Shown one piece after another: positions 1 through 64,000 of a DNA stretch of 64,000 nt (position 1 is the stretch's first letter; each line of letters begins with the position of its first letter). The translations under genes were made by a program, and so were the position numbers. Origin of the DNA: Fusibacillus kribbianus (lineage in GTDB: Bacteria > Bacillota > Clostridia > Lachnospirales > Lachnospiraceae); contig NZ_JASGBQ010000001.1 in assembly GCF_030053595.1 (NCBI RefSeq), positions 62,001 through 126,000 of the forward strand, written 5' to 3'. A model generated the notes under the pieces. The model saw only the letters and a program-made list of their open reading frames with translations. It was not told the DNA's origin and searched no databases.

Positions 1-2
1 AC

Positions 3-2258
3 AAGTGTGAGCAGTGCTCTGAGTTGACACCTTTCTTCCTAAAAGGCAGATGCCCAAGCTGCGGTTCTACTCATATCCACAAGATGGAATCCGACGAATA
101 CGAAGCACTTAGTTTCTGGAGAAGGCCGGTTGCTGACGCGGTTCAAGGTGAGCCAATCCATGTGATCGACACAGAGGAGCATACTGCTCAGCTCTCACAT
201 AAAGACCAGCGTGACGACCTTTGGAGTAAGACCGAACAATATGAGTTACGCTTCCAGGACTTGATTCAAGATGGTGAAACGCCTGTTGATATTCTCAGCA
301 GCACAACCACCATGGAAGTTGGTATTGATATTGGCTCCCTAGTTGCAGTTGGTCTGCGAAACATTCCTCCAATGCGTGAAAACTATCAACAGAGAGCTGG
401 CCGTGCGGGCCGACGTGGATCTAGTTTATCTACAATCGTTACCTTCTGTGAAGATGGTCCTCATGATACATTGTACTTCAATGACCCGATTCCCATGTTC
501 CGTGGCGATCCCCGCAGGCCGTGGATCGATGTGCGAAGCGAGAAACTCCTCCAGCGCCATCTGGCTATGGTTGTCTTACAGGAATTTCTCGCAGAAAAAC
601 ATATGAGCCTTGATACAGTTCCCGCGGCCGTTTTTCTCGAAGATTTCCTTGACAGTTTCAAGAACTATCTTGCTTCCTACAGTGTTGATAAGGACAAGCT
701 CCTTTTGCCTATTGGAGTGGTATTTCATTATTCAGAGTTTGCGGATGAACTCAAAGAGGCCCTTGATACACTTAAAGAAAAATGCCATGCTCATCCCGAG
801 CTTTTTGGTGTAGATGAAGGTGCCAAGGAAGGCGATGCAAAAGTTCTCTTGGATGCTCTTTATGAAGAAGGTATCATCCCAACATATTCGTTCCCGAAGA
901 ACGTCGTCAGTACTTATATACCAGATATGCACGGGAAAATCCTTTACGAGGTTGAACGTGGACTTGATGTAGCTATTGGCGAATATGCTCCTGGCAGAGC
1001 AATTGTGGTTGATAAGCAAACCTATCAGATTGGCGGATTCTACTATCCTGGAAGTGAACGTCATCACGGTCAATCACTAACCCCGGCACGTGCCTACGCA
1101 GAAGACCCAAATTATGTGAAGCAGATTATCTCTTGTCCTGAGTGCGGCTGGTTTGGTTTGATGGAGGAAAACACAAAACAGTGCCCATTCTGTGGGAACG
1201 ATGATCTCAAAATCACTCGTGAAATGATGCGTCCATGGGGCTTTGCACCAAGAAATGCTGAAGCAATACCGGATGTTCAGCTATCAGAAGAGTATACCGC
1301 CGTACAGCAGCCTCTATATTCAACTCTACCAGATGCAGAAGAAATGAAACTTGCCCCAGGTTGCAAGAACATACGAATTGCTTCGCGAACAAATCAGCGA
1401 ATCATCATGCTGAATAAAGGATCGGATGACAAGGGCTTTATGGTCTGCAAAGATTGTGGCGCTGCTATGCCAGGCGACGATATTTCTGTTCTGAATGACG
1501 TTAACAGGCCATACAAGTCAAAGTATGCTCGAAGCAGATGCCGTCACGGTAATTCCTTTAATGTGAATCTTGGCTATGACTTCATAACTGATATGTTGGT
1601 CCTTGAATTCACAATTGACGACAAGGTTATTGATGCACGCCGTAATGATAATCCATGGCTTAGCCGTGCAGCTCAATCCTTAGCTGAAGCGCTGCGACTG
1701 GTAGCAAGCAAAAAACTCGATGTTGAATTCACCGAACTTGTCACCGGTTATCGTCTCAGGACTGGGGCTGAAGCCTCCTATGTCGATATCTATCTTTACG
1801 ATAGTCTATCGAGCGGCGCTGGTTATGCTGTCAGTGTAGCCGATGCAATTGCCGAACTACTATCCGATATGAAAGAGCTGTTGAGTTCCTGTGATTGTGG
1901 ATCTGCGTGTTCCAAATGCCTAAAGCATTACAGGAACCAATATGTACATGGCATGCTTGACCGCTTTGCTGCACTTCAGCTCCTTGAATGGGGTGTTGAT
2001 GGCATAAAAGCATCTCCTATCAAACCAGAGACACAGATTAACATGATCATGCCTTTAGCGAATATCCTTAAGCAATCAGGCTGCGAAATCACTGCTGATA
2101 GTGAAATTACCGCAGCTGGACGAAGAAGCAAAAAGAAGGTTGTTATCTACCCGGCAATGTGGGTTGAACCACATGCGACAAACACCATTTTCGTGAGCGA
2201 TGCTTATATCAAATATGCCAAGCCATATGCCGTCCAAAAGATTCTCGACAACATTTGA
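3..2258 (+). CDS. DUF1998 superfamily-2 helicase, C-terminal part (5' end outside window)
   Basis: This is the C-terminal half of a large superfamily-2 helicase. The frame is open to the left edge and already encodes a Cys-x2-Cys pair before the TTG at 24, with a second pair (CPSC) soon after, so the TTG is not the start. In order I see the zinc ribbon, helicase C-terminal motifs V and VI ([12 protein letters not shown] and [11 protein letters not shown]), a linker, another four-Cys ribbon (CPECGW...CPFCG), and a C-terminal DUF1998 region ending in the cysteine cluster [10 protein letters not shown]. Fusion of helicase_C with DUF1998 is typical of DruE (Druantia), DpdJ-like and MrfA-like proteins. 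The length and the [13 protein letters not shown] segment make me lean to a DruE-like defence helicase, but the N-terminus and partner genes are not visible. It is more AT-rich than the genes after 2.6 kb and lies inside the probable element integrated in rlmD. Family is well supported; the system assignment is inference. Confidence 0.8.
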
Positions 2259-2302
2259 AACAGACTGTCGTCTTGAAACTCCTGGTTGCGAACTGGAATA
2301 AT

Positions 2303-2340
2303 ACAGAGCTCACCGATCATTGTTGACCGGTGGGCTCTGT
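2303..2340. terminator. Bidirectional intrinsic terminator hairpin
   Basis: A 13-bp stem (ACAGAGCTCACCG against CGGTGGGCTCTGT, one G-U pair) closes a 12-nt loop between the convergent helicase and DUF6061 genes. There is no long T-run on either side, so efficiency is uncertain. Confidence 0.65.
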
Positions 2341-2351
2341 CACACTTATTC

Positions 2352-2597
2352 TCAATCAATCAACCGATGCGCCGGTGTGCCTTTCACATACCGTTCCAAG
2401 TTGCCGTCAAGAACCAGCTGCGCATACTCCAGAGGTTTATTATAGATTAGCCAGTCCAGCTCTGACCGCTGATACATATTGTCGGCAATCTCGTTCTCAA
2501 CGGCAATCGTGTCAATGGAAATCATGCTGCCATCGACAAATTTCAGTTCAACACAGGCAGCATCCATATTGAACTCACAGGAAAGCAAGCGCTCCAT
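2352..2597 (-). CDS. DUF6061 family small protein
   Basis: A protein of 81 residues beginning MERLLSCEFN and containing a region rich in acidic and hydrophobic residues (VELKFVDGSMISIDTIAVEN, QRSELDWLIYN). It matches my recollection of the uncharacterised DUF6061 family, which is common in Clostridia and often lies on mobile elements. I place the start at the ATG 2597 because GAGGTGG lies six bases upstream, overlapping the stop of rlmD; a GTG three codons earlier leaves no room for a ribosome site. It sits directly after the chimeric rlmD end and so probably belongs to the integrated element. No signal peptide or membrane segment is visible. Function is unknown. Confidence 0.75.
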   Translation of the reverse strand: MERLLSCEFNMDAACVELKFVDGSMISIDTIAVENEIADNMYQRSELDWLIYNKPLEYAQLVLDGNLERYVKGTPAHRLID

Positions 2598-2607
2598 ATT
2601 CGCCACC

Positions 2608-4284
2608 TCAAATCATCCCGAAGTGCTTCAATGCTTCCATAATTGCCTTTTCCTTCTCCGGCGGACATTGTGGCTGCCTGGTATCCTCAGACTTCGGCTT
2701 GTTATAATTCTCCCGCTCAATGATACCGCACTTCTGTTTTACCTGTGCGATATACAAGCTGCTGACTTTCAAGCCGCTATGCTCCAGTACATAGTCTTTG
2801 ATTTCTTGGTAGGTAGCTTTCTTCTCCGCATCGGTCAAATCAAGCTCGTCCATGTTCAAGTCAATCTCGATATGTTGCTTCGCTTGAAGTTTGGACAATA
2901 AACATACCGTCTCCACATTCGCCGTCCCCGGGAACATATCAACGCAGCACGCCCGCTCCACCCGATAGCCTGCCGCCGTAAACACCTTCAGATCTCTGGC
3001 CAGCGAGGTGGGCTTGCAGCTGATGTATACGATCCGCTCCACTCCGTAATCGATGATCTTCGGCAAAGCCTTCGGATGGATCCCGTCACGGGGCGGATCC
3101 AGAACGATCAGATCCGGCTTTTCGACGATGGTATCCAGCACCTTCAGCACATCTCCGGCCAGAAATTCGCAGTTGGAAAGACCGTTTAAAGCCGCATTTT
3201 CCCTGGCGGCCTCCACAGCCTCCTCCACGATCTCCACACCGATGACCTTTCCTGCCACCGGAGCCAGCACCTGGGCAATGGTTCCCGTCCCGCTGTACAG
3301 ATCATAAACCAGCCGGTCCTTCGTATCTCCGATGTATTCCCGCGCTGTGCTGTAAAGGACCTCCGCCCCCGCAGAATTTGTCTGGAAAAAGGAAAAGGGC
3401 GTGATCTTAAAACGGAGCCCCAAAAGCTCCTCATAAAAGTAATCCTGTCCGTACAAAACGGTGGTTTTGTCGCTCTTCACCACATCAGCCTGGCTGTCAT
3501 TTCTCATGTGCAGCACACCAATGAGCTTTCCTCCAAGAGGAAGCGCCTGAAGGCTGTCGGCAAAGGCTGCCAGAAATTTCTGTTCCTTCTCCGCGCCGTT
3601 CTGTCCGAAGGCTGCTTCCGTCTGCCCGCTGGTGACCAGCGCTGCCAGAAGCTCCCCTGTTTTCCAGGCCTTGCGGACAAGGAGATGGCGAAGATATCCC
3701 TCGTGCTTCATTTTCCGATAAAACGGAAGAGCTGCCTCTCTGCAGAGCTTCAGAGTTTCCCCGAGTACCAGACGGAAATCGTCGTCCGCAATTCGGCAGT
3801 CGTCAACCGTCACAATATCGTGAAAGCTTCCTCTCCTGTGCATCCCAAGCATCAGAGGACCGTCCTTTATCTCATCTCCAAAGGAGTATTCCATTTTGTT
3901 TCTGTAGCCAAACTGGAGCGGGCTTCCCTTGATTCCCTCGAAGACTTCCTCCGGGCAGCTTTCCCCAATGAGCTTCTTTACCATATCTGCCTTAAGCTCC
4001 AGCTGCTTTTCATAGGAAATCGTCTGATAGCTGCAGCCGCCGCAGATACCGAAATGGCGGCAGGGTTCCTTTTCCATCTCAAGGGGCGAAGGTTCCAGCA
4101 CCTTAAGAAGACGGCCCTCCGTCTTTCCCTTTCTTCGTTTTCCGACTGCCGCCTGGATCCGCTGACCCGGCAGCACATTTTTTACCATGACGGTCTCATC
4201 GTCTATGCGCAAAATTCCTTTATTGGGAAAATCCAGCCGTTCCACAATTCCTTCCAATACTTCGCCCTTTTTCATCCTGTCCAT
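2608..4284 (-). CDS. rlmD: 23S rRNA (uracil-C5)-methyltransferase RlmD/RlmCD type, with replaced C-terminus
   Basis: SAM-dependent methyltransferase forming 5-methyluridine in 23S rRNA. The N-terminal TRAM domain covers about residues 5-62. Iron-sulfur cysteines C75, C81 and C84 (CRHFGICGGC) follow, with a fourth probable ligand in VDDCRI. The SAM-binding loop is DLYSGTGTIAQ, the catalytic region is LDPPRDG, and the nucleophilic cysteine is in YISCKPTSLARD. The family usually ends near VETVVLLS; here about 95 further residues follow (MDELDLTDAEKKATYQEIKD, KCGIIERENYNKPKSED). Similar tails occur as short ORFs on integrated elements and are sometimes annotated as methyltransferase fragments. 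I infer that the 3' end was supplied by an element lying left of about 2.9 kb. The start ATG 4284 has AAGGAG four bases upstream. The enzyme core is complete, so activity is probably kept. Confidence 0.9.
   Translation of the reverse strand: MDRMKKGEVLEGIVERLDFPNKGILRIDDETVMVKNVLPGQRIQAAVGKRRKGKTEGRLLKVLEPSPLEMEKEPCRHFGICGGCSYQTISYEKQLELKADMVKKLIGESCPEEVFEGIKGSPLQFGYRNKMEYSFGDEIKDGPLMLGMHRRGSFHDIVTVDDCRIADDDFRLVLGETLKLCREAALPFYRKMKHEGYLRHLLVRKAWKTGELLAALVTSGQTEAAFGQNGAEKEQKFLAAFADSLQALPLGGKLIGVLHMRNDSQADVVKSDKTTVLYGQDYFYEELLGLRFKITPFSFFQTNSAGAEVLYSTAREYIGDTKDRLVYDLYSGTGTIAQVLAPVAGKVIGVEIVEEAVEAARENAALNGLSNCEFLAGDVLKVLDTIVEKPDLIVLDPPRDGIHPKALPKIIDYGVERIVYISCKPTSLARDLKVFTAAGYRVERACCVDMFPGTANVETVCLLSKLQAKQHIEIDLNMDELDLTDAEKKATYQEIKDYVLEHSGLKVSSLYIAQVKQKCGIIERENYNKPKSEDTRQPQCPPEKEKAIMEALKHFGMI
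2895..2925. other. Probable attachment-site junction of an integrated element in rlmD
   Basis: The usual end of an RlmD-type methyltransferase (MFPGTANVETVCLLS) is encoded here. After it the protein continues for about 95 residues with a different, charged domain. The 3' end of rumA/rlmD-type genes is a known insertion site for conjugative elements of Firmicutes, which replace the gene's 3' end with their own in-frame copy. The junction would lie in or next to the VETV codons (about 2900-2920). The exact core cannot be fixed without the other end of the element. Confidence 0.5.
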
Positions 4285-4318
4285 AAGCTCCTTGTTTTAT
4301 TATGATCCTCTCACACAA

Positions 4319-4343
4319 AGAGGGCCGCCCTTCGGCAGCCCTC
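4319..4343 (-). terminator. Intrinsic terminator of the acidic-tail membrane protein gene
   Basis: On the minus strand GAGGGCTGCC, GAA loop, GGGCGGCCCTC and then TTTGTG form a compact GC-rich hairpin between the stop at 4368 and the rlmD start at 4284. Confidence 0.7.
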
Positions 4344-4367
4344 TCCTTCACTGAATCAAGCGTTCCA

Positions 4368-4700
4368 TTATTCCTCTTCGGATGCTTCTTCAAATGCATC
4401 TTCCGAAGCTTTTGTCATGCCGTCGGCTTCCTCAGCCTCAAAAGCTTCTTCGGTGGCTTCCTCATCATCATCAAAGAAATCGTCATCAAAATCATCATCG
4501 AAGTCATCTTCAAAATCTTCCAGATAATCCGGCGTAAAGAAACGGTACACTGCGTAAGCGATTCCCGCTACAGCTGCCACAGCGCCGATAATAGCCAGCA
4601 CCCAAAGCACCTTGCTCTTCTTTTCTTCCTGCTTCTCATTCTTGCGAATCAGCTCATTTAATTTGCTTGCGCTTAAAACTTCCTCCAGCTTTTTATTCAT
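4368..4700 (-). CDS. Single-pass membrane protein with acidic tail, function unknown
   Basis: A protein of 110 residues starting MNKKLEEVLSASKLNELI. A basic, helical N-terminus (residues 1-30) is followed by one transmembrane helix (KVLWVLAIIGAVAAVAGIAYAVYRFF, about 31-57) and a strongly acidic tail of Asp/Glu/Phe repeats (DDFDDDFDDDFFDDDEE). The likely topology is basic end inside. The ATG at 4700 is chosen because GGAAAGGAC lies upstream; an in-frame TTG seven codons earlier would put the ribosome site inside the coding region. It has its own promoter and terminator and so is monocistronic. I recognise it only as a conserved Lachnospiraceae-type hypothetical protein. Confidence 0.75.
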   Translation of the reverse strand: MNKKLEEVLSASKLNELIRKNEKQEEKKSKVLWVLAIIGAVAAVAGIAYAVYRFFTPDYLEDFEDDFDDDFDDDFFDDDEEATEEAFEAEEADGMTKASEDAFEEASEEE

Positions 4701-4740
4701 ATCCACACGTCCTTTCCGCAATACGCTTTCTCTTTTCGTT

Positions 4741-4749
4741 ATTATATCA
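4741..4749 (-). promoter_or_regulatory. Extended -10 promoter of the gene starting at 4700
   Basis: TGATATAAT on the minus strand, about 40 bases before the start codon, is an extended -10. No good -35 hexamer is present at 17 bp. Confidence 0.5.
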
Positions 4750-4956
4750 CCAATTCCATTATTTTACTATCGAAACTTTCCCAAATTCAAAAATTTAATT
4801 TTTTTATCATTTTCTTTTGGCAAAATTGCCTGGAATTTTTTCTCATTTTTTTGATATGTGCCATCTCCTGTATCCGTCCGAATACGTTCCTTCATGGTTT
4901 CGCAAAAAAAAGGAGAAAGAATTTTGTTGATTTCCACAAAATTATGTTTTGTAATC

Positions 4957-4965
4957 TGTTATAAT
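4957..4965 (+). promoter_or_regulatory. Extended -10 promoter of the 53-residue protein gene
   Basis: TGTTATAAT at 4957-4965 is an extended -10 (TGnTATAAT). The 4.72-5.05 kb interval otherwise holds only the divergent promoter of the gene starting at 4700 and AT-rich sequence; I see no other gene there. Confidence 0.6.
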
Positions 4966-5051
4966 AGAAACAGTAAAAAAAGAAACCCTTCGGATATCGA
5001 TTCCGAAACATTTCTGTTATTACCAGACATCATCACAGGGAGGACTTAATT

Positions 5052-5213
5052 ATGGTAACCGTATTATTCACAGCAATTGCAGTTGCAGCAGATGTAGCTA
5101 TTTCTTTCGCAGTGGGCGCTGTCGTAGAGCTGTATCGTTCTCACAAGGAGAAGGTTCAGATTTCCCAAAAGCCTTATGTGGTATCTCATAACCATACCAG
5201 CTATGCAGCTTAA
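5052..5213 (+). CDS. Small membrane protein, 53 residues
   Basis: An ATG with GGGAGGA seven bases upstream opens a 53-codon frame starting MVTVLFTAIAVAADVAISF. Residues 3-28 form one hydrophobic helix and the rest is polar and basic (YRSHKEKVQISQKPYVVSHN). It has its own extended -10 promoter and a strong terminator 12 bases after the stop, so it is very probably expressed even though it is below usual gene-calling length. There are no domain clues; it would be a single-pass membrane peptide of unknown role. Confidence 0.7.
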   Translation: MVTVLFTAIAVAADVAISFAVGAVVELYRSHKEKVQISQKPYVVSHNHTSYAA

Positions 5214-5224
5214 TTAAAACTGAC

Positions 5225-5263
5225 AGCGGTTTTCCTTCTGATTCAGCAGGAAAACCGCTTTTT
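5225..5263. terminator. Strong bidirectional intrinsic terminator
   Basis: The stem AGCGGTTTTCCT / AGGAAAACCGCT is followed by TTTTT on the plus strand, serving the 53-residue gene. Read from the minus strand it is followed by GTCAGTTTTAATT and would also end pcrA. Confidence 0.85.
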
Positions 5264-5305
5264 CATTGAAAATAAGACCAACCCGATCGATCACGGATCA
5301 TCCCC

Positions 5306-7645
5306 TTAACACCGTTTAAGCTTGGCAAAGGTGGCATACATCCGCTTTCGTCCGGCTTTATCGAAATCAACAGTCACCTCAAAATCTTTCTTCTGCTCCG
5401 TGATATCCACAACCGTTCCCTCGCCAAACTTCACGTGGCTGACCCGGTCTCCCACCCCGTAGGAAAGAGAAGTCGCCTTTGAAACAGAAAACTGCTTGCC
5501 TATATAGGTTTCCTTAAGGCCCGAATCTCCCGATATGGCCTTTCCATACCGGGCAGCAGGTGCTGTCCAGGGCCGGTACGGTTCCTTTTCTTTTTTTGGA
5601 AGCTCAAACGCCTCCTGTGCAGGTCTGCCAAAGGTACGGAAGCCCGATCCGCCGCCCGTGGACATAGGTTTGACCGGTACGCCGCCGAAGGAGAACATCG
5701 ACGGTGTCTCCTGTCTGTGAAGATACATCGGCGGTATCTCACCCACAAACCGGGACGGCTTCTGAAACCGCGTTTCCCCGTTGACCATCCGCTGTCTCGC
5801 ACAGGTAAGGATCAGTTCCTTCTGTGCCCTGGTGATCCCCACATAGCAGAGTCTCCGCTCCTCCTCCAGTTCATCGGGATCATCGGAATTTATGGACATC
5901 ATTCCCGGAAAGAGCCCGTCCTCCATGCCGGCCAGATACACTCTGGGAAACTCCAGGCCTTTGGCACTGTGAAGTGTCATGAGTACCACCCGGTTCTCCG
6001 AATCCTCCATGCTGTCCACATCTGCCACAAGAGCCACCTCCTCCAGAAAGCCGGAAAGAGTCGGAGCCTCCTCTCCATCCTCCAGACTTTCCTCATAGGC
6101 TACAGCCTTGTTTTTCAGCTCCTCGATATTTTCAAGTCTGGTCTCTGCTGCCACCTCATCGTCAGCAGAAAGCTCCTCTCCATAGCCGGTCTCCGTCACG
6201 ATATCCTCGATCAGATCTCCGATGGAATAATAAGCCAGCTTGCTTCGGAAGGACTGGATCTGAGTCACAAATCCCCGGATCTTTCCTGCAGCCTTTCCAA
6301 GGGAAGGGATCCTGTCCGCCGCCTTGCACGCCTCGTAAAAGCTCATGTCATTGGCTTCAGCATAAACCATGATCCTACCGATCGTTGTCGCTCCGATCCC
6401 CCGCTTCGGCACATTGATAATGCGCTGGGCCGCCAGATCGTCAAGGCCGTTGTCAATGGTCTTCAGATAAGAAAGAATATCCTTGATCTCCTTCCTCTGA
6501 TAGAAATTGACGCCGCCCACCAGCCGGTAGGGGATCCCCCGGTTCACACATTTTTCTTCCAACAGACGGGACTGGGCATTGGTCCGGTAAAGGACTGCAA
6601 AATCAGAATAGGCGGCTCCGCTGTCCACCCGGTCCCGGATGTCAACAGCAATGGCATCTGCTTCCTCATAGGCCGTGTCATACTGCCGGAAGACAACGGG
6701 AATTCCCTCCTCATTTTCCGTCCAGAGGGTCTTATCCTTTCTGCCCGCGTTATTTTTGATGACTCCATTGGCAGCGTTCAGAATATTGCCGGTTGAACGA
6801 TAATTCTGTTCCAGGCGGATCACCTTCGCCCCGGGAAAGGCACTTTCAAATTCCAGGATATTTTCAATGTTCGCCCCGCGGAATTTATAAATGGACTGAT
6901 CGTCGTCCCCGACCACACACAGATTTTTGTATTTGGCCGATAAAAGCTCAATCAGACGGAACTGGGCCGTGTTGGTGTCCTGATACTCGTCCACCATAAT
7001 ATAACGGAACCTTTCCTGATAATAATCAAGGACCTCCGGATTTACCCGGAAAAGCTCCACCGTTTTCATGATCAGATCGTCAAAATCCAGCGCATTGTTC
7101 TTCCGAAGCTGGGCCTGGTATTCCAGGTAAGCCTCTGCGATCCTGCTCTGACGGAAATCCCCCGCCGAACGCGCTGAAAAATCCTCCGCCGAGATCAGTT
7201 CGTCCTTCAGGGAGGAAATGGTTGCCAGAATACTTCTTTCCTTATACTGTTTGGGATCGAAATCCAGCTTCTTCAGGACCTGACGCATCATGGTCTTCTG
7301 GTCATCGCTGTCATAAATGGTAAAATTCGTCGAATAGCCAAGGCATTCAATATGGCGTCTTAAGATCCGCACGCAGGTTGAATGAAAGGTGGAGACCCAA
7401 ATGCTGTCTGCTCCGAATTCCACCAGATTGTCGACCCGCTCCCGCATCTCCCCCGCCGCCTTATTGGTAAAGGTCAGAGCCATGATATTCCACGGATTTA
7501 CTCCGCATTCCTCAATGAGATAGGCGATCCTGTGGGTCAGTGCCCTTGTTTTTCCCGAACCGGCTCCGGCCAGCACAAGCACAGGTCCCTCTGTTGTCTC
7601 CACAGCCAAACGCTGCATGGGATTCAGTGTATCGTAATTATTCAT
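5306..7645 (-). CDS. pcrA: ATP-dependent DNA helicase PcrA/UvrD
   Basis: A 3'-5' superfamily-1 helicase for nucleotide-excision and mismatch repair and plasmid or replication-fork processing. With the start at 7645 the protein has 779 residues. The Walker A motif AGAGSGKT is at 26-33, then motif Ia (TFTNKAAGEMRER), the DEYQDT Walker B, motif III (GDDDQSIYKFRGA), motif IV (LEQNYRST), motifs V and VI (MTLHSAKGLEFPRVY, YVGITRAQ) and a C-terminal Tudor-like segment (GDRVSHVKFGEGTVVDI) that in PcrA contacts RNA polymerase. The frame is open for 40 more codons upstream, but a perfect promoter (7745-7773) lies inside that extension, so transcription begins after it. ATG 7645 with GAGAGGAT in front is the start. 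A small hairpin (7668-7687) sits in the leader. Confidence 0.95.
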   Translation of the reverse strand: MNNYDTLNPMQRLAVETTEGPVLVLAGAGSGKTRALTHRIAYLIEECGVNPWNIMALTFTNKAAGEMRERVDNLVEFGADSIWVSTFHSTCVRILRRHIECLGYSTNFTIYDSDDQKTMMRQVLKKLDFDPKQYKERSILATISSLKDELISAEDFSARSAGDFRQSRIAEAYLEYQAQLRKNNALDFDDLIMKTVELFRVNPEVLDYYQERFRYIMVDEYQDTNTAQFRLIELLSAKYKNLCVVGDDDQSIYKFRGANIENILEFESAFPGAKVIRLEQNYRSTGNILNAANGVIKNNAGRKDKTLWTENEEGIPVVFRQYDTAYEEADAIAVDIRDRVDSGAAYSDFAVLYRTNAQSRLLEEKCVNRGIPYRLVGGVNFYQRKEIKDILSYLKTIDNGLDDLAAQRIINVPKRGIGATTIGRIMVYAEANDMSFYEACKAADRIPSLGKAAGKIRGFVTQIQSFRSKLAYYSIGDLIEDIVTETGYGEELSADDEVAAETRLENIEELKNKAVAYEESLEDGEEAPTLSGFLEEVALVADVDSMEDSENRVVLMTLHSAKGLEFPRVYLAGMEDGLFPGMMSINSDDPDELEEERRLCYVGITRAQKELILTCARQRMVNGETRFQKPSRFVGEIPPMYLHRQETPSMFSFGGVPVKPMSTGGGSGFRTFGRPAQEAFELPKKEKEPYRPWTAPAARYGKAISGDSGLKETYIGKQFSVSKATSLSYGVGDRVSHVKFGEGTVVDITEQKKDFEVTVDFDKAGRKRMYATFAKLKRC

Positions 7646-7744
7646 GGATATCCTCTCAATCTTCAGTGAAAGGGACTCTTCCCTTTCCATGAACCGGAAG
7701 AAGCAAGACTCCTGTGTGCATTGCACTTTCCGATCCTGTTCTTC

Positions 7745-7773
7745 ATTATAAGTCATTCCAACCACCTTGTCAA
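7745..7773 (-). promoter_or_regulatory. Sigma-A promoter of pcrA
   Basis: TTGACA, 17 bp, TATAAT on the minus strand is an ideal sigma-A promoter about 100 bases before the pcrA start. Confidence 0.85.
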
Positions 7774-7818
7774 AACGATTTACTCCGGAAGGAATCTGAT
7801 TATTCCGTTATTTACAGC

Positions 7819-7847
7819 TTGTCATATGGTTTTAATTACTATATAAT
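7819..7847 (+). promoter_or_regulatory. Sigma-A promoter of the DUF1836 gene
   Basis: TTGTCA at 7819-7824, 17 bp, TATAAT at 7842-7847; the start codon follows 18 bases later. Confidence 0.85.
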
Positions 7848-7865
7848 AACAACAGGGGTGAAGTT

Positions 7866-8483
7866 ATGAAAACCAACGACGAATTAGTCCAGGAGCTTCT
7901 GGAACGACTGAAAAAATTAAATTATATCCACACCAGGGATATTCCCAATATTGAATTATACATGGATCAGGTCACTACCTTCATGGATCAGCATCTGTCC
8001 GGCGGCAAGCGTCACGACGAAGACAAGGTGCTCACCAAAACCATGATCAATAATTATGCAAAAAACGACCTGCTTCCCCCGCCTGTGAAAAAGAAATATT
8101 CCAGAGATCATCTGATCCTTCTGGCCTTCATTTATTATTTCAAGGGCTTTTTATCCATTGGGGATATTCAGGTCCTTCTGGCTCCCCTTTCCGAGAAATA
8201 CTTTACCGAAGACCATGACAAGCTGGACCACATTTATAATGAGATCGTGAAGATTGAAAAGCTACAGCTTCTTGAGCTTTGCAAAGAAGTGGAATCCAGA
8301 GAGGAGCTTTCCAAGCGGGCTTTCAAGAATGCGCCGGAGGACGAAAGGGAGTATCTTCAGCTGTTCTCCTTTGTCTGCATGCTCAGTTTTGACGTGTACC
8401 TGAAAAAGCAGATGATCGAACAGATCATTGACGAGATGCGGGAAGAAAAGAAAGAAAAGGCTCCTGAGAAAGACAAAAAATAA
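7866..8483 (+). CDS. DUF1836 domain protein (putative MerR/HTH-like regulator)
   Basis: A protein of 205 residues. The central segment (DIPNIELYMDQVTTFMD, KTMINNYAKNDLLPPPVKKKYSRDHL) is the hallmark of DUF1836. The motif 'tMInNYvK..LLPpP.kKkYsr.Hi' resembles a MerR-like winged helix in which the NY/LPPP stretch is the recognition helix and wing, so a DNA-binding role is likely although not shown for the family. The C-terminus is helical and ends in a Lys/Glu-rich tail (REEKKEKAPEKDKK). The gene is monocistronic between its own promoter and terminator. The start has GGGGTG seven bases upstream. Target genes cannot be told from the context. Confidence 0.8.
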   Translation: MKTNDELVQELLERLKKLNYIHTRDIPNIELYMDQVTTFMDQHLSGGKRHDEDKVLTKTMINNYAKNDLLPPPVKKKYSRDHLILLAFIYYFKGFLSIGDIQVLLAPLSEKYFTEDHDKLDHIYNEIVKIEKLQLLELCKEVESREELSKRAFKNAPEDEREYLQLFSFVCMLSFDVYLKKQMIEQIIDEMREEKKEKAPEKDKK

Positions 8484-8500
8484 CATACAGTATTGAAAAA

Positions 8501-8528
8501 GGGATGCCTCCTGACAGGAAGCATCCCC
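8501..8528. terminator. Bidirectional terminator between DUF1836 and yerC-like genes
   Basis: The stem GGGATGCCTCC / GGAAGCATCCC (one C-A mismatch) has A-rich sequence before it and CTTTTATCTT after it, so it can serve both convergent genes. Confidence 0.75.
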
Positions 8529-8535
8529 TTTTATC

Positions 8536-8829
8536 TTATTGTTTTTCATCGAGCCTTGCAAATACCATATCGTAACCATCGTTTCCATAATTCAAGGAAC
8601 GATTCACCCGGCTGATGGTGGCTGTGGAGGCGCCGGTCTTCTCTGCGATCTCCAGATAGGTCTTTCCGCCCCGCAGCATCTTCGCCACTTCATAACGCTG
8701 TGATATGGACAAAAGCTCATTGATAGTACAAACATCCTCAAAAAATGTATAGCATTCATTCACATCCTTCAAAGTCAGGATGGCCTGGAACAGATGGTCA
8801 ACAGCCTCTGTCTTCAATTTCTTATTCAT
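8536..8829 (-). CDS. YerC/YecD family TrpR-like transcriptional regulator
   Basis: A protein of 97 residues belonging to the Trp-repressor-like superfamily. The helix-turn-helix is in the C-terminal half: SISQRYEVAKMLRGGKTYLEI followed by AEKTGASTATISRVNRSLNYG. It lacks evidence for tryptophan binding, and family members in Bacillus (YerC) are uncharacterised regulators. The gene stands near pcrA, as yerC does in several Bacilli. The start ATG 8829 has AAGGAGA eight bases upstream. A promoter is visible at 8878-8906. Family call is confident; regulon unknown. Confidence 0.9.
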   Translation of the reverse strand: MNKKLKTEAVDHLFQAILTLKDVNECYTFFEDVCTINELLSISQRYEVAKMLRGGKTYLEIAEKTGASTATISRVNRSLNYGNDGYDMVFARLDEKQ

Positions 8830-8877
8830 GGCAGTTCTCCTTCGATGCTTATTGATGCCTCACGCAGACACTATTTT

Positions 8878-8906
8878 ATTTTAGCATTTTAACACTTTAA
8901 AGTCCA
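8878..8906 (-). promoter_or_regulatory. Promoter of the yerC-like gene
   Basis: TGGACT, 17 bp, TAAAAT on the minus strand, with TGC before the -10 (extended -10). Confidence 0.6.
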
Positions 8907-8938
8907 GCCTGTTCCAGAATTTTTTGAAATTTTTATGA

Positions 8939-9661
8939 TTATGCCTTTCCCCTGGTCAGATATTTTTTAAACCGGTTCACATCCGTATTGACGATCAGCT
9001 CCTCCGGGAAGGACACTTGCCGAAGAAGCGCTTCTGCCTCCGAAAAGCGACCCACCGAAGTCGGAAAGTGCGAATCTGTATTGACAATGATCTCCTGATC
9101 ATACTTTTCACAGAGCTTCAGGATCTCTGTCAGATTGGGAACGGCGCCGATCCTGCTTCCTCCCGGTACCAGTGAGCTGTTGTTGAGCTCGATCAGCACA
9201 CCTTGCTCCTTCGCCCCCTTCACCATGGCCTCATAATCGATGGGATAACGTCCGTCATCGGGATGCCCGATGATGTGTACATGTGGATTTTCCATCGCAC
9301 CGAGAAGAGCTCTGGTGTTTTCCGCCTTTGTGCCCGGTGTCAGGCAGACTGTATGGAGGCTGGCGATGCAAACTGCCATCTTTTTGAGAAGCAGCTCCTC
9401 CAGGTCAACGTTCCCTTTATAATCAATGATGTTTAACTCGACCCCCATTAAAATCTCGACGCCGAAAAGCTCATGGTCAATGACCTTGAAATTCCGAAAA
9501 TACATTTCGTGGGGTCCTCCGGGAAGCTTAGGCGCATGATCCGTAATGGCAAGGAGCTTAAGGCCGGCCTCTCCCGCTGCTTTCGCCATCTCCATGACCG
9601 TTCCGTAGGCATGGCCGCTGGCAACCGTATGGGTGTGGGTATCCAACAAAAACTGATCCAT
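8939..9661 (-). CDS. PHP-domain phosphoesterase (YcdX-like)
   Basis: A protein of 240 residues with the polymerase-and-histidinol-phosphatase fold. The N-terminal metal site DTHTHTVASGH (residues about 5-15) is followed by ITDHAP, GVELNI, the histidine in SLHTVC, and the C-terminal GHPDD and NTDSHF, that is, all four PHP motifs with their His and Asp ligands. It resembles the YcdX subgroup of trinuclear-zinc phosphatases. The open frame runs 34 codons further upstream inside the HAD gene, but ATG 9661 directly abuts the HAD stop and has GGAGG eight bases before it, so the two genes are a coupled pair. The substrate is not known; a small phosphomonoester is likely. Confidence 0.88.
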   Translation of the reverse strand: MDQFLLDTHTHTVASGHAYGTVMEMAKAAGEAGLKLLAITDHAPKLPGGPHEMYFRNFKVIDHELFGVEILMGVELNIIDYKGNVDLEELLLKKMAVCIASLHTVCLTPGTKAENTRALLGAMENPHVHIIGHPDDGRYPIDYEAMVKGAKEQGVLIELNNSSLVPGGSRIGAVPNLTEILKLCEKYDQEIIVNTDSHFPTSVGRFSEAEALLRQVSFPEELIVNTDVNRFKKYLTRGKA

Positions 9662-9663
9662 CG

Positions 9664-10479
9664 CTATTCCTCCTCGAGCATAAATTTTTCTATGACCAAA
9701 GCCACACCGTCCTGCTCGTTGGACAGGGTGATATAGTCGGCCTTTTCTTTGATCTCCGGGCATCCGTTGGCCATGGCGACGCCCAGGCCCGCAGCCTCAT
9801 TCATCGGAATATCATTGTCATAATCTCCGCAGGAAATGGCTTCCTCCCGGGGTATCCCCAGATAATCCAAGGTCTTTAAAAGACCGCTTCCCTTGTCAAT
9901 GCCCGCCGGAAGGATCTCCAGATGATAAGCCTCTGAACGGAATACGGAAAACTCCGGTCCGAGAGCTTCACGCATGACCGGCTCCATTTTCAGGATCTGT
10001 TCCTCTGAGCCGACCATCATAAGCTTCACAATGGGGAACGTCAGATAAGAGATCATATCCGGAACCTCTTTGATCTTCATCCGCACATTTCTGGCCTCTC
10101 CGGCCACATAGATATCGTCCCCGCTTTCGGTAATGATATACTCTCCCTCATAGGTAAGGATCGCGGTTTTGTACTGTCTGGAAAGCCCGATGATCTCAGG
10201 AATCCGGTCCTTCGGGATCGTAACCGAAAATTTCACTTCCCCGGTCCGGCAGTCCAGAAGCTCACCGCCGTTGTAGGCCAGAATATATCCGCCTTCCCGG
10301 TCGAGAGAAAGCTCTCTTGCCACATGCCATACACCGTAGCTGGGCCTTCCCGAGGAAAGCACCATGATCCCGCCCTTCGCTGTCATGGCCTCCACTGCTC
10401 TTTTTGTTCTCCCGGTGACCCGTTTGTCATCCGTCACCAGCGTTCCGTCCAGATCCGATGCAAGAAGTCTGTATTTCAT
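9664..10479 (-). CDS. Cof-type HAD-IIB phosphatase
   Basis: A protein of 271 residues starting MKYRLLASDLDGTLV. Motif I is DLDGTL (nucleophile and acid/base Asp), motif II is SSGR, and motifs III/IV are the Lys of GIDKGSGL and GDYDNDIPM. The cap insertion between about residues 85 and 190 is the HAD-IIB type, as in Cof/YidA sugar-phosphate or cofactor phosphatases. An upstream in-frame extension of 58 codons passes through a 12-bp tandem repeat, but no ribosome site precedes it, whereas ATG 10479 has GGAGGA five bases upstream. It forms a two-gene unit with the PHP phosphatase. Transcription from the promoter at 10681-10709 gives a leader of roughly 195 nt. Confidence 0.9.
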   Translation of the reverse strand: MKYRLLASDLDGTLVTDDKRVTGRTKRAVEAMTAKGGIMVLSSGRPSYGVWHVARELSLDREGGYILAYNGGELLDCRTGEVKFSVTIPKDRIPEIIGLSRQYKTAILTYEGEYIITESGDDIYVAGEARNVRMKIKEVPDMISYLTFPIVKLMMVGSEEQILKMEPVMREALGPEFSVFRSEAYHLEILPAGIDKGSGLLKTLDYLGIPREEAISCGDYDNDIPMNEAAGLGVAMANGCPEIKEKADYITLSNEQDGVALVIEKFMLEEE

Positions 10480-10605
10480 AAATCCTCCGTTCGCAGGCGC
10501 CTTTGCAGGCATGATTCCTGTCAGCCAAAAAGACAGGACAGCTTCTACAAACCGCCCTGCCTTTTTGTGTTTTTCGTCCTGTCTTTCGACTGTTGTCCTT
10601 AACTG

Positions 10606-10665
10606 TCTGTCTCCTGAGATGTCTCCACTGCTGTCCGCTAAGATGTCCGCCATGATGTCCGCTAA
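10606..10665 (-). repeat. Five-unit degenerate 12-bp tandem repeat in the HAD leader
   Basis: Read on the minus strand, five consecutive 12-nt units follow the pattern NNN-GCGGACATC (ttaGCGGACATC, atgGCGGACATC, ttaGCGGACAGC, agtGGAGACATC, tcaGGAGACAGA). They lie just after the promoter start point and in frame with the HAD gene. The 10480-10797 interval otherwise holds the promoter and the mutY 3' end, and I see no further gene. Confidence 0.7.
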
Positions 10666-10680
10666 GTTGTCTGTACCCTG

Positions 10681-10709
10681 AATATAGCATGGTGTTTTTT
10701 AGAAATCAA
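10681..10709 (-). promoter_or_regulatory. Promoter of the HAD-PHP pair
   Basis: TTGATT, 17 bp, TATATT on the minus strand, placing the start point near 10674. Confidence 0.7.
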
Positions 10710-10797
10710 GTGATTTTTTTGCATATAAATACGATTTGTTACATTTTCAAAAACCGGGCTTTCTGTCGGGTTTTCATCTGTGCAATTTTACTGTCGG

Positions 10798-11931
10798 CTA
10801 AGATTTCCGGTCAAACAGATATGCCGCATAGGCCCGAAAGGCTCCCGGCAGGGCATATGCTTCCCTTGCCGTTTCCCTCTCCGCAAAAAATCCGGCCTTT
10901 GTCTGCGCCTCATCTCTGAGGCTGATATAATACCCCTGCATTCTCCATTCCACATGGGAAAAAATGTGCCTGGCTTCCGGCAGCTTTTCCAGAACGACTG
11001 CATCTTTCTCTTCCAGTCCCAGAAAATCAAGGGCCTCCTGCTCCGTCAGATATCCTGACGCTCCCGGCAGTTCATACAGACCGGCTAAAAGTCCCTTTTC
11101 CGGTCTTTTGCGCAGCAGAACTTCACTTCCCCGGGCCACGGCAAATATGGTCCGCTCTTCAATGGTCCTGGCCTTCTTCGGCGTTTTTACCGGGATCACA
11201 TCTGTTTTTCCATACCGGCAGGCCAGACAAAGGCCCTCGAGCGGGCACCGGCTACAGTGGGGCGCTCCATTGGGCACGCATACAAGGGCACCGATCTCCA
11301 TCAGAGCCTGATTAAAGGCTCCTGCCTCGTCCCTGGGCATGATCTTCTGAAGCAGTGCTTCTGTCCTTCGCTTCACCGACTGCTTCAGAATATCGTCCGT
11401 ATCTGCCATCAGTCTTGCCGTCACACGAAGTACATTTCCATCGACGGCAGGAACCGGAATTCCGAAGGCAATGGAAGCAATGGCCCCCGCCGTATAAGAA
11501 CCGATCCCCGGAAGGGAAACCAGTTCCTCATAGGAGGCCGGAAGCTCTCCTCCGTACCGGTTGACCGTCTCCTCTGCCGCCTTTTTAAGATTCCGTGCCC
11601 GATTGTAGTAGCCTAACCCCTCCCACAGCTTGAGCAGCCGTTCCTCCGGGACCTGCGCCAGCGCCTGAATGTCGGGAAGCGCTTCCAGAAAACGTCTGTA
11701 GTAATCCTTCACCGCCTCCACCCTGGTCTGCTGCAGCATGATCTCCGAGATCCACACATGGTAAGGTGTCGGTTCCTCCCGCCAGGGAAGAATCCTTGCA
11801 TTTTTCTGAAACCAGAAAAGAAGAGGCTCCACCGCCTCCGCCATTCTCTCCTCCGGCGAAAGAAGCGCGTCCTCCTTTTCCACGATCTCCATATCCGCAT
11901 AAAGCCATCCGGCTCTCTGTTCTGTGCTCAT
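10798..11931 (-). CDS. mutY: A/G-specific adenine DNA glycosylase MutY
   Basis: Removes adenine mispaired with 8-oxoguanine. Length is 377 residues. The catalytic Glu is in WISEIMLQQTRVE, the helix-hairpin-helix is LPGIGSYTAGAIAS, and the essential Asp is in VDGNVLRV. The four cysteines of the [4Fe-4S] loop run C-x7-C-x2-C-x5-C (CVPNGAPHCSRCPLEGLC), one residue longer in the first spacing than the classical pattern. The C-terminal NUDIX-like domain that reads 8-oxoG (about 230-370) includes FSHVEW. The start at 11931 is favoured over the ATG two codons earlier because AGGAGGA then lies seven bases upstream. It is transcribed with, or shortly after, ridA. Confidence 0.95.
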   Translation of the reverse strand: MSTEQRAGWLYADMEIVEKEDALLSPEERMAEAVEPLLFWFQKNARILPWREEPTPYHVWISEIMLQQTRVEAVKDYYRRFLEALPDIQALAQVPEERLLKLWEGLGYYNRARNLKKAAEETVNRYGGELPASYEELVSLPGIGSYTAGAIASIAFGIPVPAVDGNVLRVTARLMADTDDILKQSVKRRTEALLQKIMPRDEAGAFNQALMEIGALVCVPNGAPHCSRCPLEGLCLACRYGKTDVIPVKTPKKARTIEERTIFAVARGSEVLLRKRPEKGLLAGLYELPGASGYLTEQEALDFLGLEEKDAVVLEKLPEARHIFSHVEWRMQGYYISLRDEAQTKAGFFAERETAREAYALPGAFRAYAAYLFDRKS

Positions 11932-11984
11932 CTGCATTCCTCCTGCCGAAAGACGGTTCCTGCCTCTGTCTCCTTTTCTTAAGT

Positions 11985-12017
11985 GAAAGCCGCCCGAATC
12001 AATATCAAGCGGCTTTC
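11985..12017. terminator. Hairpin between ridA and mutY (possible weak terminator)
   Basis: GAAAGCCGC / GCGGCTTTC forms a 9-bp stem with a 15-nt loop 23 bases after the ridA stop. On the minus strand it lacks a T-run, so it may only attenuate or stabilise the transcript. Confidence 0.45.
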
Positions 12018-12039
12018 AGCTTATTTCTCTTTTCTTTGA

Positions 12040-12414
12040 TTATTTTGCCGCAATGGCCTCGATCTCCACCAGCACATCCTTGGGAAGTCTTGCAACCTCC
12101 ACACATGCTCTGGCAGGGCAGTCCGTCTTGAAATACTCGGCATACACAGCGTTGACCTTTGCAAAATCATTCATGTCCTTGATGAATACGGTGGTCTTTA
12201 CCACATCCTCAGGCTTTACGCCTGCTGCTGCCAGCAGATTTACCACATTCTCCAAAGACTGTCTGGCCTGAGCTTCAATGCCCTCCGGGATCTCTCCGGT
12301 TGCCGGATTGACCGGAATCTGGCCGGATGCAAACACAAAGCCATTGGCCTCGATTGCCTGAGAATAAGGTCCGATCGCTGCGGGAGCCTTGTCTGTGGAA
12401 ATTACTTTTTTCAT
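12040..12414 (-). CDS. ridA: RidA enamine/imine deaminase
   Basis: A 124-residue YjgF/YER057c/UK114 protein that hydrolyses reactive 2-aminoacrylate and related enamines formed by PLP enzymes. Characteristic segments are the N-terminal [26 protein letters not shown], the hinge residues [18 protein letters not shown], and the C-terminal [23 protein letters not shown] with the conserved Arg that binds the carboxylate. Length equals the family norm. It follows cvfB by 6 bases and probably shares the thioesterase-cvfB-ridA transcript. Confidence 0.95.
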
Positions 12415-12420
12415 GATACG

Positions 12421-13260
12421 TTACCTCCTGATCAATTCTATAGTATCTGTTTTTATCTGAATCTTACCTTCCCTGAGAAGATGCCCCACCGCCCGTTTAA
12501 AAGCGTTTTTGCTGAGGCCCGTCTCCAGTTTGATAAGCTCCGGGTCCGACTTGTCGGTAAAGGGCAGCACTCCCTCATACTCCTCAATGAGTGCATACAC
12601 TGCCTCCGCGTCAATGTTCATCTGTTTATATGCCTTTTTTCTGGCACTGAGGACCAGCTTGCCGTCGTCACGGACTCTGGCCACCCTGGCCTCCACCTGG
12701 GTTCCCGGCTTCATATCCCGATGAAGCTCCGATGCCGGGATCATTCCGAAATAGATCCCGTCCACGGCCACAAAACCGCCCAGCTCCCGGTTGATCTCAT
12801 AGAGGATCCCGGTGACGGAATCATCCTTTTTATAGGGAGAATCCCCCCTGAGATACGCATCCACCTTCATGGTGGCGCAGAGCCGCCTGCTTTTGTCCAG
12901 ATAAAGGGCCACAAAAACCTGTTCTCCCTTTCTCACCTTCCATTTCTGTTCCCGGAAAGGAAGGAACAGATCGCGTTCCAGCCCCCACTTCAAAAAGGCT
13001 CCGATCTTTCCCGCCTCCGCCACGGTGAGGAGTCCCAGCTCTCCCAGCTTAAGAAGCGGTTCGTTGACCGTAGCGATCAGTCTGTCCTCCGAATCCTTAT
13101 AGAGGAACACTTCCAGTTCATCGCCGATCCCGATGCCCTCCGGCACCTGACGTCTCGGCAGAAGCACACCCTGCTCCTGGCCGCGGCCCTCTCCCAGATA
13201 GATTCCGTTTTCTCTTTTTCTCAGCACCTTCAGTGTCTGCTTCGTTCCCAATTCTATCAT
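12421..13260 (-). CDS. cvfB: CvfB/YitL family S1 RNA-binding protein
   Basis: A 279-residue protein with tandem S1-like OB folds and a C-terminal winged helix. S1-type strands are visible at residues 8-60 (GIYLGEGRGQEQGVLLPRRQ), 70-140 and 145-215 (GGFVAVDGIYFGMIPASELHRDMKPG, VEARVARVRDDGKLVLSAR). The C-terminal end (LPFTDKSDPELIKLETGLSK, AFKRAVGHLLREGKI) is the winged helix of CvfB. CvfB of Staphylococcus binds RNA and influences virulence-gene expression; a post-transcriptional role is likely but its targets here are unknown. It lies 4 bases after the thioesterase gene, so they are co-transcribed. Confidence 0.9.
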   Translation of the reverse strand: MIELGTKQTLKVLRKRENGIYLGEGRGQEQGVLLPRRQVPEGIGIGDELEVFLYKDSEDRLIATVNEPLLKLGELGLLTVAEAGKIGAFLKWGLERDLFLPFREQKWKVRKGEQVFVALYLDKSRRLCATMKVDAYLRGDSPYKKDDSVTGILYEINRELGGFVAVDGIYFGMIPASELHRDMKPGTQVEARVARVRDDGKLVLSARKKAYKQMNIDAEAVYALIEEYEGVLPFTDKSDPELIKLETGLSKNAFKRAVGHLLREGKIQIKTDTIELIRR

Positions 13261-13264
13261 AAAT

Positions 13265-13969
13265 TTATCCTCTTGCTTCTATCACCGCATAAACCAGCCC
13301 ATCGGGAGCGCCAAGCACTACCGTGGTCCTGTCTGCTTCCGCCCTCGCAAAGGGCACAATCGTGTCCCCATACCTGGCCGCCTGTCGGTAGGAAACCCGG
13401 AGCTTCCGGATCCTGGACGCCTCCGGCAGCCATTCCTCCGCCATTTCAAGATACTGTCCGTTATTGACATGACCGTTGGTGTCGATCTGATTCTTTCTCA
13501 CAGAAAAAGCCGGATATTCCGTAAGTCCGTCGGGAATCGGGATCTTTCTTCCGACCTCCTCCATATCCAGGGGCTTTTCCGGACAGTACAGGGATACCGT
13601 CTCCTCATCCACCTTTTCAGGCCGCCCTGTCCCTGTATTCATATAGATCCAGATGGAGTTGGCACGAACTGCCCACTCACCTCTTCCGTCAAGGATCACA
13701 AAATTCCGGTAACCATACATGGCCTTAAACCCGCTGGCCCAGGTCCCAACGGTGATCTCTTCTCCCAGCTTTGGCCTTCTTCTGATCTCGATCTGCCAGG
13801 AGGAAAGAAGCCAGGCCAACTGCCTCTCCTCCAGCGCCCGGATCCCTACCCCCAGAAGCTCTGACTGGAAAATGCTGCAGTCCTGCATATAATGAACGGC
13901 AGAACAGAGACTCAACCGCCCATCAGCCCCGATTTCGCTGTATCTTACCCTGCTGTCGAATGAATACAT
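13265..13969 (-). CDS. Bacterial acyl-ACP thioesterase (FatA/B-like)
   Basis: A 234-residue double-hotdog thioesterase of the PF01643 type that releases fatty acids from acyl carrier protein. The first hotdog covers about 1-130 (MYSFDSRVRYSEIGADGRLS, WLLSSWQIEIRRRPKLGEEI, GTWASGF). The second contains the catalytic signature DTNGHVNNGQY with the Asn and His of the active site, then LEMAEEWLP. Bacterial members are about this size. It heads the thioesterase-cvfB-ridA unit behind an extended -10 at 14064-14072. Physiological substrate (chain length) cannot be told. Confidence 0.9.
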   Translation of the reverse strand: MYSFDSRVRYSEIGADGRLSLCSAVHYMQDCSIFQSELLGVGIRALEERQLAWLLSSWQIEIRRRPKLGEEITVGTWASGFKAMYGYRNFVILDGRGEWAVRANSIWIYMNTGTGRPEKVDEETVSLYCPEKPLDMEEVGRKIPIPDGLTEYPAFSVRKNQIDTNGHVNNGQYLEMAEEWLPEASRIRKLRVSYRQAARYGDTIVPFARAEADRTTVVLGAPDGLVYAVIEARG

Positions 13970-13983
13970 GGTTCCTCCGTCTC

Positions 13984-14012
13984 TTGACGATTCTTCATTA
14001 AGATATTATAAT
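13984..14012 (+). promoter_or_regulatory. Promoter reading toward the HAD gene at 14120
   Basis: TTGACG at 13984-13989, 17 bp, TATAAT at 14007-14012, about 100 bases before the HAD start. Confidence 0.65.
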
Positions 14013-14063
14013 CGCAATGCAGACGAGGGCTTTCCTGTCCGCTCCCATCTGCCAAGTGTTCCT

Positions 14064-14072
14064 ATTATATCA
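14064..14072 (-). promoter_or_regulatory. Extended -10 promoter of thioesterase-cvfB-ridA
   Basis: TGATATAAT on the minus strand, about 95 bases before the start. It overlaps the leader of the divergent HAD gene. Confidence 0.5.
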
Positions 14073-14119
14073 TATTTGACAATAAATTGCTCTTATTTTT
14101 TTCTGTACAGGAGGATTTT

Positions 14120-14905
14120 ATGATTCGACTTATCGCAAGCGATATGGACGGTACGATTTTAAGAAATGATGCCCAATCCATGCCGCCCCGCATGTTTTCC
14201 ATACTGGAGGAGCTTAAGGAAAGGGGTATCCTCTTTGTAGCTGCCAGCGGCCGCCAGTACGCCAACCTGCTAAGGCTTCTGGGACCGATGGCCCCTTACG
14301 CCGATTATATCTGTGAAAACGGTGCCTTTGCTGTCCACAACGGAGAGATCATATACAAGGCTGTCATGGACCGGGCCCTGGGCCAGGAGCTGATGCGGGA
14401 CATCTGGTCCACAGAAAACTGTGAGATCCAGCTTTCCGGCATCCATACGGCTTATATTCAGGCAAAGGATCCTGCCTACACTCATCACCTTCGCTATGTT
14501 CTGAAAAATGACATCACTGAGGTGGATGACATTTTCTCCACCTCCGAAGAATACATCAAGATCTCTGCCTTTGTCCACGGAGACAAAACAGAAGAGTATC
14601 TGGAACGGTTTCAGGAAAAATGGGGCAGCGCCTTCACACTGGCCTCCACCTGCGACCACTGGATCGATTTCATTCCGCCCGGTATCCACAAGGGCCATGC
14701 CATGAAAGCGCTGATGGAAGCGCTTCATATTTCCTCTGATGAGATCATGGCCTTTGGCGACAATTACAATGATCTGGAGCTTCTTTCCTGCGCAGCGGAA
14801 AGCTATGCGGTCTCCACGGCAAAACCGGAGGTGATCGCAGCCTGCCGCCACATCTGTGATTATGTGGAAGATGTACTGGAAAAATTTCTCAGGGCCCCCG
14901 TTTAA
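14120..14905 (+). CDS. Cof-type HAD-IIB phosphatase
   Basis: A 261-residue second HAD-IIB phosphatase. Motif I is DMDGTIL, motif II AASGRQ, Lys in PPGIHKGHAM, and motif IV GDNYNDLELLS. The cap spans about residues 85-185. It starts at ATG 14120 behind AGGAGGA; the frame is open 11 codons further upstream without a ribosome site. It is monocistronic, reads toward tRNA-Gln and ends in a terminator overlapping its stop. Substrate unknown; family members dephosphorylate sugar phosphates, FMN or pyridoxal phosphate. Confidence 0.9.
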   Translation: MIRLIASDMDGTILRNDAQSMPPRMFSILEELKERGILFVAASGRQYANLLRLLGPMAPYADYICENGAFAVHNGEIIYKAVMDRALGQELMRDIWSTENCEIQLSGIHTAYIQAKDPAYTHHLRYVLKNDITEVDDIFSTSEEYIKISAFVHGDKTEEYLERFQEKWGSAFTLASTCDHWIDFIPPGIHKGHAMKALMEALHISSDEIMAFGDNYNDLELLSCAAESYAVSTAKPEVIAACRHICDYVEDVLEKFLRAPV

Positions 14906-14915
14906 GGGAGCCCTG
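14890..14915 (+). terminator. Terminator of the HAD gene, overlapping its stop codon
   Basis: CAGGGC / GCCCTG with inner C/G pairing around the stop codon, followed by AATTATTTC. Short stem, moderate confidence. Confidence 0.55.
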
Positions 14916-14940
14916 AATTATTTCTGACAAAACGAAATGC

Positions 14941-14969
14941 CGCAAGGTCATCTAACAGATGCTCCTGCG
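14941..14969 (-). terminator. Hairpin downstream of tRNA-Gln
   Basis: On the minus strand, CGCAGG..ATCT / AGAT..CCTTGCG forms a stem with a small internal loop 12 bases after the tRNA, followed by GCATTTCGTTTTG. Confidence 0.55.
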
Positions 14970-14980
14970 ACATTCTCTCG

Positions 14981-15052
14981 CTGGGCTGCAAGGATTCGAA
15001 CCTTGAAATGCTGGAGTCAGAGTCCAGTGCCTTACCATTTGGCGACAGCCCA
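14981..15052 (-). tRNA. tRNA-Gln (anticodon CTG)
   Basis: 72 nt. The acceptor stem is TGGGCTG / CAGCCCA with discriminator G. The D-arm has GGTAAGGCA, the anticodon loop CTCTGAC lies between CTGGA and TCCAG giving anticodon CTG, and the T-arm has GGTTCGAATCC. The UGGGC start and U-rich D-stem are typical of bacterial tRNA-Gln. CCA is not encoded. It stands alone between a sigma-A promoter and a hairpin. Confidence 0.95.
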
Positions 15053-15078
15053 ATGTCCTTATTGCTGCAACAAAATGT

Positions 15079-15107
15079 ATTATACATGAAACTCCTCCAT
15101 TTGGCAA
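15079..15107 (-). promoter_or_regulatory. Promoter of tRNA-Gln
   Basis: TTGCCA, 17 bp, TATAAT on the minus strand, 26 bases before the mature 5' end. Confidence 0.8.
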
Positions 15108-15167
15108 GCCCTATTTTCATTTTTTTTATTTTTTTTATTTTTTTTACACAGCTTCTCAAAGGGTCTC

Positions 15168-16346
15168 TTATTGTTCTCCGGTATAACTCCTGTCGACCGT
15201 GATCACGCACTCGATCCGTTTATCATAAGCCTTCATCCGTTCCTGGAGAATATGAATGACTGTTCCGATCTGATCATCCCCCATCTCATAGGGAACTACA
15301 ATGTCAAAAAACAGATGAATCTGCCACCGTCCGCCCGACATACGGAAATCGTGAAGGGTGATGCGGCCATCCAGCTGATCCAGAATATCCAGCACCGCCT
15401 GCCTCCGTTCCTCCAGAAGAGGATCGTCCGTATCCACCGGATCCATATGGATCACCAGAAGCACTCCCAGCTGCTCCTTTGCCTCCCGCTCGATCCGGTC
15501 AATGGTCTCATGGATCTCCTCGATGTTACTGTGGCTGTCCACCTCCGCATGGATGGATGCCATGCTGGTAGAGGGTCCATAGCTGTGCACCAGAAGATCA
15601 TGTGTCCCGCGGATCCCATCATAGCTTTCCACAAACTCCTTGATGCTGCGGTAAACAGATGGGTCGATGGCCTCCCCGATAAGCGGCTTCAGAGTGTCCT
15701 TTGCGATCCCGATACCGGCCAGGATAACAGCCACTGACACGGCGATACCGATGAAACCGTCGATATTGATGCCAAAGATCCCGTAAAGGGCAACAGAAAA
15801 AATGGTGGCGGATGTCACCAGCACGTCTCCCAGGGAATCCGCTGCCGTGGCCTCCATAACCCGGGAGCCGATCCGTTTGCCAAGACGCCTGTTGAACATG
15901 GCCATCCACAGCTTGACACCGATGGAAAGCACCAGAATAATCAGAGAGACAAGCTGAAAGCTCAGTTCCTCCGGCTCCCTGATTTTTCCGAAGGAGGTCT
16001 TCATAAAGGTCCAGCCCACCTCAATAACGAGAAAGGACACGATCAGGGCAGCGATATATTCGATCCGGCCATGGCCAAAGGGATGATCCCTGTCGGCCGG
16101 CCGTTCCGCCATCTTTACTCCCACAAAGCTGATAATGGAAGAAGCCGCGTCGGAAAGGTTGTTAAAAGCGTCCGAAAGGACTGAAATACTGTTTAACAAC
16201 AGTCCGATGGCGATCTTCACCAAAAAAAGAAACACATTGCAGCAGATTCCCACCGCACTGGACAGCACTCCATATGCAGTCCGTACACTGGCCTTTTTCG
16301 TCTGCTCATAATCCTTTACAAATTTTCGGACAAGAAAATCCGTCAT
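15168..16346 (-). CDS. Cation diffusion facilitator (CDF) metal exporter
   Basis: A 392-residue CDF protein exporting divalent metal (Mn, Fe, Zn or Co) in exchange for protons. Six membrane segments lie between about residues 25 and 215. The metal site in TM2 reads LSDAFNNLSDA, with Asn where many family members have Asp or His at the fourth position. TM5 carries TAADSLGDVLVT (DxxxD). The cytosolic C-terminal ferredoxin-like domain has HDLLVHSYGP and HAEVDSH; about 90 further residues (LHDFRMSGGRWQIHLFFDIVVP) form a second domain not found in short CDFs. The start at 16346 has GGAGG seven bases upstream; an ATG two codons earlier is too close. It follows truA by 33 bases. Confidence 0.92.
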   Translation of the reverse strand: MTDFLVRKFVKDYEQTKKASVRTAYGVLSSAVGICCNVFLFLVKIAIGLLLNSISVLSDAFNNLSDAASSIISFVGVKMAERPADRDHPFGHGRIEYIAALIVSFLVIEVGWTFMKTSFGKIREPEELSFQLVSLIILVLSIGVKLWMAMFNRRLGKRIGSRVMEATAADSLGDVLVTSATIFSVALYGIFGINIDGFIGIAVSVAVILAGIGIAKDTLKPLIGEAIDPSVYRSIKEFVESYDGIRGTHDLLVHSYGPSTSMASIHAEVDSHSNIEEIHETIDRIEREAKEQLGVLLVIHMDPVDTDDPLLEERRQAVLDILDQLDGRITLHDFRMSGGRWQIHLFFDIVVPYEMGDDQIGTVIHILQERMKAYDKRIECVITVDRSYTGEQ

Positions 16347-16379
16347 ATCCATGCCTCCAAACTCTTCGCGCTGAAACTC

Positions 16380-17120
16380 TTAATATCGGACCTCCACCAG
16401 AGTAAGCCCCCTGGCGGGAGCCATCTGTCCGGAAGCACTCCTGTCCCGCGCTTCCAGAATCTCCTTCATCTCTTCCGGACTCCGTTCTCCAAGTCCGCAT
16501 TCCACCAGCGTACCGGTCAGAATCCGAACCATATTCTGGAGGAAGCCGTTTCCCTCAAAAACCAGGCGAAGCTCCTCCCCGTCTTCCACAATTTCGATCC
16601 GGTCCAGACGGCGGATGGTGGACTTATTCATATGTTTATTCCCGCAGAAGCTGCGAAAATCATGCTGCCCCGGAAGAAAAGCTGCGGCCTTACGCATCCG
16701 GCTCACATCCGGCCTCTCCGGAAGCTGCCACACATATTTTCTGTCAAAGACAGGCTTTGCCTTTCCTGTGTAGATCCGGTAGCAGTAGGTTTTTCCCACT
16801 GCACTCAGGCGGCTGTGAAACCGGTCTGAGGCCGTCTTAAGCTCCAGAACCGCTATATCCTCGGGGAGATACTGATTCATAGCCTGAAAAAGCTCCCCCT
16901 CGGAAAGCTCCGTGTCCATGCGGAAATTGGCCACCTGTCCCAGAGCATGCACCCCGGCATCGGTGCGTCCGGAACCCTGCACGGTGACCTCCTTCCCCGC
17001 CAGCCGGGTCAGCAGAGCTTCCAGCTTTCCCTGTATGGTAGATTCCACATTCTTCTGCTTCTGCCAGCCATTGTATCTGGTACCGTCATAGCTGACAATG
17101 ATCTTATAATTTTTAACCAT
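16380..17120 (-). CDS. truA: tRNA pseudouridine(38-40) synthase TruA
   Basis: Isomerises uridines 38-40 in the anticodon arm. The protein has 246 residues, the usual size. The N-terminal segment YKIIVSYDGTRYNGWQKQ, the catalytic Asp motif GSGRTDAGVHALGQVANF, and the C-terminal DFRSFCGNKH and EGNGFLQNMVRILTGTLVE all match the family. It lies just after the purD terminator and ahead of the CDF transporter on the same strand. Confidence 0.97.
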   Translation of the reverse strand: MVKNYKIIVSYDGTRYNGWQKQKNVESTIQGKLEALLTRLAGKEVTVQGSGRTDAGVHALGQVANFRMDTELSEGELFQAMNQYLPEDIAVLELKTASDRFHSRLSAVGKTYCYRIYTGKAKPVFDRKYVWQLPERPDVSRMRKAAAFLPGQHDFRSFCGNKHMNKSTIRRLDRIEIVEDGEELRLVFEGNGFLQNMVRILTGTLVECGLGERSPEEMKEILEARDRSASGQMAPARGLTLVEVRY

Positions 17121-17138
17121 CGCACCTTAGTCCTGTAA

Positions 17139-17169
17139 TAAACGGCTCCTGTTGGACAGGAGCCGGTGT
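17139..17169 (-). terminator. Terminator of the pur operon
   Basis: CGGCTCCTG / CAGGAGCCG with a 5-nt loop, and outer AAACA / GTTTATTAC on the minus strand, right after purD. Confidence 0.8.
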
Positions 17170-17177
17170 TTATTCCC

Positions 17178-18455
17178 TTACGCCTCGTCAATGGCCTTTC
17201 CAATGTCGTGACGCATATATTTGTTGTCGAAGCTTACCCATTCTGTTGCCTTGTAGGCGTTGGCGCGGGCTGTCTTCAGATCAGGTCCCTTTGCCGTCAC
17301 CCCCAGCACACGGCCTCCGTTTGTCACAATTCCGGCATCGGTGCGTTTCGTGCCCGCATGGAACACGTAATAGCCCTCGTCCTCCTTTGCCTTTACGGTA
17401 TCCAGGCCGTTTATCACAAAGCCCTTCTCATATTTTACCGGATAGCCGTCAGAAGCCAGAACTACGCATACCGCCGCATTGTCCTCAAACTCCAGCCGGA
17501 TATCGGAAAGCCTTCCGTCGATGCAGGCCTCCATCACATCCACAATGTCATTCTTCATTCTGGGAATGACCACCTGTGCCTCCGGATCGCCGAAGCGGGC
17601 GTTGTATTCCAGCACCCGGGGTCCCTTTTCCGTCAGCATCAGACCAAAGAAAATGATGCCCTTGAAGGTACGGCCCTCGGCGCGCATGGCGTCCACCGTT
17701 GCCTGATAGATATATTTCTGGCAGAACTCATCCACCTCTTTTGTATAGAAGGGACTGGGAGAGAAGGTACCCATACCGCCGGTATTCAGACCGGTATCTC
17801 CGTCTCCCGCTCTCTTGTGATCCTGGGCGGAGGTCATGATCCGTACCGTATTGCCATCCACGAAGGAGAGCACGGACACCTCGCGGCCTGTAAGGAATTC
17901 TTCAATAACCATCTGATTTCCGGCTGTACCGAATTTCTTGTCCAGCATGATCTCCTTCACACCTGCCTGCGCCTCCTCAAGAGTATTGCAGATCAGCACA
18001 CCCTTACCGAGAGCCAGACCATCAGCCTTCAGCACAATGGGGAAATCCACGGTTTCCAGATAAGCCAGTGCCTTGTCGGCGTCATCAAAATTCTCATATG
18101 CCGCCGTGGGAATGTTGTACTTCTTCATCAGATCCTTGGAAAAGGCTTTGGACCCCTCCAGGATGGCAGCCGCCCTGCTGGGGCCAAATACCCGAAGGCC
18201 CTCTGCCTCAAAGGCATCCACCACGCCTGCCACCAGCGGATCGTCCATGCCGATGACGGTCAGATCGATCTTCTTTTCCTTTGCAAATGCGGTCAGCGCA
18301 GGAAAATCGAGCACACCGATGGGAACACATTCTGCATATTCCTCAATTCCCGCATTGCCCGGTGCACAGTAAATTTTATCCACACGGCTGCTCTTGGAGA
18401 TCTTCCATGCCAGGGCATGCTCTCTGCCGCCGCTTCCTACTATCAATACGTTCAT
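17178..18455 (-). CDS. purD: Phosphoribosylamine-glycine ligase PurD
   Basis: ATP-grasp enzyme of the second step of purine synthesis, joining glycine to phosphoribosylamine. The protein has 425 residues. The N-terminal VLIVGSGGREHALAWK and CAPGNAGI bind the nucleotide substrate; the ATP-grasp core has VLKADGLALGKGV, EEFLTGREVSVLSFVDG, NTGGMGTFSP, and GDPEAQVV with ArgPhe-Gly-Asp metal ligands. It is the last gene of purE-purM-purN-purD, 13 bases after purN. Confidence 0.98.
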   Translation of the reverse strand: MNVLIVGSGGREHALAWKISKSSRVDKIYCAPGNAGIEEYAECVPIGVLDFPALTAFAKEKKIDLTVIGMDDPLVAGVVDAFEAEGLRVFGPSRAAAILEGSKAFSKDLMKKYNIPTAAYENFDDADKALAYLETVDFPIVLKADGLALGKGVLICNTLEEAQAGVKEIMLDKKFGTAGNQMVIEEFLTGREVSVLSFVDGNTVRIMTSAQDHKRAGDGDTGLNTGGMGTFSPSPFYTKEVDEFCQKYIYQATVDAMRAEGRTFKGIIFFGLMLTEKGPRVLEYNARFGDPEAQVVIPRMKNDIVDVMEACIDGRLSDIRLEFEDNAAVCVVLASDGYPVKYEKGFVINGLDTVKAKEDEGYYVFHAGTKRTDAGIVTNGGRVLGVTAKGPDLKTARANAYKATEWVSFDNKYMRHDIGKAIDEA

Positions 18456-18468
18456 GACTTCCTCCTGT

Positions 18469-19095
18469 TTATTTCCGGCGGATCACACGTCCGTCCACTA
18501 CCTGAATTTTATCGTTTGCGATCAAATCAATGGCCTTCGGAAGGATCTCCCATTCCGCCTGCTCCATGACACGAAGCTGGAGGCTTTTCGGCGTATCGTC
18601 ATCCTCCACTGCAACCGCCTTTTGAAGGATAATGGGACCCGTATCGGTTCCCTCGTCAACAAAATGCACCGTTGCTCCGGTCACCTTCACCCCGCGCTTC
18701 AGGGCATTCTCATGGACGGTAAGTCCGTAATTGCCCGTGCCGCAGAAGGAAGGGATCAGGGAAGGATGAATGTTGATGATCCTGTTCCTGTATTTTTCAA
18801 CCAGCGCCGGAGGGATCACCACAAGGAACCCGGCCAGCACAATGAGATCCAGGTCATAACTGTCAATGGCGTTAACAAATGCCTCGTTAAAGTCCTCCCG
18901 GTTCTCATAAGCTTTGGGAGAAATGCAGATGGAAGGAATCCCGTGGGCCTTTGCCCGCTCCAGGGCATAGGCTCCGGCATTGTTGCTGACCACCACAGCG
19001 ATCTCCGTGTTGGTGATCACTCCGCTTTCCACTTTATCAATGATCGCCTGGAGATTGGTTCCCCCGCCGGACACGCATACGCCTATCCTCAGCAT
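18469..19095 (-). CDS. purN: Phosphoribosylglycinamide formyltransferase PurN
   Basis: Folate-dependent third step of purine synthesis. The protein has 208 residues. [11 protein letters not shown] binds phosphate, [14 protein letters not shown] follows, and the catalytic triad Asn/His/Asp is in [18 protein letters not shown] and [14 protein letters not shown]-type sequence (here [15 protein letters not shown]). It overlaps the end of purM by 7 bases, so translation is coupled. Confidence 0.97.
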
Positions 19096-20114
19096 AAGGT
19101 TACTCCCTTTTCTCCAGCCTCAATGGTTCCGATCACATAAGGAGCCTCGCCGGCCTCTTTGATGGCCGCCATGGTCTTATCCACATCGTTCTTATCCACA
19201 GCCACGATCATGCCGATACCCATATTGAAGGTATTGTACATCATCTGCTCCTCGATATCGCCGTCCTTTGCCAGCATATCAAAGATCGGAGGAACCGGAT
19301 AGCTGTTCTTTTCGATGACTGCCCTCGTTCCGTCAATGAGCATACGGGGCACATTCTCGTAGAAGCCGCCGCCGGTAATGTGGCTGCAGGCCTTAACCTT
19401 CACACCGGCCTCGCGGACTGCCTTCAGAGCCTTCACATAGATCTTGGTAGGCACAAGAAGGGTCTGTCCAAGGGTGGCTCCCAGAGATTCACAGTACGTA
19501 TTCAGGCTGCTCTCAGACATGGAAAACACCTTGCGCACCAGAGAATAGCCGTTGGAATGGATACCGGAGGAAGCCATACCCACCAGAACATCTCCTGCCT
19601 TCAGATCTGCTCCTGAAACAAGATCCTTTCTGTCCACAATGCCAACGGCAAATCCGGCCAGATCGTATTCGTCCACAGGATAGAAGCCGGGCATCTCAGC
19701 AGTTTCACCGCCGATAAGAGCGGCTCCTGCCTGGCGGCAGCCCTCTGCCACACCGCTCACGATTGTAGCGATCTTTTCAGGCTCATTCTTGCCGCATGCA
19801 ATATAATCAAGGAAAAACAGAGGCTCTCCGCCTGCACATGCAATGTCGTTGACGCACATGGCAACACAGTCGATTCCGATGGTGTCATGCTTATCCAGGG
19901 CAAAAGCCAGCTTTAACTTTGTGCCGACACCGTCAGTGCCGGACACCAGGGTAGGATGCTCCATTTTCTTGTAGGCATCCATGGAAAAGGCTCCGGAGAA
20001 ACCGCCGATTCCTCCCAGCACCTCGGGACGCATAGTTCCCTGCACATGCTTTTTCATCAGCTCCACAGCCTTGTAACCGGCTTCAATATCCACACCTGCT
20101 TTTTTGTAATCCAT
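19089..20114 (-). CDS. purM: Phosphoribosylformylglycinamidine cyclo-ligase PurM (AIR synthase)
   Basis: ATP-dependent closure of the imidazole ring. The protein has 341 residues. The dimer and nucleotide site motifs [67 protein letters not shown] and [13 protein letters not shown] all agree with the family. Gap to purE is 53 bases with no terminator, so the four genes form one operon. Confidence 0.98.
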
Positions 20115-20167
20115 ATCTTTCCTCCCATAGATTGTCCTGTATTTTTGATTCCCGTATCCGGCAACCT

Positions 20168-20680
20168 TTATTTCTGCTTCAGATATTCCTTATATCCGAT
20201 CTCATTCAATTTATCTGCCTTGGCAACCACCTGATTCTTAAGATCCTCAGAATACTCCTTCAGTCTTCCCAGAAGCGCCTCATCTGAAACTGCCAGGATC
20301 TTGGCCGCCAGAATGCCTGCATTGGCTCCGCCGTTGATGGCAACCGTAGCCACCGGAATACCGGAGGGCATCTGAACGATGGAGTAAAGGGAATCTCTTC
20401 CTCCCAGGGATGTGGTGTGCATCGGAACACCGATGACCGGCATGGGGAAAATCGCTGCGCACATTCCGGGAAGATGTGCTGCCATGCCCGCACCTGCAAT
20501 GATCACCTTGAGGCCTCTCTCCTCTGCAGATTTTGCATATTCAAAAAATACATCGGGCTCCCTGTGGGCAGAAATGATAGTCATTTCATACTCCACTCCC
20601 AGCTTGTCGAGCACATCTGCTGCCTTGCTCATAACTGCCAGATCGGAATCACTACCCATAATAATTCCTACTTTTGCCAT
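20168..20680 (-). CDS. purE: N5-carboxyaminoimidazole ribonucleotide mutase PurE (class I)
   Basis: Interconverts N5-CAIR and CAIR. 170 residues beginning [14 protein letters not shown], with [22 protein letters not shown] and the active-site loop [32 protein letters not shown]-type region. Class I PurE normally works with PurK, which is not in the window. It is first in the operon, behind the promoter at 20738-20767 and a short leader with a perfect 7-bp hairpin. Confidence 0.97.
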
Positions 20681-20737
20681 GTCTATTCTCCTCTTTTCTA
20701 TATTTCATGACAGCTTCTGTCATTTTTTACCGATGAT

Positions 20738-20767
20738 ATTCTATCATAAACCCCTCGCCGGATACAA
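20738..20767 (-). promoter_or_regulatory. Promoter of the purEMND operon
   Basis: TTGTAT, 18 bp, TAGAAT with TGA before it (extended -10) on the minus strand. No purine riboswitch fits in the roughly 50-nt leader; a small hairpin ATGACAG / CTGTCAT lies at 20707-20723. Confidence 0.55.
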
Positions 20768-20790
20768 GCCCCGCAATAAAATTCTTTCCT

Positions 20791-22872
20791 CTAAATGTCC
20801 TCCATGGCCTCGTTGAGGGCTTCCGTTCCCGGAAGCACAAAGCGTCCGTCCTTTATAAGGACTGCCCTCCGGCCGTCCTTTCCGACGACGGCGATCTCAG
20901 CAAGCTCATCATAAGGGATCGTGATATCCGTATGGCAGTTGAAATACGCCTCCTCCGGTTTCTCCTTCCTTCGGATGGAGCATTCGTTGTCTCTCGCCAC
21001 GATCTCCTTGCCGTCGGGATTATAGACCTTGACGTCCTCCGAATGACTGTAGCAGGTATCGCCGATGGCAAAGTGGGGACCCATTTTTTCAATGATCAGG
21101 ATCTTCAGCCTGTTTAAAATGCCATACCGCTTCGCCATGGCATAGGCTGCCGTGTTGGTTCCGATGGCAAACTCCCCCATGGGGAGAGCCTTATGATTAT
21201 ATAGAAGATTCTCCTCAATGAGACGCCGGTTGGCCTCCTCATCCTCATAATTCTTACAGGACCAGGAAACAGTCATGCCATTTTCAAAACAGATCTCCAG
21301 ATCCTTATATTCCACTTCATTAATATAGATCTGGGAAACATGAAGGATTCCCTCTGTCCCCGCAAGTTTCGGAGAAGTAAACACCTCACCGAGAGGAATA
21401 TTCACATCGGCCAGGCAGTTCTCAAAATTTGTCTCTGCTGTCCTGTCTGAAAGCTCATGGAAAGCCACACGCAGACTGGTTCTGTTTCCGTTCCGGCCTT
21501 TGATCTCACCATAACAGCCTTCATCCAGCGCACGGATAAGTGTTTCCTGAATCGCTTTATATTTTTCGTAATCCAGCGTATTAAGCCGGATCGTCTCCTG
21601 AAAGATCTCCGGAAACCGACTTCCGATCTCGGGAATCGGCCACGAAATGATCGTAAAGCTCCGCTCTTCTCCGCGGATATACTGATTCACGATCTGGGCA
21701 GACTGGGCAGAAAGCTCCACAGAGAGCCGTTTCTGCTTTTCACTGAGCGTCCAGGCCTCCGGCTTATCCTCGTAGGAAAAAGGCAGCTCCCCAAAGGTTT
21801 CCATCACCGCCGGACCTGCATAGACCGCAGCCAGATCCTTAAGCTCCTCATAGGCCACCCGGAGCACGGAAAGCTTCCGCTCCTTAAAGGCCTTATCCAA
21901 AAACAGGGCATTATCAAAGCGATGATCGTATTCATACTGTTTATTGGCATAGGCTCCGTAATATCCGATTTTCAGGTGCTGACGCTTATTGGCCGCACCC
22001 ACAGCTGCCCGGAACAGAACCGGCGAAAGGCCCATGGCTGCAAACTGGCGGATGGCCGCCCTCACGATCCGTTCAAAGCCGATATTATACCGAATCTCCA
22101 CGGTTTTCTTTTTTGACAGATCGATCCCGGCCAGCGCAAAACCGCGGCGGTATCCCTCCGTGTAGACTGAAGCCATCTGCTCCACCGTATCTTCCGGAAG
22201 GCCGTTTAAAAACTCTGCGATCCGGCGCTCGCTGTCCGTAATGTATTCTCCGAACAGGTAGAGATAGCGAAGATCCGACAGATCGCTTTCCGTAATAATA
22301 CGGACTGCAAAATCCAGGGAAGGATCCACCTGCTCCCGCACTCTCCTCGGCACCGTCACATCACAGTAATCGCTGACATAATAATACAAGGCCTCTTTGA
22401 CTTCGCACATAAAAGTTTCTTCAGTAAACTCATTTATTTCTTTTGCTTCAAATAAGTTATATATCTCAATAAACACCTCGAGGCAGGGAACCCATTCCTC
22501 CATGCGCGTTTCGTAGACATATGCGATTCCGCCCCGAAGCTCTGCCGCCAGAAAGGAAAGAATTCTGCCTGCTTCCTCCCCAAAAGCACGAACCGTCACA
22601 GAAGGATTGGCAAAGCTTTTTTCGTAGGACTCCCCGGAAATATCCTCGTAAAGTCTCCGGTTTCTCTCCTGCAGAACCTCAAGAGAGGGAATCTCTCCTT
22701 TCTCTTTCTCCTCTGCAAGCTGTCGGCGCACTTCATCCAGATACAGAACGAATTCCGCCTGTTTTTCAAAATATTCCGCTGCCTGTGTCCTTCCGGCAGC
22801 GCATTCTTCCTTGATTCCTTCGATTCTTCCAATGGAAAGCTGATACCGCTCCTCCAACACTGAATACTCCAA
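20791..22872 (-). CDS. M29-type aminopeptidase with long N-terminal extension
   Basis: 693 residues. The C-terminal 230 residues carry the metallo-aminopeptidase M29 (thermophilic leucyl aminopeptidase) pattern: NIPLGEVFTSP with E496, GTEGILHVS, MGEFAIGTNTAAY with E567, EKMGPHFAIGD with E595 and H600, and YSHSEDVK with H610 and D613. These are the probable two-metal ligands. M29 enzymes are about 370-410 residues, so about 280 residues of mostly helical N-terminus (acidic, coiled-coil-like up to 80, YYYVSDYCDVTVP near 165) are extra. No signal peptide, so it should be cytosolic. The start is TTG 22872 behind GAGGTCGG. It is the last gene of the run continuing from pyrE. A role in peptide degradation is likely; the extension may be a substrate or oligomer domain. 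Confidence 0.82.
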   Translation of the reverse strand: MEYSVLEERYQLSIGRIEGIKEECAAGRTQAAEYFEKQAEFVLYLDEVRRQLAEEKEKGEIPSLEVLQERNRRLYEDISGESYEKSFANPSVTVRAFGEEAGRILSFLAAELRGGIAYVYETRMEEWVPCLEVFIEIYNLFEAKEINEFTEETFMCEVKEALYYYVSDYCDVTVPRRVREQVDPSLDFAVRIITESDLSDLRYLYLFGEYITDSERRIAEFLNGLPEDTVEQMASVYTEGYRRGFALAGIDLSKKKTVEIRYNIGFERIVRAAIRQFAAMGLSPVLFRAAVGAANKRQHLKIGYYGAYANKQYEYDHRFDNALFLDKAFKERKLSVLRVAYEELKDLAAVYAGPAVMETFGELPFSYEDKPEAWTLSEKQKRLSVELSAQSAQIVNQYIRGEERSFTIISWPIPEIGSRFPEIFQETIRLNTLDYEKYKAIQETLIRALDEGCYGEIKGRNGNRTSLRVAFHELSDRTAETNFENCLADVNIPLGEVFTSPKLAGTEGILHVSQIYINEVEYKDLEICFENGMTVSWSCKNYEDEEANRRLIEENLLYNHKALPMGEFAIGTNTAAYAMAKRYGILNRLKILIIEKMGPHFAIGDTCYSHSEDVKVYNPDGKEIVARDNECSIRRKEKPEEAYFNCHTDITIPYDELAEIAVVGKDGRRAVLIKDGRFVLPGTEALNEAMEDI

Positions 22873-22887
22873 TTTTTCCGACCTCTT

Positions 22888-23202
22888 TTACATTTTGCTG
22901 TACTTTCTCTGTATCATAACGATCCAGCCGATTCCCACAAGAATACCGGTTCCCAGAATCAGAAGGGACCACTGGGTAAAATCAATGGTCAGCTGAAGAA
23001 TCACATCGATCAGCTCCACCGCCGCCAGGACAAACATGGGAATGCTCATTTCTCTGCAATAAGCCTTTTTAAGCTCCGGCCTGATATCCTTGTCCATATC
23101 CTTTCCCAAAAAATCGGTCTTGCCGCTTCGCACCTGAACACCACCGAACACAAAAATTGCCGCCATAATAAGGCTCCAGAACATCATATTATCGCCAAAC
23201 AT
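22888..23202 (-). CDS. Small three-helix membrane protein, unknown function
   Basis: 104 residues with three hydrophobic helices at about 6-22 (FWSLIMAAIFVFGGVQV), 52-72 (SIPMFVLAAVELIDVILQLTI) and 76-95 (WSLLILGTGILVGIGWIVMI), a basic loop (RPELKKAYCREM) between the first two, and a basic end. No named motif. It may belong to the small DUF3784-like membrane proteins, but I cannot confirm this. It lies 16 bases before the aminopeptidase gene and 17 after the HD hydrolase on the same strand. Confidence 0.7.
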   Translation of the reverse strand: MFGDNMMFWSLIMAAIFVFGGVQVRSGKTDFLGKDMDKDIRPELKKAYCREMSIPMFVLAAVELIDVILQLTIDFTQWSLLILGTGILVGIGWIVMIQRKYSKM

Positions 23203-23219
23203 TTTTCATTTCCTTCTTT

Positions 23220-23855
23220 CTATCTGTCGTCCCTGATTCTTCCAAGGGCTGTATTTTTCTCAATGAGACCTTCCACATGATTCCAGAGAACCCGGGATCC
23301 CGCCGGTGTCCGTTCATTCCGATTCAGGATCTGAGAGACTCTGACCTCATGTTCCTTCCAGGCCCGTCCGTCGGTGGCATCATTTAAGAGCACCGGCTGT
23401 ACCTTGTCGAGGGCCAGGGCAAATCTGGCCTCCGGTGTCTCAGCCTCCTCAAATTCCTCCCACAGTCCCCGCAGCCACGCCGATTGATCATCAGGAAGAA
23501 GTTTAAAGATCCGGTCAGCTGCCTTAAGCTCACGCTCCCGCTTCGTCGCATTTCCCGCTTCATCGTAGGCATAGGTATCTCCCGCATCAATTTCAATCAG
23601 ATCATGTATCAGCACCATGATCATGGTCTTTGCCACATCAATGGGCTCATTGGCATATTCCGAAAGCAGGGCACACATCAGAGCCAGATGCCAGGAGTGC
23701 TCCGCATCATTTTCCTTTCGCGTTCCGTCAGAAAGATACGTCTGCCGGAACACCTGCTTACTCTTGTCCGCCTCCAGGATAAACCGAAGCTGTTTTTCCA
23801 GTCTGTTTTCTCCGGATTGCTCCTTCGTCCTGTTTTCATCAAACGGTTCTTCCAT
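23220..23855 (-). CDS. HD-domain hydrolase (YfbR/HD_3 type)
   Basis: 211 residues. The metal-binding HD residues are visible as ENDAEHSWHLALMC (His 53 region), VLIHDLIEIDAGD (His-Asp) and ALDKVQPVLLND (distal Asp). This pattern is that of HD_3 proteins such as 5'-deoxynucleotidase YfbR, which hydrolyse dNMPs. The N-terminus (MEEPFDENRTKEQSGENR) is polar and disordered. Start ATG with GGAGGCAG upstream. A nucleotidase role would fit its position behind the pyr genes, but the substrate is inference. Confidence 0.85.
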   Translation of the reverse strand: MEEPFDENRTKEQSGENRLEKQLRFILEADKSKQVFRQTYLSDGTRKENDAEHSWHLALMCALLSEYANEPIDVAKTMIMVLIHDLIEIDAGDTYAYDEAGNATKRERELKAADRIFKLLPDDQSAWLRGLWEEFEEAETPEARFALALDKVQPVLLNDATDGRAWKEHEVRVSQILNRNERTPAGSRVLWNHVEGLIEKNTALGRIRDDR

Positions 23856-23871
23856 CTATCTGCCTCCGTCC

Positions 23872-24198
23872 CTAAATGACGATTCCTATGATATAAATGG
23901 CCAGAATTCCAAGGATCGCCAGTGTGTTTAAAACGACAGCTACCTTGGAAAGCAGGGGGAAGCTCTCCTCCTTGGCCCGGCGTCTCCCATCACGGATCGG
24001 AAGGATCAGCCCCAGAATGCTTAAGAACAGCGCCAGAAACCCCAGCGCCGCCACCGTCGTATCTCCGTGTCCATAGGTGCGGAAGGCGATCATAAACGCC
24101 GCCAGAAGAAACAGGACCGCCCCTAAAAAAATCAGAATAGAAATCATTCCCGCCCTGGAGAATTTTATTTTAAAAAGCTTTGTTTTCTTTTTGCTCAA
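23872..24198 (-). CDS. Small three-helix membrane protein (possible DUF6142)
   Basis: 108 residues: basic N-terminus (MSKKKTKLFKIKFSRAG), helices at about 17-37, 48-66 and 84-106, and a basic loop DGRRRAKEESF. The start is TTG 24198 with AAGGAG seven bases upstream. It resembles Lachnospiraceae proteins named DUF6142 as far as I remember. Function unknown; same strand and tight spacing with VanZ-like and HD genes. Confidence 0.7.
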   Translation of the reverse strand: MSKKKTKLFKIKFSRAGMISILIFLGAVLFLLAAFMIAFRTYGHGDTTVAALGFLALFLSILGLILPIRDGRRRAKEESFPLLSKVAVVLNTLAILGILAIYIIGIVI

Positions 24199-24226
24199 TG
24201 GTAAACTCCTTTTTGTCTGAAACGGA

Positions 24227-24697
24227 TCAATCCGCCCTATGCCGCCGCATTCGCATCCCAGCCATCAAAAGGAACAAAAGATAACCCAGGAACCCGCCGA
24301 GGGTATTGAGCATCAGATCATCCACATCAAAGCTTCCGCGCCTGGTGACAAGCTGCACAGCTTCAATGCAGAGACTGAAAAGCAGACTGAACAGAACCAC
24401 CACATACCATTTTCGGTTGGAACGCTTTAGCATAGGCAGAATAAATCCAAAAGGTACAAACGCTGCCACATTTCCCAGGAGGTTCATACCGGCATTTACA
24501 GGCCCCAGGACCTGCCAATGACGGATACACCGTTTGATCTCCAGAAAAGGCTCCAGATTGTACCGGTACCCTTTCGATACCTCTGTCCGGCCCAGGGACT
24601 CAGAAAAAAACATGAAATAAACGAGGCCGGCCAGATAAAGAACGAACAGAATCCAACCCACCGTCCGGACCTTCTCCGTTTTAACATGAGATTTCAA
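24227..24697 (-). CDS. VanZ-like family membrane protein
   Basis: 156 residues. Four membrane helices (about 12-30, 60-84, 98-115, 130-150). The VanZ signature is present: NLEPF near residue 46, NLLGNVAAFVPFGFILP, then EAVQLVTRRGSFDVDDLMLNTLGGFLGY. VanZ of Tn1546 gives low-level teicoplanin resistance; most chromosomal relatives have unknown cell-envelope roles. The start is TTG 24697 with AGGTGG six bases upstream; an ATG within the ribosome site region opens only a six-codon frame. Confidence 0.88.
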   Translation of the reverse strand: MKSHVKTEKVRTVGWILFVLYLAGLVYFMFFSESLGRTEVSKGYRYNLEPFLEIKRCIRHWQVLGPVNAGMNLLGNVAAFVPFGFILPMLKRSNRKWYVVVLFSLLFSLCIEAVQLVTRRGSFDVDDLMLNTLGGFLGYLLFLLMAGMRMRRHRAD

Positions 24698-24712
24698 TCA
24701 TATCCACCTTCA

Positions 24713-24862
24713 TCAAAAAGTAATATCCGATTTGCGCTTCAGCAAAAAGGCGCCGCTGACAATACTGCCGACTCCCACTACGATGCCGATCAGGGCAGCA
24801 ACGATTCCCATTGCGATCGAAAAGGCGCCTGCATTTTTCATGGTCTTATAAACTCTTTCCAT
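24713..24862 (-). CDS. Small membrane protein, 49 residues
   Basis: Starts MERVYKTMKNAGAFSIAMG; one or two hydrophobic helices (SIAMGIVAALIGIVVGVGSI) with a Gly-rich face and the basic end LLKRKSDITF. AAGGAGA lies six bases before ATG 24862, just after the pyrE stop, which supports this start over the ATG twelve codons earlier that overlaps pyrE. Unknown function; co-transcribed with pyrE. Confidence 0.7.
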   Translation of the reverse strand: MERVYKTMKNAGAFSIAMGIVAALIGIVVGVGSIVSGAFLLKRKSDITF

Positions 24863-24872
24863 TGCTTTCTCC

Positions 24873-25553
24873 TTATTCCTCTGCTCCGTACTGTTCATAA
24901 TATGCGTCGATTGCAGCCTTTAATGTATCATCGATAATGATTTCTCCCTTATAAGGCTTATTGTAAAGATGCTCCACCACATCGGCCATGGTCACAATGG
25001 CGGTCGTTTCCAGGCCGTATTTCTCATGAATCTCCTTCAGGGCAGACTTGCTTCCCTGTCCGCGCTCCATCCGGTCCACGGAGACTACAAGACCGAGGAC
25101 CTTCACATCTCCCTGGGCTTTGATAATGGGCAGAGTCTCTCCGATGGAGGTTCCGGCCGTCGTCACATCCTCAATAATCACCACCCGGTCGCCATCGCCG
25201 ATGGGACTTCCCAGAAGGATCCCCTTATCACCGTGATCCTTGATCTCCTTTCTGTTGGAGCAGTAGCGGATATCCGCTCCCTCCTCCGACAGAGCGATGG
25301 AAGCTGCCACGCTCAGGGGAATCCCCTTGTAGGCAGGTCCAAACAGCACATCAAAATCCGTGCCGAATTTGTCCTTGATAGCCTTTGCGTAATAACCGCC
25401 CAGTCTCTTCAGCTGTTCACCTGTACGGTAAAAGCCCGTGTTGATGAAAAACGGGGTTTTCCTCCCGCTCTTTGTAACAAAATCTCCAAACTTAAGGACC
25501 TTGCAGTCCACCATAAACTCGATAAACTCCTGCTTATACTGCTCCATGACCAT
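24873..25553 (-). CDS. pyrE: Orotate phosphoribosyltransferase PyrE
   Basis: Converts orotate and PRPP to OMP. 226 residues. The PRPP-binding motif is VVIIEDVTTAGTSIGET; GDFVTKSGRKTPFFINTG and FGPAYKGIPLSVA belong to the orotate site. Two ATGs lie at the start, two codons apart; GAGGAG spacing slightly favours the second (25547). It follows pyrD by 44 bases in the pyr operon. Confidence 0.97.
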   Translation of the reverse strand: MVMEQYKQEFIEFMVDCKVLKFGDFVTKSGRKTPFFINTGFYRTGEQLKRLGGYYAKAIKDKFGTDFDVLFGPAYKGIPLSVAASIALSEEGADIRYCSNRKEIKDHGDKGILLGSPIGDGDRVVIIEDVTTAGTSIGETLPIIKAQGDVKVLGLVVSVDRMERGQGSKSALKEIHEKYGLETTAIVTMADVVEHLYNKPYKGEIIIDDTLKAAIDAYYEQYGAEE

Positions 25554-25597
25554 GTTCTCCTCTCTGCATCTGACTATATTTGCTTCCGGCCGCGGTC

Positions 25598-26503
25598 TTA
25601 TCTCACTGCACCGATTAGTTCGTTGATATCCTTCACTCCGTATCGTTCCATGTAAGCGCGGATCCCGTCCACGACCTCCACCGTGGTGTAAGGGTTATGG
25701 AAATTCGCCGTGCCCACAGACACCGCCGTGGCGCCGGCCAGAATAAACTCCAGAGCATCCTCCGCACACATAATGCCGCCCATACCGATAATAGGAAGCT
25801 TCACCGCCCGTGCCACCTGATAGACCATCCGCACTGCCACAGGCTTCACCGCAGGGCCGGACAGACCGCCGGTCCTGTTGGCCACTGCAAAGGTTCTCCT
25901 GTGAACGTCGATCTTCATGCCGGTCAGAGTGTTGATCAGGGAAACCGCGTCGGCTCCTCCCGCCTCCACAGCCCTCGCCATCTCGGCAATATCGGTCACA
26001 TTGGGGGAAAGCTTCATGATGACAGGCTTCCGTGCCTTTTCCTTCACCGCCTTTGTGATGGCTTCCGCCGCCTTCGCATTCTGTCCGAAGGCGATGCCGC
26101 CCTCCTTCACATTGGGACAGGAAATATTGATCTCCAGCATGTCCACCGGCTGCTCAGACAGGCGTTCCACCACCTCCACATAATCCTCGGTGGTTTTCCC
26201 GCAGACATTGACGATGATCTTCGTATCATATTGTTTCAGGAACGGAATATCCCGCTTGATAAACACATCAATTCCCGGATTCTGAAGTCCGATGGCATTG
26301 ATCATTCCGCCATGGGTCTCCGCGATCCTCGGTGTCGGATTTCCCGGCCAGGGCACGTTCGCCACGCCCTTGGTGACCACTGCACCAAGACGGCCAAGAT
26401 CTACAAATTCACTGTATTCTGCTCCGGAGCCAAAGGTCCCGGAGGCTGTCATCACCGGATTTTTCAGAGTAACACCGGCAAGCTCCACAGAAAGATTCAT
26501 CAA
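25598..26503 (-). CDS. pyrD: Dihydroorotate dehydrogenase B, catalytic subunit
   Basis: FMN enzyme oxidising dihydroorotate to orotate; class 1B enzymes pass electrons through PyrK to NAD+, which fits an anaerobe. 301 residues, TIM barrel. Motifs: [30 protein letters not shown] with the catalytic Cys of class 1B in [28 protein letters not shown] and [19 protein letters not shown] for FMN phosphate. It overlaps pyrK by 4 bases. Confidence 0.97.
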
Positions 26504-27267
26504 AGCTCCACCTCCTCTGCCAGAAATACCGGCCCATCCTTACAGATCCGCTTATTGTGCACGTGGCTGTGGCTGTCCACATCCCTGGATTTGCAGACAC
26601 AGGCCAGACAGGCGCCCACACCGCAGGCCATCTTCTCCTCCAGAGAGATCCACGCTTCAATTCCGTGTTCCGATGCGTAGGCCTTCAGTGCCCGCAGCAT
26701 CGGTGTGGGCCCGCAGGCAAACAGCACGTCGGCAGAAAGTCCATTCTCCCGGATCGCATCCAGCACATTGCCTTTTGTGCCATAGCTTCCGTCCTCCGTC
26801 GCCACATAAAGCGTACCGTTTTCTTCAAATTCCTTTTTCAAAAACATCCGGCTGTCCCGATAGCCCATGATCAGCTGCTTTTCTCCTGACAGCTGCTTGG
26901 CCAGCTCCAGCATGGGCGGCACGCCGATCCCTCCGCCGATCAGGAACACCTTTTTCCCTCTGGCAGCCTCCAGAGGAAACCCGTTGCCGAGAGGTCCCAG
27001 AATATCAATGGGATCTCCCGCCTGATAACCGGAGAACTCATCCGTTCCCTTTCCGGCCACCCGGTATACCACCCGCAGGCAGCTGTCCCCGATCTCACAG
27101 ATGCTGATGGGACGCGGTAAGAGCCTCGCGCCATCCTTTGTATAAATGGAAATAAACTGTCCCGGCACGGCTTCCCTTGCCAGTCCCGTTTCGATCCACA
27201 TGCTGTAAATGCCGGGTGCCAGGCACTCCTGGGAGATCACCCGTGCGGTTTCCTTTTTCTTCCCCAT
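26500..27267 (-). CDS. pyrK: Dihydroorotate dehydrogenase electron-transfer subunit PyrK
   Basis: FAD- and [2Fe-2S]-containing partner of PyrD. 255 residues. The FAD site is [13 protein letters not shown], the NAD-binding Gly motif [10 protein letters not shown] and [12 protein letters not shown], and the cluster ligands are the cysteines of [17 protein letters not shown] with a later Cys in [11 protein letters not shown]. Start ATG 27267. Translationally coupled with pyrD. Confidence 0.96.
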
Positions 27268-27300
27268 GACAAATTCATCTCCTGAATGATTTTATCGTCT

Positions 27301-28230
27301 TTATTTTGCTGCCTGAAGAGCTCCGTCGATGTCAGCGATCATATCAAGAACTGCCTGTCTGGAAGCTTCGCCGAAATGCTCCGGTCCGAACTTCGCATAG
27401 GGCTCCTTTTTATAAGCTGCAATAATGCCTCTGGAGGAATTTACAATGGCTCCGAGACCGTCCTCGTTGAAATAATGGACCAGATCAGAAGCCTTTCCTC
27501 CCTGAGCTCCATAGCCGGGCACCAGAATGAAGGATTTGGGCATCACCTTTCTCAGGACCTTTCCCATCTCCGGATAGGTGGCACCTACCACGGCACCGAT
27601 GTAGCTGTAGGAATCTCCCATACAGTCGGCGCCCCACTCCGCTACCTTTTCTCCCACCCACTCATACAGCGGGCGGCCGTCGATAATCCTGTCCTGGAAT
27701 TCACCGCTGGAAGGATTGGAGGTCTTTACCAGAATAAAGAGTCCCTTCTTTTCCTCCCTGCACACATCCACAAAGGGCTTGATGCCGTCCGTTCCCAGAT
27801 AAGGATTCACCGTGGCAAAGTCCTCATTGAAAGCGCTTAAGGTCCGGCTTCCCACCTGTACCTTTCCAAGATGCCCCACTGCATAAGCGGCGGAGGTGGA
27901 GCCGATATCTCCTCTCTTCACGTCGCCGATGACCACCAGCCCTTTTTCATGGCAGTAATCCACCGTTTTCTTATAGGCCTTCATGCCCTCCACGCCGAAC
28001 TGCTCGTACATGGCCACCTGGGGCTTCACAGCCGGAATCAGATCATAAACAGAATCCACGATCTCCTTGTTGAACTGCCAGATGGCATCGGCTGCTCCCT
28101 CCAGTGTCTCGCCGTATGCCTCAAAGGATTTCTTTACCACATGCTCCGGCACGTAGGAGAGCATGGGATCCAGTCCCACCACAATGGGAGCGTTCAGTTT
28201 TTTGATTTTTTCACACAGTACGTTGATCAT
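27301..28230 (-). CDS. pyrF: Orotidine 5'-phosphate decarboxylase PyrF (long type)
   Basis: Final UMP-forming step. 309 residues, the long clostridial/mycobacterial type. The catalytic Lys/Asp tetrad is in VVIGDVKRGDIGSTSAAYA; N-terminal VGLDPMLSY and C-terminal VPGYGAQGGKASDLVHYF (phosphate site) also match. Lies between pyrC and pyrK with gaps of 16 and 33 bases. Confidence 0.96.
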   Translation of the reverse strand: MINVLCEKIKKLNAPIVVGLDPMLSYVPEHVVKKSFEAYGETLEGAADAIWQFNKEIVDSVYDLIPAVKPQVAMYEQFGVEGMKAYKKTVDYCHEKGLVVIGDVKRGDIGSTSAAYAVGHLGKVQVGSRTLSAFNEDFATVNPYLGTDGIKPFVDVCREEKKGLFILVKTSNPSSGEFQDRIIDGRPLYEWVGEKVAEWGADCMGDSYSYIGAVVGATYPEMGKVLRKVMPKSFILVPGYGAQGGKASDLVHYFNEDGLGAIVNSSRGIIAAYKKEPYAKFGPEHFGEASRQAVLDMIADIDGALQAAK

Positions 28231-28246
28231 TATTCTATTCCTCCGG

Positions 28247-29533
28247 TTATTTCTCTTCCATATCTGTATATACGATCTCGCCGTCCACGATGGTCATAAC
28301 CACCGCGCCCCGAAGCTTCCGGCCGTCAAAGGGCGTATTTTTTCCCTTGGAGACCAGCTCCTCCCTGCGGACCGTCCACTCTTTGTCGGGATCAATGAGG
28401 ACCACGTCGGCACATTTTCCTTCGGCCAGGCTTCCCTTATCGATTCCCAGAAGCTTCGCAGGGCGGAAGCTCATGCGGTCCGCCATCTCCATCGGCGTAA
28501 GGATTCCCGTGTGGACAAGCTCCGTCATCGTCACACCCACCGAGGTCTCAAGACCCACGATTCCAAAAGGGGAATTCGCAAAGCCTCTGGACTTTTCCTC
28601 TTCCCCGTGAGGTGCATGGTCCGTGGAAATCACATCAATAATTCCTTTTTTTAATCCATCAATAAGAGCATCCACATCCTCCCTCTCTCTGAGGGGCGGA
28701 TTCATCTTATAATTGGCATCATCGCAGGGAATGTCTTCACTGGTAAGAGTGAAATGGTGGGGGCATACCTCGGCGCTGACCGGAAGGCCTGCCTCCTTGG
28801 CAAGACGGACAAGCTCCACGCTGTCCTTTGTCGAGCAGTGGCACAGATGAAGCCTTGCACCTGTCTCCTTTGCCAACAGAATATCCCTTGCCGCGATCAC
28901 GTCCTCCACACCATTGGTAATGCCGGGGAGCCCCAGCTCCTCCGCCTTTTTACAGGCATTCATAACACCGCCGGCCACCATGTTTTTATCCTCGCAGTGG
29001 GCCAGAACAAGCACATTTTCTCTGGCGGCAATTTTCATGGCCTCCCTGTAAAGGCCTGCATCCATCACAGACTTTCCGTCCTCGCTGATGCAGAGCATGC
29101 CTTCTTTTTTCATGGCTGCAATATCAGTGAGCTCCTTCCCCTCCTGTCCCTTTGTCACGGCTCCCACAAAGGAAACATGAACAGCGCACTCCTTCCTGGC
29201 CCGTTCCCTCTGACTGCGGATCATCTCCGGGCTGTCAGTCACCGGCTTCGTGTTGGGCATGGCACACATGGTAGTCACGCCGCCCTTCGCCGCTGCCAGA
29301 GCTCCTGTTTGAAGGGTTTCTTTATATTCCAGGCCGGGATCCCTGAGATGCACATGCAGGTCAATAATGCCGGGCATCACATAAAGCCCCTCCGCATTGA
29401 CCGTCCGGTCTGCTTCCTCGTCAATGTGCCGGTCCACCCGAAGGATCCTTCCCTCCGCCACAAGCACATCATAGATCCCGTCTTTTCCGGTATCCGGGTC
29501 AATCACATGTCCGTTTTGAATCAGTAGTTTCAT
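28247..29533 (-). CDS. pyrC: Dihydroorotase PyrC (class I)
   Basis: Zn amidohydrolase cyclising carbamoyl-aspartate. The 428-residue length is standard when started at MKLLIQNGHVIDPDTG; the open frame extends 44 codons upstream without a ribosome site. Metal ligands: DLHVHLRDPG, the carboxylated-Lys position in EYKET, AHCEDKNM, LHLCHCS, and STDHAPHGEEEK. It is the first gene of pyrC-F-K-D-E. The promoter at 29598-29626 gives a short leader with no PyrR attenuator, and no pyrR, pyrB or carA/B are in the window. Confidence 0.97.
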   Translation of the reverse strand: MKLLIQNGHVIDPDTGKDGIYDVLVAEGRILRVDRHIDEEADRTVNAEGLYVMPGIIDLHVHLRDPGLEYKETLQTGALAAAKGGVTTMCAMPNTKPVTDSPEMIRSQRERARKECAVHVSFVGAVTKGQEGKELTDIAAMKKEGMLCISEDGKSVMDAGLYREAMKIAARENVLVLAHCEDKNMVAGGVMNACKKAEELGLPGITNGVEDVIAARDILLAKETGARLHLCHCSTKDSVELVRLAKEAGLPVSAEVCPHHFTLTSEDIPCDDANYKMNPPLREREDVDALIDGLKKGIIDVISTDHAPHGEEEKSRGFANSPFGIVGLETSVGVTMTELVHTGILTPMEMADRMSFRPAKLLGIDKGSLAEGKCADVVLIDPDKEWTVRREELVSKGKNTPFDGRKLRGAVVMTIVDGEIVYTDMEEK

Positions 29534-29597
29534 GTATTCGCACCTTTCCATTTTGGATTTTGGTCCTGCATTTTTACACAATCTGCCTATCATACCT

Positions 29598-29626
29598 ATT
29601 CTAGCATAAGGATGTAGGTTCGTCCA
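29598..29626 (-). promoter_or_regulatory. Promoter of the pyr operon
   Basis: TGGACG, 17 bp, TAGAAT preceded by TGC (extended -10), minus strand, about 60 bases before pyrC. Confidence 0.55.
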
Positions 29627-29633
29627 GTTATAA

Positions 29634-29678
29634 AAAAGGAAGCGGACTTTGTTTTTGACTGTCACAAAGCCGCTTCCG
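29634..29678 (-). terminator. Terminator of the nhaC-like gene
   Basis: GGAAGCGGCTTTGTG / CAAAGTCCGCTTCC (one bulge) followed by TTTTTTATAAC on the minus strand, immediately after the antiporter gene. Confidence 0.85.
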
Positions 29679-29684
29679 TTTCTA

Positions 29685-30980
29685 TTATACTTTTTCAGGC
29701 TTCTGCTTTTTCAGCAGAATGAATATCACTACTGTCACTCCCATCAGTACCGGATAAAAGGTATAGGGAATGATCTGCAGAGGGGAAAGGCCCGTCTGCC
29801 CCGCTGCCAGAAGAAGCTGGGCTCCATAGGGGATCAGTCCCTGGGTCACCGATGCAAAGATATCGAGAAGGGATGCCGTCCTTCTGGGCGAAATCCCATA
29901 ATCGCTGCTGATCTCCTTTGCGATCGGGCCCGCAATGACAATGGCCACCGTATTGTTTGCCGTAGCCATATCCACCAGCACCGCTAAAAGCGCCACGCCC
30001 AGCTCGCCGCCCTTCCTGCCGCGGATCTTTTTGTGTATCAGATTTAAAATGCAGGTAATACCGCCGTTTTTCTTCACAAGCGATACGATACAGGCCACAA
30101 TGATAGAAATTACCGTGATATCATACATGGAGGTAACGCCCTCGCCCATGACCCGGAAGATATCAGCGACCGCAATGGTCCCGGTTCCAAGACCGGCCAG
30201 GATGGAAAGCACTGTACCGCCGATCAGCACCAGGAATACATTGAGACCGGCCAGGGCACCCACCAGCACCACCAGGTAGGGCAGTACCTGCCAGAGATTA
30301 TAACCACCCTCCAGCGTCACCTGGAAGGAGGTATTCCGGCTGATGAGCACATAGATCACCAGGGAAATGATTGCCGCCGGAAGCACCAGGAAGAAGTTCT
30401 CCTTGAATTTATCCCTCATCTCACAGCCCTGGGTCCGGACCGCCGCAATGGTCGTATCGGAGATCATCGAAAGATTGTCGCCGAACATGGCTCCGCTGAC
30501 CACCGCACCGATGCAGATCGCCATGGAAAAACCGGTCTTTTCACTGATTCCCACGGCAATGGGAGCCAGCGCTCCTATGGTTCCCATGCTGGTTCCCATG
30601 GAGATCGACATGAAACAGCCGATCAGCATCAACCCTGCCACTGCAATCCCGGGCGGCAGAATGGAAAGGCCCAGGGCCACTGTGCTGTCGGCACCGCCCG
30701 CCGCCTTCACACTTCCGGAGAAGGCTCCTGCTGCCAGGAAAATAAGGCACATGGTAATAATATTCTCATCACCCACGCCCTCGGCAATGACTTTAAGCTT
30801 CTCCCCAAAGGACAACCTTCTGTTCTGAAAAAAAGCCACCATCAGTGCGATCAGAAAGGCCACAATGGCCGGCATGGCATAAAAATCCCCGGAAACCAGA
30901 CCGACCCCCAGAAATAAAACCAAAAATACTCCGATGGGAAGCAATCCCCACACGTTCCCCTTTTCTCTCTTCTGTTCCAT
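29685..30980 (-). CDS. NhaC-family Na+/H+ antiporter
   Basis: 431 residues with about 11 membrane helices. NhaC-superfamily hallmarks: FLAAGAFSGSVKAAGG, GCFMSISMGTSMGTIGALAPIAVGI, SGAMFGDNLSMISDTTIAA and LVDMATANNTVAIVIAGP. These proteins exchange Na+ for H+ or for amino acids or organic acids. The start at ATG 30980 has AGGGGG upstream; 18 further in-frame codons overlap the terminator of the next gene. It is monocistronic between terminators. Substrate is uncertain; the paralogue at 52597 is under a lysine riboswitch, this one is not. Confidence 0.9.
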   Translation of the reverse strand: MEQKREKGNVWGLLPIGVFLVLFLGVGLVSGDFYAMPAIVAFLIALMVAFFQNRRLSFGEKLKVIAEGVGDENIITMCLIFLAAGAFSGSVKAAGGADSTVALGLSILPPGIAVAGLMLIGCFMSISMGTSMGTIGALAPIAVGISEKTGFSMAICIGAVVSGAMFGDNLSMISDTTIAAVRTQGCEMRDKFKENFFLVLPAAIISLVIYVLISRNTSFQVTLEGGYNLWQVLPYLVVLVGALAGLNVFLVLIGGTVLSILAGLGTGTIAVADIFRVMGEGVTSMYDITVISIIVACIVSLVKKNGGITCILNLIHKKIRGRKGGELGVALLAVLVDMATANNTVAIVIAGPIAKEISSDYGISPRRTASLLDIFASVTQGLIPYGAQLLLAAGQTGLSPLQIIPYTFYPVLMGVTVVIFILLKKQKPEKV

Positions 30981-31018
30981 TTTAATCCCCCTCATTTTTT
31001 GATAAAGATAGAAAAAGA

Positions 31019-31051
31019 GCTGCCGCAAAATCATAAATATTTTACGGCAGC
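31019..31051 (-). terminator. Terminator of the 44-residue membrane peptide gene
   Basis: GCTGCCGTAAAAT / ATTTTGCGGCAGC on the minus strand followed by TCTTTTTC. Confidence 0.8.
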
Positions 31052-31096
31052 TCCCTTAGTCCGTTCGTTTCATGTCTCTTCCGCTGTCCCGATTGA

Positions 31097-31231
31097 TCAG
31101 TCGTCCTCTTCCTCTTCCTCGGCAATGGCCGCCGATGCGGAGGTGACTGCGCTGACTACAGCGACAACTGCACTGATAATCACAACAAAGGCAATTAATC
31201 CAATCAGAAAATATAAAAGAAATCCGTCCAT
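31097..31231 (-). CDS. Small membrane protein with acidic tail, 44 residues
   Basis: MDGFLLYFLIGLIAFVVIIS is one strongly hydrophobic helix continuing to about residue 30, followed by AIAEEEEEDD at the C-terminus. AGAGGA lies five bases before ATG 31231; an ATG sixteen codons upstream has no ribosome site. Its own terminator follows, supporting a real gene. No known family; an N-out or tail-in topology cannot be settled. Confidence 0.62.
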   Translation of the reverse strand: MDGFLLYFLIGLIAFVVIISAVVAVVSAVTSASAAIAEEEEEDD

Positions 31232-31320
31232 GTCGTCCTCTCTCAATCCGCAAATTTCATCTGCTGCTCTGTTTATCATACCACACTTTTCTCAAAAAGA
31301 AAACCACCGGACTTCATGAT

Positions 31321-32478
31321 TTATTTGAAAAAGCCCTTCTTTTTATGCTTTTCCTCGGAAGTTTCCTGAGCCGGGACCTCTCCCATGGTCTCCCGGAACT
31401 TCTGAAGGGCTTCCTTCTGCTCCTTACTGAGCCGCTCCGGAACCTTCACCACCAGTGTCACATAGTGATCGCCGCGGACATCTTTATTCCGCAGATAAGG
31501 CACACCCTTTCCTTTCAGCCGGATCCTTGTATCAGTTTGAGTACCGGGCGCAACAGTGTAAACCACCTCGCCGTCCACCGTCTTGATCCGGATATCACCG
31601 CCCAGAGCCGCTGTTCCGAAGGAAATGGGAACGGTGGAATAAATGCTGGTATCCTGTCTCTTGAAGATCGGATGGTTGGAAACCGTTACCTCTACAAGAA
31701 GATCTCCCCGCTCTCCGCCATTGGTACCAAGCTCACCCTTTCCGCGGATACGAACGCTCTGCCCGTTGTCAATACCGGCAGGAATAGAGACAGCGATCCG
31801 TTTCCTGGAGCTGGTGTAGCCGGTCCCCCGGCAGGAACTGCACTTCTCCTTAATGATCTTTCCTGTTCCGCCGCAGTCCGGACAGGTCTGCACATTCCGT
31901 ACCATACCAAACATAGACTGCTGGGTATATACCACCTGTCCCTTGCCGTTGCACTTGGGGCAGGTTTCCGGCTGGGTTCCCGGCTTGGCGCCGGTGCCGT
32001 GGCAATCCGGGCACTCGTCTCTGGTAGTCAGCTCAATTTCCTTCTCGCAGCCAAAGAGTGCCTCCTCAAAGGTGATCCGCACGCCGGTCCGGAGATTTGC
32101 TCCCCTCATGGGACCATTGTTTGCACGGCCGCGGCTCCTGCCGCCGCCGAACAGATTGCCGAAAATATCGCCGAAAATGTCGCCCATGTCCGCGCCGCTG
32201 AAATCAAAACCACCGAAGCCGCCTGCTCCGGCGCCTCCGTTTTCAAAGGCCGCATGGCCGAACTGATCGTACTGGCGTCTCTTTTCCGGGTCGCTCAGAA
32301 CTGCATAAGCCTCGGAAGCCTCCTTGAATTTCGCTTCCGCCTCCGGATTTCCCTGGTTGGTATCGGGATGATATTTCTTCGCAAGTACACGGTATGCCTT
32401 TTTTAATGCCGCTTCATCGGCATCCCTCGGTACACCAAGTACCTCGTAATAGTCTCTTTTGCTTTCAGCCACTTTCAC
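31321..32478 (-). CDS. dnaJ: Chaperone DnaJ (Hsp40)
   Basis: Type I co-chaperone of DnaK. 385 residues. J domain 1-70 with HPD in [10 protein letters not shown]; Gly/Phe-rich linker ([20 protein letters not shown]); four zinc-binding repeats [24 protein letters not shown] and CSSCRGTG (about 150-215); C-terminal substrate domains with [19 protein letters not shown]. Last gene of hrcA-grpE-dnaK-dnaJ, separated from dnaK by a 99-bp gap with a strong hairpin. Confidence 0.98.
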
Positions 32479-32514
32479 TCACCTCTCCGCATATTTCCCC
32501 TAAACGCCACAAAA

Positions 32515-32553
32515 GATTCAGGGGCTGGCCCCCTGAAGGGGCCGCCCTGAATC
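32515..32553 (-). terminator. Hairpin in the dnaK-dnaJ gap, possible attenuator
   Basis: GATTCAGGG / CCCTGAATC plus inner GGCCCC / GGGGCC pairing, followed by TTTTGTG on the minus strand. Its position after dnaK and before dnaJ would lower dnaJ relative to dnaK. Confidence 0.65.
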
Positions 32554-32577
32554 AGATGGAAAGAGGGGTAAAAATGA

Positions 32578-34473
<1,896 letters not shown>

Positions 34474-34498
34474 TTATCAGATTTTGTTGTAATGCCTG

Positions 34499-35182
34499 TT
34501 AATTTGCAACCTTTACCATGCTGTGGCGCACCACGCTTTCCCGGTAAAGATAGCCCTTCTGGAACTCCTCCACGACGATGTTCTCGCCGACACTCTCGTC
34601 CTCCACATGCATGACCGCATTGTGAAAATCGGGATTGAATTCCTGACCCACGGCTTCAATGGCCTTCACATCCATCCCCTCCAGGGTCGTAAGAAGCTGC
34701 TTATATATTTTATCCATCCCCTCTGCAAAGGGAGAATGGGCTTCCTCTTCACTTAAGGTTGCCATGCCACGTTCAAAATTATCCACCACCGGGAGGATTT
34801 TTTCAATGACACTTTTGGCTCCCACTTCATACATGGCTGCCTTCTCCTTTTCCGTTCTCTTACGGAAATTTTCGAACTCTGCCATGGAACGCTTCAGCTT
34901 GTCGGTCAGATCCTCGATCTGAAGGTCCTTTTTGTCTTTCTTATCTTTCTTTTTAAAGAAGCCTTTCTTTTCGGTTTCCTTTGCCGTCTCCGGCTGGACT
35001 GCTTCCTCCTCCGGCTGGCTGTTTTCTTCGCCTGCCTGGGTTTCACCGCTTCCGGCATCCTCTTTCCCGGCTTCCTCCTGGCCTTCGTCCGCAGGAATTT
35101 CCTCTTCCACAGTGTTCTCTGCCGCGTCCTCTGCCAGCTCTTCCTTCATTTCCTCTGTTACATCCTTTTCTGTATCTGCCAC
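34499..35182 (-). CDS. grpE: Nucleotide exchange factor GrpE
   Basis: Releases ADP from DnaK. 227 residues. A long acidic, low-complexity N-terminus (about 1-75, Glu/Ala/Gly) leads into KKGFFKKKDKKDKKD, a coiled coil (LTDKLKRSMAEFENFRKRTEKE) and the C-terminal beta domain (VGQEFNPDFHNAVMHVEDES, GYLYRESVVRHSMVKVAN). The GrpE core is about 150 residues; the N-terminal extension is longer than in Bacillus. Confidence 0.97.
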   Translation of the reverse strand: MADTEKDVTEEMKEELAEDAAENTVEEEIPADEGQEEAGKEDAGSGETQAGEENSQPEEEAVQPETAKETEKKGFFKKKDKKDKKDLQIEDLTDKLKRSMAEFENFRKRTEKEKAAMYEVGAKSVIEKILPVVDNFERGMATLSEEEAHSPFAEGMDKIYKQLLTTLEGMDVKAIEAVGQEFNPDFHNAVMHVEDESVGENIVVEEFQKGYLYRESVVRHSMVKVAN

Positions 35183-35197
35183 GTCTGATCCGCCTTT

Positions 35198-36247
35198 CTA
35201 TTCCTCTTTCTTAAATATGGTATCCAGCTGTCCCATGACCGTCTGAAGCGTGGAAACTACCTTTTCATAATCCATACGCTTCGGGCCCACAATACCGATG
35301 GTTCCCTGCAGGCCGCCGCCCAGATCATAGGTTGCTGTCACAACGCTGCAGTCCTTCATGCTCTGCACCGGTGTCTCATTGCCAATGTAGACCTGAATGC
35401 CCTGCTGTCCTTCCTCACCCAGCTTATCCGTGAGGAGATTGGTCAGCTGCTCCTTTTCCTCAAATACCTGAATGATCTCCTTCGCCTTGCTGCTGTCGGA
35501 AAGCTCCGGATACTTGAAGATATTGGTTGCTCCGCTGGTATATATCTGAAGGTCCTCTTCGTCGCTGCGAATGGCATCCGCCACGGCATCGAGGACTTTA
35601 CCTATCACGTCTGTATGATTTCCCGCCTGCTCCTTCAGCTTCGCAATGATCTCCAGATTAATCTCTTCGATCGTCAGTCCGTTCAGATTGGTGTTGAGCA
35701 TCAGGTTCAGGGAAAGAATATCTTCTTCGCTCAGCCGCTCCTCCACCTCGAAGATGGAGTTTTTAATGATATTTCCTTCCACCACCACAACGGCCAGAAG
35801 CTTCCTCTCATCCACTCTGGAGAGCTGAATGAATTTCAGCTTGTTCCGATTGTACCGCGGTGCGGAAATCATGGACGCATAATTGGTATTGGCTGCCAGA
35901 AGCTTCGCCATCTGCATCAGCACCCGCTCCATGCGGTCCATCCGCTCCACCAGAAAATCTCCGGTCTGTGGTACCTCCCGGTGCTCCCGGTCCTGATCTG
36001 CCTCTTTCAGCATCTGATCCACATAAAGGCGATAGCCCTTATCTGTGGGAATCCTGCCCGCCGAGGTATGGGGCTGTACGATCAATCCCATTTCCTCCAG
36101 ATCCGCCATCTCATTGCGGATGGTCGCGGAGGAAAGCTGCAGGTCGGAATATTTGGAAATAGTTCGTGAGCCAACCGGTTCCCCGGTCTCCTGGTAATTG
36201 CGGATAATCGCATTCAAGATTTTTTTCTTCCGTTCATCCAGTTCCAC
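35198..36247 (-). CDS. hrcA: Heat-inducible transcription repressor HrcA
   Basis: Represses class I heat-shock genes by binding CIRCE. 349 residues. N-terminal winged helix (LDERKKKILNAIIRNYQETG, EPVGSRTISKYSDLQLSSAT, IRNEMADLEEMGLIVQPHTS, AGRIPTDKGYRLYVDQML); C-terminal GAF-like domain ending GGLQGTIGIVGPKRMDYEKV. First gene of the operon, autoregulated through the CIRCE element 24 bases upstream. Confidence 0.98.
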   Translation of the reverse strand: MELDERKKKILNAIIRNYQETGEPVGSRTISKYSDLQLSSATIRNEMADLEEMGLIVQPHTSAGRIPTDKGYRLYVDQMLKEADQDREHREVPQTGDFLVERMDRMERVLMQMAKLLAANTNYASMISAPRYNRNKLKFIQLSRVDERKLLAVVVVEGNIIKNSIFEVEERLSEEDILSLNLMLNTNLNGLTIEEINLEIIAKLKEQAGNHTDVIGKVLDAVADAIRSDEEDLQIYTSGATNIFKYPELSDSSKAKEIIQVFEEKEQLTNLLTDKLGEEGQQGIQVYIGNETPVQSMKDCSVVTATYDLGGGLQGTIGIVGPKRMDYEKVVSTLQTVMGQLDTIFKKEE

Positions 36248-36270
36248 TTCTCACGCCTCCCTTTCCTTTA

Positions 36271-36297
36271 TTAGCACTCAACCTTATAGAGTGCTAA
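36271..36297. promoter_or_regulatory. CIRCE operator (HrcA-binding site)
   Basis: Perfect consensus TTAGCACTC-N9-GAGTGCTAA just downstream of the hrcA promoter. Heat releases HrcA and induces hrcA-grpE-dnaK-dnaJ. Confidence 0.97.
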
Positions 36298-36310
36298 CAT
36301 TCATAACAAT

Positions 36311-36339
36311 AAGATAGCACTGCCTTACGTCTTTGTCAA
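36311..36339 (-). promoter_or_regulatory. Sigma-A promoter of the hrcA operon
   Basis: TTGACA, 17 bp, TATCTT on the minus strand; the CIRCE covers the start-site region. Confidence 0.85.
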
Positions 36340-36404
36340 TATTTTTTTGCATTTTCATATTTTCTTCACAAAGTAAAGAAAACATCCGTGAACATTGATA
36401 AACA

Positions 36405-36452
36405 AAAAATGTGCTCCTCTGTTCCCGCCGGATCCAGAAGCTGCACATTTTG
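36405..36452. terminator. Terminator downstream of hemW
   Basis: AAAATGTGC / GCACATTTT stem with a large loop and T-runs on both sides; minus orientation ends in TTTTTTG. Confidence 0.65.
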
Positions 36453-36467
36453 TTTTTAAGTCTGATC

Positions 36468-37697
36468 TTACAGCAGAAACTCTGCCATGACATAATTGCT
36501 TACGTCAATTCCTTCCTCGGTCAGACGCCAGAGCCTGTCCTTCTGTGAAGCATCTCCGTCGATCCTCTCTTCCCGTTTTTCCCGGGTCGCCGGGGCAGTC
36601 ATCTCCATAAGACCTCTTTTTTCCATCGTCTCCAGAACGGTTCCGTATACCTCCTCCATCGATCTTCCGAACCGCCTTTTAAATTCCTTTTCGGAAACTC
36701 CCCGCATCAAACGGAGTCCCAGAAACATGAATTCCTCCATGGCCCGCTCTTCTTCCACGACCTCCTCGTCTACCCGGATCGTTTCAAGAGGTCTCGCCTC
36801 TTTCATCGCTGTCAGATACTCCTTCAGGCTCCTGCCATTGGAAAACCGCTTTCCCCCGATATAAGAGGACGAAGAGATTCCAAAGCCCAGATACGGTACG
36901 CCGGTCCAATACCCCACATTATGGCGGCAGACAAAGCCCGGTCTGGCATAATTGGAGATCTCATACCGTTCATAACCGCAGCCCTCCAGAAGCTCCCGCG
37001 TCCGCCTGTACATGGTCCGCTCCTCCTCCTCGGTGGGAAGGGGCGCCGTATCCTCCGAACCTGCCTCCCTTGCCTCAGCCTGACTGTGATATTTCTCATA
37101 AAAGGTTGTACCCTCTTCGATGATAAGACTGTACACCGAAATGTGCTCCGGCGGTGCGGGGGCAAGCTCCGTCACGGCCCGAAGGCTCCTCTCAAAGCTT
37201 TCCTCCGTCTGGTAGGGCAGCGCCGCCATCAGATCCACATTGATATTCTGAAAGCCCGCCTCCCTCGCCAGACGATAGCTCTCCTGAAATTCCCGGAAGG
37301 TATGGATCCGTCCGAGAAGGGCCAGCTCCTCATCATTGGCCGACTGAAGCCCGATACTGAGACGGTTGATCCCCGCCCTCCGGTAAACAGCCAGCTTTTC
37401 AGCCGTCAGCGTCCCCGGGTTCGCTTCCAGAGTCACCTCTGCATCCTCCTCCACCGCAAACTCCTGCCGGATACAGGAAAGGATCGCCTCAATATGCTCC
37501 GCCTTAATAATAGAAGGAGTTCCGCCTCCGATAAAAATGGACGATACCTGATCCTTTTGCCCGGCTGACCGGATCTCCTGCAAAAGCGCTTTCACATAGG
37601 CATCCTGCACTGCATCGGCCGCTGGAGCAGAAACAAAATCGCAGTATCCGCATTTTTTTACACAAAACGGAATGTGGACATACAGCTCAAGCGCCAT
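36468..37697 (-). CDS. hemW: Radical SAM protein HemW
   Basis: Heme-chaperone relative of coproporphyrinogen dehydrogenase. 409 residues. N-terminal LELYVHIPFCVKKCGYCDF holds the radical-SAM CxxxCxxC; GGGTPS, VTLEANPGT, GINRLSIGLQS and ISVYSLIIEEGT follow; the C-terminal HemW domain has SNYARPGFVCRHNVGYWTG and FLGLRLMRGVS. HemW lacks the extra Cys of HemN. It follows lepA by 17 bases, an arrangement common in Firmicutes (lepA-hemW-hrcA). Confidence 0.96.
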   Translation of the reverse strand: MALELYVHIPFCVKKCGYCDFVSAPAADAVQDAYVKALLQEIRSAGQKDQVSSIFIGGGTPSIIKAEHIEAILSCIRQEFAVEEDAEVTLEANPGTLTAEKLAVYRRAGINRLSIGLQSANDEELALLGRIHTFREFQESYRLAREAGFQNINVDLMAALPYQTEESFERSLRAVTELAPAPPEHISVYSLIIEEGTTFYEKYHSQAEAREAGSEDTAPLPTEEEERTMYRRTRELLEGCGYERYEISNYARPGFVCRHNVGYWTGVPYLGFGISSSSYIGGKRFSNGRSLKEYLTAMKEARPLETIRVDEEVVEEERAMEEFMFLGLRLMRGVSEKEFKRRFGRSMEEVYGTVLETMEKRGLMEMTAPATREKREERIDGDASQKDRLWRLTEEGIDVSNYVMAEFLL

Positions 37698-37714
37698 CTT
37701 ACCTTCCTCCGCAT

Positions 37715-39526
37715 TTATTTATCATCCAGCTTCAACACACTCATGAAGGCCTTCTGCGGGATTTCCACATTGCCCACCTGGCGCATCCGCTTCTTTCCTT
37801 CCTTCTGTTTTTCCAGGAGCTTTCTCTTTCGGCTGATATCGCCTCCGTAGCATTTTGCCAGCACATCCTTCCTCATGGCCTTCACCGTCTCTCTGGCAAT
37901 GATCCGGTTTCCGATGGCTGCCTGAATGGGAATCTCAAACAGATGTCTCGGGATCTCCTCCTTCAGCTTTTCACACATTTTCCTGCCGCGCTCGTAGGCC
38001 GTATCGGCGTGAACGATAAAGGACAGCGCATCCACCGTTTCCTTATTAATAAGGATATCCAGCTTCACAAGCTCAGACCGTTCATAACCCTTGAGTTCAT
38101 AATCAAAGGATGCATAGCCTCTGGACCGGGATTTGAGCGCATCGAAAAAGTCATAAATGATCTCATTCAAGGGCAGCTCATACCGGAGAAGCGCCCGCGT
38201 ATCCTCCATGTACTCCGTTCCGATATAGACGCCGCGCCGTTCCTGGCAAAGGCCCATGATCGCGCCGATAAATTCGGTGGTCACCATGATCTCCGCCTTC
38301 ACCACCGGCTCCTCCATATATTCGATCTCGGAAGGATCAGGCAGGTTGGAAGGATTCGTAAGCTCCATGACCTCTCCGTTTGTCTTGTGCACCTTATATA
38401 CAACGCCGGGGGCAGTTGTCACCAGATCCAGATTGTATTCCCGCTCCAGCCGTTCCTGGATGATCTCCAGATGGAGAAGGCCCAGAAAACCGCATCGGAA
38501 GCCAAAGCCCAGAGCCACGGAGGTCTCCGGCTCAAACTGAAGGGACGCATCGTTTAACTGCAGCTTCTCAAGGGCGTCTCTGAGATCGTTGTACTTGGCT
38601 CCGTCCGCCGGATACATACCACAGTAAACCATGGGAGTTACTTTCTTATACCCCGGCAACGGCTTGTCGCAGGGATTGTCCGCATCCGTCACCGTATCAC
38701 CGACTCTGGTATCACGGACATTTTTGATGCTGGCGGTCACATAGCCGACCATGCCCGCAGAAAGCTCCTCGCATGGAATAAACTGGCCGGCGCCGAAGTA
38801 TCCCACCTCGACCGTCTCAAATTCCGCCCCGGTGGCCATGAAACGGATCCTCGTTCCTTTTTTCACCGTTCCCTCTTTGATTCTGCAGAACACGATCACG
38901 CCCCGGTAGGAGTCGTAAACCGAATCAAAAATAAGTGCCTGAAGGGGAGCCGCCGGGTCACCCGACGGTGCCGGGATCTTCTGTACGATCTGCTCCAGAA
39001 CCTCTTCGATATTGATCCCTGCTTTCGCAGAGATCTGCGGTGCGTCCTGGGCTTCAATTCCGATGACATCCTCGATCTCGTCGATCACGCGCTGGGGATC
39101 GGCACTGGGAAGATCGATCTTATTAATGACAGGAAATACCTCCAGATCATGATCCAGCGCCAGATACACATTGGCCATGGTCTGCGCCTCGATTCCCTGA
39201 GCCGCATCCACCACCAGCACCGCGCCGTCACAGGCTGCCAGGCTTCTGGACACCTCATAATTAAAATCCACATGTCCGGGAGTATCGATCAGATTAAAAA
39301 TATATTCTTCCCCATCCTTTGCCCGGTACACCGTGCGGACTGCCTGGGATTTGATGGTGATCCCCCGTTCCCGTTCCAGGTCCATATTGTCCAGCACCTG
39401 TGCCTGCATCTCCCGGCTGGTAAGAAGCCCGGTCATTTCAATGATCCGGTCTGCCAGGGTGGATTTCCCATGATCGATATGCGCAATGATGCAAAAATTC
39501 CTGATTTTACTCTGATCCGCTGCCAT
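37715..39526 (-). CDS. lepA: Elongation factor 4 (LepA)
   Basis: Ribosome-associated GTPase that back-translocates stalled ribosomes or aids initiation. 603 residues. G1 [14 protein letters not shown]3 DTPGHVDF, G4 [10 protein letters not shown], then domains II, III and V-like, and the EF4-specific C-terminal domain with [41 protein letters not shown]-type segment that contacts the A-site tRNA. The start at ATG 39526 has AGGAGG eight bases before; fifteen further in-frame codons lie upstream without a ribosome site and run into the previous terminator. Confidence 0.97.
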
Positions 39527-39554
39527 TCGTTTCCTCCTGCAATTTCTGTTTAAA

Positions 39555-39593
39555 AGCGGTGTAAAATCCAATCCTGCCGGACTTCACACCGCT
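39555..39593 (-). terminator. Terminator of the coiled-coil gene
   Basis: AGCGGTGT / ACACCGCT stem followed by TTTAAAC on the minus strand, 21 bases after the stop. Confidence 0.65.
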
Positions 39594-39614
39594 CCTCTTC
39601 TGTATATGTAAAGG

Positions 39615-40379
39615 CTATGCCAGCTTATGCAGCTTCACACTGTGTTCCGTCACTACCTTCTTCACAATGTCCATATCCGTCCGGAGAGCATCCATCTGCT
39701 CTGTCTTTTCCGCATAGCGGCGGTAGGTAGAAGTATAGCACGACTCAATAGTATCCAGCCTCGGCACTACCCGAAGCTCCAGCATTTCCTTTGTCTTTAT
39801 CATTTGTTCGTTCATTCCGGCTGTGTTGGCAGCAAGCTCGTTGACATCCGTCCTCAGCTCTGTCACATTGCCCTTGAGGATGGTGACATCTGCCGTCAGC
39901 TCTGTTACTTTGACATTCAGCACTGCGACATCTGACTTCAACACAGTAACGTCTTCCGTCAGATCTGCCACTTTGACTTTCAGCTCTGCGACATCCGTCT
40001 TCAGCACAGTAACGTCTTCCGTCAGATCTGCCACTTTGACTTTCAGTTCTGCGACGTCCGTCTTCAGTACTGCTACGTCACTCTTCAGCTCTGCGACGTC
40101 CGTCTTCAGTTCTGCTACGTCACTCTTCAGCTCTGCGACGTCCGTTTTCAGTACTGCGACGTCACTCTTCAGTTCTGCGACGTCCGTCTTCAGTTCCTTG
40201 ACATCTTCCTCGAGCCTGGTCATCCGGTCTTCCAGTTTGTCCATCCGGCCTTCCAGTTTGTCCATCCGGCCCTCCAGATTTCCCATCCGAGTCTCGAGTC
40301 TCGACAGCCGTTCATCGATTGGTTTGAGTTTCATGTCCATAAGATTGGACATGGCCAGCAATAGTTCATTGTCAGTCAG
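39615..40379 (-). CDS. Heptad-repeat coiled-coil protein with probable CTG start
   Basis: About 254 residues. After LTDNELLLAMSNLMDMKLKPI, a continuous coiled coil follows: RMDKLEGRMDKLEDRMTRLE, then many 7-residue units of the type LKTDVAE / LKSDVAV, then a conserved-looking end (VVPRLDTIESCYTSTYRRYAEKTEQ, DIVKKVVTEHSVKLHKLA). Related Lachnospiraceae proteins, as I recall them, begin M(T/S)D-ELL, which places the start at the CTG 40379; AAAGGAGG lies eight bases before it. The only upstream in-frame start (TTG 40433) lies upstream of the -10 of a good promoter at 40416-40444 and so is not transcribed. The repeats vary by whole 21-bp units and may expand or contract. Cytosolic, function unknown. 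Confidence 0.75.
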   Translation of the reverse strand: MTDNELLLAMSNLMDMKLKPIDERLSRLETRMGNLEGRMDKLEGRMDKLEDRMTRLEEDVKELKTDVAELKSDVAVLKTDVAELKSDVAELKTDVAELKSDVAVLKTDVAELKVKVADLTEDVTVLKTDVAELKVKVADLTEDVTVLKSDVAVLNVKVTELTADVTILKGNVTELRTDVNELAANTAGMNEQMIKTKEMLELRVVPRLDTIESCYTSTYRRYAEKTEQMDALRTDMDIVKKVVTEHSVKLHKLA

Positions 40380-40415
40380 CTTCTGTTCCTCCTTTCTTTG
40401 TGGTGCTATAAGTGT

Positions 40416-40444
40416 AGCATAATTTTCCTGCAAAGTCTATCCAA
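40416..40444 (-). promoter_or_regulatory. Promoter of the coiled-coil gene
   Basis: TTGGAT, 17 bp, TATGCT on the minus strand; start point near 40409, about 30 nt before the CTG. Confidence 0.65.
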
Positions 40445-40562
40445 AATTCGACAGAAGCTCCGTCGGAAACACATGAAAAAGCACCCGAAAAAAAGTCTCA
40501 AAAAAACTGTTAAATAAATTGTAACCTTTTTCCAGAAATTATACCCAAGGGCACTCATCAAT

Positions 40563-40600
40563 GCAAGCCCTGCGGGCAGGCGCACTTCGTGCGGCAAGGT
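40563..40600. repeat. Double small-hairpin element (possible dispersed repeat)
   Basis: Two adjacent mini-hairpins, GCCCTGCGGGC and GCACTTCGTGC, lie in the 40.45-40.65 kb gap. The block looks like a REP-type intergenic element. The rest of this 275-bp gap holds AT-rich sequence with TGTAACCTTTTT at about 40519, a candidate ECF-type -35 for the sigma gene. Confidence 0.4.
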
Positions 40601-40654
40601 ATAGACTAAGAGATAGATGGACCATCAAAGATATAAGAAAAAGGAGGGACGGCC

Positions 40655-41194
40655 ATGGATTCCTGCGATAAGGACAACCTGCTTCTGGTAAAAAAGGCCA
40701 TACATGGAAATGTCAATGCCTACGGTACGCTGATCACCCGCTGCCAGGATTATCTGTACCGGATCGCATTTTTATATGTCAAAAATGAGGATCTGGCACT
40801 GGATGCGGTCAGCGAATGTATCCTGCAGGGGTTTCAGTCCATACACACATTAAAAAAGCCGGAGTATTTTAAGACCTGGCTGACAAGGATCCTCATTCGC
40901 TGCGCGGTCGACCTTTTCCGCCAGATGATGCCGGTGGCTCCCATGGACACCATTCAGGCGGCAGCACCGGAATCATCCATTTCTTCTGAGGAAAAATGGG
41001 ATCTCTACGACGCCATTGATGTGCTGCCGGAAAAATACCGCACGGTCATCATTCTCAAGTATTTCAGCGATATGACGGTCAGTGAGATCGCTTATGCCAT
41101 GAATATTCCGGAAGGCTCTGTAAAAGCTTATCTCAGCCGGGCCCGCAAAGAGCTTCGGGCCTGCTTAAAGGAGGATTATCTTTATGCAAATTAA
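40655..41194 (+). CDS. ECF-type RNA polymerase sigma factor
   Basis: 179 residues. Region 2 spans about 10-80 (ITRCQDYLYRIAFLYVKNED, ALDAVSECILQGFQSIHTLK, YFKTWLTRILIRCAVDLFR) and region 4 about 118-175 (IDVLPEKYRTVIILKYFSDM, TVSEIAYAMNIPEGSVKAYL, SRARKELR), with a short linker between. The start has AAGGAGGG seven bases upstream. It overlaps the DUF4179 gene by 11 bases, the usual sigma/anti-sigma arrangement, so its activity is probably held back at the membrane by the downstream product. Confidence 0.93.
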   Translation: MDSCDKDNLLLVKKAIHGNVNAYGTLITRCQDYLYRIAFLYVKNEDLALDAVSECILQGFQSIHTLKKPEYFKTWLTRILIRCAVDLFRQMMPVAPMDTIQAAAPESSISSEEKWDLYDAIDVLPEKYRTVIILKYFSDMTVSEIAYAMNIPEGSVKAYLSRARKELRACLKEDYLYAN

Positions 41195-42392
41195 ATTTGA
41201 TGAAATACCCGTTTCGAAACGGCTGAACGAAACAGTAAAAACCAGTCTGGAACAGATAAAAAGCGGGCAGCGCAGAAAAAAGCGGAAAAAGCTCTGGATC
41301 GGCTGCGGTTCCGCTGCCGCCGCCTTCGCCGTTACTGTCCTTTTTTGTGTCAGTAATCCTGCACTTGCCGCTAAGCTTCCCGTCATCGGAAGCCTCTTTG
41401 CCGGTCTTGAAGATGACTTTGCCTTTGCCGGTGATTATTCTGATCGGGCTGAAGTACTGACTCCCACGGAGACTGTCGTCGAAGCCCCCGCCAGCGAATC
41501 GGAATCTGAGAGAGCTGTCGATCATGCCGAATCAAACGCAGCCGAAACCGCCGAAACACCGGAGGGTTTATACACAGTCTCAGACTGTGGCGTCACCCTG
41601 ACCGCCTCGGAGATCTACTGCGACGGCCTTTCTGTATTTCTGTCCATGCAGTTTTATTCTGAGGAGCCTCTCGGTTACAATTACCAATGGAATTCTGACG
41701 GCGAGATCGCACGGGATGAAGCCGGGAACCCGATCACGGAACCGGCCACCGTCTATCTGGTAGGCAGCGCCGGTATCGACGGTATGGAAGTCACCGAATT
41801 CGGCAGCACAGATTTCCATGTGGAGCAGCTGGATGAACACCACTTCAACGGCATGATCAAAACGGATCTTCCGTCAGAGCTGCTCGGAAAAGCCGGCTCC
41901 CACCAGATCTCCATCTCCCTGACCAGGATCCTCGCAGATTTCTGTGATGAAAACGGGTATCCTATTATCGATTCCAACAATCCCGGAGATACCTCCTACT
42001 GTGTCAGGGGAACCTGGGAACTGAAGCTGCCCTTCCATTCCGATACAAGCCAGCTGCAGGTATATGAGAATCTGGACACTTCCGAAAGCCCCTGCCGGGT
42101 CACAGACGTGTACGTTTCTCCCTACCAGATCATGACCAGATATGTGGGCGTAGAAGACGGACCTGGTGATCCCGACGGCGGTGTGGCTGTCTTCGATCAG
42201 GACGGCAAACTGCTCGAAAGCGCCAATTCCACCCAGACCTACGGCATTTCCTCCCACAGCCTGAACGGAAGCCGCCCCTCCTCTGTCCAGATCTATCTGA
42301 TGGATGCGTGGATAACTGCCATGAAGACCTGGGATACGGAGACTGCAAAGGATCAGGCCGTCAACTCCTACACCCTGGAGCTTCACTGGTAA
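41184..42392 (+). CDS. DUF4179 membrane protein, putative anti-sigma factor
   Basis: 402 residues. The cytosolic N-terminus (MQIKFDEIPVSKRLNETVKT, QRRKKRKK) precedes one transmembrane helix (about 38-58, IGCGSAAAAFAVTVLFCV). The DUF4179-type start of the outer part (NPALAAKLPVIGSLFAG) follows, then a Ser/Glu-rich linker and a beta-rich extracellular domain (DCGVTLTASEIYCDGLSVFL). These proteins pair with ECF sigma factors. Here the short basic cytosolic part would bind the sigma factor and the outer domain sense an envelope signal. AAAGGAGGA precedes the start. Anti-sigma function is inferred from synteny. Confidence 0.85.
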   Translation: MQIKFDEIPVSKRLNETVKTSLEQIKSGQRRKKRKKLWIGCGSAAAAFAVTVLFCVSNPALAAKLPVIGSLFAGLEDDFAFAGDYSDRAEVLTPTETVVEAPASESESERAVDHAESNAAETAETPEGLYTVSDCGVTLTASEIYCDGLSVFLSMQFYSEEPLGYNYQWNSDGEIARDEAGNPITEPATVYLVGSAGIDGMEVTEFGSTDFHVEQLDEHHFNGMIKTDLPSELLGKAGSHQISISLTRILADFCDENGYPIIDSNNPGDTSYCVRGTWELKLPFHSDTSQLQVYENLDTSESPCRVTDVYVSPYQIMTRYVGVEDGPGDPDGGVAVFDQDGKLLESANSTQTYGISSHSLNGSRPSSVQIYLMDAWITAMKTWDTETAKDQAVNSYTLELHW

Positions 42393-42429
42393 CGCTGCCG
42401 GAAGCTCCAGGCAATCCAGAAAAAAACTG

Positions 42430-42455
42430 CAGCCTGCCGTGGATGCGGCAGGCTG
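42430..42455. terminator. Bidirectional terminator between DUF4179 and BlaR1-like genes
   Basis: CAGCCTGCCG / CGGCAGGCTG, 6-nt loop. On the minus strand it is followed by CAGTTTTTTTC, on the plus strand by TATGTATTTC. Confidence 0.85.
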
Positions 42456-42475
42456 TATGTATTTCAAAGCATTAT

Positions 42476-43843
42476 TTATCTTGAAACCGTCACAACAACT
42501 GTAATCTTACTGCTCATCAGATTTTCGGCATAGACCCGATGAAATCCGTTTTGATTAACCGTAAAGGTATGAGCATATGGACAAGTACCGGAAACACCCC
42601 TCAATATTCCATTGGGCTGATCAAGGCCAACTCCCACATTCGAACTCTTCGGTGACGAACTGACATTCACTTCTATCGTATCTCCATTTGACGCATAAAA
42701 CAGCCCCGTCTCATATATCTCGCCCGGATCCAATGTCCAGGTATAGCTGTTAAGCCCTCTCTCATCCAGATATACCGGCTCATCCGTCTGAACAATATCC
42801 ATACCGGCAGTCTTAACCCGGGTAAACTCCTCCATCTCTGGTTCATCCGCTCTGTTCTCAAAAGTTCTCACCATTGTCAGATCATAGCCCATCCCATAGA
42901 GGGTCTCCACGCCCTTTCCCGCTGCCATGGACGTCACCGCCGAAGCCAGGGCAAAGCACAGGATCAGCAGAACCGCCGATGCCCGTTTCAGTGTCTTTCT
43001 TGTTGTCATCTTTTTCATACGTTCAATCCTCCTCTTGATTTCTTTATAATCATTCCCCAGATACATGATCGCATAGGGATTGTCTTCATCCGTTTCCTCA
43101 CAGTATTTGATCACCACATCGAAATACTTCTTCATTTTCCAGGAGTGTTCCCGGCCGTAGCACATCTCATAATCGCAAAGGCTCTCGCCCCACCGGTCCA
43201 CCTCATTTCTCAGAAGGTACACAAAGGGATTGAACCACTGGATCCGGACGATCCACATGCACAGTTTCTTGAGATGCAGATCTCCCTGACGGAAATGGCA
43301 GAGCTCATGCTCCAGAATGATATCCAGTTCTTCCTCATCCTCCACCTGCTTCGGGATAAAAATGCGATACTTGAGGAAACCGGAGATGAACGGTGAAGGA
43401 ACTTCCTCCGATTCCCAGACGGAGATCTCTTTCCGGATCCCCAACCGTCCCCGGATCTCATCCACCTTTTTCCGGATCTGCGCTCCGCCGGGATAGCTCA
43501 GTCTGAGAAGCAGCCACTGACTGTACAGATGCTCCAGATATTTAAAGATCTTCCACAGAAATCCTGCCAGCCACAGGACTGCAATGACCTTGAAGGCATT
43601 CAGAAAGAAAGGTGTTATGGAAAACAGCCTGCCCGCCTTTCTACTGCCAACTGTCGCTGTCAAGAACCACAGAAATACCACCGGTATCAAATGGAACGCG
43701 ATCACCACCCAAAGCAACCTGCGAATCAGTCGGATCTCCCCGAACCGGTCCAGCACCAGACTCACCGGTTTCCAGAAGGCCAGGATCACGCTGCCGGTGA
43801 CCGAGGTCAGGAAGATCATCAGAAAGATGTCAATCAAGATCAT
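42476..43843 (-). CDS. M56 (BlaR1/MecR1-like) membrane metallopeptidase
   Basis: 455 residues. Three or four N-terminal membrane helices (to about 105), a cytosolic zinc-protease domain with HELCH at about 180 (HExxH) and NEVDRWGESLCDYEMC carrying the downstream ligand region, another helix (LKRASAVLLILCFALASAVT, about 288-308), and an extracellular beta-rich C-terminus (about 150 residues, GDTIEVNVSSSPKSSNVGVG). The sensor is not a penicillin-binding domain, so the inducer is unlikely to be a beta-lactam. It overlaps the BlaI-like gene by 14 bases. The expected job is to cleave the repressor after an outside signal. Confidence 0.88.
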   Translation of the reverse strand: MILIDIFLMIFLTSVTGSVILAFWKPVSLVLDRFGEIRLIRRLLWVVIAFHLIPVVFLWFLTATVGSRKAGRLFSITPFFLNAFKVIAVLWLAGFLWKIFKYLEHLYSQWLLLRLSYPGGAQIRKKVDEIRGRLGIRKEISVWESEEVPSPFISGFLKYRIFIPKQVEDEEELDIILEHELCHFRQGDLHLKKLCMWIVRIQWFNPFVYLLRNEVDRWGESLCDYEMCYGREHSWKMKKYFDVVIKYCEETDEDNPYAIMYLGNDYKEIKRRIERMKKMTTRKTLKRASAVLLILCFALASAVTSMAAGKGVETLYGMGYDLTMVRTFENRADEPEMEEFTRVKTAGMDIVQTDEPVYLDERGLNSYTWTLDPGEIYETGLFYASNGDTIEVNVSSSPKSSNVGVGLDQPNGILRGVSGTCPYAHTFTVNQNGFHRVYAENLMSSKITVVVTVSR

Positions 43844-44213
43844 CCAGAAGTCTCCTCAAATCATCTGCTTCCTCTTTTGTCAGCTTTTTCTCTCCGCTGA
43901 GAGCCATGATCCCGTACTGGGCCGTGCTCTGATCCCAGAATTTTGCAATGGACTGAACCTGATGTTTCATGAACTCTTCCTTGCTGACCAGCGGCTCATA
44001 TACCTTATAATAATTGTCCGGCTTTGTGATCCGGATGAAATTCTTTTTCTTCAGCTTGTCAATGTAAACTCCGATGGCCTGAGGCGTCAGCTTCTCGCCG
44101 TACCACTCCTGGAGCTTCTTCACGATCTTGGCAGTGGTGGCCCCGTCACCGATATCCCAGATTGCCTTCATCACCGTCAGTTCCCGTTCCGTCATACGAT
44201 TGCTTATTCTCAT
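43830..44213 (-). CDS. BlaI/MecI/CopY family repressor
   Basis: 127 residues. Winged helix in the N-terminal 75 residues (RMTERELTVMKAIWDIGDGA, TTAKIVKKLQEWYGEKLTPQ, AIGVYIDKLKKKNFIRI), then YEPLVSKEEFMKHQV and a helical dimer part. Family members repress their own operon and are cleaved by the partner M56 protease. A perfect 18-bp palindrome at 44293-44310, just upstream of the -35, is the likely operator. Confidence 0.9.
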   Translation of the reverse strand: MRISNRMTERELTVMKAIWDIGDGATTAKIVKKLQEWYGEKLTPQAIGVYIDKLKKKNFIRITKPDNYYKVYEPLVSKEEFMKHQVQSIAKFWDQSTAQYGIMALSGEKKLTKEEADDLRRLLDDLD

Positions 44214-44258
44214 GAGTTCACCCTGCCCTTTCTCATCTGTGTTTTTCTTTCCTCTTTA

Positions 44259-44286
44259 AGCATACCACATTCTGCCAAAAACGCAA
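44259..44286 (-). promoter_or_regulatory. Promoter of the BlaI/BlaR1-like pair
   Basis: TTGCGT, 16 bp, TATGCT on the minus strand, about 45 bases before the start. Confidence 0.5.
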
Positions 44287-44292
44287 CCTTAC

Positions 44293-44310
44293 AAGTAAAA
44301 ATTTTTACTT
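44293..44310. promoter_or_regulatory. 18-bp palindrome, candidate BlaI-like operator
   Basis: AAGTAAAAATTTTTACTT is a perfect inverted repeat next to the -35 of the BlaI-like gene and overlapping the spoIIP stop codon. It could instead be a weak AT-rich hairpin ending spoIIP. Confidence 0.45.
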
Positions 44311-45580
44311 ACTTTCCTTTTAATACTTTGAATAATAGATCTGCCAGTGGTTCCATGGCGTTCCTCGCCTCCTCAAAGGTGTTGTTTTCCGTCCCCACCT
44401 CCACCAGGGTCGCCCTGGGAAGCACATGCTGATTATAACGGTAGGCCTTTAAAAAAGTGCGCAGGGTAAAGCCAGGATAATAGGCCTCCGCCTTCAGCTT
44501 CAGCTGGAAGTTGAAGGCCAAATTATCCAGAAGATAAGGATTCTCCACATCCTCCAGAGGCCCCTCGGGCGTCTGGCACATACCGTTGAAAAACATGACA
44601 GGAGCCGTGGGCTTTCCGTTGATGTCCACCACATCATGGCCGCCCGAATCCCGGTGAAGATCGATGGTAACCTGAATACTGGGGTTCTCCGCCAGGGTAT
44701 GCTCCAGCATATCGAGGGCCATGGAATAGGAGTCGGAGTAGGGGTAAACCTCGGTGACATGGAGCACCCGGATCCCGTACTGGTCGGTGAGAAGCTGTGC
44801 CAGATAATCCCCCACCCCCACCACCGTCATGGAAGCGTCCCCCTCCACAGAATCGGAATACGCCTCGCTTCCATGGGTGTGAAACAGAAGGATCTGTGGT
44901 TCCTCACTGTCCGGGATCGTCATATTCTTTCCCAAAAGGACCTCCGCATTTAACTGTTCCGGATAGACCGTCGTGGATTTATGTACATAAAAAAAACTCT
45001 TTTTCACAAATTCAAAATCACTGAGCTGTTCCTTTGTATAGACTGTTCCCCGGATCTCGGTGGCGGCCATGGCCGGAAGCCCGGAAGTCTCTCCCGTGTC
45101 GGACGAGGTTTCCCCGGCTGTACCTGCCGCCTCCGGATTTCCGGTTTCTTCCGTTCCGCCTAGACTTCCGGCAGCTATTTCGATTTCGGCATTTTCGTTC
45201 TCCATGGCCGGATCAGTCTCACCTTCTCCCACTGTCTCCTCCGGCCCATTCATTCCCATCGTCCAGCCTCCGGTGCCTTCTCCTGAACCGGTCTCCTCCC
45301 GCACCGCCGCCGCATAGGCCGGATCCGCCTGGGTAGGCACCGGAGCCTGATCCTTTATAAAGGAAGAAAGTGTCTGCAGCCCCGATGCGGCCTTTAAGAT
45401 ACCGGTCACCGGATCTGCCGCCTCATCCCTGCTGTTTACAAAGGAGACCATGGACGGCCGGGCTGCAAGAGCCGTCAGCCGTGCCGGCCCGTCCTGCAGA
45501 AAAAAGATGCCCGCCGCCAGCAGGATCAAAATCGCTGTCCCGCTTCCTCCCATCGATCCTTTCCTGTTTCCCATGCCCAA
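44309..45580 (-). CDS. spoIIP: Stage II sporulation protein P (SpoIIP)
   Basis: Peptidoglycan amidase/endopeptidase that, with SpoIID and SpoIIM, drives engulfment. About 423 residues. One N-terminal membrane helix (SGTAILILLAAGIFFLQDG), a long low-complexity linker rich in Glu/Gly/Thr/Ala (about 75-180), and the SpoIIP domain with ILLFHTHGSEAY (zinc His), TVVGVGDYLAQLL, TIDLHRDSGG (second ligand His and Asp/Arg) and VEVGTENNTFEEA (Glu). The start is ambiguous between TTG 45580 (GGGAGGAG six bases upstream) and ATG 45574. It lies downstream of gpr, as in many Firmicutes. Confidence 0.93.
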   Translation of the reverse strand: MGMGNRKGSMGGSGTAILILLAAGIFFLQDGPARLTALAARPSMVSFVNSRDEAADPVTGILKAASGLQTLSSFIKDQAPVPTQADPAYAAAVREETGSGEGTGGWTMGMNGPEETVGEGETDPAMENENAEIEIAAGSLGGTEETGNPEAAGTAGETSSDTGETSGLPAMAATEIRGTVYTKEQLSDFEFVKKSFFYVHKSTTVYPEQLNAEVLLGKNMTIPDSEEPQILLFHTHGSEAYSDSVEGDASMTVVGVGDYLAQLLTDQYGIRVLHVTEVYPYSDSYSMALDMLEHTLAENPSIQVTIDLHRDSGGHDVVDINGKPTAPVMFFNGMCQTPEGPLEDVENPYLLDNLAFNFQLKLKAEAYYPGFTLRTFLKAYRYNQHVLPRATLVEVGTENNTFEEARNAMEPLADLLFKVLKGK

Positions 45581-45693
45581 ATCCGTCTCCTCCCTGTTTC
45601 CCTGCTTGTCTGACTTCTTCCGGAATGAGAAAGTCCGCACCCGCCCGGAGGTCAAAGCCTGCTTTTCTATATAGTATTCCCCGCGTAAGGCCC

Positions 45694-46683
45694 TTATGCC
45701 TGTTCCTCCGTATGGGGAGGGAGTTTATTTCCGAAAACCTGATTGATCCCCTCTGAAATGATATAGCCAAGAAGCTTCACCCGCTCGTCGATATTTCCCG
45801 GTGTCACGTACATGGGTCCCAGGCGGGGTTCGATCAGTTCCTTCACCATCTGATACCGTTCTGAAAGCTCCATCCCGTCCACTGCCTCGGCAGCTCCTGA
45901 TGCCCCGGCAGCCTCCAGAAGCTCTGCCAGAGCATCCACCGTATCGTAAACGATGGCCGCAGCCGCCACCACGGTCGGCACTCCGATGGCGATCACCGGG
46001 ACACCCAGACTCTCCTCTGTCAGGCTGTGCCGGTGATTTCCCACGCCGGAGCCGGGGCTGATCCCCGTATTGCTGAGCTGGATGGTGGTTCCCAGACGGC
46101 TCACACTCCTTGCCGCCAGGGCGTCCACCACTAAAAGGGCCTCCGGCTTTGTCTCCTCCACGATTCCCCGGATGATCTCCGCCGTTTCCATGCCGGTCTG
46201 CGCCATGACGCCGGGCACAATGCCGCTGACTGAAAAAGTCCCGGGAGCTTCTTCCTTCTGCTCCCCTGTAAGATGCCTCGTGATCATCAGATTGTTAAGC
46301 ACCTGGGGGCCCAGGGAATCGGAGGTCACCTCCTGATTGCCCAGTCCCACCGCCAGCACCGATGTTGGTGACCCAAAGCCTTTCAGGAGCTCCCGGATGT
46401 ATTCTGCCAGCGCCCGGGAGATCTCACGGTGGCAGCCTTCATCGTGGACTGCCATCTGCTCCGCCTCCAGGGTGATATAAACTCCCCGGGGCTTTCCGAT
46501 GGCCTGCTCGCCCCGCTCATCCAGGACCTCCACCCGGGTCACCCGGACGCCGGAATCCTTGTGGAACTCCTCCTCAATGCTTACTCCCAGGATCCCCTCC
46601 CGCCCCTCGGTGACCGACTCTCTGGCCTCCAGTGCCAGGTCCGTGTGGACCTGCATATCCTGCATCCGCTCCAGCTCCTCCAT
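45694..46683 (-). CDS. gpr: Spore germination protease Gpr
   Basis: Aspartic-type A25 endopeptidase that degrades small acid-soluble proteins at germination. 329 residues, slightly shorter than Bacillus Gpr. N-terminal propeptide with HTDLALEARE (autoprocessing region), VSIEEEF-type strand, VLAVGLGNQEVTSDSLGPQV, the active-site region SGIVPGVMAQTG, LLVVDALAARSVSRLGTTIQ, LSNTGISPGSGVGNHR and IAIGVPTVVAA. ATG 46683 has GGAGG upstream. Expressed presumably in the forespore; I could not fix a sigma-G promoter with confidence. Confidence 0.95.
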   Translation of the reverse strand: MEELERMQDMQVHTDLALEARESVTEGREGILGVSIEEEFHKDSGVRVTRVEVLDERGEQAIGKPRGVYITLEAEQMAVHDEGCHREISRALAEYIRELLKGFGSPTSVLAVGLGNQEVTSDSLGPQVLNNLMITRHLTGEQKEEAPGTFSVSGIVPGVMAQTGMETAEIIRGIVEETKPEALLVVDALAARSVSRLGTTIQLSNTGISPGSGVGNHRHSLTEESLGVPVIAIGVPTVVAAAAIVYDTVDALAELLEAAGASGAAEAVDGMELSERYQMVKELIEPRLGPMYVTPGNIDERVKLLGYIISEGINQVFGNKLPPHTEEQA

Positions 46684-46809
46684 TTTCCTTTTCCTCCTTC
46701 CGATCCTTCGTCAAACATATCAGAAGACCCTTTTTTACCGGTCTTTTCCTAGTTTTTGAAGCTTCCGGAAAAAATATTCTCCGCACCGGAAATCTTTCCA
46801 AAATATGTA

Positions 46810-46838
46810 TTGACAGGCCGGAGTTTTTCCGATAAAAT
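46810..46838 (+). promoter_or_regulatory. Promoter of rpsT
   Basis: TTGACA at 46810-46815, 17 bp, TAAAAT at 46833-46838. Confidence 0.85.
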
Positions 46839-46930
46839 ACAATGGTATGTTTACATTAGACTGTCCGTGTCCGGCTTTAATGCAAACCAGATAAAAACAA
46901 ACTATTTTATTTGATTTGGAGGTGCACAAA

Positions 46931-47194
46931 TTGGCAAATATCAAATCCGCAAAGAAGAGAGTTCTGGTAACTGAGACAAAGACTGCCAGAAATAAAGCAA
47001 TCCGTTCCAAGGTTAAGACCATGATCAAGAAGGTAGAAGCTGCTATCGCTGCCGGTGACAAGGCTGCTGCACAGGCGAGCTTAGTAGTTGCGATCAGCGA
47101 GATCGACAAGGCTGCTTCCAAGGGTGTTTACCACAAGAACACTGCTTCCAGAAAAGTTGCACGTTTGACCAAGGCTGTAAACGGCATTGCATAA
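46931..47194 (+). CDS. rpsT: Ribosomal protein S20
   Basis: Primary 16S rRNA-binding protein of the 30S subunit; 87 residues starting (M)ANIKSAKKRVLVTETKTARN, Lys/Ala-rich helices throughout. The start is TTG 46931 with GGAGGTG six bases before it; family members begin at exactly this residue. An in-frame TTG five codons earlier overlaps the ribosome site and is not used. Monocistronic between a strong promoter and a terminator, divergent from gpr. Confidence 0.97.
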   Translation: MANIKSAKKRVLVTETKTARNKAIRSKVKTMIKKVEAAIAAGDKAAAQASLVVAISEIDKAASKGVYHKNTASRKVARLTKAVNGIA

Positions 47195-47215
47195 ATAGAA
47201 TTTGACCCAATTTAT

Positions 47216-47253
47216 AAAATCCTGTCAGAATGGTGTGCTGACAGGATTTTTTG
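47216..47253 (+). terminator. Terminator of rpsT
   Basis: AAAATCCTGTCA / TGACAGGATTTTTT hairpin with a T-run. Confidence 0.9.
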
Positions 47254-47367
47254 TGTTATACTGAATATAGCGTCGGTGAACAGGGGGCAACACGGGCTTC
47301 TGCACACTGACATTCATTTCCGGAGGCCCCAGGGGCCTGCAGATTCACATTAAAAGGAGGATTTATC

Positions 47368-48498
47368 ATGGCTGAGCTTAACCCCAAAATGAGACTGGGC
47401 TTCGGTGCAATGCGGCTTCCGCTTCTGAACCCCGACGATCCGTCTTCCATCGACGTTGAAACCTTTTCCCGGATGATCGATTCCTATCTGGAACAGGGCT
47501 TCAATTATATTGACACCGCGTACCCCTATCACAAGGAGCACTCAGAGGAGGCCGTCTGTGAGGCACTGGTGAAACGGTATCCCAGAGATTCCTATCTGCT
47601 GGCAGACAAGATGCCCACCTTCCTGGTGAAGGGGCCCGAGGACTACGAGCGCTTCTTTGCCACACAGCTTGAGCGCTGCCAGGTGGAGTACTTTGATTAT
47701 TATCTGTTACATAATATGGGAAAGGACCGTTTTGAAGAGACCACCCGGTACGGCGGCTTTGAGTTTATGAAAAAGCTGAAGGCCGAGGGTAAGGCACGCC
47801 ACATCGGCTTCTCCTTCCACGATAAGCCGGAGGTTCTGGATGCGATCCTCACCGCCCATCCGGAAATGGAATTTGTCCAGATCCAGCTCAATTACATCGA
47901 CTGGGAGAGCAACATCATCCAGTCCAAAAACTGTCTGGAGGTCGCCAGAAAGCACGGCAAGCCGGTGATCGTCATGGAACCCATCAAGGGCGGCGGACTT
48001 GTAAACCTGCCGGAGGAGGCCGCGAAGCTTCTGAAGGATCACGATCCCGAGGCATCCATTGCTTCCTGGGCCATCCGTTTTGCCGCCTCCCAGGAGGGAG
48101 TCATGATGGTACTTTCCGGTATGTCCGCTCCCGACCAGCTTGCGGACAATACTTCTTATATGAAGGAGTTCCGTCCCCTTTCCGCAGAAGAGCTTGCCGT
48201 TCTCGACAAGGTGGTGGAGATTCTCCGTCAGTCCTCCGCCATTCCCTGCACCAGCTGCAAATACTGCGTGGATGAATGTCCCATGAACATCAATATTCCC
48301 GGCTACTTCTCCGTTTACAACCTGATGAAGCAGTACGGAACCAACAACTTCCCGCAGATGCATTACAACCGCCAGGCACAGGGCCACGGAGCCGCATCCG
48401 ACTGTATCGAATGCCACAGCTGCGAGGGTCATTGTCCCCAGCATATCAAGATCACGGAGCATTTGAAGGAAATTGCTTCTATTTTCGAGAAAAAATAA
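47368..48498 (+). CDS. Aldo/keto reductase with C-terminal [4Fe-4S] domain
   Basis: 376 residues. TIM-barrel AKR domain to about 285: LGFGAMRLP, NYIDTAYPYH (catalytic Asp/Tyr), LADKMPT (Lys), YYLLHNMG (His), IQLNYIDWE, SGMSAPDQL. A ferredoxin-like tail follows with CTSCKYCVDECP (about 295) and CIECHSCEGHCP (about 350), suited to two [4Fe-4S] clusters. This type is common in anaerobes and is annotated as Fe-S oxidoreductase/AKR; electron donor and substrate are not known. Start ATG with AAAGGAGG upstream; monocistronic. Confidence 0.93.
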   Translation: MAELNPKMRLGFGAMRLPLLNPDDPSSIDVETFSRMIDSYLEQGFNYIDTAYPYHKEHSEEAVCEALVKRYPRDSYLLADKMPTFLVKGPEDYERFFATQLERCQVEYFDYYLLHNMGKDRFEETTRYGGFEFMKKLKAEGKARHIGFSFHDKPEVLDAILTAHPEMEFVQIQLNYIDWESNIIQSKNCLEVARKHGKPVIVMEPIKGGGLVNLPEEAAKLLKDHDPEASIASWAIRFAASQEGVMMVLSGMSAPDQLADNTSYMKEFRPLSAEELAVLDKVVEILRQSSAIPCTSCKYCVDECPMNINIPGYFSVYNLMKQYGTNNFPQMHYNRQAQGHGAASDCIECHSCEGHCPQHIKITEHLKEIASIFEKK

Positions 48499-48549
48499 GC
48501 ATTTTCTCCTGAAAACTGCAGTTTTTCCTAAAATTCGTATGGGCTCTTC

Positions 48550-48578
48550 TTGACTTTAACACTTTGATTCGCTATAAT
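48550..48578 (+). promoter_or_regulatory. Promoter of the lysine-riboswitch operon
   Basis: TTGACT at 48550-48555, 17 bp, TATAAT at 48573-48578; the start point near 48585 is right before the aptamer. Confidence 0.85.
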
Positions 48579-48589
48579 GTTTCCCATGG

Positions 48590-48744
48590 TATACATGGGG
48601 GCGCGGAGCTCATCAGTACTGCAGGCGGGAGCCTGCCGGGAAAGGGAAATCCGCCGAAAGCGTTACATTTTCGCTTGGGCTTGCATCGAACAGGTGCAAG
48701 ACTGTTTTTGAAGCCTGCCAAGCTTCAAAAGAGCACCATATATC
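48590..48744 (+). ncRNA. Lysine riboswitch (L box) aptamer
   Basis: The five-helix L-box layout is readable. P1 pairs 48590-48598 with 48736-48744. Conserved core pieces appear in order: GGCGCGGAGC, AGTA (48615-48618), GGGAAAGGG (48638-48646), CCGCCGAAAGC (48651-48661), GCTTGGGC, the P4 hairpin TTGCATCGAACAGGTGCAAG (48681-48700), GACTGTTTTTGAAGC and a P5 stem TTTTGAAGC / GCTTCAAAA, then GAGCACC closing the junction. The order and wording match the Bacillus lysC leader. In this class lysine binding stabilises P1 and promotes the downstream terminator, so the operon should be off when lysine is plentiful. Confidence 0.92.
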
Positions 48745-48798
48745 GGAGGCAGGAACTCTTCCTATTTTCGGAATATGACAGTAAATGATGCAAAGGAG

Positions 48799-48837
48799 CA
48801 GCCATGTGCACACTGTACGCGCATGGCTGTTTTTTTG
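48799..48837 (+). terminator. Riboswitch expression-platform terminator
   Basis: CAGCCATGTGC / GCGCATGGCTG with an 8-nt loop followed by TTTTTTT, 55 nt after P1 and 46 nt before the first start codon. It is the regulated terminator of the lysine riboswitch. The competing antiterminator pairing was not resolved by eye. Confidence 0.9.
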
Positions 48838-48882
48838 CCGGCAAAACTGCTTCCATGTACAAAACAAAGGAGAGGAACTACT

Positions 48883-50937
48883 GTGAAAAAAATCAGAATC
48901 GGCGTCGATGTGGGCGGAACCAACACCGACATCTGCGCAATCGATGAGGCGACCGGCGAGCTGATGGTCTACAAGCTCCCGTCCTCCTTAAAGGACCAGT
49001 CCCAGGCAGTTGTGGGCGGTGTCCGGAAGATCGTTGAGAAATACGGCCTCAGCTATGAGGATGTGGACCGTTTCATCCACGGCACCACCGTGGCAACCAA
49101 TGCAATTCTCGAGACAAGAGGGGCACGCACCGCTCTGATCACCACCAAGGGTTTCCGGGATCTTCTGGAGATCGGACGGCAGAAGCGTCCCGATCTCTAT
49201 GATCTGCAGATGGACAAGGCTCCTGTCCTGGTCCCCAGAAACCTGCGGTTCGAGCTTTCCGAGCGAATGAATTACAAGGGCGAGATCCTGGATGCGCTCA
49301 GGGATGAGGAGATCCTCGAGCTCATTGAAAAATTAAAGGAGAGCAAGGCCGAGGCTGTGGCCGTTCTCTTTTTGAACGCCTACCTGAATCCGGAAAATGA
49401 AGCCAGAGTCCGTGCCCTCATAGAAGAGCATCTGCCCGGCATCTACATCTCCACCTCCAGTGAGATCTCCAACCAGTTCCGCGAATTTGAGCGGCTCTGC
49501 GGTACGGTACTCAACTCCTTCGTCGGCCCTGAGGTGAAGAAATATCTGGACAATCTGCAGAAAACCCTGGAACAGATCGGCATCCGGAAGGTTTATATCA
49601 ACCATTCCAACGGCGGCCTCATGTCCATCCGGGAGGCGGCAGCCTACCCCATCAAGACAGGCCTTTCCGGCCCGGCTGCCGGTGTGATCGGTGTCCAGTA
49701 TCTGATGAACCTGATCAACGTGAAAAATGTCATTACCATCGATGTGGGCGGCACCAGCACCGACATCAGCATGATTGTGGACGGCAATATTGAGAGCTCC
49801 AAGGACAAAAATATCAGCGGTTATCCCGTGCGGATCCCCTCCATTGATATTTCCACCATCGGTGCCGGCGGCGGCAGCATTGCCTGGGTGGATTCCGGCG
49901 GGATCCTGAAGGTAGGTCCCCAGAGTGCCGGAGCAGAGCCCGGTCCTGCCTGCTACGCCCGCGGCGGCACAGAGGCTGCCATCACCGATGCCCGCGTCGT
50001 GCTGGGACATCTGAACAACAAGGAACTTTTAAACGGCCAGCTTCCCATTGACGCAACCCTTTCCTTCCGGGCGGTGGAGAAGCTTTCCGAAAAGATCGGC
50101 ATGAATGTGGAGGAAACTGCCCGCGGTATCATTACCGTCGGAAATTCCAACATCGTCAAGGAGATCAAAAATGTTACCGTAGAGAAGGGCTACAATCCCA
50201 CCGATTTTGCCCTGGTGGCCTTCGGCGGCGCCGGTCCCCTCCATGCGGCGGAGCTCATCGAGGAGCTCAACATGTCCACAGCCATCATTCCCAAGACCCC
50301 CGGTCTTCTGGCTGCCTATGGCCTGCTTACCGAGGATATGCGGCGGGATTTTGTTCAGACCAACGTGCTGGATCTGAACCACATTGAATTTTCCGTCATT
50401 ACCGATATGTATGACAGGCTGAAACGGGATGCTGCCGTCTGGTTTGACAAGGAGCAGATCCTCCCCGAAAACCGTCAGCTGGAATACTATCTGGATATGC
50501 GCTATAAGGGACAGAATTATGAGATCGCCGTCTCCTTCGACAATTCCATTGATTCCATGGAGAAGCTGACTGAGCGGTTTACGGAGACCTACCTGCGTCT
50601 CTACTCCTACTCCTCCAGCGACGAGATCCAGATCGTCAACTTCGGACTCTCTGCCATCGGCCATATCAGCAAGCCCCAGATCGAGCGGGAGGATTTCGTC
50701 GGCGAGGATGCTTCCGGCGCTGTCATGGGCAGCCGCATGGTGCTCATGGAGGACGGTACCCGTGAGAAATATCTCCTCTACGACAGGGAAAAGCTTCACT
50801 GCGGCAACATCATTGCCGGACCGGCCATCGTGGAACAGATGGATTCCACCACCATCATCCTGAAAAACCAGAAGGCTGTGGTGGACGAATACTTTAACAT
50901 GATCATTACAAGAACAGGAGGCGCTTTCGGTGAGTAA
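48883..50937 (+). CDS. Hydantoinase/oxoprolinase subunit A (HyuA-like, ATP-dependent)
   Basis: 684 residues. ATP-binding actin-like fold: VDVGGTNTDICAID (phosphate 1), HGTTVATNAILETRGARTAL, KTGLSGPAAGVIGVQYL, TIDVGGTSTDISMI (phosphate 2) and GAGGGSIAWVDSGGILKVGP. The later part (AFGGAGPLHAAELIEELN) and the C-terminal domain match HyuA/OplA. With HyuB the family hydrolyses hydantoins, 5-oxoproline or lactams using ATP. Start is GTG 48883 with AGGAGAGG upstream; the frame opens at 48775 but that would start before the riboswitch terminator. It overlaps hyuB-like by 8 bases. Confidence 0.93.
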   Translation: MKKIRIGVDVGGTNTDICAIDEATGELMVYKLPSSLKDQSQAVVGGVRKIVEKYGLSYEDVDRFIHGTTVATNAILETRGARTALITTKGFRDLLEIGRQKRPDLYDLQMDKAPVLVPRNLRFELSERMNYKGEILDALRDEEILELIEKLKESKAEAVAVLFLNAYLNPENEARVRALIEEHLPGIYISTSSEISNQFREFERLCGTVLNSFVGPEVKKYLDNLQKTLEQIGIRKVYINHSNGGLMSIREAAAYPIKTGLSGPAAGVIGVQYLMNLINVKNVITIDVGGTSTDISMIVDGNIESSKDKNISGYPVRIPSIDISTIGAGGGSIAWVDSGGILKVGPQSAGAEPGPACYARGGTEAAITDARVVLGHLNNKELLNGQLPIDATLSFRAVEKLSEKIGMNVEETARGIITVGNSNIVKEIKNVTVEKGYNPTDFALVAFGGAGPLHAAELIEELNMSTAIIPKTPGLLAAYGLLTEDMRRDFVQTNVLDLNHIEFSVITDMYDRLKRDAAVWFDKEQILPENRQLEYYLDMRYKGQNYEIAVSFDNSIDSMEKLTERFTETYLRLYSYSSSDEIQIVNFGLSAIGHISKPQIEREDFVGEDASGAVMGSRMVLMEDGTREKYLLYDREKLHCGNIIAGPAIVEQMDSTTIILKNQKAVVDEYFNMIITRTGGAFGE

Positions 50938-52600
50938 CATCAATTCCATTACCCTGGAGGTCATCTCAAACGGCCTTCTCTCCATTGCGGAGCAGATGGG
51001 CGTCATCCTGACCAAAACGGCATACAGTACGAATATCAAGGAGAGAAAGGACCTGTCGGTGGCCATTTTCGACGCTGACGGAAAGGTTCTCTCTCTGGCT
51101 CAGCACATTCCCATCCATTTCAGCTCCCTCTTCGGAGCCGTGGAGGAGGCCTTAAAGCGCTGGGACAAATCGGAGATCTACGACGGCGACGTGTTCATCG
51201 CCAACGATCCCTACACCGGCGGTGGCTCTCATCTGCCGGACATCGCTCTGGTGAAGCCGGTCTTTTATGAGGGAAAGCTCATCGCCTTCGTGGTCAACAA
51301 CGGGCACCACGCGGACCGATCCAGACGAGGCCCCACCATCTACGACGAAGGTCTTCGGATCCCGGTGGTGAAGCTTTATGAAAAAGGAAAGCTCAACAAG
51401 GACATTTACGATCTGATCCTTTTAAACTTCCAGTTAAAGGAAGAGCGCCGCGGTGACATTCAGGCGCAGCTGATCACCAACCAGTTTGGTGCGGAAAAGG
51501 TCATTGAGCTGTGCAAAAAGATCGGACTGGAAACGTATTTTGACTTCTGCCGGGAATGGCTCAAATACGGAGAAAAGAAGGCCCGGGCAGCCATCAAAAG
51601 CCTGCCCGACGGCGAATATGAATTTGAAGATATCCTGGACGACGACGGACAGGGCAACGAAAACCTGCAGATCCGGGTGAAGCTGTGCATCAACGATGAC
51701 CATATCCTGTTTGACTTCTCCGGAAGCCATCCCCAGGTCACCGGCCCTTATAACTGCGTGCGGAGCGCCCTTCTGGCCACCGTCTACTATTCGGTCAAAT
51801 GCCTGCTGGACAAGACCATTCCGGCCAACTCCGGTTTCTTTGACAGCATTGAGGTGAAGGCTGAGCCCGGCACCATCGTCTGTGCCTCGGAGCCTGCTCC
51901 CACCTTTGACCGGGAAACCACCACCCAGCGGTTAGCCGACGTGATCTTCGGCGCCTTCGCCAAAATCGACCCGAAGAATGTCACTGCCGCAGGCTGCGGC
52001 GCCGTGACCTTTTTCAGCATCGCCGGACAGGACGCCCGTTCTGGAAAGCCCTATGTCTATGTGGAGACCATCGGCGGCGGCAACGGCGCCCGGTTCAACA
52101 AGGACGGTCTGGATGCGGTTCAGGTACATATGACCAATTCCTCCAACCTGCCCATCGAATCTCTGGAGATGGAGTATCCGCTCATGGTTGAGGAATACGC
52201 TCTGGAGGAGGATTCCGGTGGTCCCGGAAAGTACAGGGGCGGCCTTGCCATCCGAAGAGGCATCAAGATTCTGGAGGACAGCAAAAACACGGTTCTGGCG
52301 GCCGCTTCCACCGAGAGAAGCCGTACAAAGCCCTGGGGCCTTATGGGCGGCCTAGGCGGCGCCACCTCATATCTGGATATCCGCCGGGAAGGCGAAAAGA
52401 TCAACGACCAGAATAAGGTCCGAAACGTCCCTCTGGAAACCGGCGACACCGTCACTTTGGTATCTGCAGGAGGCGGCGGCTACGGAGCCCCTTCCGAGCG
52501 CAGCATAGAAAGCGTAAAAAGGGATTATGAAGAAGGGAAAATCAGTCTGGATACGATCAAAGCATGTTATCCGGCTGCAATAAAGGAGGAAAATCAATGA
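50930..52600 (+). CDS. Hydantoinase/oxoprolinase subunit B (HyuB-like)
   Basis: 556 residues, the usual HyuB length. N-terminal EVISNGLLSIAEQMGVILTK; metal/substrate core ANDPYTGGGSHLPDIALVKP, VVNNGHHADRSRRGP; DFSGSHPQVTGPYN; QRLADVIFGAFAKIDPKNV; GGNGARFNKDG; DSGGPGKYRGGL; C-terminal TVTLVSAGGGGYGAPSERS. Subunit B carries the hydrolytic site and works in complex with subunit A. GTG 50930 has AGGAGG eight bases before it, inside the end of the A gene. Ring substrate cannot be read from the sequence. Confidence 0.93.
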   Translation: MSNINSITLEVISNGLLSIAEQMGVILTKTAYSTNIKERKDLSVAIFDADGKVLSLAQHIPIHFSSLFGAVEEALKRWDKSEIYDGDVFIANDPYTGGGSHLPDIALVKPVFYEGKLIAFVVNNGHHADRSRRGPTIYDEGLRIPVVKLYEKGKLNKDIYDLILLNFQLKEERRGDIQAQLITNQFGAEKVIELCKKIGLETYFDFCREWLKYGEKKARAAIKSLPDGEYEFEDILDDDGQGNENLQIRVKLCINDDHILFDFSGSHPQVTGPYNCVRSALLATVYYSVKCLLDKTIPANSGFFDSIEVKAEPGTIVCASEPAPTFDRETTTQRLADVIFGAFAKIDPKNVTAAGCGAVTFFSIAGQDARSGKPYVYVETIGGGNGARFNKDGLDAVQVHMTNSSNLPIESLEMEYPLMVEEYALEEDSGGPGKYRGGLAIRRGIKILEDSKNTVLAAASTERSRTKPWGLMGGLGGATSYLDIRREGEKINDQNKVRNVPLETGDTVTLVSAGGGGYGAPSERSIESVKRDYEEGKISLDTIKACYPAAIKEENQ

Positions 52601-54069
52601 GTAATGAAAAAGAGGCAAAGCGCGTCAGCTTTCCGGTGGCCATTCTCACCCTGGTGATCATGGTTGCCATCATGGCCTTCGGATTCCTGATCTCCAAGTG
52701 GATCTGGGGAAGCTCCCTTGCCACTGTAACTGTATTTATCTTGGTTCTTCTGGCCATGGTGATCGTTGCCCTCTGTGCCGGTTTTAAAATGAACGACATC
52801 CAGACAGCACTGGTGGACGGCTGTAAAAAAGCCATCCTTGTTGTCCTGATCCTGCTGACCGTCGGCATGGTGGTCGGAACCTGGATCGTTTCCGGCGTCA
52901 TTCCTTCCATCATCTACTACGGACTGAAGATCCTTCATCCGTCCGTATTCCTGCTGGTAGGCTTTTTGATCTGCTGCATCGTATCCTTTTTCACCGGCAG
53001 CTGCTACACTGCTGTGGCAACCCTCGGTGTTGCATTCATGGGCATCGGCTCCGGCCTCGGCGTAGGCGCCGGCCTGACTGCAGGTATGGTTATCTCCGGT
53101 TCCATCTTCGGTGATAAGATGTCTCCGTTCTCCGATACCACCAACCTGGCTCCTGCCGTTGCAGGCACCGACATTTTCCTGCATATCAAATCCATGCTGT
53201 ATACGACCGTTCCCGCCACGGTGATCGCGGCTGTTCTGTACTTCATCCTTGGTCTGCGGTACAGCTCTTCCAGCATCGATGTGGCTAACGTGACAGCCAT
53301 CACCGAAGGGATTACCGGAGCCTTCAATGTGAATCCGTTCCTGATCCTGGTTCCTGTGCTGACGATCGTTCTTGTTATCAAAAAGGTTCCCGCCTTCCTG
53401 GCACTGCTGGCAGGCGCCCTCATGGGACTTGTGATCGCCTTCATCGCTCAGCCTCAGTTCGCCCCCGGCGCCATCTTAAATTCCATGGCTTCCGGCTTCA
53501 GCGGTGAGTTTGAGAACGCTATGGTGGCAAGACTCTTTAACCGCGGCGGTGTTTCCAGCATGATGACCACCGTTTCCCTGACGCTTCTCTGCCTGGCCTT
53601 CGGTGAACTGATCACCAGAATGGGTGTGCTTTCCGCCATCCTGGACAAGCTTGGTTCTCTGGTAAAGAAACCCGGTTCTCTCGTGATCACCACTCTGGTT
53701 TCCTGCCTGATGACCGTGATCCTGACTGCCAGCCAGTACGTGGCGATCCTGCTTCCCGGCGAGATCTTCCAGGATTCCTACAAGAAAGCAGACGTTGCCC
53801 CTTATGTTCTCTCCAGAACCCTGGAGGACGGCGGTACCATCTTCTCCTATCTGGTACCCTGGTCCGCAGCAGCCCTCTATGTATCTTCCACGTTAGAGGT
53901 CTCCACCACTGCTTACCTGCCCTACGCCTTCCTGCCGATGCTCTGCCCGATCTTCGCGATCATCTATGCGGCTACCGGATTTGCAGTATTTAAGACCGAC
54001 GGCTCCCCTGTAAAGGGCAAAGGCCTTTGGTTCAATAAGAAGGCCAAGCTGGCTGCACAGAAGAAATAA
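52597..54069 (+). CDS. NhaC-family transporter in the lysine-riboswitch operon
   Basis: 490 residues with about 11-12 membrane helices. NhaC-superfamily marks: FFTGSCYTAVATLGVAFMGI, SGSIFGDKMSPFSDTTNLAP, LTASQYVAILLPGEIF. ATG 52597 overlaps the hyuB-like stop (ATGA) and has AAAGGAGG upstream. NhaC-type proteins under lysine riboswitches have been predicted to be lysine transporters (LysW type), so lysine or a lysine derivative is the best guess. It differs clearly from the NhaC at 29685. A strong terminator follows. Confidence 0.9.
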   Translation: MSNEKEAKRVSFPVAILTLVIMVAIMAFGFLISKWIWGSSLATVTVFILVLLAMVIVALCAGFKMNDIQTALVDGCKKAILVVLILLTVGMVVGTWIVSGVIPSIIYYGLKILHPSVFLLVGFLICCIVSFFTGSCYTAVATLGVAFMGIGSGLGVGAGLTAGMVISGSIFGDKMSPFSDTTNLAPAVAGTDIFLHIKSMLYTTVPATVIAAVLYFILGLRYSSSSIDVANVTAITEGITGAFNVNPFLILVPVLTIVLVIKKVPAFLALLAGALMGLVIAFIAQPQFAPGAILNSMASGFSGEFENAMVARLFNRGGVSSMMTTVSLTLLCLAFGELITRMGVLSAILDKLGSLVKKPGSLVITTLVSCLMTVILTASQYVAILLPGEIFQDSYKKADVAPYVLSRTLEDGGTIFSYLVPWSAAALYVSSTLEVSTTAYLPYAFLPMLCPIFAIIYAATGFAVFKTDGSPVKGKGLWFNKKAKLAAQKK

Positions 54070-54088
54070 GATATCCGTAAAATAATTT

Positions 54089-54126
54089 ATCCTCCGTATG
54101 AGTCAGATCATACGGAGGATTTTTTC
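54089..54126. terminator. Terminator of the riboswitch operon
   Basis: ATCCTCCGTATG / CATACGGAGGAT followed by TTTTTTC on the plus strand; also suited to end holA on the minus strand. Confidence 0.9.
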
Positions 54127-54204
54127 TAAAGCATTTTATTTTCCCTGTAACATTCATAAATATACGACGGATTTTCATAATACACACTGCATACGTTACA
54201 AGAC

Positions 54205-55185
54205 TCATCGTTTTTCGGAAAGCTCCGTGATCAGAAGCTCCACCGCCAGCGTGTCGGCCAGACGTCCTGTTTTGACCGCCTCCTCCGCCTCCACACATTT
54301 TTCCACACAGGCTCTGAGCTCCGAAAGCCGGTAGCCCCTTGCCTGAGCCATGGCTTTTGCCGCCACAAAAGGCTGAATGCCTGCTTTTTTGGCGATCTCC
54401 TCCTTTCCCTTTCCCGAAGCTGCCAGCTCCTTCACCACAAGAAGCTGGTTAAACTGCCGTGCAATGAGAAAAAGGATGCGCATAGGCGGCTCCTTCAGAG
54501 CCATCAGATCATAGTATTTATCGAGGGCAGCCTTCTGCCGCCCGGATGCAAGATCCGTGATCATATCAAAAATCCGACCCGTGATCTGTACGGAACAGAT
54601 GGCCTCCACATCGGCCGGAAGGATCCCCTCCCGCCCCTCCGTGTACGCCAGAAGCTTATCCAGCTCCGTCCGGATATGCTCCATATCATCCCCCACAGAG
54701 CTCAGGAAAAGCTCCATGGCCGCCTGGGAGATCTGTCTGTTTTCCTGCTTCAGAAGCCGCAGAATCCAGGCCTTCAGCTGCGCCTCCGGCTGGCGGGAAA
54801 GCTCCGTCACATAGCCAAGCTCCTTCACCTTCTTGTAGAGCTTATTGCGCTTGTCCACCTGCTCCTCCACAAACAGGAGCACCGTGCTGTCCGGCATGCC
54901 GGGCAGATAGGAGGCCAGCGGCTCCGCATCTTTTTTGAACAGACCGCTGTTCTCAATGAGGATCAGCCTCTTTTCGGCAAAGAAGGGCATGGTGTCCGCC
55001 AGGCTGATCACCTCGCTCACATCCGTTTCTTTCCCGTAAAAGCTCTGGAAGTTCATGGCATCGTCTCCCAGAATCGCCTCCCGAATCTGATTTTTATAGC
55101 TCTTTTTTAAAAAGGCCTCCTCGCCATACAGACAGTAAACCTTCTTAAAGGTTCGGTTTTTGATATCTTGATTCAGAATTTTCAT
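54205..55185 (-). CDS. holA: DNA polymerase III delta subunit HolA
   Basis: Clamp-loader subunit that opens the beta clamp. 326 residues. N-terminal YCLYGEEAFLKKSYKNQI, SLADTMPFFAEKRLILIENS, then VEEQVDKRNKLYKKVKELGY, the domain III segment IDMITDLASGR-type (FDMITDLASGRQKAALDKYY) and C-terminal RILFLIARQFNQLLVVKELA, KAGIQPFVAAKAMAQARGY. It overlaps the upstream carbohydrate kinase gene by 4 bases, so translation is coupled to it rather than to comEC, its usual neighbour. Confidence 0.93.
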   Translation of the reverse strand: MKILNQDIKNRTFKKVYCLYGEEAFLKKSYKNQIREAILGDDAMNFQSFYGKETDVSEVISLADTMPFFAEKRLILIENSGLFKKDAEPLASYLPGMPDSTVLLFVEEQVDKRNKLYKKVKELGYVTELSRQPEAQLKAWILRLLKQENRQISQAAMELFLSSVGDDMEHIRTELDKLLAYTEGREGILPADVEAICSVQITGRIFDMITDLASGRQKAALDKYYDLMALKEPPMRILFLIARQFNQLLVVKELAASGKGKEEIAKKAGIQPFVAAKAMAQARGYRLSELRACVEKCVEAEEAVKTGRLADTLAVELLITELSEKR

Positions 55186-56150
55186 TTCCTGAGATATTCC
55201 TCAAACTGCTCTGCCGTCGCATAGGAGGCAATGGCTCCGTTGCCCTGAACACTGTATTCACAGTACCGGTTGGAGAACAGCAGATACTCCGCCAGCTTCT
55301 CCGACGTCAGATCCTTCAGGGTATCCACGGTCACGCCATCCCTGGAAAGCTGATACAGGAAGGAACCGCAGAAGGCATCCCCTGCGCCGGTGGTATCGAT
55401 GGCCTTCACCTTTCTGGAAGGTGCCTCGGCACAGGCTGTCCTGGTGTAAGCCTCCGCTCCGTCAGAACCCTTGGTATAGATCACCAGCTGAACATTGCCC
55501 TGGAACAGAACATCCTTTGCATCCTCCACCTTCGTCTTGCCGGTAATAAACTCCAGCTCCTCATCGGAGATCTTCAGCACATGGGCATAGGGAATGAATT
55601 CCAGGATCGCCCGGCGAAGCTCATCGTAATCCTTCCACAGAGGCAGGCGGATGTTAGGATCAAAGCTGATCATGTCACCGCATTCCAGTGCGTAGGTAAT
55701 GGCTTTTCTGTGTGCCTCCTTCATGGGGAAATCACCCAGGCACAGAGAGCAGAAATGGAGGGCATAGGCATCCTCAAACCAGGATTTTTCCACCACATCC
55801 GCACTCATCAGCATGTCGGCGCTGGGCTTTCTGTAGAAGGAGAAATCGCGGTTTCCATCCTCTTTTAAGGACACAAAGGCCAGACAGGTATTTGCCTCAT
55901 CGGTGCGAAGCACATGGCTCACATCAATGCCGTGGCCGACAAACTCATCCACGATCCTGTCACCGAAAGCATCCTGTCCCAGCTGGGTGATCATGGCTGC
56001 CGGGCCGCCAAGCTTGATATAAGCGCCGCCCACATTGGCGGGAGCACCGCCTACAACGCCTTTAAAATCCTTAACTTCCTTGAGTTCACAGCCGATCTGA
56101 TGAGGTACAAAATCAATGAGCGCCTCTCCGATGGAAATCAGTCTCTTCAT
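55182..56150 (-). CDS. PfkB-family carbohydrate kinase (fructokinase-like)
   Basis: 322 residues. N-terminal SIGEALIDFVP and GGAPANVGGAYIKLGGPAA; sugar-binding NTCLAFVSLKEDGNRDFSFYRKPSADMLM; catalytic anion hole DTTGAGDAFCGSFLYQL with the base Asp. The pattern fits fructokinases that act on free fructose or sucrose-derived fructose. No sugar transporter or hydrolase is adjacent. AGGAGGA precedes ATG 56150. Promoter at 56210-56238. Confidence 0.9.
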   Translation of the reverse strand: MKRLISIGEALIDFVPHQIGCELKEVKDFKGVVGGAPANVGGAYIKLGGPAAMITQLGQDAFGDRIVDEFVGHGIDVSHVLRTDEANTCLAFVSLKEDGNRDFSFYRKPSADMLMSADVVEKSWFEDAYALHFCSLCLGDFPMKEAHRKAITYALECGDMISFDPNIRLPLWKDYDELRRAILEFIPYAHVLKISDEELEFITGKTKVEDAKDVLFQGNVQLVIYTKGSDGAEAYTRTACAEAPSRKVKAIDTTGAGDAFCGSFLYQLSRDGVTVDTLKDLTSEKLAEYLLFSNRYCEYSVQGNGAIASYATAEQFEEYLRK

Positions 56151-56209
56151 AATATCCTCCTGAATATTCGTCCTTTTTGCAGGCTTCCTTCAGCCTGTAT
56201 CTGAATCCC

Positions 56210-56238
56210 ATTTTATCATATTCTCATTGTCATGTCAC
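56210..56238 (-). promoter_or_regulatory. Promoter of the kinase-holA pair
   Basis: GTGACA, 17 bp, TAAAAT preceded by TGA (extended -10), minus strand. A leader hairpin CAGGCTGAAGGAAGCCTG lies downstream. Confidence 0.5.
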
Positions 56239-56284
56239 TCAGTTTTCAAAATCCGCCTTCATTTTATATTCCGGGTACCGACGC

Positions 56285-57307
56285 CTACCGGCCCTCTTTT
56301 CCTCTGGCCACTGCCCTCACGACCGCATAAAGAGCCGCAAACAATACTCCGGCCACCGGCCAGATCAGCCCTGCCATCCGATAATTGTCTGTAACAAAGA
56401 TCACGATCAGAAAAACAGCCGTCACCGTACACCAGTAAGCCGTCGCAAAAGCAGAGGTCCGTCTGGTGATCTCCTTGTTTTCCCTGGTATACTCCTCCTC
56501 CTGAAGGAGCTTCTGATAGCTTCCGTTGATCATCCCCACCCTTATAAAGGAATAGACTCCACAGGCAACCAAAAACAGAAGAAGTCCTACCCCGTAAACA
56601 AGTAAGAGTTCGTTTTCTTCTCCTCCCAGGACCAGTGCCGCCATGATGGGGATCACACTACCGATGCAGAGCACCACACCGGCTGCAATTCCCATCCGGA
56701 ATGCAGGGGCAAAGGCTTCCTTCTTTTTCTCAACATATTCCCGGAGCCCCTCCTCCAGCCGCAGCGGCTCCTTTTCCAGATATTCATATTTCGAAAGCTT
56801 CATGCCATGAAGGATCAGTAAAGCCACCGCCGCCGCTATCATGACAAGCAAAACGATCACACCGATTCCTCCGGCTGCATTTTCTCCGATGAGATGGGAC
56901 CGGTATTCAGACAGTCCGCCCAGTACCACCAGACAGATGGGAGACAGAATACACATGGAAACGGCTCCGGCGATCCATCTGGATTCCTTTCCTGTCACTT
57001 CCATAAAAGCATCTGCCTCATCAGCCGAAACAATGCGTTCCGTTTTCTCTGGCAGCACCTCCGCCGTCCTGCTCTCCGGATCCTCCGGCCTTCTGCCCTC
57101 ATCCGTACAGGCCTGTTCCTTCAGAAGATAATCGGTTGTGACCCCGAATAACTCACTCATCCGGATAATTTTATCCAGATCCGGGATCGATGAACCGAGT
57201 TCCCATTTTGATACTGACTGTCTGGACACCCCAAGCTGCTCTGCCAGCCCCTCCTGGGACCACCCGCACTGCTTTCTCAGCAGTGCAATCTTTTCTGCGA
57301 GAATCAT
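56285..57307 (-). CDS. XRE-family regulator with membrane domain
   Basis: 340 residues. HTH in the first 65 residues ([53 protein letters not shown]). A polar linker (66-110) follows, then about six or seven membrane helices (from 110 to the end) separated by a basic amphipathic part ([20 protein letters not shown]). Such membrane-tethered XRE proteins are common in Lachnospiraceae; ligand unknown. ATG 57307 has GAAAGGATG upstream, a TGCTAAAAT extended -10, and two direct repeats at 57362-57407 that may be its operators. Confidence 0.88.
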
Positions 57308-57340
57308 ATGATTTCATCCTTTCTCCGTAATTTTCTGTCC

Positions 57341-59893
57341 CTATTTTAGCAAAAAATCCGGTTGACAACTACCAATTGCCCACGGAATTTTGTCAACTAT
57401 CGGTTGCACCCGGGAAACTTCATCGAATGCATCCCCAATCGTAACTGTTTTTCCAGAACGCGCATCCTTTTGAAAAATCCACTTCCCGTTTTTCTGACCT
57501 GTCACAACAAGCTTTCTATTCAGAGCCTTTATTTGAACGGCGCCCAGTTCATCGGTGCGAAACACCTCCGTCCCCATATTCAAAAGACACTCCAGCGTTT
57601 CCTTATGCGGATGCCCGTATCGGTTATCGTTTCCCACGGAAATCACAGCTGTGCGCGGTCGGAGCACCTCATAAAACTCCTTTAAAGCAGAATTTTTCGA
57701 CCCGTGATGGGGAACCTTCAGAACTTCGATCCCTTTTCCGTCCTTCACCAGAGCTGCCAGTTTTTCTGTCACCCTCTGCTGCCCCTCTCCCTCCAGGTCT
57801 CCGGTAAACAGCACATCAAACTGCCGCCAGGAAAACCACAGTACCATAGAATTCCCATTTCCATCTCCTTCCCCCTCACAGGTCTTTTCCGTCCCATCCT
57901 CCGGCCAGAGACAGGTAAAGGCTGCCTCCCCAACCCGAAGCCGCTCCCCTGCTTCCAGGTACAAAACCGGTATTCCAAGGGACTCCGCCTGCTCCTCCAT
58001 GGCAGCAAGCCCCTGCTGCTCCCCCTGTCCCGCCGGCAGAATCAGGGTACCGATGCGCCCCAATTCCATAAGCTGGCAGATCCCGTTCGTATGGTCGGAA
58101 TCGCCATGGCTGATCAGTGCAAAATCCACCCTTCCCACAGCCCTGCAGTCCAGAAAGGGTTCCAGAAGGTAGGGTCCCACCTGTTTTTCATCACTGCTTC
58201 CTCCGTCAATGAGAAAGGTGATTCCTTCCGGGATTCGCACAAAGCAGCAGTCGCCCTGTCCCACATCCAAAAAGGTCATTTCCAGTTTTCTATCGGGAAA
58301 GGGCATCAGACACAGAAGCAATCCGGTGAGACAGACCAGAGACAGTCCTCTCCAAACGCCCTTTTTTTCTACAGCCCGTCTCTTAACCGTGCTGCAAAGG
58401 ATCAAAAGCAAACAGGCATACCCCGCCAGCTGCCAGCCCTCCGGCCTTCCGGTCCGCCAGATCGCAATCGGAAGGAGCAGACTTTTTTCCCCCAGGTATT
58501 GATAAAGGCGCAACAGCAGTCCCGCCGGAAACAGGACTCCTGACATTGCCCCCGGGAGCCAGCCTCCAAGCAGTGCTCCCGCCATGCCGGATGCCGCAAC
58601 GACCGTAAAGAGCGGAAGCACCAGCAGATTTAAGCCCAGACTGTAAACAGGAATCTGATAAAAGAAGTACGCCTGGACCGGCAGGGTCATAAGCTGAATG
58701 GAAAGCCCCGGAAGGACAGGGCGGAGAAAGCCGGGAAGCTCTGCCTTTCTTAAAAGCGGATGCAGAAGTCCCAATCCGAGCACTGCCCCAAAGGACAGCA
58801 GAAATCCGCTCTGAAGCAGCAGAAGCGGGCTGGAGATCAGGAGCAGGAGGGCGGAAAAAGCGGCTGCCGATGCCATATCATACTGCCGCCCCATGGCCTG
58901 TCCTGCCCCGTACACCGAAAGCATCAGAAAAGCCCTTGCCGCACTCGTCCCCTCTCCGCTGAGAAGATAGTAACAGAATGCGGCCGCAGCCCCTGCCAGG
59001 GCTGCTGTCCGATAGGCGCCCTTTCGTCTTCGGCGAAACAGACGGTAGACTCCCATTCCGACCAGTGAAATATGCAGACCGCTGATGGCCAGCAGATGGC
59101 CGATCCCGCAATCCTCATACAGGGAAACCGTTTCTTTCTCCGCCGCCCATTTTTCTCCCAGAACCATGGCCCGAAAAAGGCCGGCCGTTTCCTCCCCCGC
59201 CGCCTTTTCCAGATTTCTTCCAAAGGCCTGCCGCAAAAGGCGCATTCCCCGCTTCAGATAATCGATCCTTCCCGACACCTCCAGAATCTGTCCCGCCTCG
59301 GCAAGGCAGGAGATCTTCCGGCTCCTGTAATAGCTTTTGCTGTCAAACTGCCCCGGATTTCCCGGTTCCTCCAGAGCAGAAACCGATGCCTCCATGGTGA
59401 CGTTTCTCCCCTCAAGGACTCCATCCTCCAGATTCTCTCCAAACACCAAAACGCCATCGGCCGGATATGTCCCATCTGTCAGCCTGATCTCACAGCCCCG
59501 AAGCCACAGGCGGAATTCCTCCCGCTTTCTGCCGGACTGATAAGAAATATTACGAAGTTCGATCCTCTCCACGGTTCCAGACACCACCGCCGGTGCCTGT
59601 TCCATTCCGGATTCTGCCAGCCGTTTCTCCAGTTTTTCCAGATCGGATGAATGATATACCGCACTGCATCTGAAATACCCCAGCACAAAAAACAAGGGCA
59701 AAGCAAGCCATAAAAGCCTGCTCTGCCCGCTTTTCTTTTTTCCGTAAAAAACCACCGCCATCCCCGCTGCCGCAAAAAACGCCGCCAGAAGGCCGCCGGC
59801 AATCCCCGGCAGACCTCCCGACCCAAAGCCCTGCAGGATCAGCACCTCTCCAAGCGCATATGCTCCCGCATACCACAGCAATGGTCGTTTCAA
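57341..59893 (-). CDS. comEC: DNA internalisation/competence protein ComEC/Rec2
   Basis: Channel for single-stranded DNA uptake. 850 residues. N-terminal helices and DUF4131 region (to about 200, including the OB-like AVVSGTVERIELRNIS), the competence domain (LFRAMVLGEKWAAEKETVSL, DCGIGHLLAISGLHISLVGM, about 235-480) and a C-terminal metallo-beta-lactamase-like domain (FLDVGQGDCCFVRIPEGITF, DGGSS, SHGDSDHTNG, LFTGDLEGEGQ, KVPHHGSKNS, about 545-800). The start is TTG 59893 behind GAGAGG. The last 35 residues after KDARSGKTV are unusual and overlap the XRE operator region. It lies downstream of GerMN in a comEA-RR-HK-gerMN-comEC run. Confidence 0.93.
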   Translation of the reverse strand: MKRPLLWYAGAYALGEVLILQGFGSGGLPGIAGGLLAAFFAAAGMAVVFYGKKKSGQSRLLWLALPLFFVLGYFRCSAVYHSSDLEKLEKRLAESGMEQAPAVVSGTVERIELRNISYQSGRKREEFRLWLRGCEIRLTDGTYPADGVLVFGENLEDGVLEGRNVTMEASVSALEEPGNPGQFDSKSYYRSRKISCLAEAGQILEVSGRIDYLKRGMRLLRQAFGRNLEKAAGEETAGLFRAMVLGEKWAAEKETVSLYEDCGIGHLLAISGLHISLVGMGVYRLFRRRRKGAYRTAALAGAAAAFCYYLLSGEGTSAARAFLMLSVYGAGQAMGRQYDMASAAAFSALLLLISSPLLLLQSGFLLSFGAVLGLGLLHPLLRKAELPGFLRPVLPGLSIQLMTLPVQAYFFYQIPVYSLGLNLLVLPLFTVVAASGMAGALLGGWLPGAMSGVLFPAGLLLRLYQYLGEKSLLLPIAIWRTGRPEGWQLAGYACLLLILCSTVKRRAVEKKGVWRGLSLVCLTGLLLCLMPFPDRKLEMTFLDVGQGDCCFVRIPEGITFLIDGGSSDEKQVGPYLLEPFLDCRAVGRVDFALISHGDSDHTNGICQLMELGRIGTLILPAGQGEQQGLAAMEEQAESLGIPVLYLEAGERLRVGEAAFTCLWPEDGTEKTCEGEGDGNGNSMVLWFSWRQFDVLFTGDLEGEGQQRVTEKLAALVKDGKGIEVLKVPHHGSKNSALKEFYEVLRPRTAVISVGNDNRYGHPHKETLECLLNMGTEVFRTDELGAVQIKALNRKLVVTGQKNGKWIFQKDARSGKTVTIGDAFDEVSRVQPIVDKIPWAIGSCQPDFLLK
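57362..57407. repeat. Two 18-bp direct repeats upstream of the XRE gene
   Basis: TTGACAACTACCAATTGC (57362-57379) and TTGTCAACTATCGGTTGC (57390-57407) match at 14 of 18 positions, 28 bp apart. Each contains CAAC...(G/A)TTG half-sites. They lie within the comEC 3' end and about 55-100 bp before the XRE start. Confidence 0.55.
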
Positions 59894-59907
59894 ATCTTCA
59901 TTCCTCT

Positions 59908-60873
59908 CTATTTTCCGCTTTTCGTTCCGGTCTCCTGCTTCTCCATATATTCCAGATTCCTCTCCAGAGGCTTTTCCAGTGAAATGCTGTCCCGGAACCG
60001 GATATTGCTGACGCCCTCCACGGAGATCTGCACCTTATTCACATTGGGAAGCTCCGTCAGGGAATCGACAATGGAATAAATGGGAATATAATCGTTCACA
60101 TTCAGCGCATCATTCAGAAACGCCGAATCAAAATTCACATAACAGATTCCCTTCCGCACCGACACGGAAAGAGCCGTCGCCGTATCCGGCAGCGTCGCAT
60201 AACGCCCCTCTTCCGTAGGCCCTGCAAGCAGCTGTTCAATGACCAGCTGTTCCTTGGAAATGCCGGCGCTTCCCACCACCGTCCGCTCTGTCTCCAGGAG
60301 ACTGGTTCCGCTCTCATCGGCAAAATACAAGGTCAGCTGTACCCGCTGCAGTTCTGCCGTACTGTCCCCGGAGCTCTCCACAAAGGAGGAGGCTGACATC
60401 AGAGTAATGGCATTGTTGGCCACATCTGTCAGAGGCTGGTCGTTAATATAAAAGCCGACAAACTCCACGCCGTCGATCTGCGTCAGCGTCTTTACCACCG
60501 CCGCCCGGCACATGATCTCGCGTATGGAATTCATCCCGTTATAAGCAGCATTGAAATAGACAAACAGCTGACCGCTGTCATTAGTCTGCATTTTTGTGAC
60601 CTTGACCTCCTCGGGAATGGCAGACAGAAGCTCCATATTCTTCGGCGGCTGCCGGAGCGCCTCCACAAGCTCTTCGGCCAGAGATACCACTCCGTCCGTT
60701 TCTGTTTTTTCCGACTGATAGATCTCTGTTCCCAGCTTTGTCAGGCTCTGATTGGTATAATAGAGGAAATATTCTCCCTCAGACAGTTCAACCGGTTTAT
60801 TCTCTTTCTTCCCACAGGCGGAAAGTCCGCAGACGATCGCCAGGAGAAGGACCAGATATTTCATTCGTTTCAT
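59908..60873 (-). CDS. GerMN-domain lipoprotein
   Basis: 321 residues. Lipoprotein signal MKRMKYLVLLLAIVCGLSAC with lipobox LSAC. Two GerMN-type repeats: residues about 35-165 (YFLYYTNQSLTKL, EELVEALRQPPKN, LFVYFNAAYNGM, REIMCRAAVVKTLTQI, VEFVGFYINDQPL) and about 180-300 (QLTLYFADESGTSLLETERT, KEQLVIEQLLAGPTEE, CYVNFDSAFLNDA, YSIVDSLTELPNVNKVQISV). GerM is a spore-envelope protein of Bacillus, but GerMN also occurs next to WalKR-like systems as here. ATG 60873 has GGAGGGG seven bases upstream. Confidence 0.9.
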   Translation of the reverse strand: MKRMKYLVLLLAIVCGLSACGKKENKPVELSEGEYFLYYTNQSLTKLGTEIYQSEKTETDGVVSLAEELVEALRQPPKNMELLSAIPEEVKVTKMQTNDSGQLFVYFNAAYNGMNSIREIMCRAAVVKTLTQIDGVEFVGFYINDQPLTDVANNAITLMSASSFVESSGDSTAELQRVQLTLYFADESGTSLLETERTVVGSAGISKEQLVIEQLLAGPTEEGRYATLPDTATALSVSVRKGICYVNFDSAFLNDALNVNDYIPIYSIVDSLTELPNVNKVQISVEGVSNIRFRDSISLEKPLERNLEYMEKQETGTKSGK

Positions 60874-60887
60874 GGCTTCCCCTCCTG

Positions 60888-62315
60888 TCATGCAATATAG
60901 ATCAGCGGAATCCGCACTGTAAAGGTAGTTCCTTCGTTTTCTCTGCTGTACAGCTTAATGGCCCCGTGGTGGGAATAAACAATGCTTCTGGTAATGGCAA
61001 GACCCAGTCCGGTACCGCCCGCCGCTCTGGATCGGGCCTTATCCACCCGGTAGAACCGTTCAAACACGTGCTCCTGCGCCTCTTCCGGAATACCGATTCC
61101 GTTGTCAGCCACCTTCACATAGAAGAATTTGTGATCTGCGTTAAGGCTCACCTTTACCCAGCCGTCCTGATTATTATATTTGATGGCATTCTCCACCAGG
61201 TTGCTGATGGCCAGAGTAAATTTTGTCTTGTCCAGCTCGGCCAGCACCGGCCGGAAGCTCTCCAGCACCAGCTCCACATTTTTCTGCTGCGCAATGGGGC
61301 GGAGACGCTTCAGTGTCGCCTCCAGCAGGTCATTGACATTGATCTGGGTCACATTGAGCTCCGTGGAGGACTTATCCATACGGACAAGGGTCAGCAGATC
61401 CTCTATGATCTGGCTTTCTCTGTCGATCTCCTCAGAAATATCTCCCATAAATTCCCGGTAAAGCTCTACCGGCACATCCTCCTGACTCATCAGAGAGTCA
61501 GCCAGCACCCGGATGGAGGTGATGGGGGTCTTCAGCTCATGAGACACATTGGACACAAACTGCTGTCTTGAATCATCCAGCTGTCTCAAACGCTTCAGCG
61601 TCTTATTATAGGCATCGGAGACACTTTTTGTCTCTACGAAATCATTGACCTTGATCTCCTCGCCGAGAGGATTTTCCGTCGCATGATTCAGGGAATCGGT
61701 GATCTTCTTAAAGGGCTTTACCATAAGAGAGGAAAGCACCGCAGCCAGAATGACCACCAGCACAAACTCAACGATCTCCAGCAGCAGGATCCTGCTTTCC
61801 AGCTTATCAGCCAGTTCATCCAGGGATCTTGTGGAGGAAGACAGGAGCATCACGCCGATGACCTCCGTATTATCTGCACCATAAACAGGCTGGGCGAAAT
61901 CGATATACTGATCGCCCTGCCTGTAATTAACCTTTGCCTCACCGGAAAAGCACTGGAGCACCGCCTCCGAAATATTGTATTTCCCGGTATCGATCTCATA
62001 TGTATCCTTGATGGTCTTGAAGCTTTTGTTTACCACAATGACGCGGCCGTCCTGCAGATTGGCCATCTGAACCAGCTCCGAGTCAATGACCTCATTTTTC
62101 GGATTCTCAATATATCCGCTTTTGGATACCTGATTCACCACGATCAGCCACTGATTCTGGATCCTCGCGATTCTGGACTGGACCTCGTTGGCCGCCGACG
62201 TGGCAAGGACGATCCGGTTGATTACAATGACCGGCACCGTTCCCACAAGCACCAGCATAATGAACCAGATCAGCCTCAGGCTTTTGAACCGCCTCGTCTT
62301 TTTTTCCGTTTTCAT
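60888..62315 (-). CDS. Sensor histidine kinase (WalK/PhoR-like)
   Basis: 475 residues. Two membrane helices (about 14-36 and 182-205) flank an extracellular sensor of about 145 residues; HAMP linker (KPFKKITDSLNHATENPLGE); HisKA with VSNVSHELKTPITSIRVLAD (phospho-His); HATPase with NLVENAIKYN, VADNGIGIPEEAQEHVFERF and GGTGLGLAITRSIV. No PAS domain is seen, unlike classical WalK. ATG 62315 lies 1 base after the response-regulator stop; 27 in-frame codons upstream lie inside that gene and are not used. Confidence 0.94.
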   Translation of the reverse strand: MKTEKKTRRFKSLRLIWFIMLVLVGTVPVIVINRIVLATSAANEVQSRIARIQNQWLIVVNQVSKSGYIENPKNEVIDSELVQMANLQDGRVIVVNKSFKTIKDTYEIDTGKYNISEAVLQCFSGEAKVNYRQGDQYIDFAQPVYGADNTEVIGVMLLSSSTRSLDELADKLESRILLLEIVEFVLVVILAAVLSSLMVKPFKKITDSLNHATENPLGEEIKVNDFVETKSVSDAYNKTLKRLRQLDDSRQQFVSNVSHELKTPITSIRVLADSLMSQEDVPVELYREFMGDISEEIDRESQIIEDLLTLVRMDKSSTELNVTQINVNDLLEATLKRLRPIAQQKNVELVLESFRPVLAELDKTKFTLAISNLVENAIKYNNQDGWVKVSLNADHKFFYVKVADNGIGIPEEAQEHVFERFYRVDKARSRAAGGTGLGLAITRSIVYSHHGAIKLYSRENEGTTFTVRIPLIYIA

Positions 62316-62316
62316 T

Positions 62317-63006
62317 TTATCCCTTGAAAAAATAGCCAACGCCCCATTTCGTATATACATACTGCGGATCGCTGGGGTTTGCCTCCACCTTCTCACGCAG
62401 TCTTCTCACATGTACATCCACCGTCCGGACATCGCCGGGATATTCATAGCCCCACACAAGATTCAGAAGCTTCTCCCTGCTGTATACCTTGCCGGGATTG
62501 GTGATGAGGAGCTCCAGAAGATCAAACTCCTTGGCCGTCAGATTGATCTCCCGGTCCCCGATAAATACACGGCGGCTCTCCTTATCCATGGTCAGCTCCT
62601 TCACCTTCAGGACGTTCTTCGGCTCGCTGTCCCTGGACTTTCTGGAATTTCTCCGGATAATGGCCTTGATCCTCGCCTTTACCTCAAGAATATTGAAGGG
62701 CTTGGTGATGTAATCGTCTGCCCCCATATCAAGGCCAAGGATCTTATCCATATCGTTTCCTTTTGCCGTCAGCATGATGATCGGCATATCGGAAAATTCA
62801 CGGATCTGCTGGCAGACCTCAAATCCGTCATAGACCGGAAGCATCACATCAAGAAGCACTACATCGTACTCCTTCTGCTTTGCCAGCTCGACAGCCTCTC
62901 CTCCGTCATAGGCGCAGTCCACTTCCATGCCGTCCTGCTCCAGACTGAACCGCAGTCCTTTTACGATCAGCTTTTCATCATCAACCACCAAAATCTTATT
63001 CGCCAT
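62317..63006 (-). CDS. OmpR/PhoB-family response regulator (WalR-like)
   Basis: 229 residues. Receiver: ILVVDDEKLIVKGL, phospho-Asp in VVLLDVMLPVYDG, MLTAKGNDMDK, GADDYITKPFNILEV. DNA-binding winged helix: LTAKEFDLLELLITNPGKVY, LVWGYEYPGDVRTVDVHVRR, LREKVEANPSDPQYVYTKWG. ATG 63006 has GGGGAG seven bases before; the frame is open 12 codons further. Pairs with the kinase downstream. The target genes are unknown but cell-wall functions are usual for WalR-like regulators. Confidence 0.95.
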   Translation of the reverse strand: MANKILVVDDEKLIVKGLRFSLEQDGMEVDCAYDGGEAVELAKQKEYDVVLLDVMLPVYDGFEVCQQIREFSDMPIIMLTAKGNDMDKILGLDMGADDYITKPFNILEVKARIKAIIRRNSRKSRDSEPKNVLKVKELTMDKESRRVFIGDREINLTAKEFDLLELLITNPGKVYSREKLLNLVWGYEYPGDVRTVDVHVRRLREKVEANPSDPQYVYTKWGVGYFFKG

Positions 63007-63038
63007 GTCTGCTCTCCCCTGCCCCGTTCCGGGCTTTC

Positions 63039-63677
63039 TCATCTGATCACAATCTGATCCTTCAGTTTTTCATACGCAGCCTGTTTGATCCCGGAAACAT
63101 TCATGATCTCCTCCGGGCTCTGAAACGGCCCATGGCTTTCCCGATAAGCAAGAATTGCCGCCGCCCGGGCTTCGCCGATCCCGGGCAGGGTCATAAGCGC
63201 GGCCTGATCTGCATGGTTTAAATCCACTCTGGTATCCGCCTCGCCGGATACACCTGCGCTTCCCGCCTGTCCAAATCCATCTTCACCGTACTGTCCGCCA
63301 TCCGGGATCTCCGAACGATACGGAACCACCAGCTTTTCTCCATCTGTCAGAATTCCTGCCAGATTCAGGTAATCCGCCGCCGCCTCTCCGGTCATTCCAC
63401 CGGCCAGCTGTACCGCGTCCTCCGCCCGGCTTCCCGCCGAAAGCCGGTAAACTCCGGGATTTGCCACCGCACCACAGACATGAACAACAATCTGCGCTTC
63501 TGTCTGTGACGCAGCTTCGCTTTCCCCGGTCGTTTCTCCCGTCTCTGTCTTTTGTTCTTCCTGTCTGGCTGTCTCCTTCCCGGTCTCCAGCCGCACCTGT
63601 TCGCCGCAGGCCATCAGGCTCAGTCCGAGTGCCAGGCTCATCACGGTTATGATCACGTTGTTTCTGATTTATTTCAT
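63039..63677 (-). pseudogene. ComEA-like lipoprotein with nonsense codon 3
   Basis: SLBB and helix-hairpin-helix protein of about 212 codons. The perfect ribosome site AAGGAGG is followed five bases later by ATG AAA TAA and then, in the same frame, codons for IRNNVIITVMSLALGLSLMAC, which is a complete lipoprotein signal if the third codon were AAA (MKKIRNN). So the natural start at 63677 runs into a stop after two codons. Downstream, an SLBB domain (VHVCGAVANPGVYRLSAG), a linker and HhH (LNHADQAALMTLPGIGEARAAAI, IMNVSGIKQAAYEKLKDQ) are intact. A GTG at 63656 could restart translation but would give a signal peptide without positive charge. ComEA binds DNA for uptake. Either a recent nonsense mutation, re-initiation or a sequence error. 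Confidence 0.75.
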
Positions 63678-63810
63678 AAGCTCCTCCTTCCGGCGGAGCC
63701 CACTCTCATATGCTCCTATTCTATCAGAAACCAGATTTTATGACAAGTGCCAGTCCGGGGCTTCCGTCCCTTTTCTTTCAGCGGAAATTGCATTCTGTAA
63801 CAGAACACCG

Positions 63811-64000
63811 CTACCATTTACAGATCAGGATCCCTGCCACCGAAACAGCCAGTCCCAGAAGCCGCCTCCAGGAAAAGGGCTCTTTTTCCATGCCGAACAG
63901 GCCAAACAGCTCGATGACATAGGCCACCGCCACCTGAGCCACAACGATCAGCATGGCAGCTCTCGCCGGTCCCAGTCCCTCCATGGCGCGAATGACCGTA
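63811..64000 (-). CDS. DMT-superfamily YdcZ-like transporter, C-terminal part
   Basis: The frame is open to the right edge and ends at TAG 63811-63813. The visible 62 residues (AMEGLGPARAAMLIVVAQVA, VAYVIELFGLFG, SWRRLLGLAVSVAGILICKW) match the last two helices of YdcZ/DUF606 proteins, small drug/metabolite-type transporters of about 145 residues. The rest lies beyond the window. It is on the minus strand upstream of the comEA-like gene with a 130-bp gap in which I see no clear terminator. Confidence 0.75.
   Translation of the reverse strand, partial: TVIRAMEGLGPARAAMLIVVAQVAVAYVIELFGLFGMEKEPFSWRRLLGLAVSVAGILICKW

Follow-up and report, generated by a model that had tools for sequence, protein, structure and literature searches.

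The described targets of lysine riboswitches comprise biosynthesis genes, the transporters LysP, LysW, YvsH and LysXY, and catabolic genes; the oligoendopeptidase F of Mycoplasma is also under such control (PMC5584792). The most widely distributed transporter of this set is lysW, a member of the NhaC superfamily (PMC5584792). In C. difficile, a lysine riboswitch precedes yfcC and a gene encoding an M20D amidohydrolase (PMC11477304). This pair (CD3100-3099) is the nearest precedent for the locus described here, in which a transporter and an amide hydrolase are likewise placed under a lysine riboswitch. The pairing itself is therefore not wholly new, although the C. difficile transporter belongs to another family and the M20D amidohydrolase takes the place of an ATP-dependent HyuAB enzyme. 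A lysine riboswitch was also observed in a relative (genome G048, locus L059), upstream of a gene for a 484-aa membrane protein that is YfcC-like by eye and thus recalls the C. difficile arrangement.

In the literature examined we found no ATP-dependent cyclic-amide hydrolase controlled by a lysine riboswitch, and the main text of two surveys mentions no hydantoinase. The earlier note on this DNA knew of no described system of this kind; for the combination of transporter and amide hydrolase, C. difficile provides a precedent (PMC11477304). Conversion of lysine lactam to lysine by enzymes has been described (PMC6061476), which gives the reaction proposed below a biochemical precedent. The L-alpha-amino-epsilon-caprolactamase of Cryptococcus laurentii, described as a lactam hydrolase (PMC6061476), performs the conversion (lysine lactam to lysine) that HyuAB may also carry out.

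The operon and its leader

We analysed a window of 64,000 nt from the genome of Fusibacillus kribbianus. All features given below lie on the forward strand unless stated otherwise. The earlier note had described overlapping hyuA, hyuB and nhaC genes with a single end terminator, preceded by an L-box aptamer set between a promoter and a further terminator, and each of these elements was recovered in our analysis. The genes encode (i) the ATP-binding subunit of an enzyme of the hydantoinase/oxoprolinase family (HyuA; 48883-50937; 684 aa; Pfam Hydantoinase_A), (ii) its metal-site subunit (HyuB; 50930-52600; 556 aa; Pfam Hydantoinase_B) and (iii) an NhaC-family transporter (52597-54069; 490 aa; Pfam Na_H_antiporter; TIGR00931). 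hyuA starts with GTG and is preceded by the ribosome binding site AGGAGAGG (48868-48875). It overlaps hyuB by 8 nt, and hyuB overlaps nhaC by 4 nt. The operon ends with a terminator (54089-54126) composed of a hairpin with a 13-bp stem (54089-54120) and a T run.

Transcription is predicted to start from a sigma-70 type promoter (TTGACT-17-TATAAT; 48550-48578) with an 11/12 match to the consensus. This promoter is kept in the orthologous loci despite the divergence of other upstream sequence; the aptamer core and the terminator are conserved as well, within leader sequence that has otherwise diverged. Just upstream of the promoter lies a gene (47368-48498) for an aldo/keto reductase that carries a fused 4Fe-4S ferredoxin-like domain, which also adjoins the locus in some relatives (L004, L005). 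Since the promoter intervenes, this gene is probably a separate unit.

An Rfam search of the whole window returned two matches only, one tRNA and the lysine riboswitch RF00168 (48588-48746). The latter spans the full model (1-182) with 72.3 bits (E 6e-17), against a gathering threshold of 30 bits, so that the covariance check bears out the L-box assignment; in six orthologues the scores were 65.8-77.1 bits. The element is a lysine riboswitch aptamer of compact form, and the alignment contains nine pairs with compensatory changes, i.e. changes on both sides.

The 3′ strand of the P1 helix is predicted to pair with the downstream sequence CGGAATAT, forming an anti-P1 hairpin (48736-48777) that is an alternative to P1. 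In a shuffle test of six leaders, this hairpin was clear in four (only 0.2-2.4% of shuffled sequences were equally good), weak in L005 and absent from L006. Folding also placed an intrinsic terminator, presumably the regulated one, upstream of hyuA (about 48797-48836; region energy -22.6 kcal/mol), whose hairpin has a 9-nt loop and is followed by seven T; it is kept in all six species folded. A long-range antiterminator, formed by the 5′ strand of P1 and the 5′ arm of the terminator, was considered and rejected, with shuffle fractions of 0.03-0.33, i.e. about chance in most leaders.

The natural reading of this leader would be a lysine OFF switch, the mode of action of characterised lysine riboswitches (PMC11477304). 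When lysine is scarce, the anti-P1 hairpin would take the 3′ strand of P1, P1 would stay unformed, and the terminator would be avoided, permitting read-through; with lysine bound, P1 would form and transcription would end before hyuA.

A compact form of the lysine aptamer

The aptamer of the window has a short P2 arm with a GGGA tetraloop and a short P3, and is devoid of the long L2 and L3 arms. The seven hyuA-linked aptamers measure 142-159 nt, compared with a median of 175 nt in 63 others. Their L3 (P3) arm comprises 12-17 nt (typically 26-29 nt in the others), and the loop of the P2 arm is short in most of the seven. With arms of this length the usual L2-L3 kissing loop cannot form, and, judged by arm length and sequence, it was found in none of the hyuA-linked aptamers. 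The kissing-loop arms have been reported to be essential for the lysine riboswitch (PMC3764141).

The hyuA-linked aptamers also differ in sequence. Their J1-2 motif is GGGG (7/7), as opposed to AGAGG in 63/63 other lysine aptamers, and all seven end J5-1 with A, a position occupied by G in nearly all other aptamers. Taken together, the two changes look like a swapped purine pair. We take the changed J1-2 position to be A10 of the T. maritima riboswitch, and the swapped pair presumably lies just beneath the floor of the pocket, adjoining it and not within it. In the T. maritima riboswitch A10 belongs to the nucleotides that are more than 95% conserved, and the floor of the lysine riboswitch pocket is formed by G11-G163-G141-A162 (PMC3764141). 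With the exception of AGAGG and the J5-1 base that partners it, the core of the Rfam consensus (GCCGAA, UGGG, GAAAGG and CUGU among others) is kept, and lysine is therefore the likely ligand.

Compact lysine riboswitches with shortened P2 and P3, in which AGAGG is intact, were observed in other Clostridia (L174, 159 nt; L175, 162 nt). The genes downstream of them look like lysA from their sequence, so that compactness alone is compatible with lysine sensing.

The encoded enzyme and transporter

The DxGGTxTD ATP motif of HyuA is intact, and HyuB retains the metal ligands D41, H101, D104 and H126 (D-H-D-H site). With both domains, the ATP motif and the metal site present, HyuAB falls within the ATP-dependent hydantoinase/oxoprolinase family; to our knowledge, the substrate is still to be found for most HyuAB enzymes. 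Among solved structures, both subunits gave their best scores to N-methylhydantoinase (7HK5, 9H03; 498 and 288 bits), followed by caprolactamase. N-methylhydantoinase is a fused single chain, unlike HyuAB, and in the part that corresponds to HyuB the identity is about 33%. The caprolactamase CapAB of Pseudomonas jessenii (6YRA) has in common with HyuAB the two-subunit family, the ATP motifs and the D-H-D-H site (about 31% identity to HyuB); in the literature examined, no lysine control of CapAB is described.

An identity as caprolactamase was rejected on sequence grounds. The subunits (536 and 296 bits, vs 1000) score below the NCBIfam equivalog cut-offs for CapA and CapB, and HyuB does not contain the vicinal Cys-Cys of the vicinal-disulfide motif. 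The metal-adjacent loop, which in CapAB carries Tyr136, has lost about 8 residues in the clade of the window, including the homologues of genomes G345 and G863. Given the missing Cys-Cys and the shortened loop, HyuAB represents, as judged from its sequence, a separate subfamily among the ATP-dependent cyclic-amide hydrolases. A role of HyuB Glu329 in recognising a cationic substrate was considered and discarded: the genus and G345 have this residue, but G863 (a 68% orthologue) has Ala instead, and an alignment gap adjoining this residue weakens the idea further.

The earlier note had counted the NhaC-type transporter in favour of lysine control. The family assignment stands (TIGR00931 score 414.5, cut-off 370), and the protein shares with LysW both the NhaC superfamily and control by a lysine riboswitch, but it is not of the LysW type. 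A blastp comparison with the riboswitch-linked LysW-type NhaC proteins of Clostridia gave no significant match (E 0.03-7.5), and RF00168 was found at none of the 20 nearest NhaC loci. By these comparisons the operon NhaC belongs to a subfamily other than LysW. Its nearest relatives several times adjoin M20-type-peptidase-like genes, judging by eye from the beginnings of their sequences. The minus strand (29709-30876) encodes a further NhaC-family member, a distant paralogue that is somewhat nearer to the LysW type and lies away from the sole RF00168 match of the window.

Distribution and interpretation

Our collection holds 11 genomes of the genus (that of the window comprises 2.9 Mb). An orthologue of hyuA is present in seven of them, each time with RF00168 directly upstream, and the four genomes without the orthologue are also devoid of its riboswitch. 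The other six hyuA orthologues are 87-91% identical to that of the window; in the orthologous loci examined, hyuA is followed by hyuB and nhaC, with the trio left intact. Among named records, Candidatus Paralachnospira avium and caecorum are close relatives, as are other Lachnospiraceae MAGs. A second lysine riboswitch of the window's genome precedes dapA-dapB, and in G201 a third was observed before a LysXY-like amino-acid ABC transporter (L144:2336-5129); both fit lysine supply, as expected. The LysA of the host scores 279, just below the TIGR01048 cut-off (297.9), so that lysine prototrophy is only probable.

The link between RF00168 and HyuA genes in other genomes, raised in the earlier note, holds within the genus but at none of the outside loci surveyed. 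No riboswitch was detected at about 90 loci of HyuA homologues outside the genus (29 loci and a set of about 65 that includes a few distant paralogues or truncated loci); the model used there does detect ordinary lysine riboswitches, and RF00168 was likewise absent where searched. The closest outside orthologues of HyuA (70%, a truncated RUG12614 gene; 68%, G863; 64%, G345) are accompanied by divergent regulators, of the LysR type or RpiR plus sigma-54, and carry no riboswitch, which confines the lysine link to one genus. Since the homologous loci elsewhere do not carry the riboswitch, lysine control of hyuAB was either gained in the genus or lost elsewhere. In G863 (L251:902-10299), the genes downstream of the pair encode an OCD/mu-crystallin family protein (NCBIfam 'tyramine oxidase subunit B') and an ABC transporter of the oligopeptide type, and RpiR-like and sigma-54 regulators are encoded divergently; the downstream neighbours hint at amino-acid-derived substrates.

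Beside the established features of the locus (riboswitch, terminator, gene set, conservation and catalytic residues) we place a tentative reading, to which we assign a probability of about 0.48, namely that of a lysine-repressed salvage operon by which a cyclic amide is imported and opened to give lysine or a close relative. This reading is favoured by the perfect match between the presence or absence of riboswitch and hyuA in the 11 genus genomes, by the intact HyuB metal ligands and HyuA ATP motifs, by the M20-type-peptidase-like neighbours of the nearest NhaC relatives, and by the C. difficile precedent (PMC11477304); it is weakened by the confinement of the lysine link to one genus, by an NhaC that is not of the LysW type and by the loss of the kissing-loop arms. 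The NhaC-family carrier would import an amino-acid-like cyclic amide, coupled to Na+ or H+, HyuA would phosphorylate it using ATP, and HyuB, with metal-bound water, would open the ring to yield lysine or a compound one step away. Lysine lactam, a lysine-containing diketopiperazine and lysine hydantoin would be candidate substrates.

The riboswitch might instead serve the transporter, NhaC being a lysine (or pH/sodium) carrier, with HyuAB merely carried along and acting on an unrelated ring substrate such as 5-oxoproline, hydantoin or valerolactam. The wide distribution of lysW, of the NhaC superfamily, among lysine-riboswitch transporters (PMC5584792) and the occurrence of HyuAB orthologues elsewhere without NhaC and without riboswitch lend this alternative some weight. 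We nevertheless consider it rather unlikely, as it is hyuA/hyuB rather than nhaC that adjoins the riboswitch in all species, the three genes are kept together, and the operon NhaC is not LysW-like. Carboxylase-type activity of HyuAB, in place of hydrolysis, is very improbable: acetone and acetophenone carboxylases do belong to the same superfamily, but the two-subunit make-up, and scores to N-methylhydantoinase and caprolactamase far above those to carboxylases, argue against it.

As regards the aptamer, its retention in seven genomes with compensatory changes makes an artefact or chance match hardly conceivable. Its changed J1-2/J5-1 pair and lost arms could, however, mark a change of ligand within the lysine class, from lysine to another compound, perhaps a lysine analogue or the substrate of HyuAB. 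AGAGG is found in 63/63 aptamers elsewhere and 0/7 here, with a matching J5-1 change from G to A, the gene set is unusual, and variants of altered specificity are known in other riboswitch classes (PMC9295807, PMC10853860). Set against this are the otherwise kept core consensus, the changed pair, which presumably adjoins the described pocket floor (PMC3764141) and is not in it, and the compact AGAGG aptamers (L174, L175) that precede lysA-like genes; such a shift of ligand therefore seems improbable. That the hyuAB-linked aptamers form a variant class in which the changed J1-2/J5-1 pair and the lost kissing loop accompany a new ligand, e.g. a cyclic lysine derivative, and control its import and ring opening would likewise be something of a surprise.

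A compact aptamer with neither AGAGG nor kissing loop offers a ready test of what a lysine riboswitch really needs, and the conserved riboswitch provides one clade of HyuAB enzymes with a concrete, testable substrate hypothesis. Our analysis suggests that a group of gut bacteria may take up and open a cyclic source of lysine when lysine is in short supply; if this is true, cyclic lysine compounds would be a nutrient in the animal gut.
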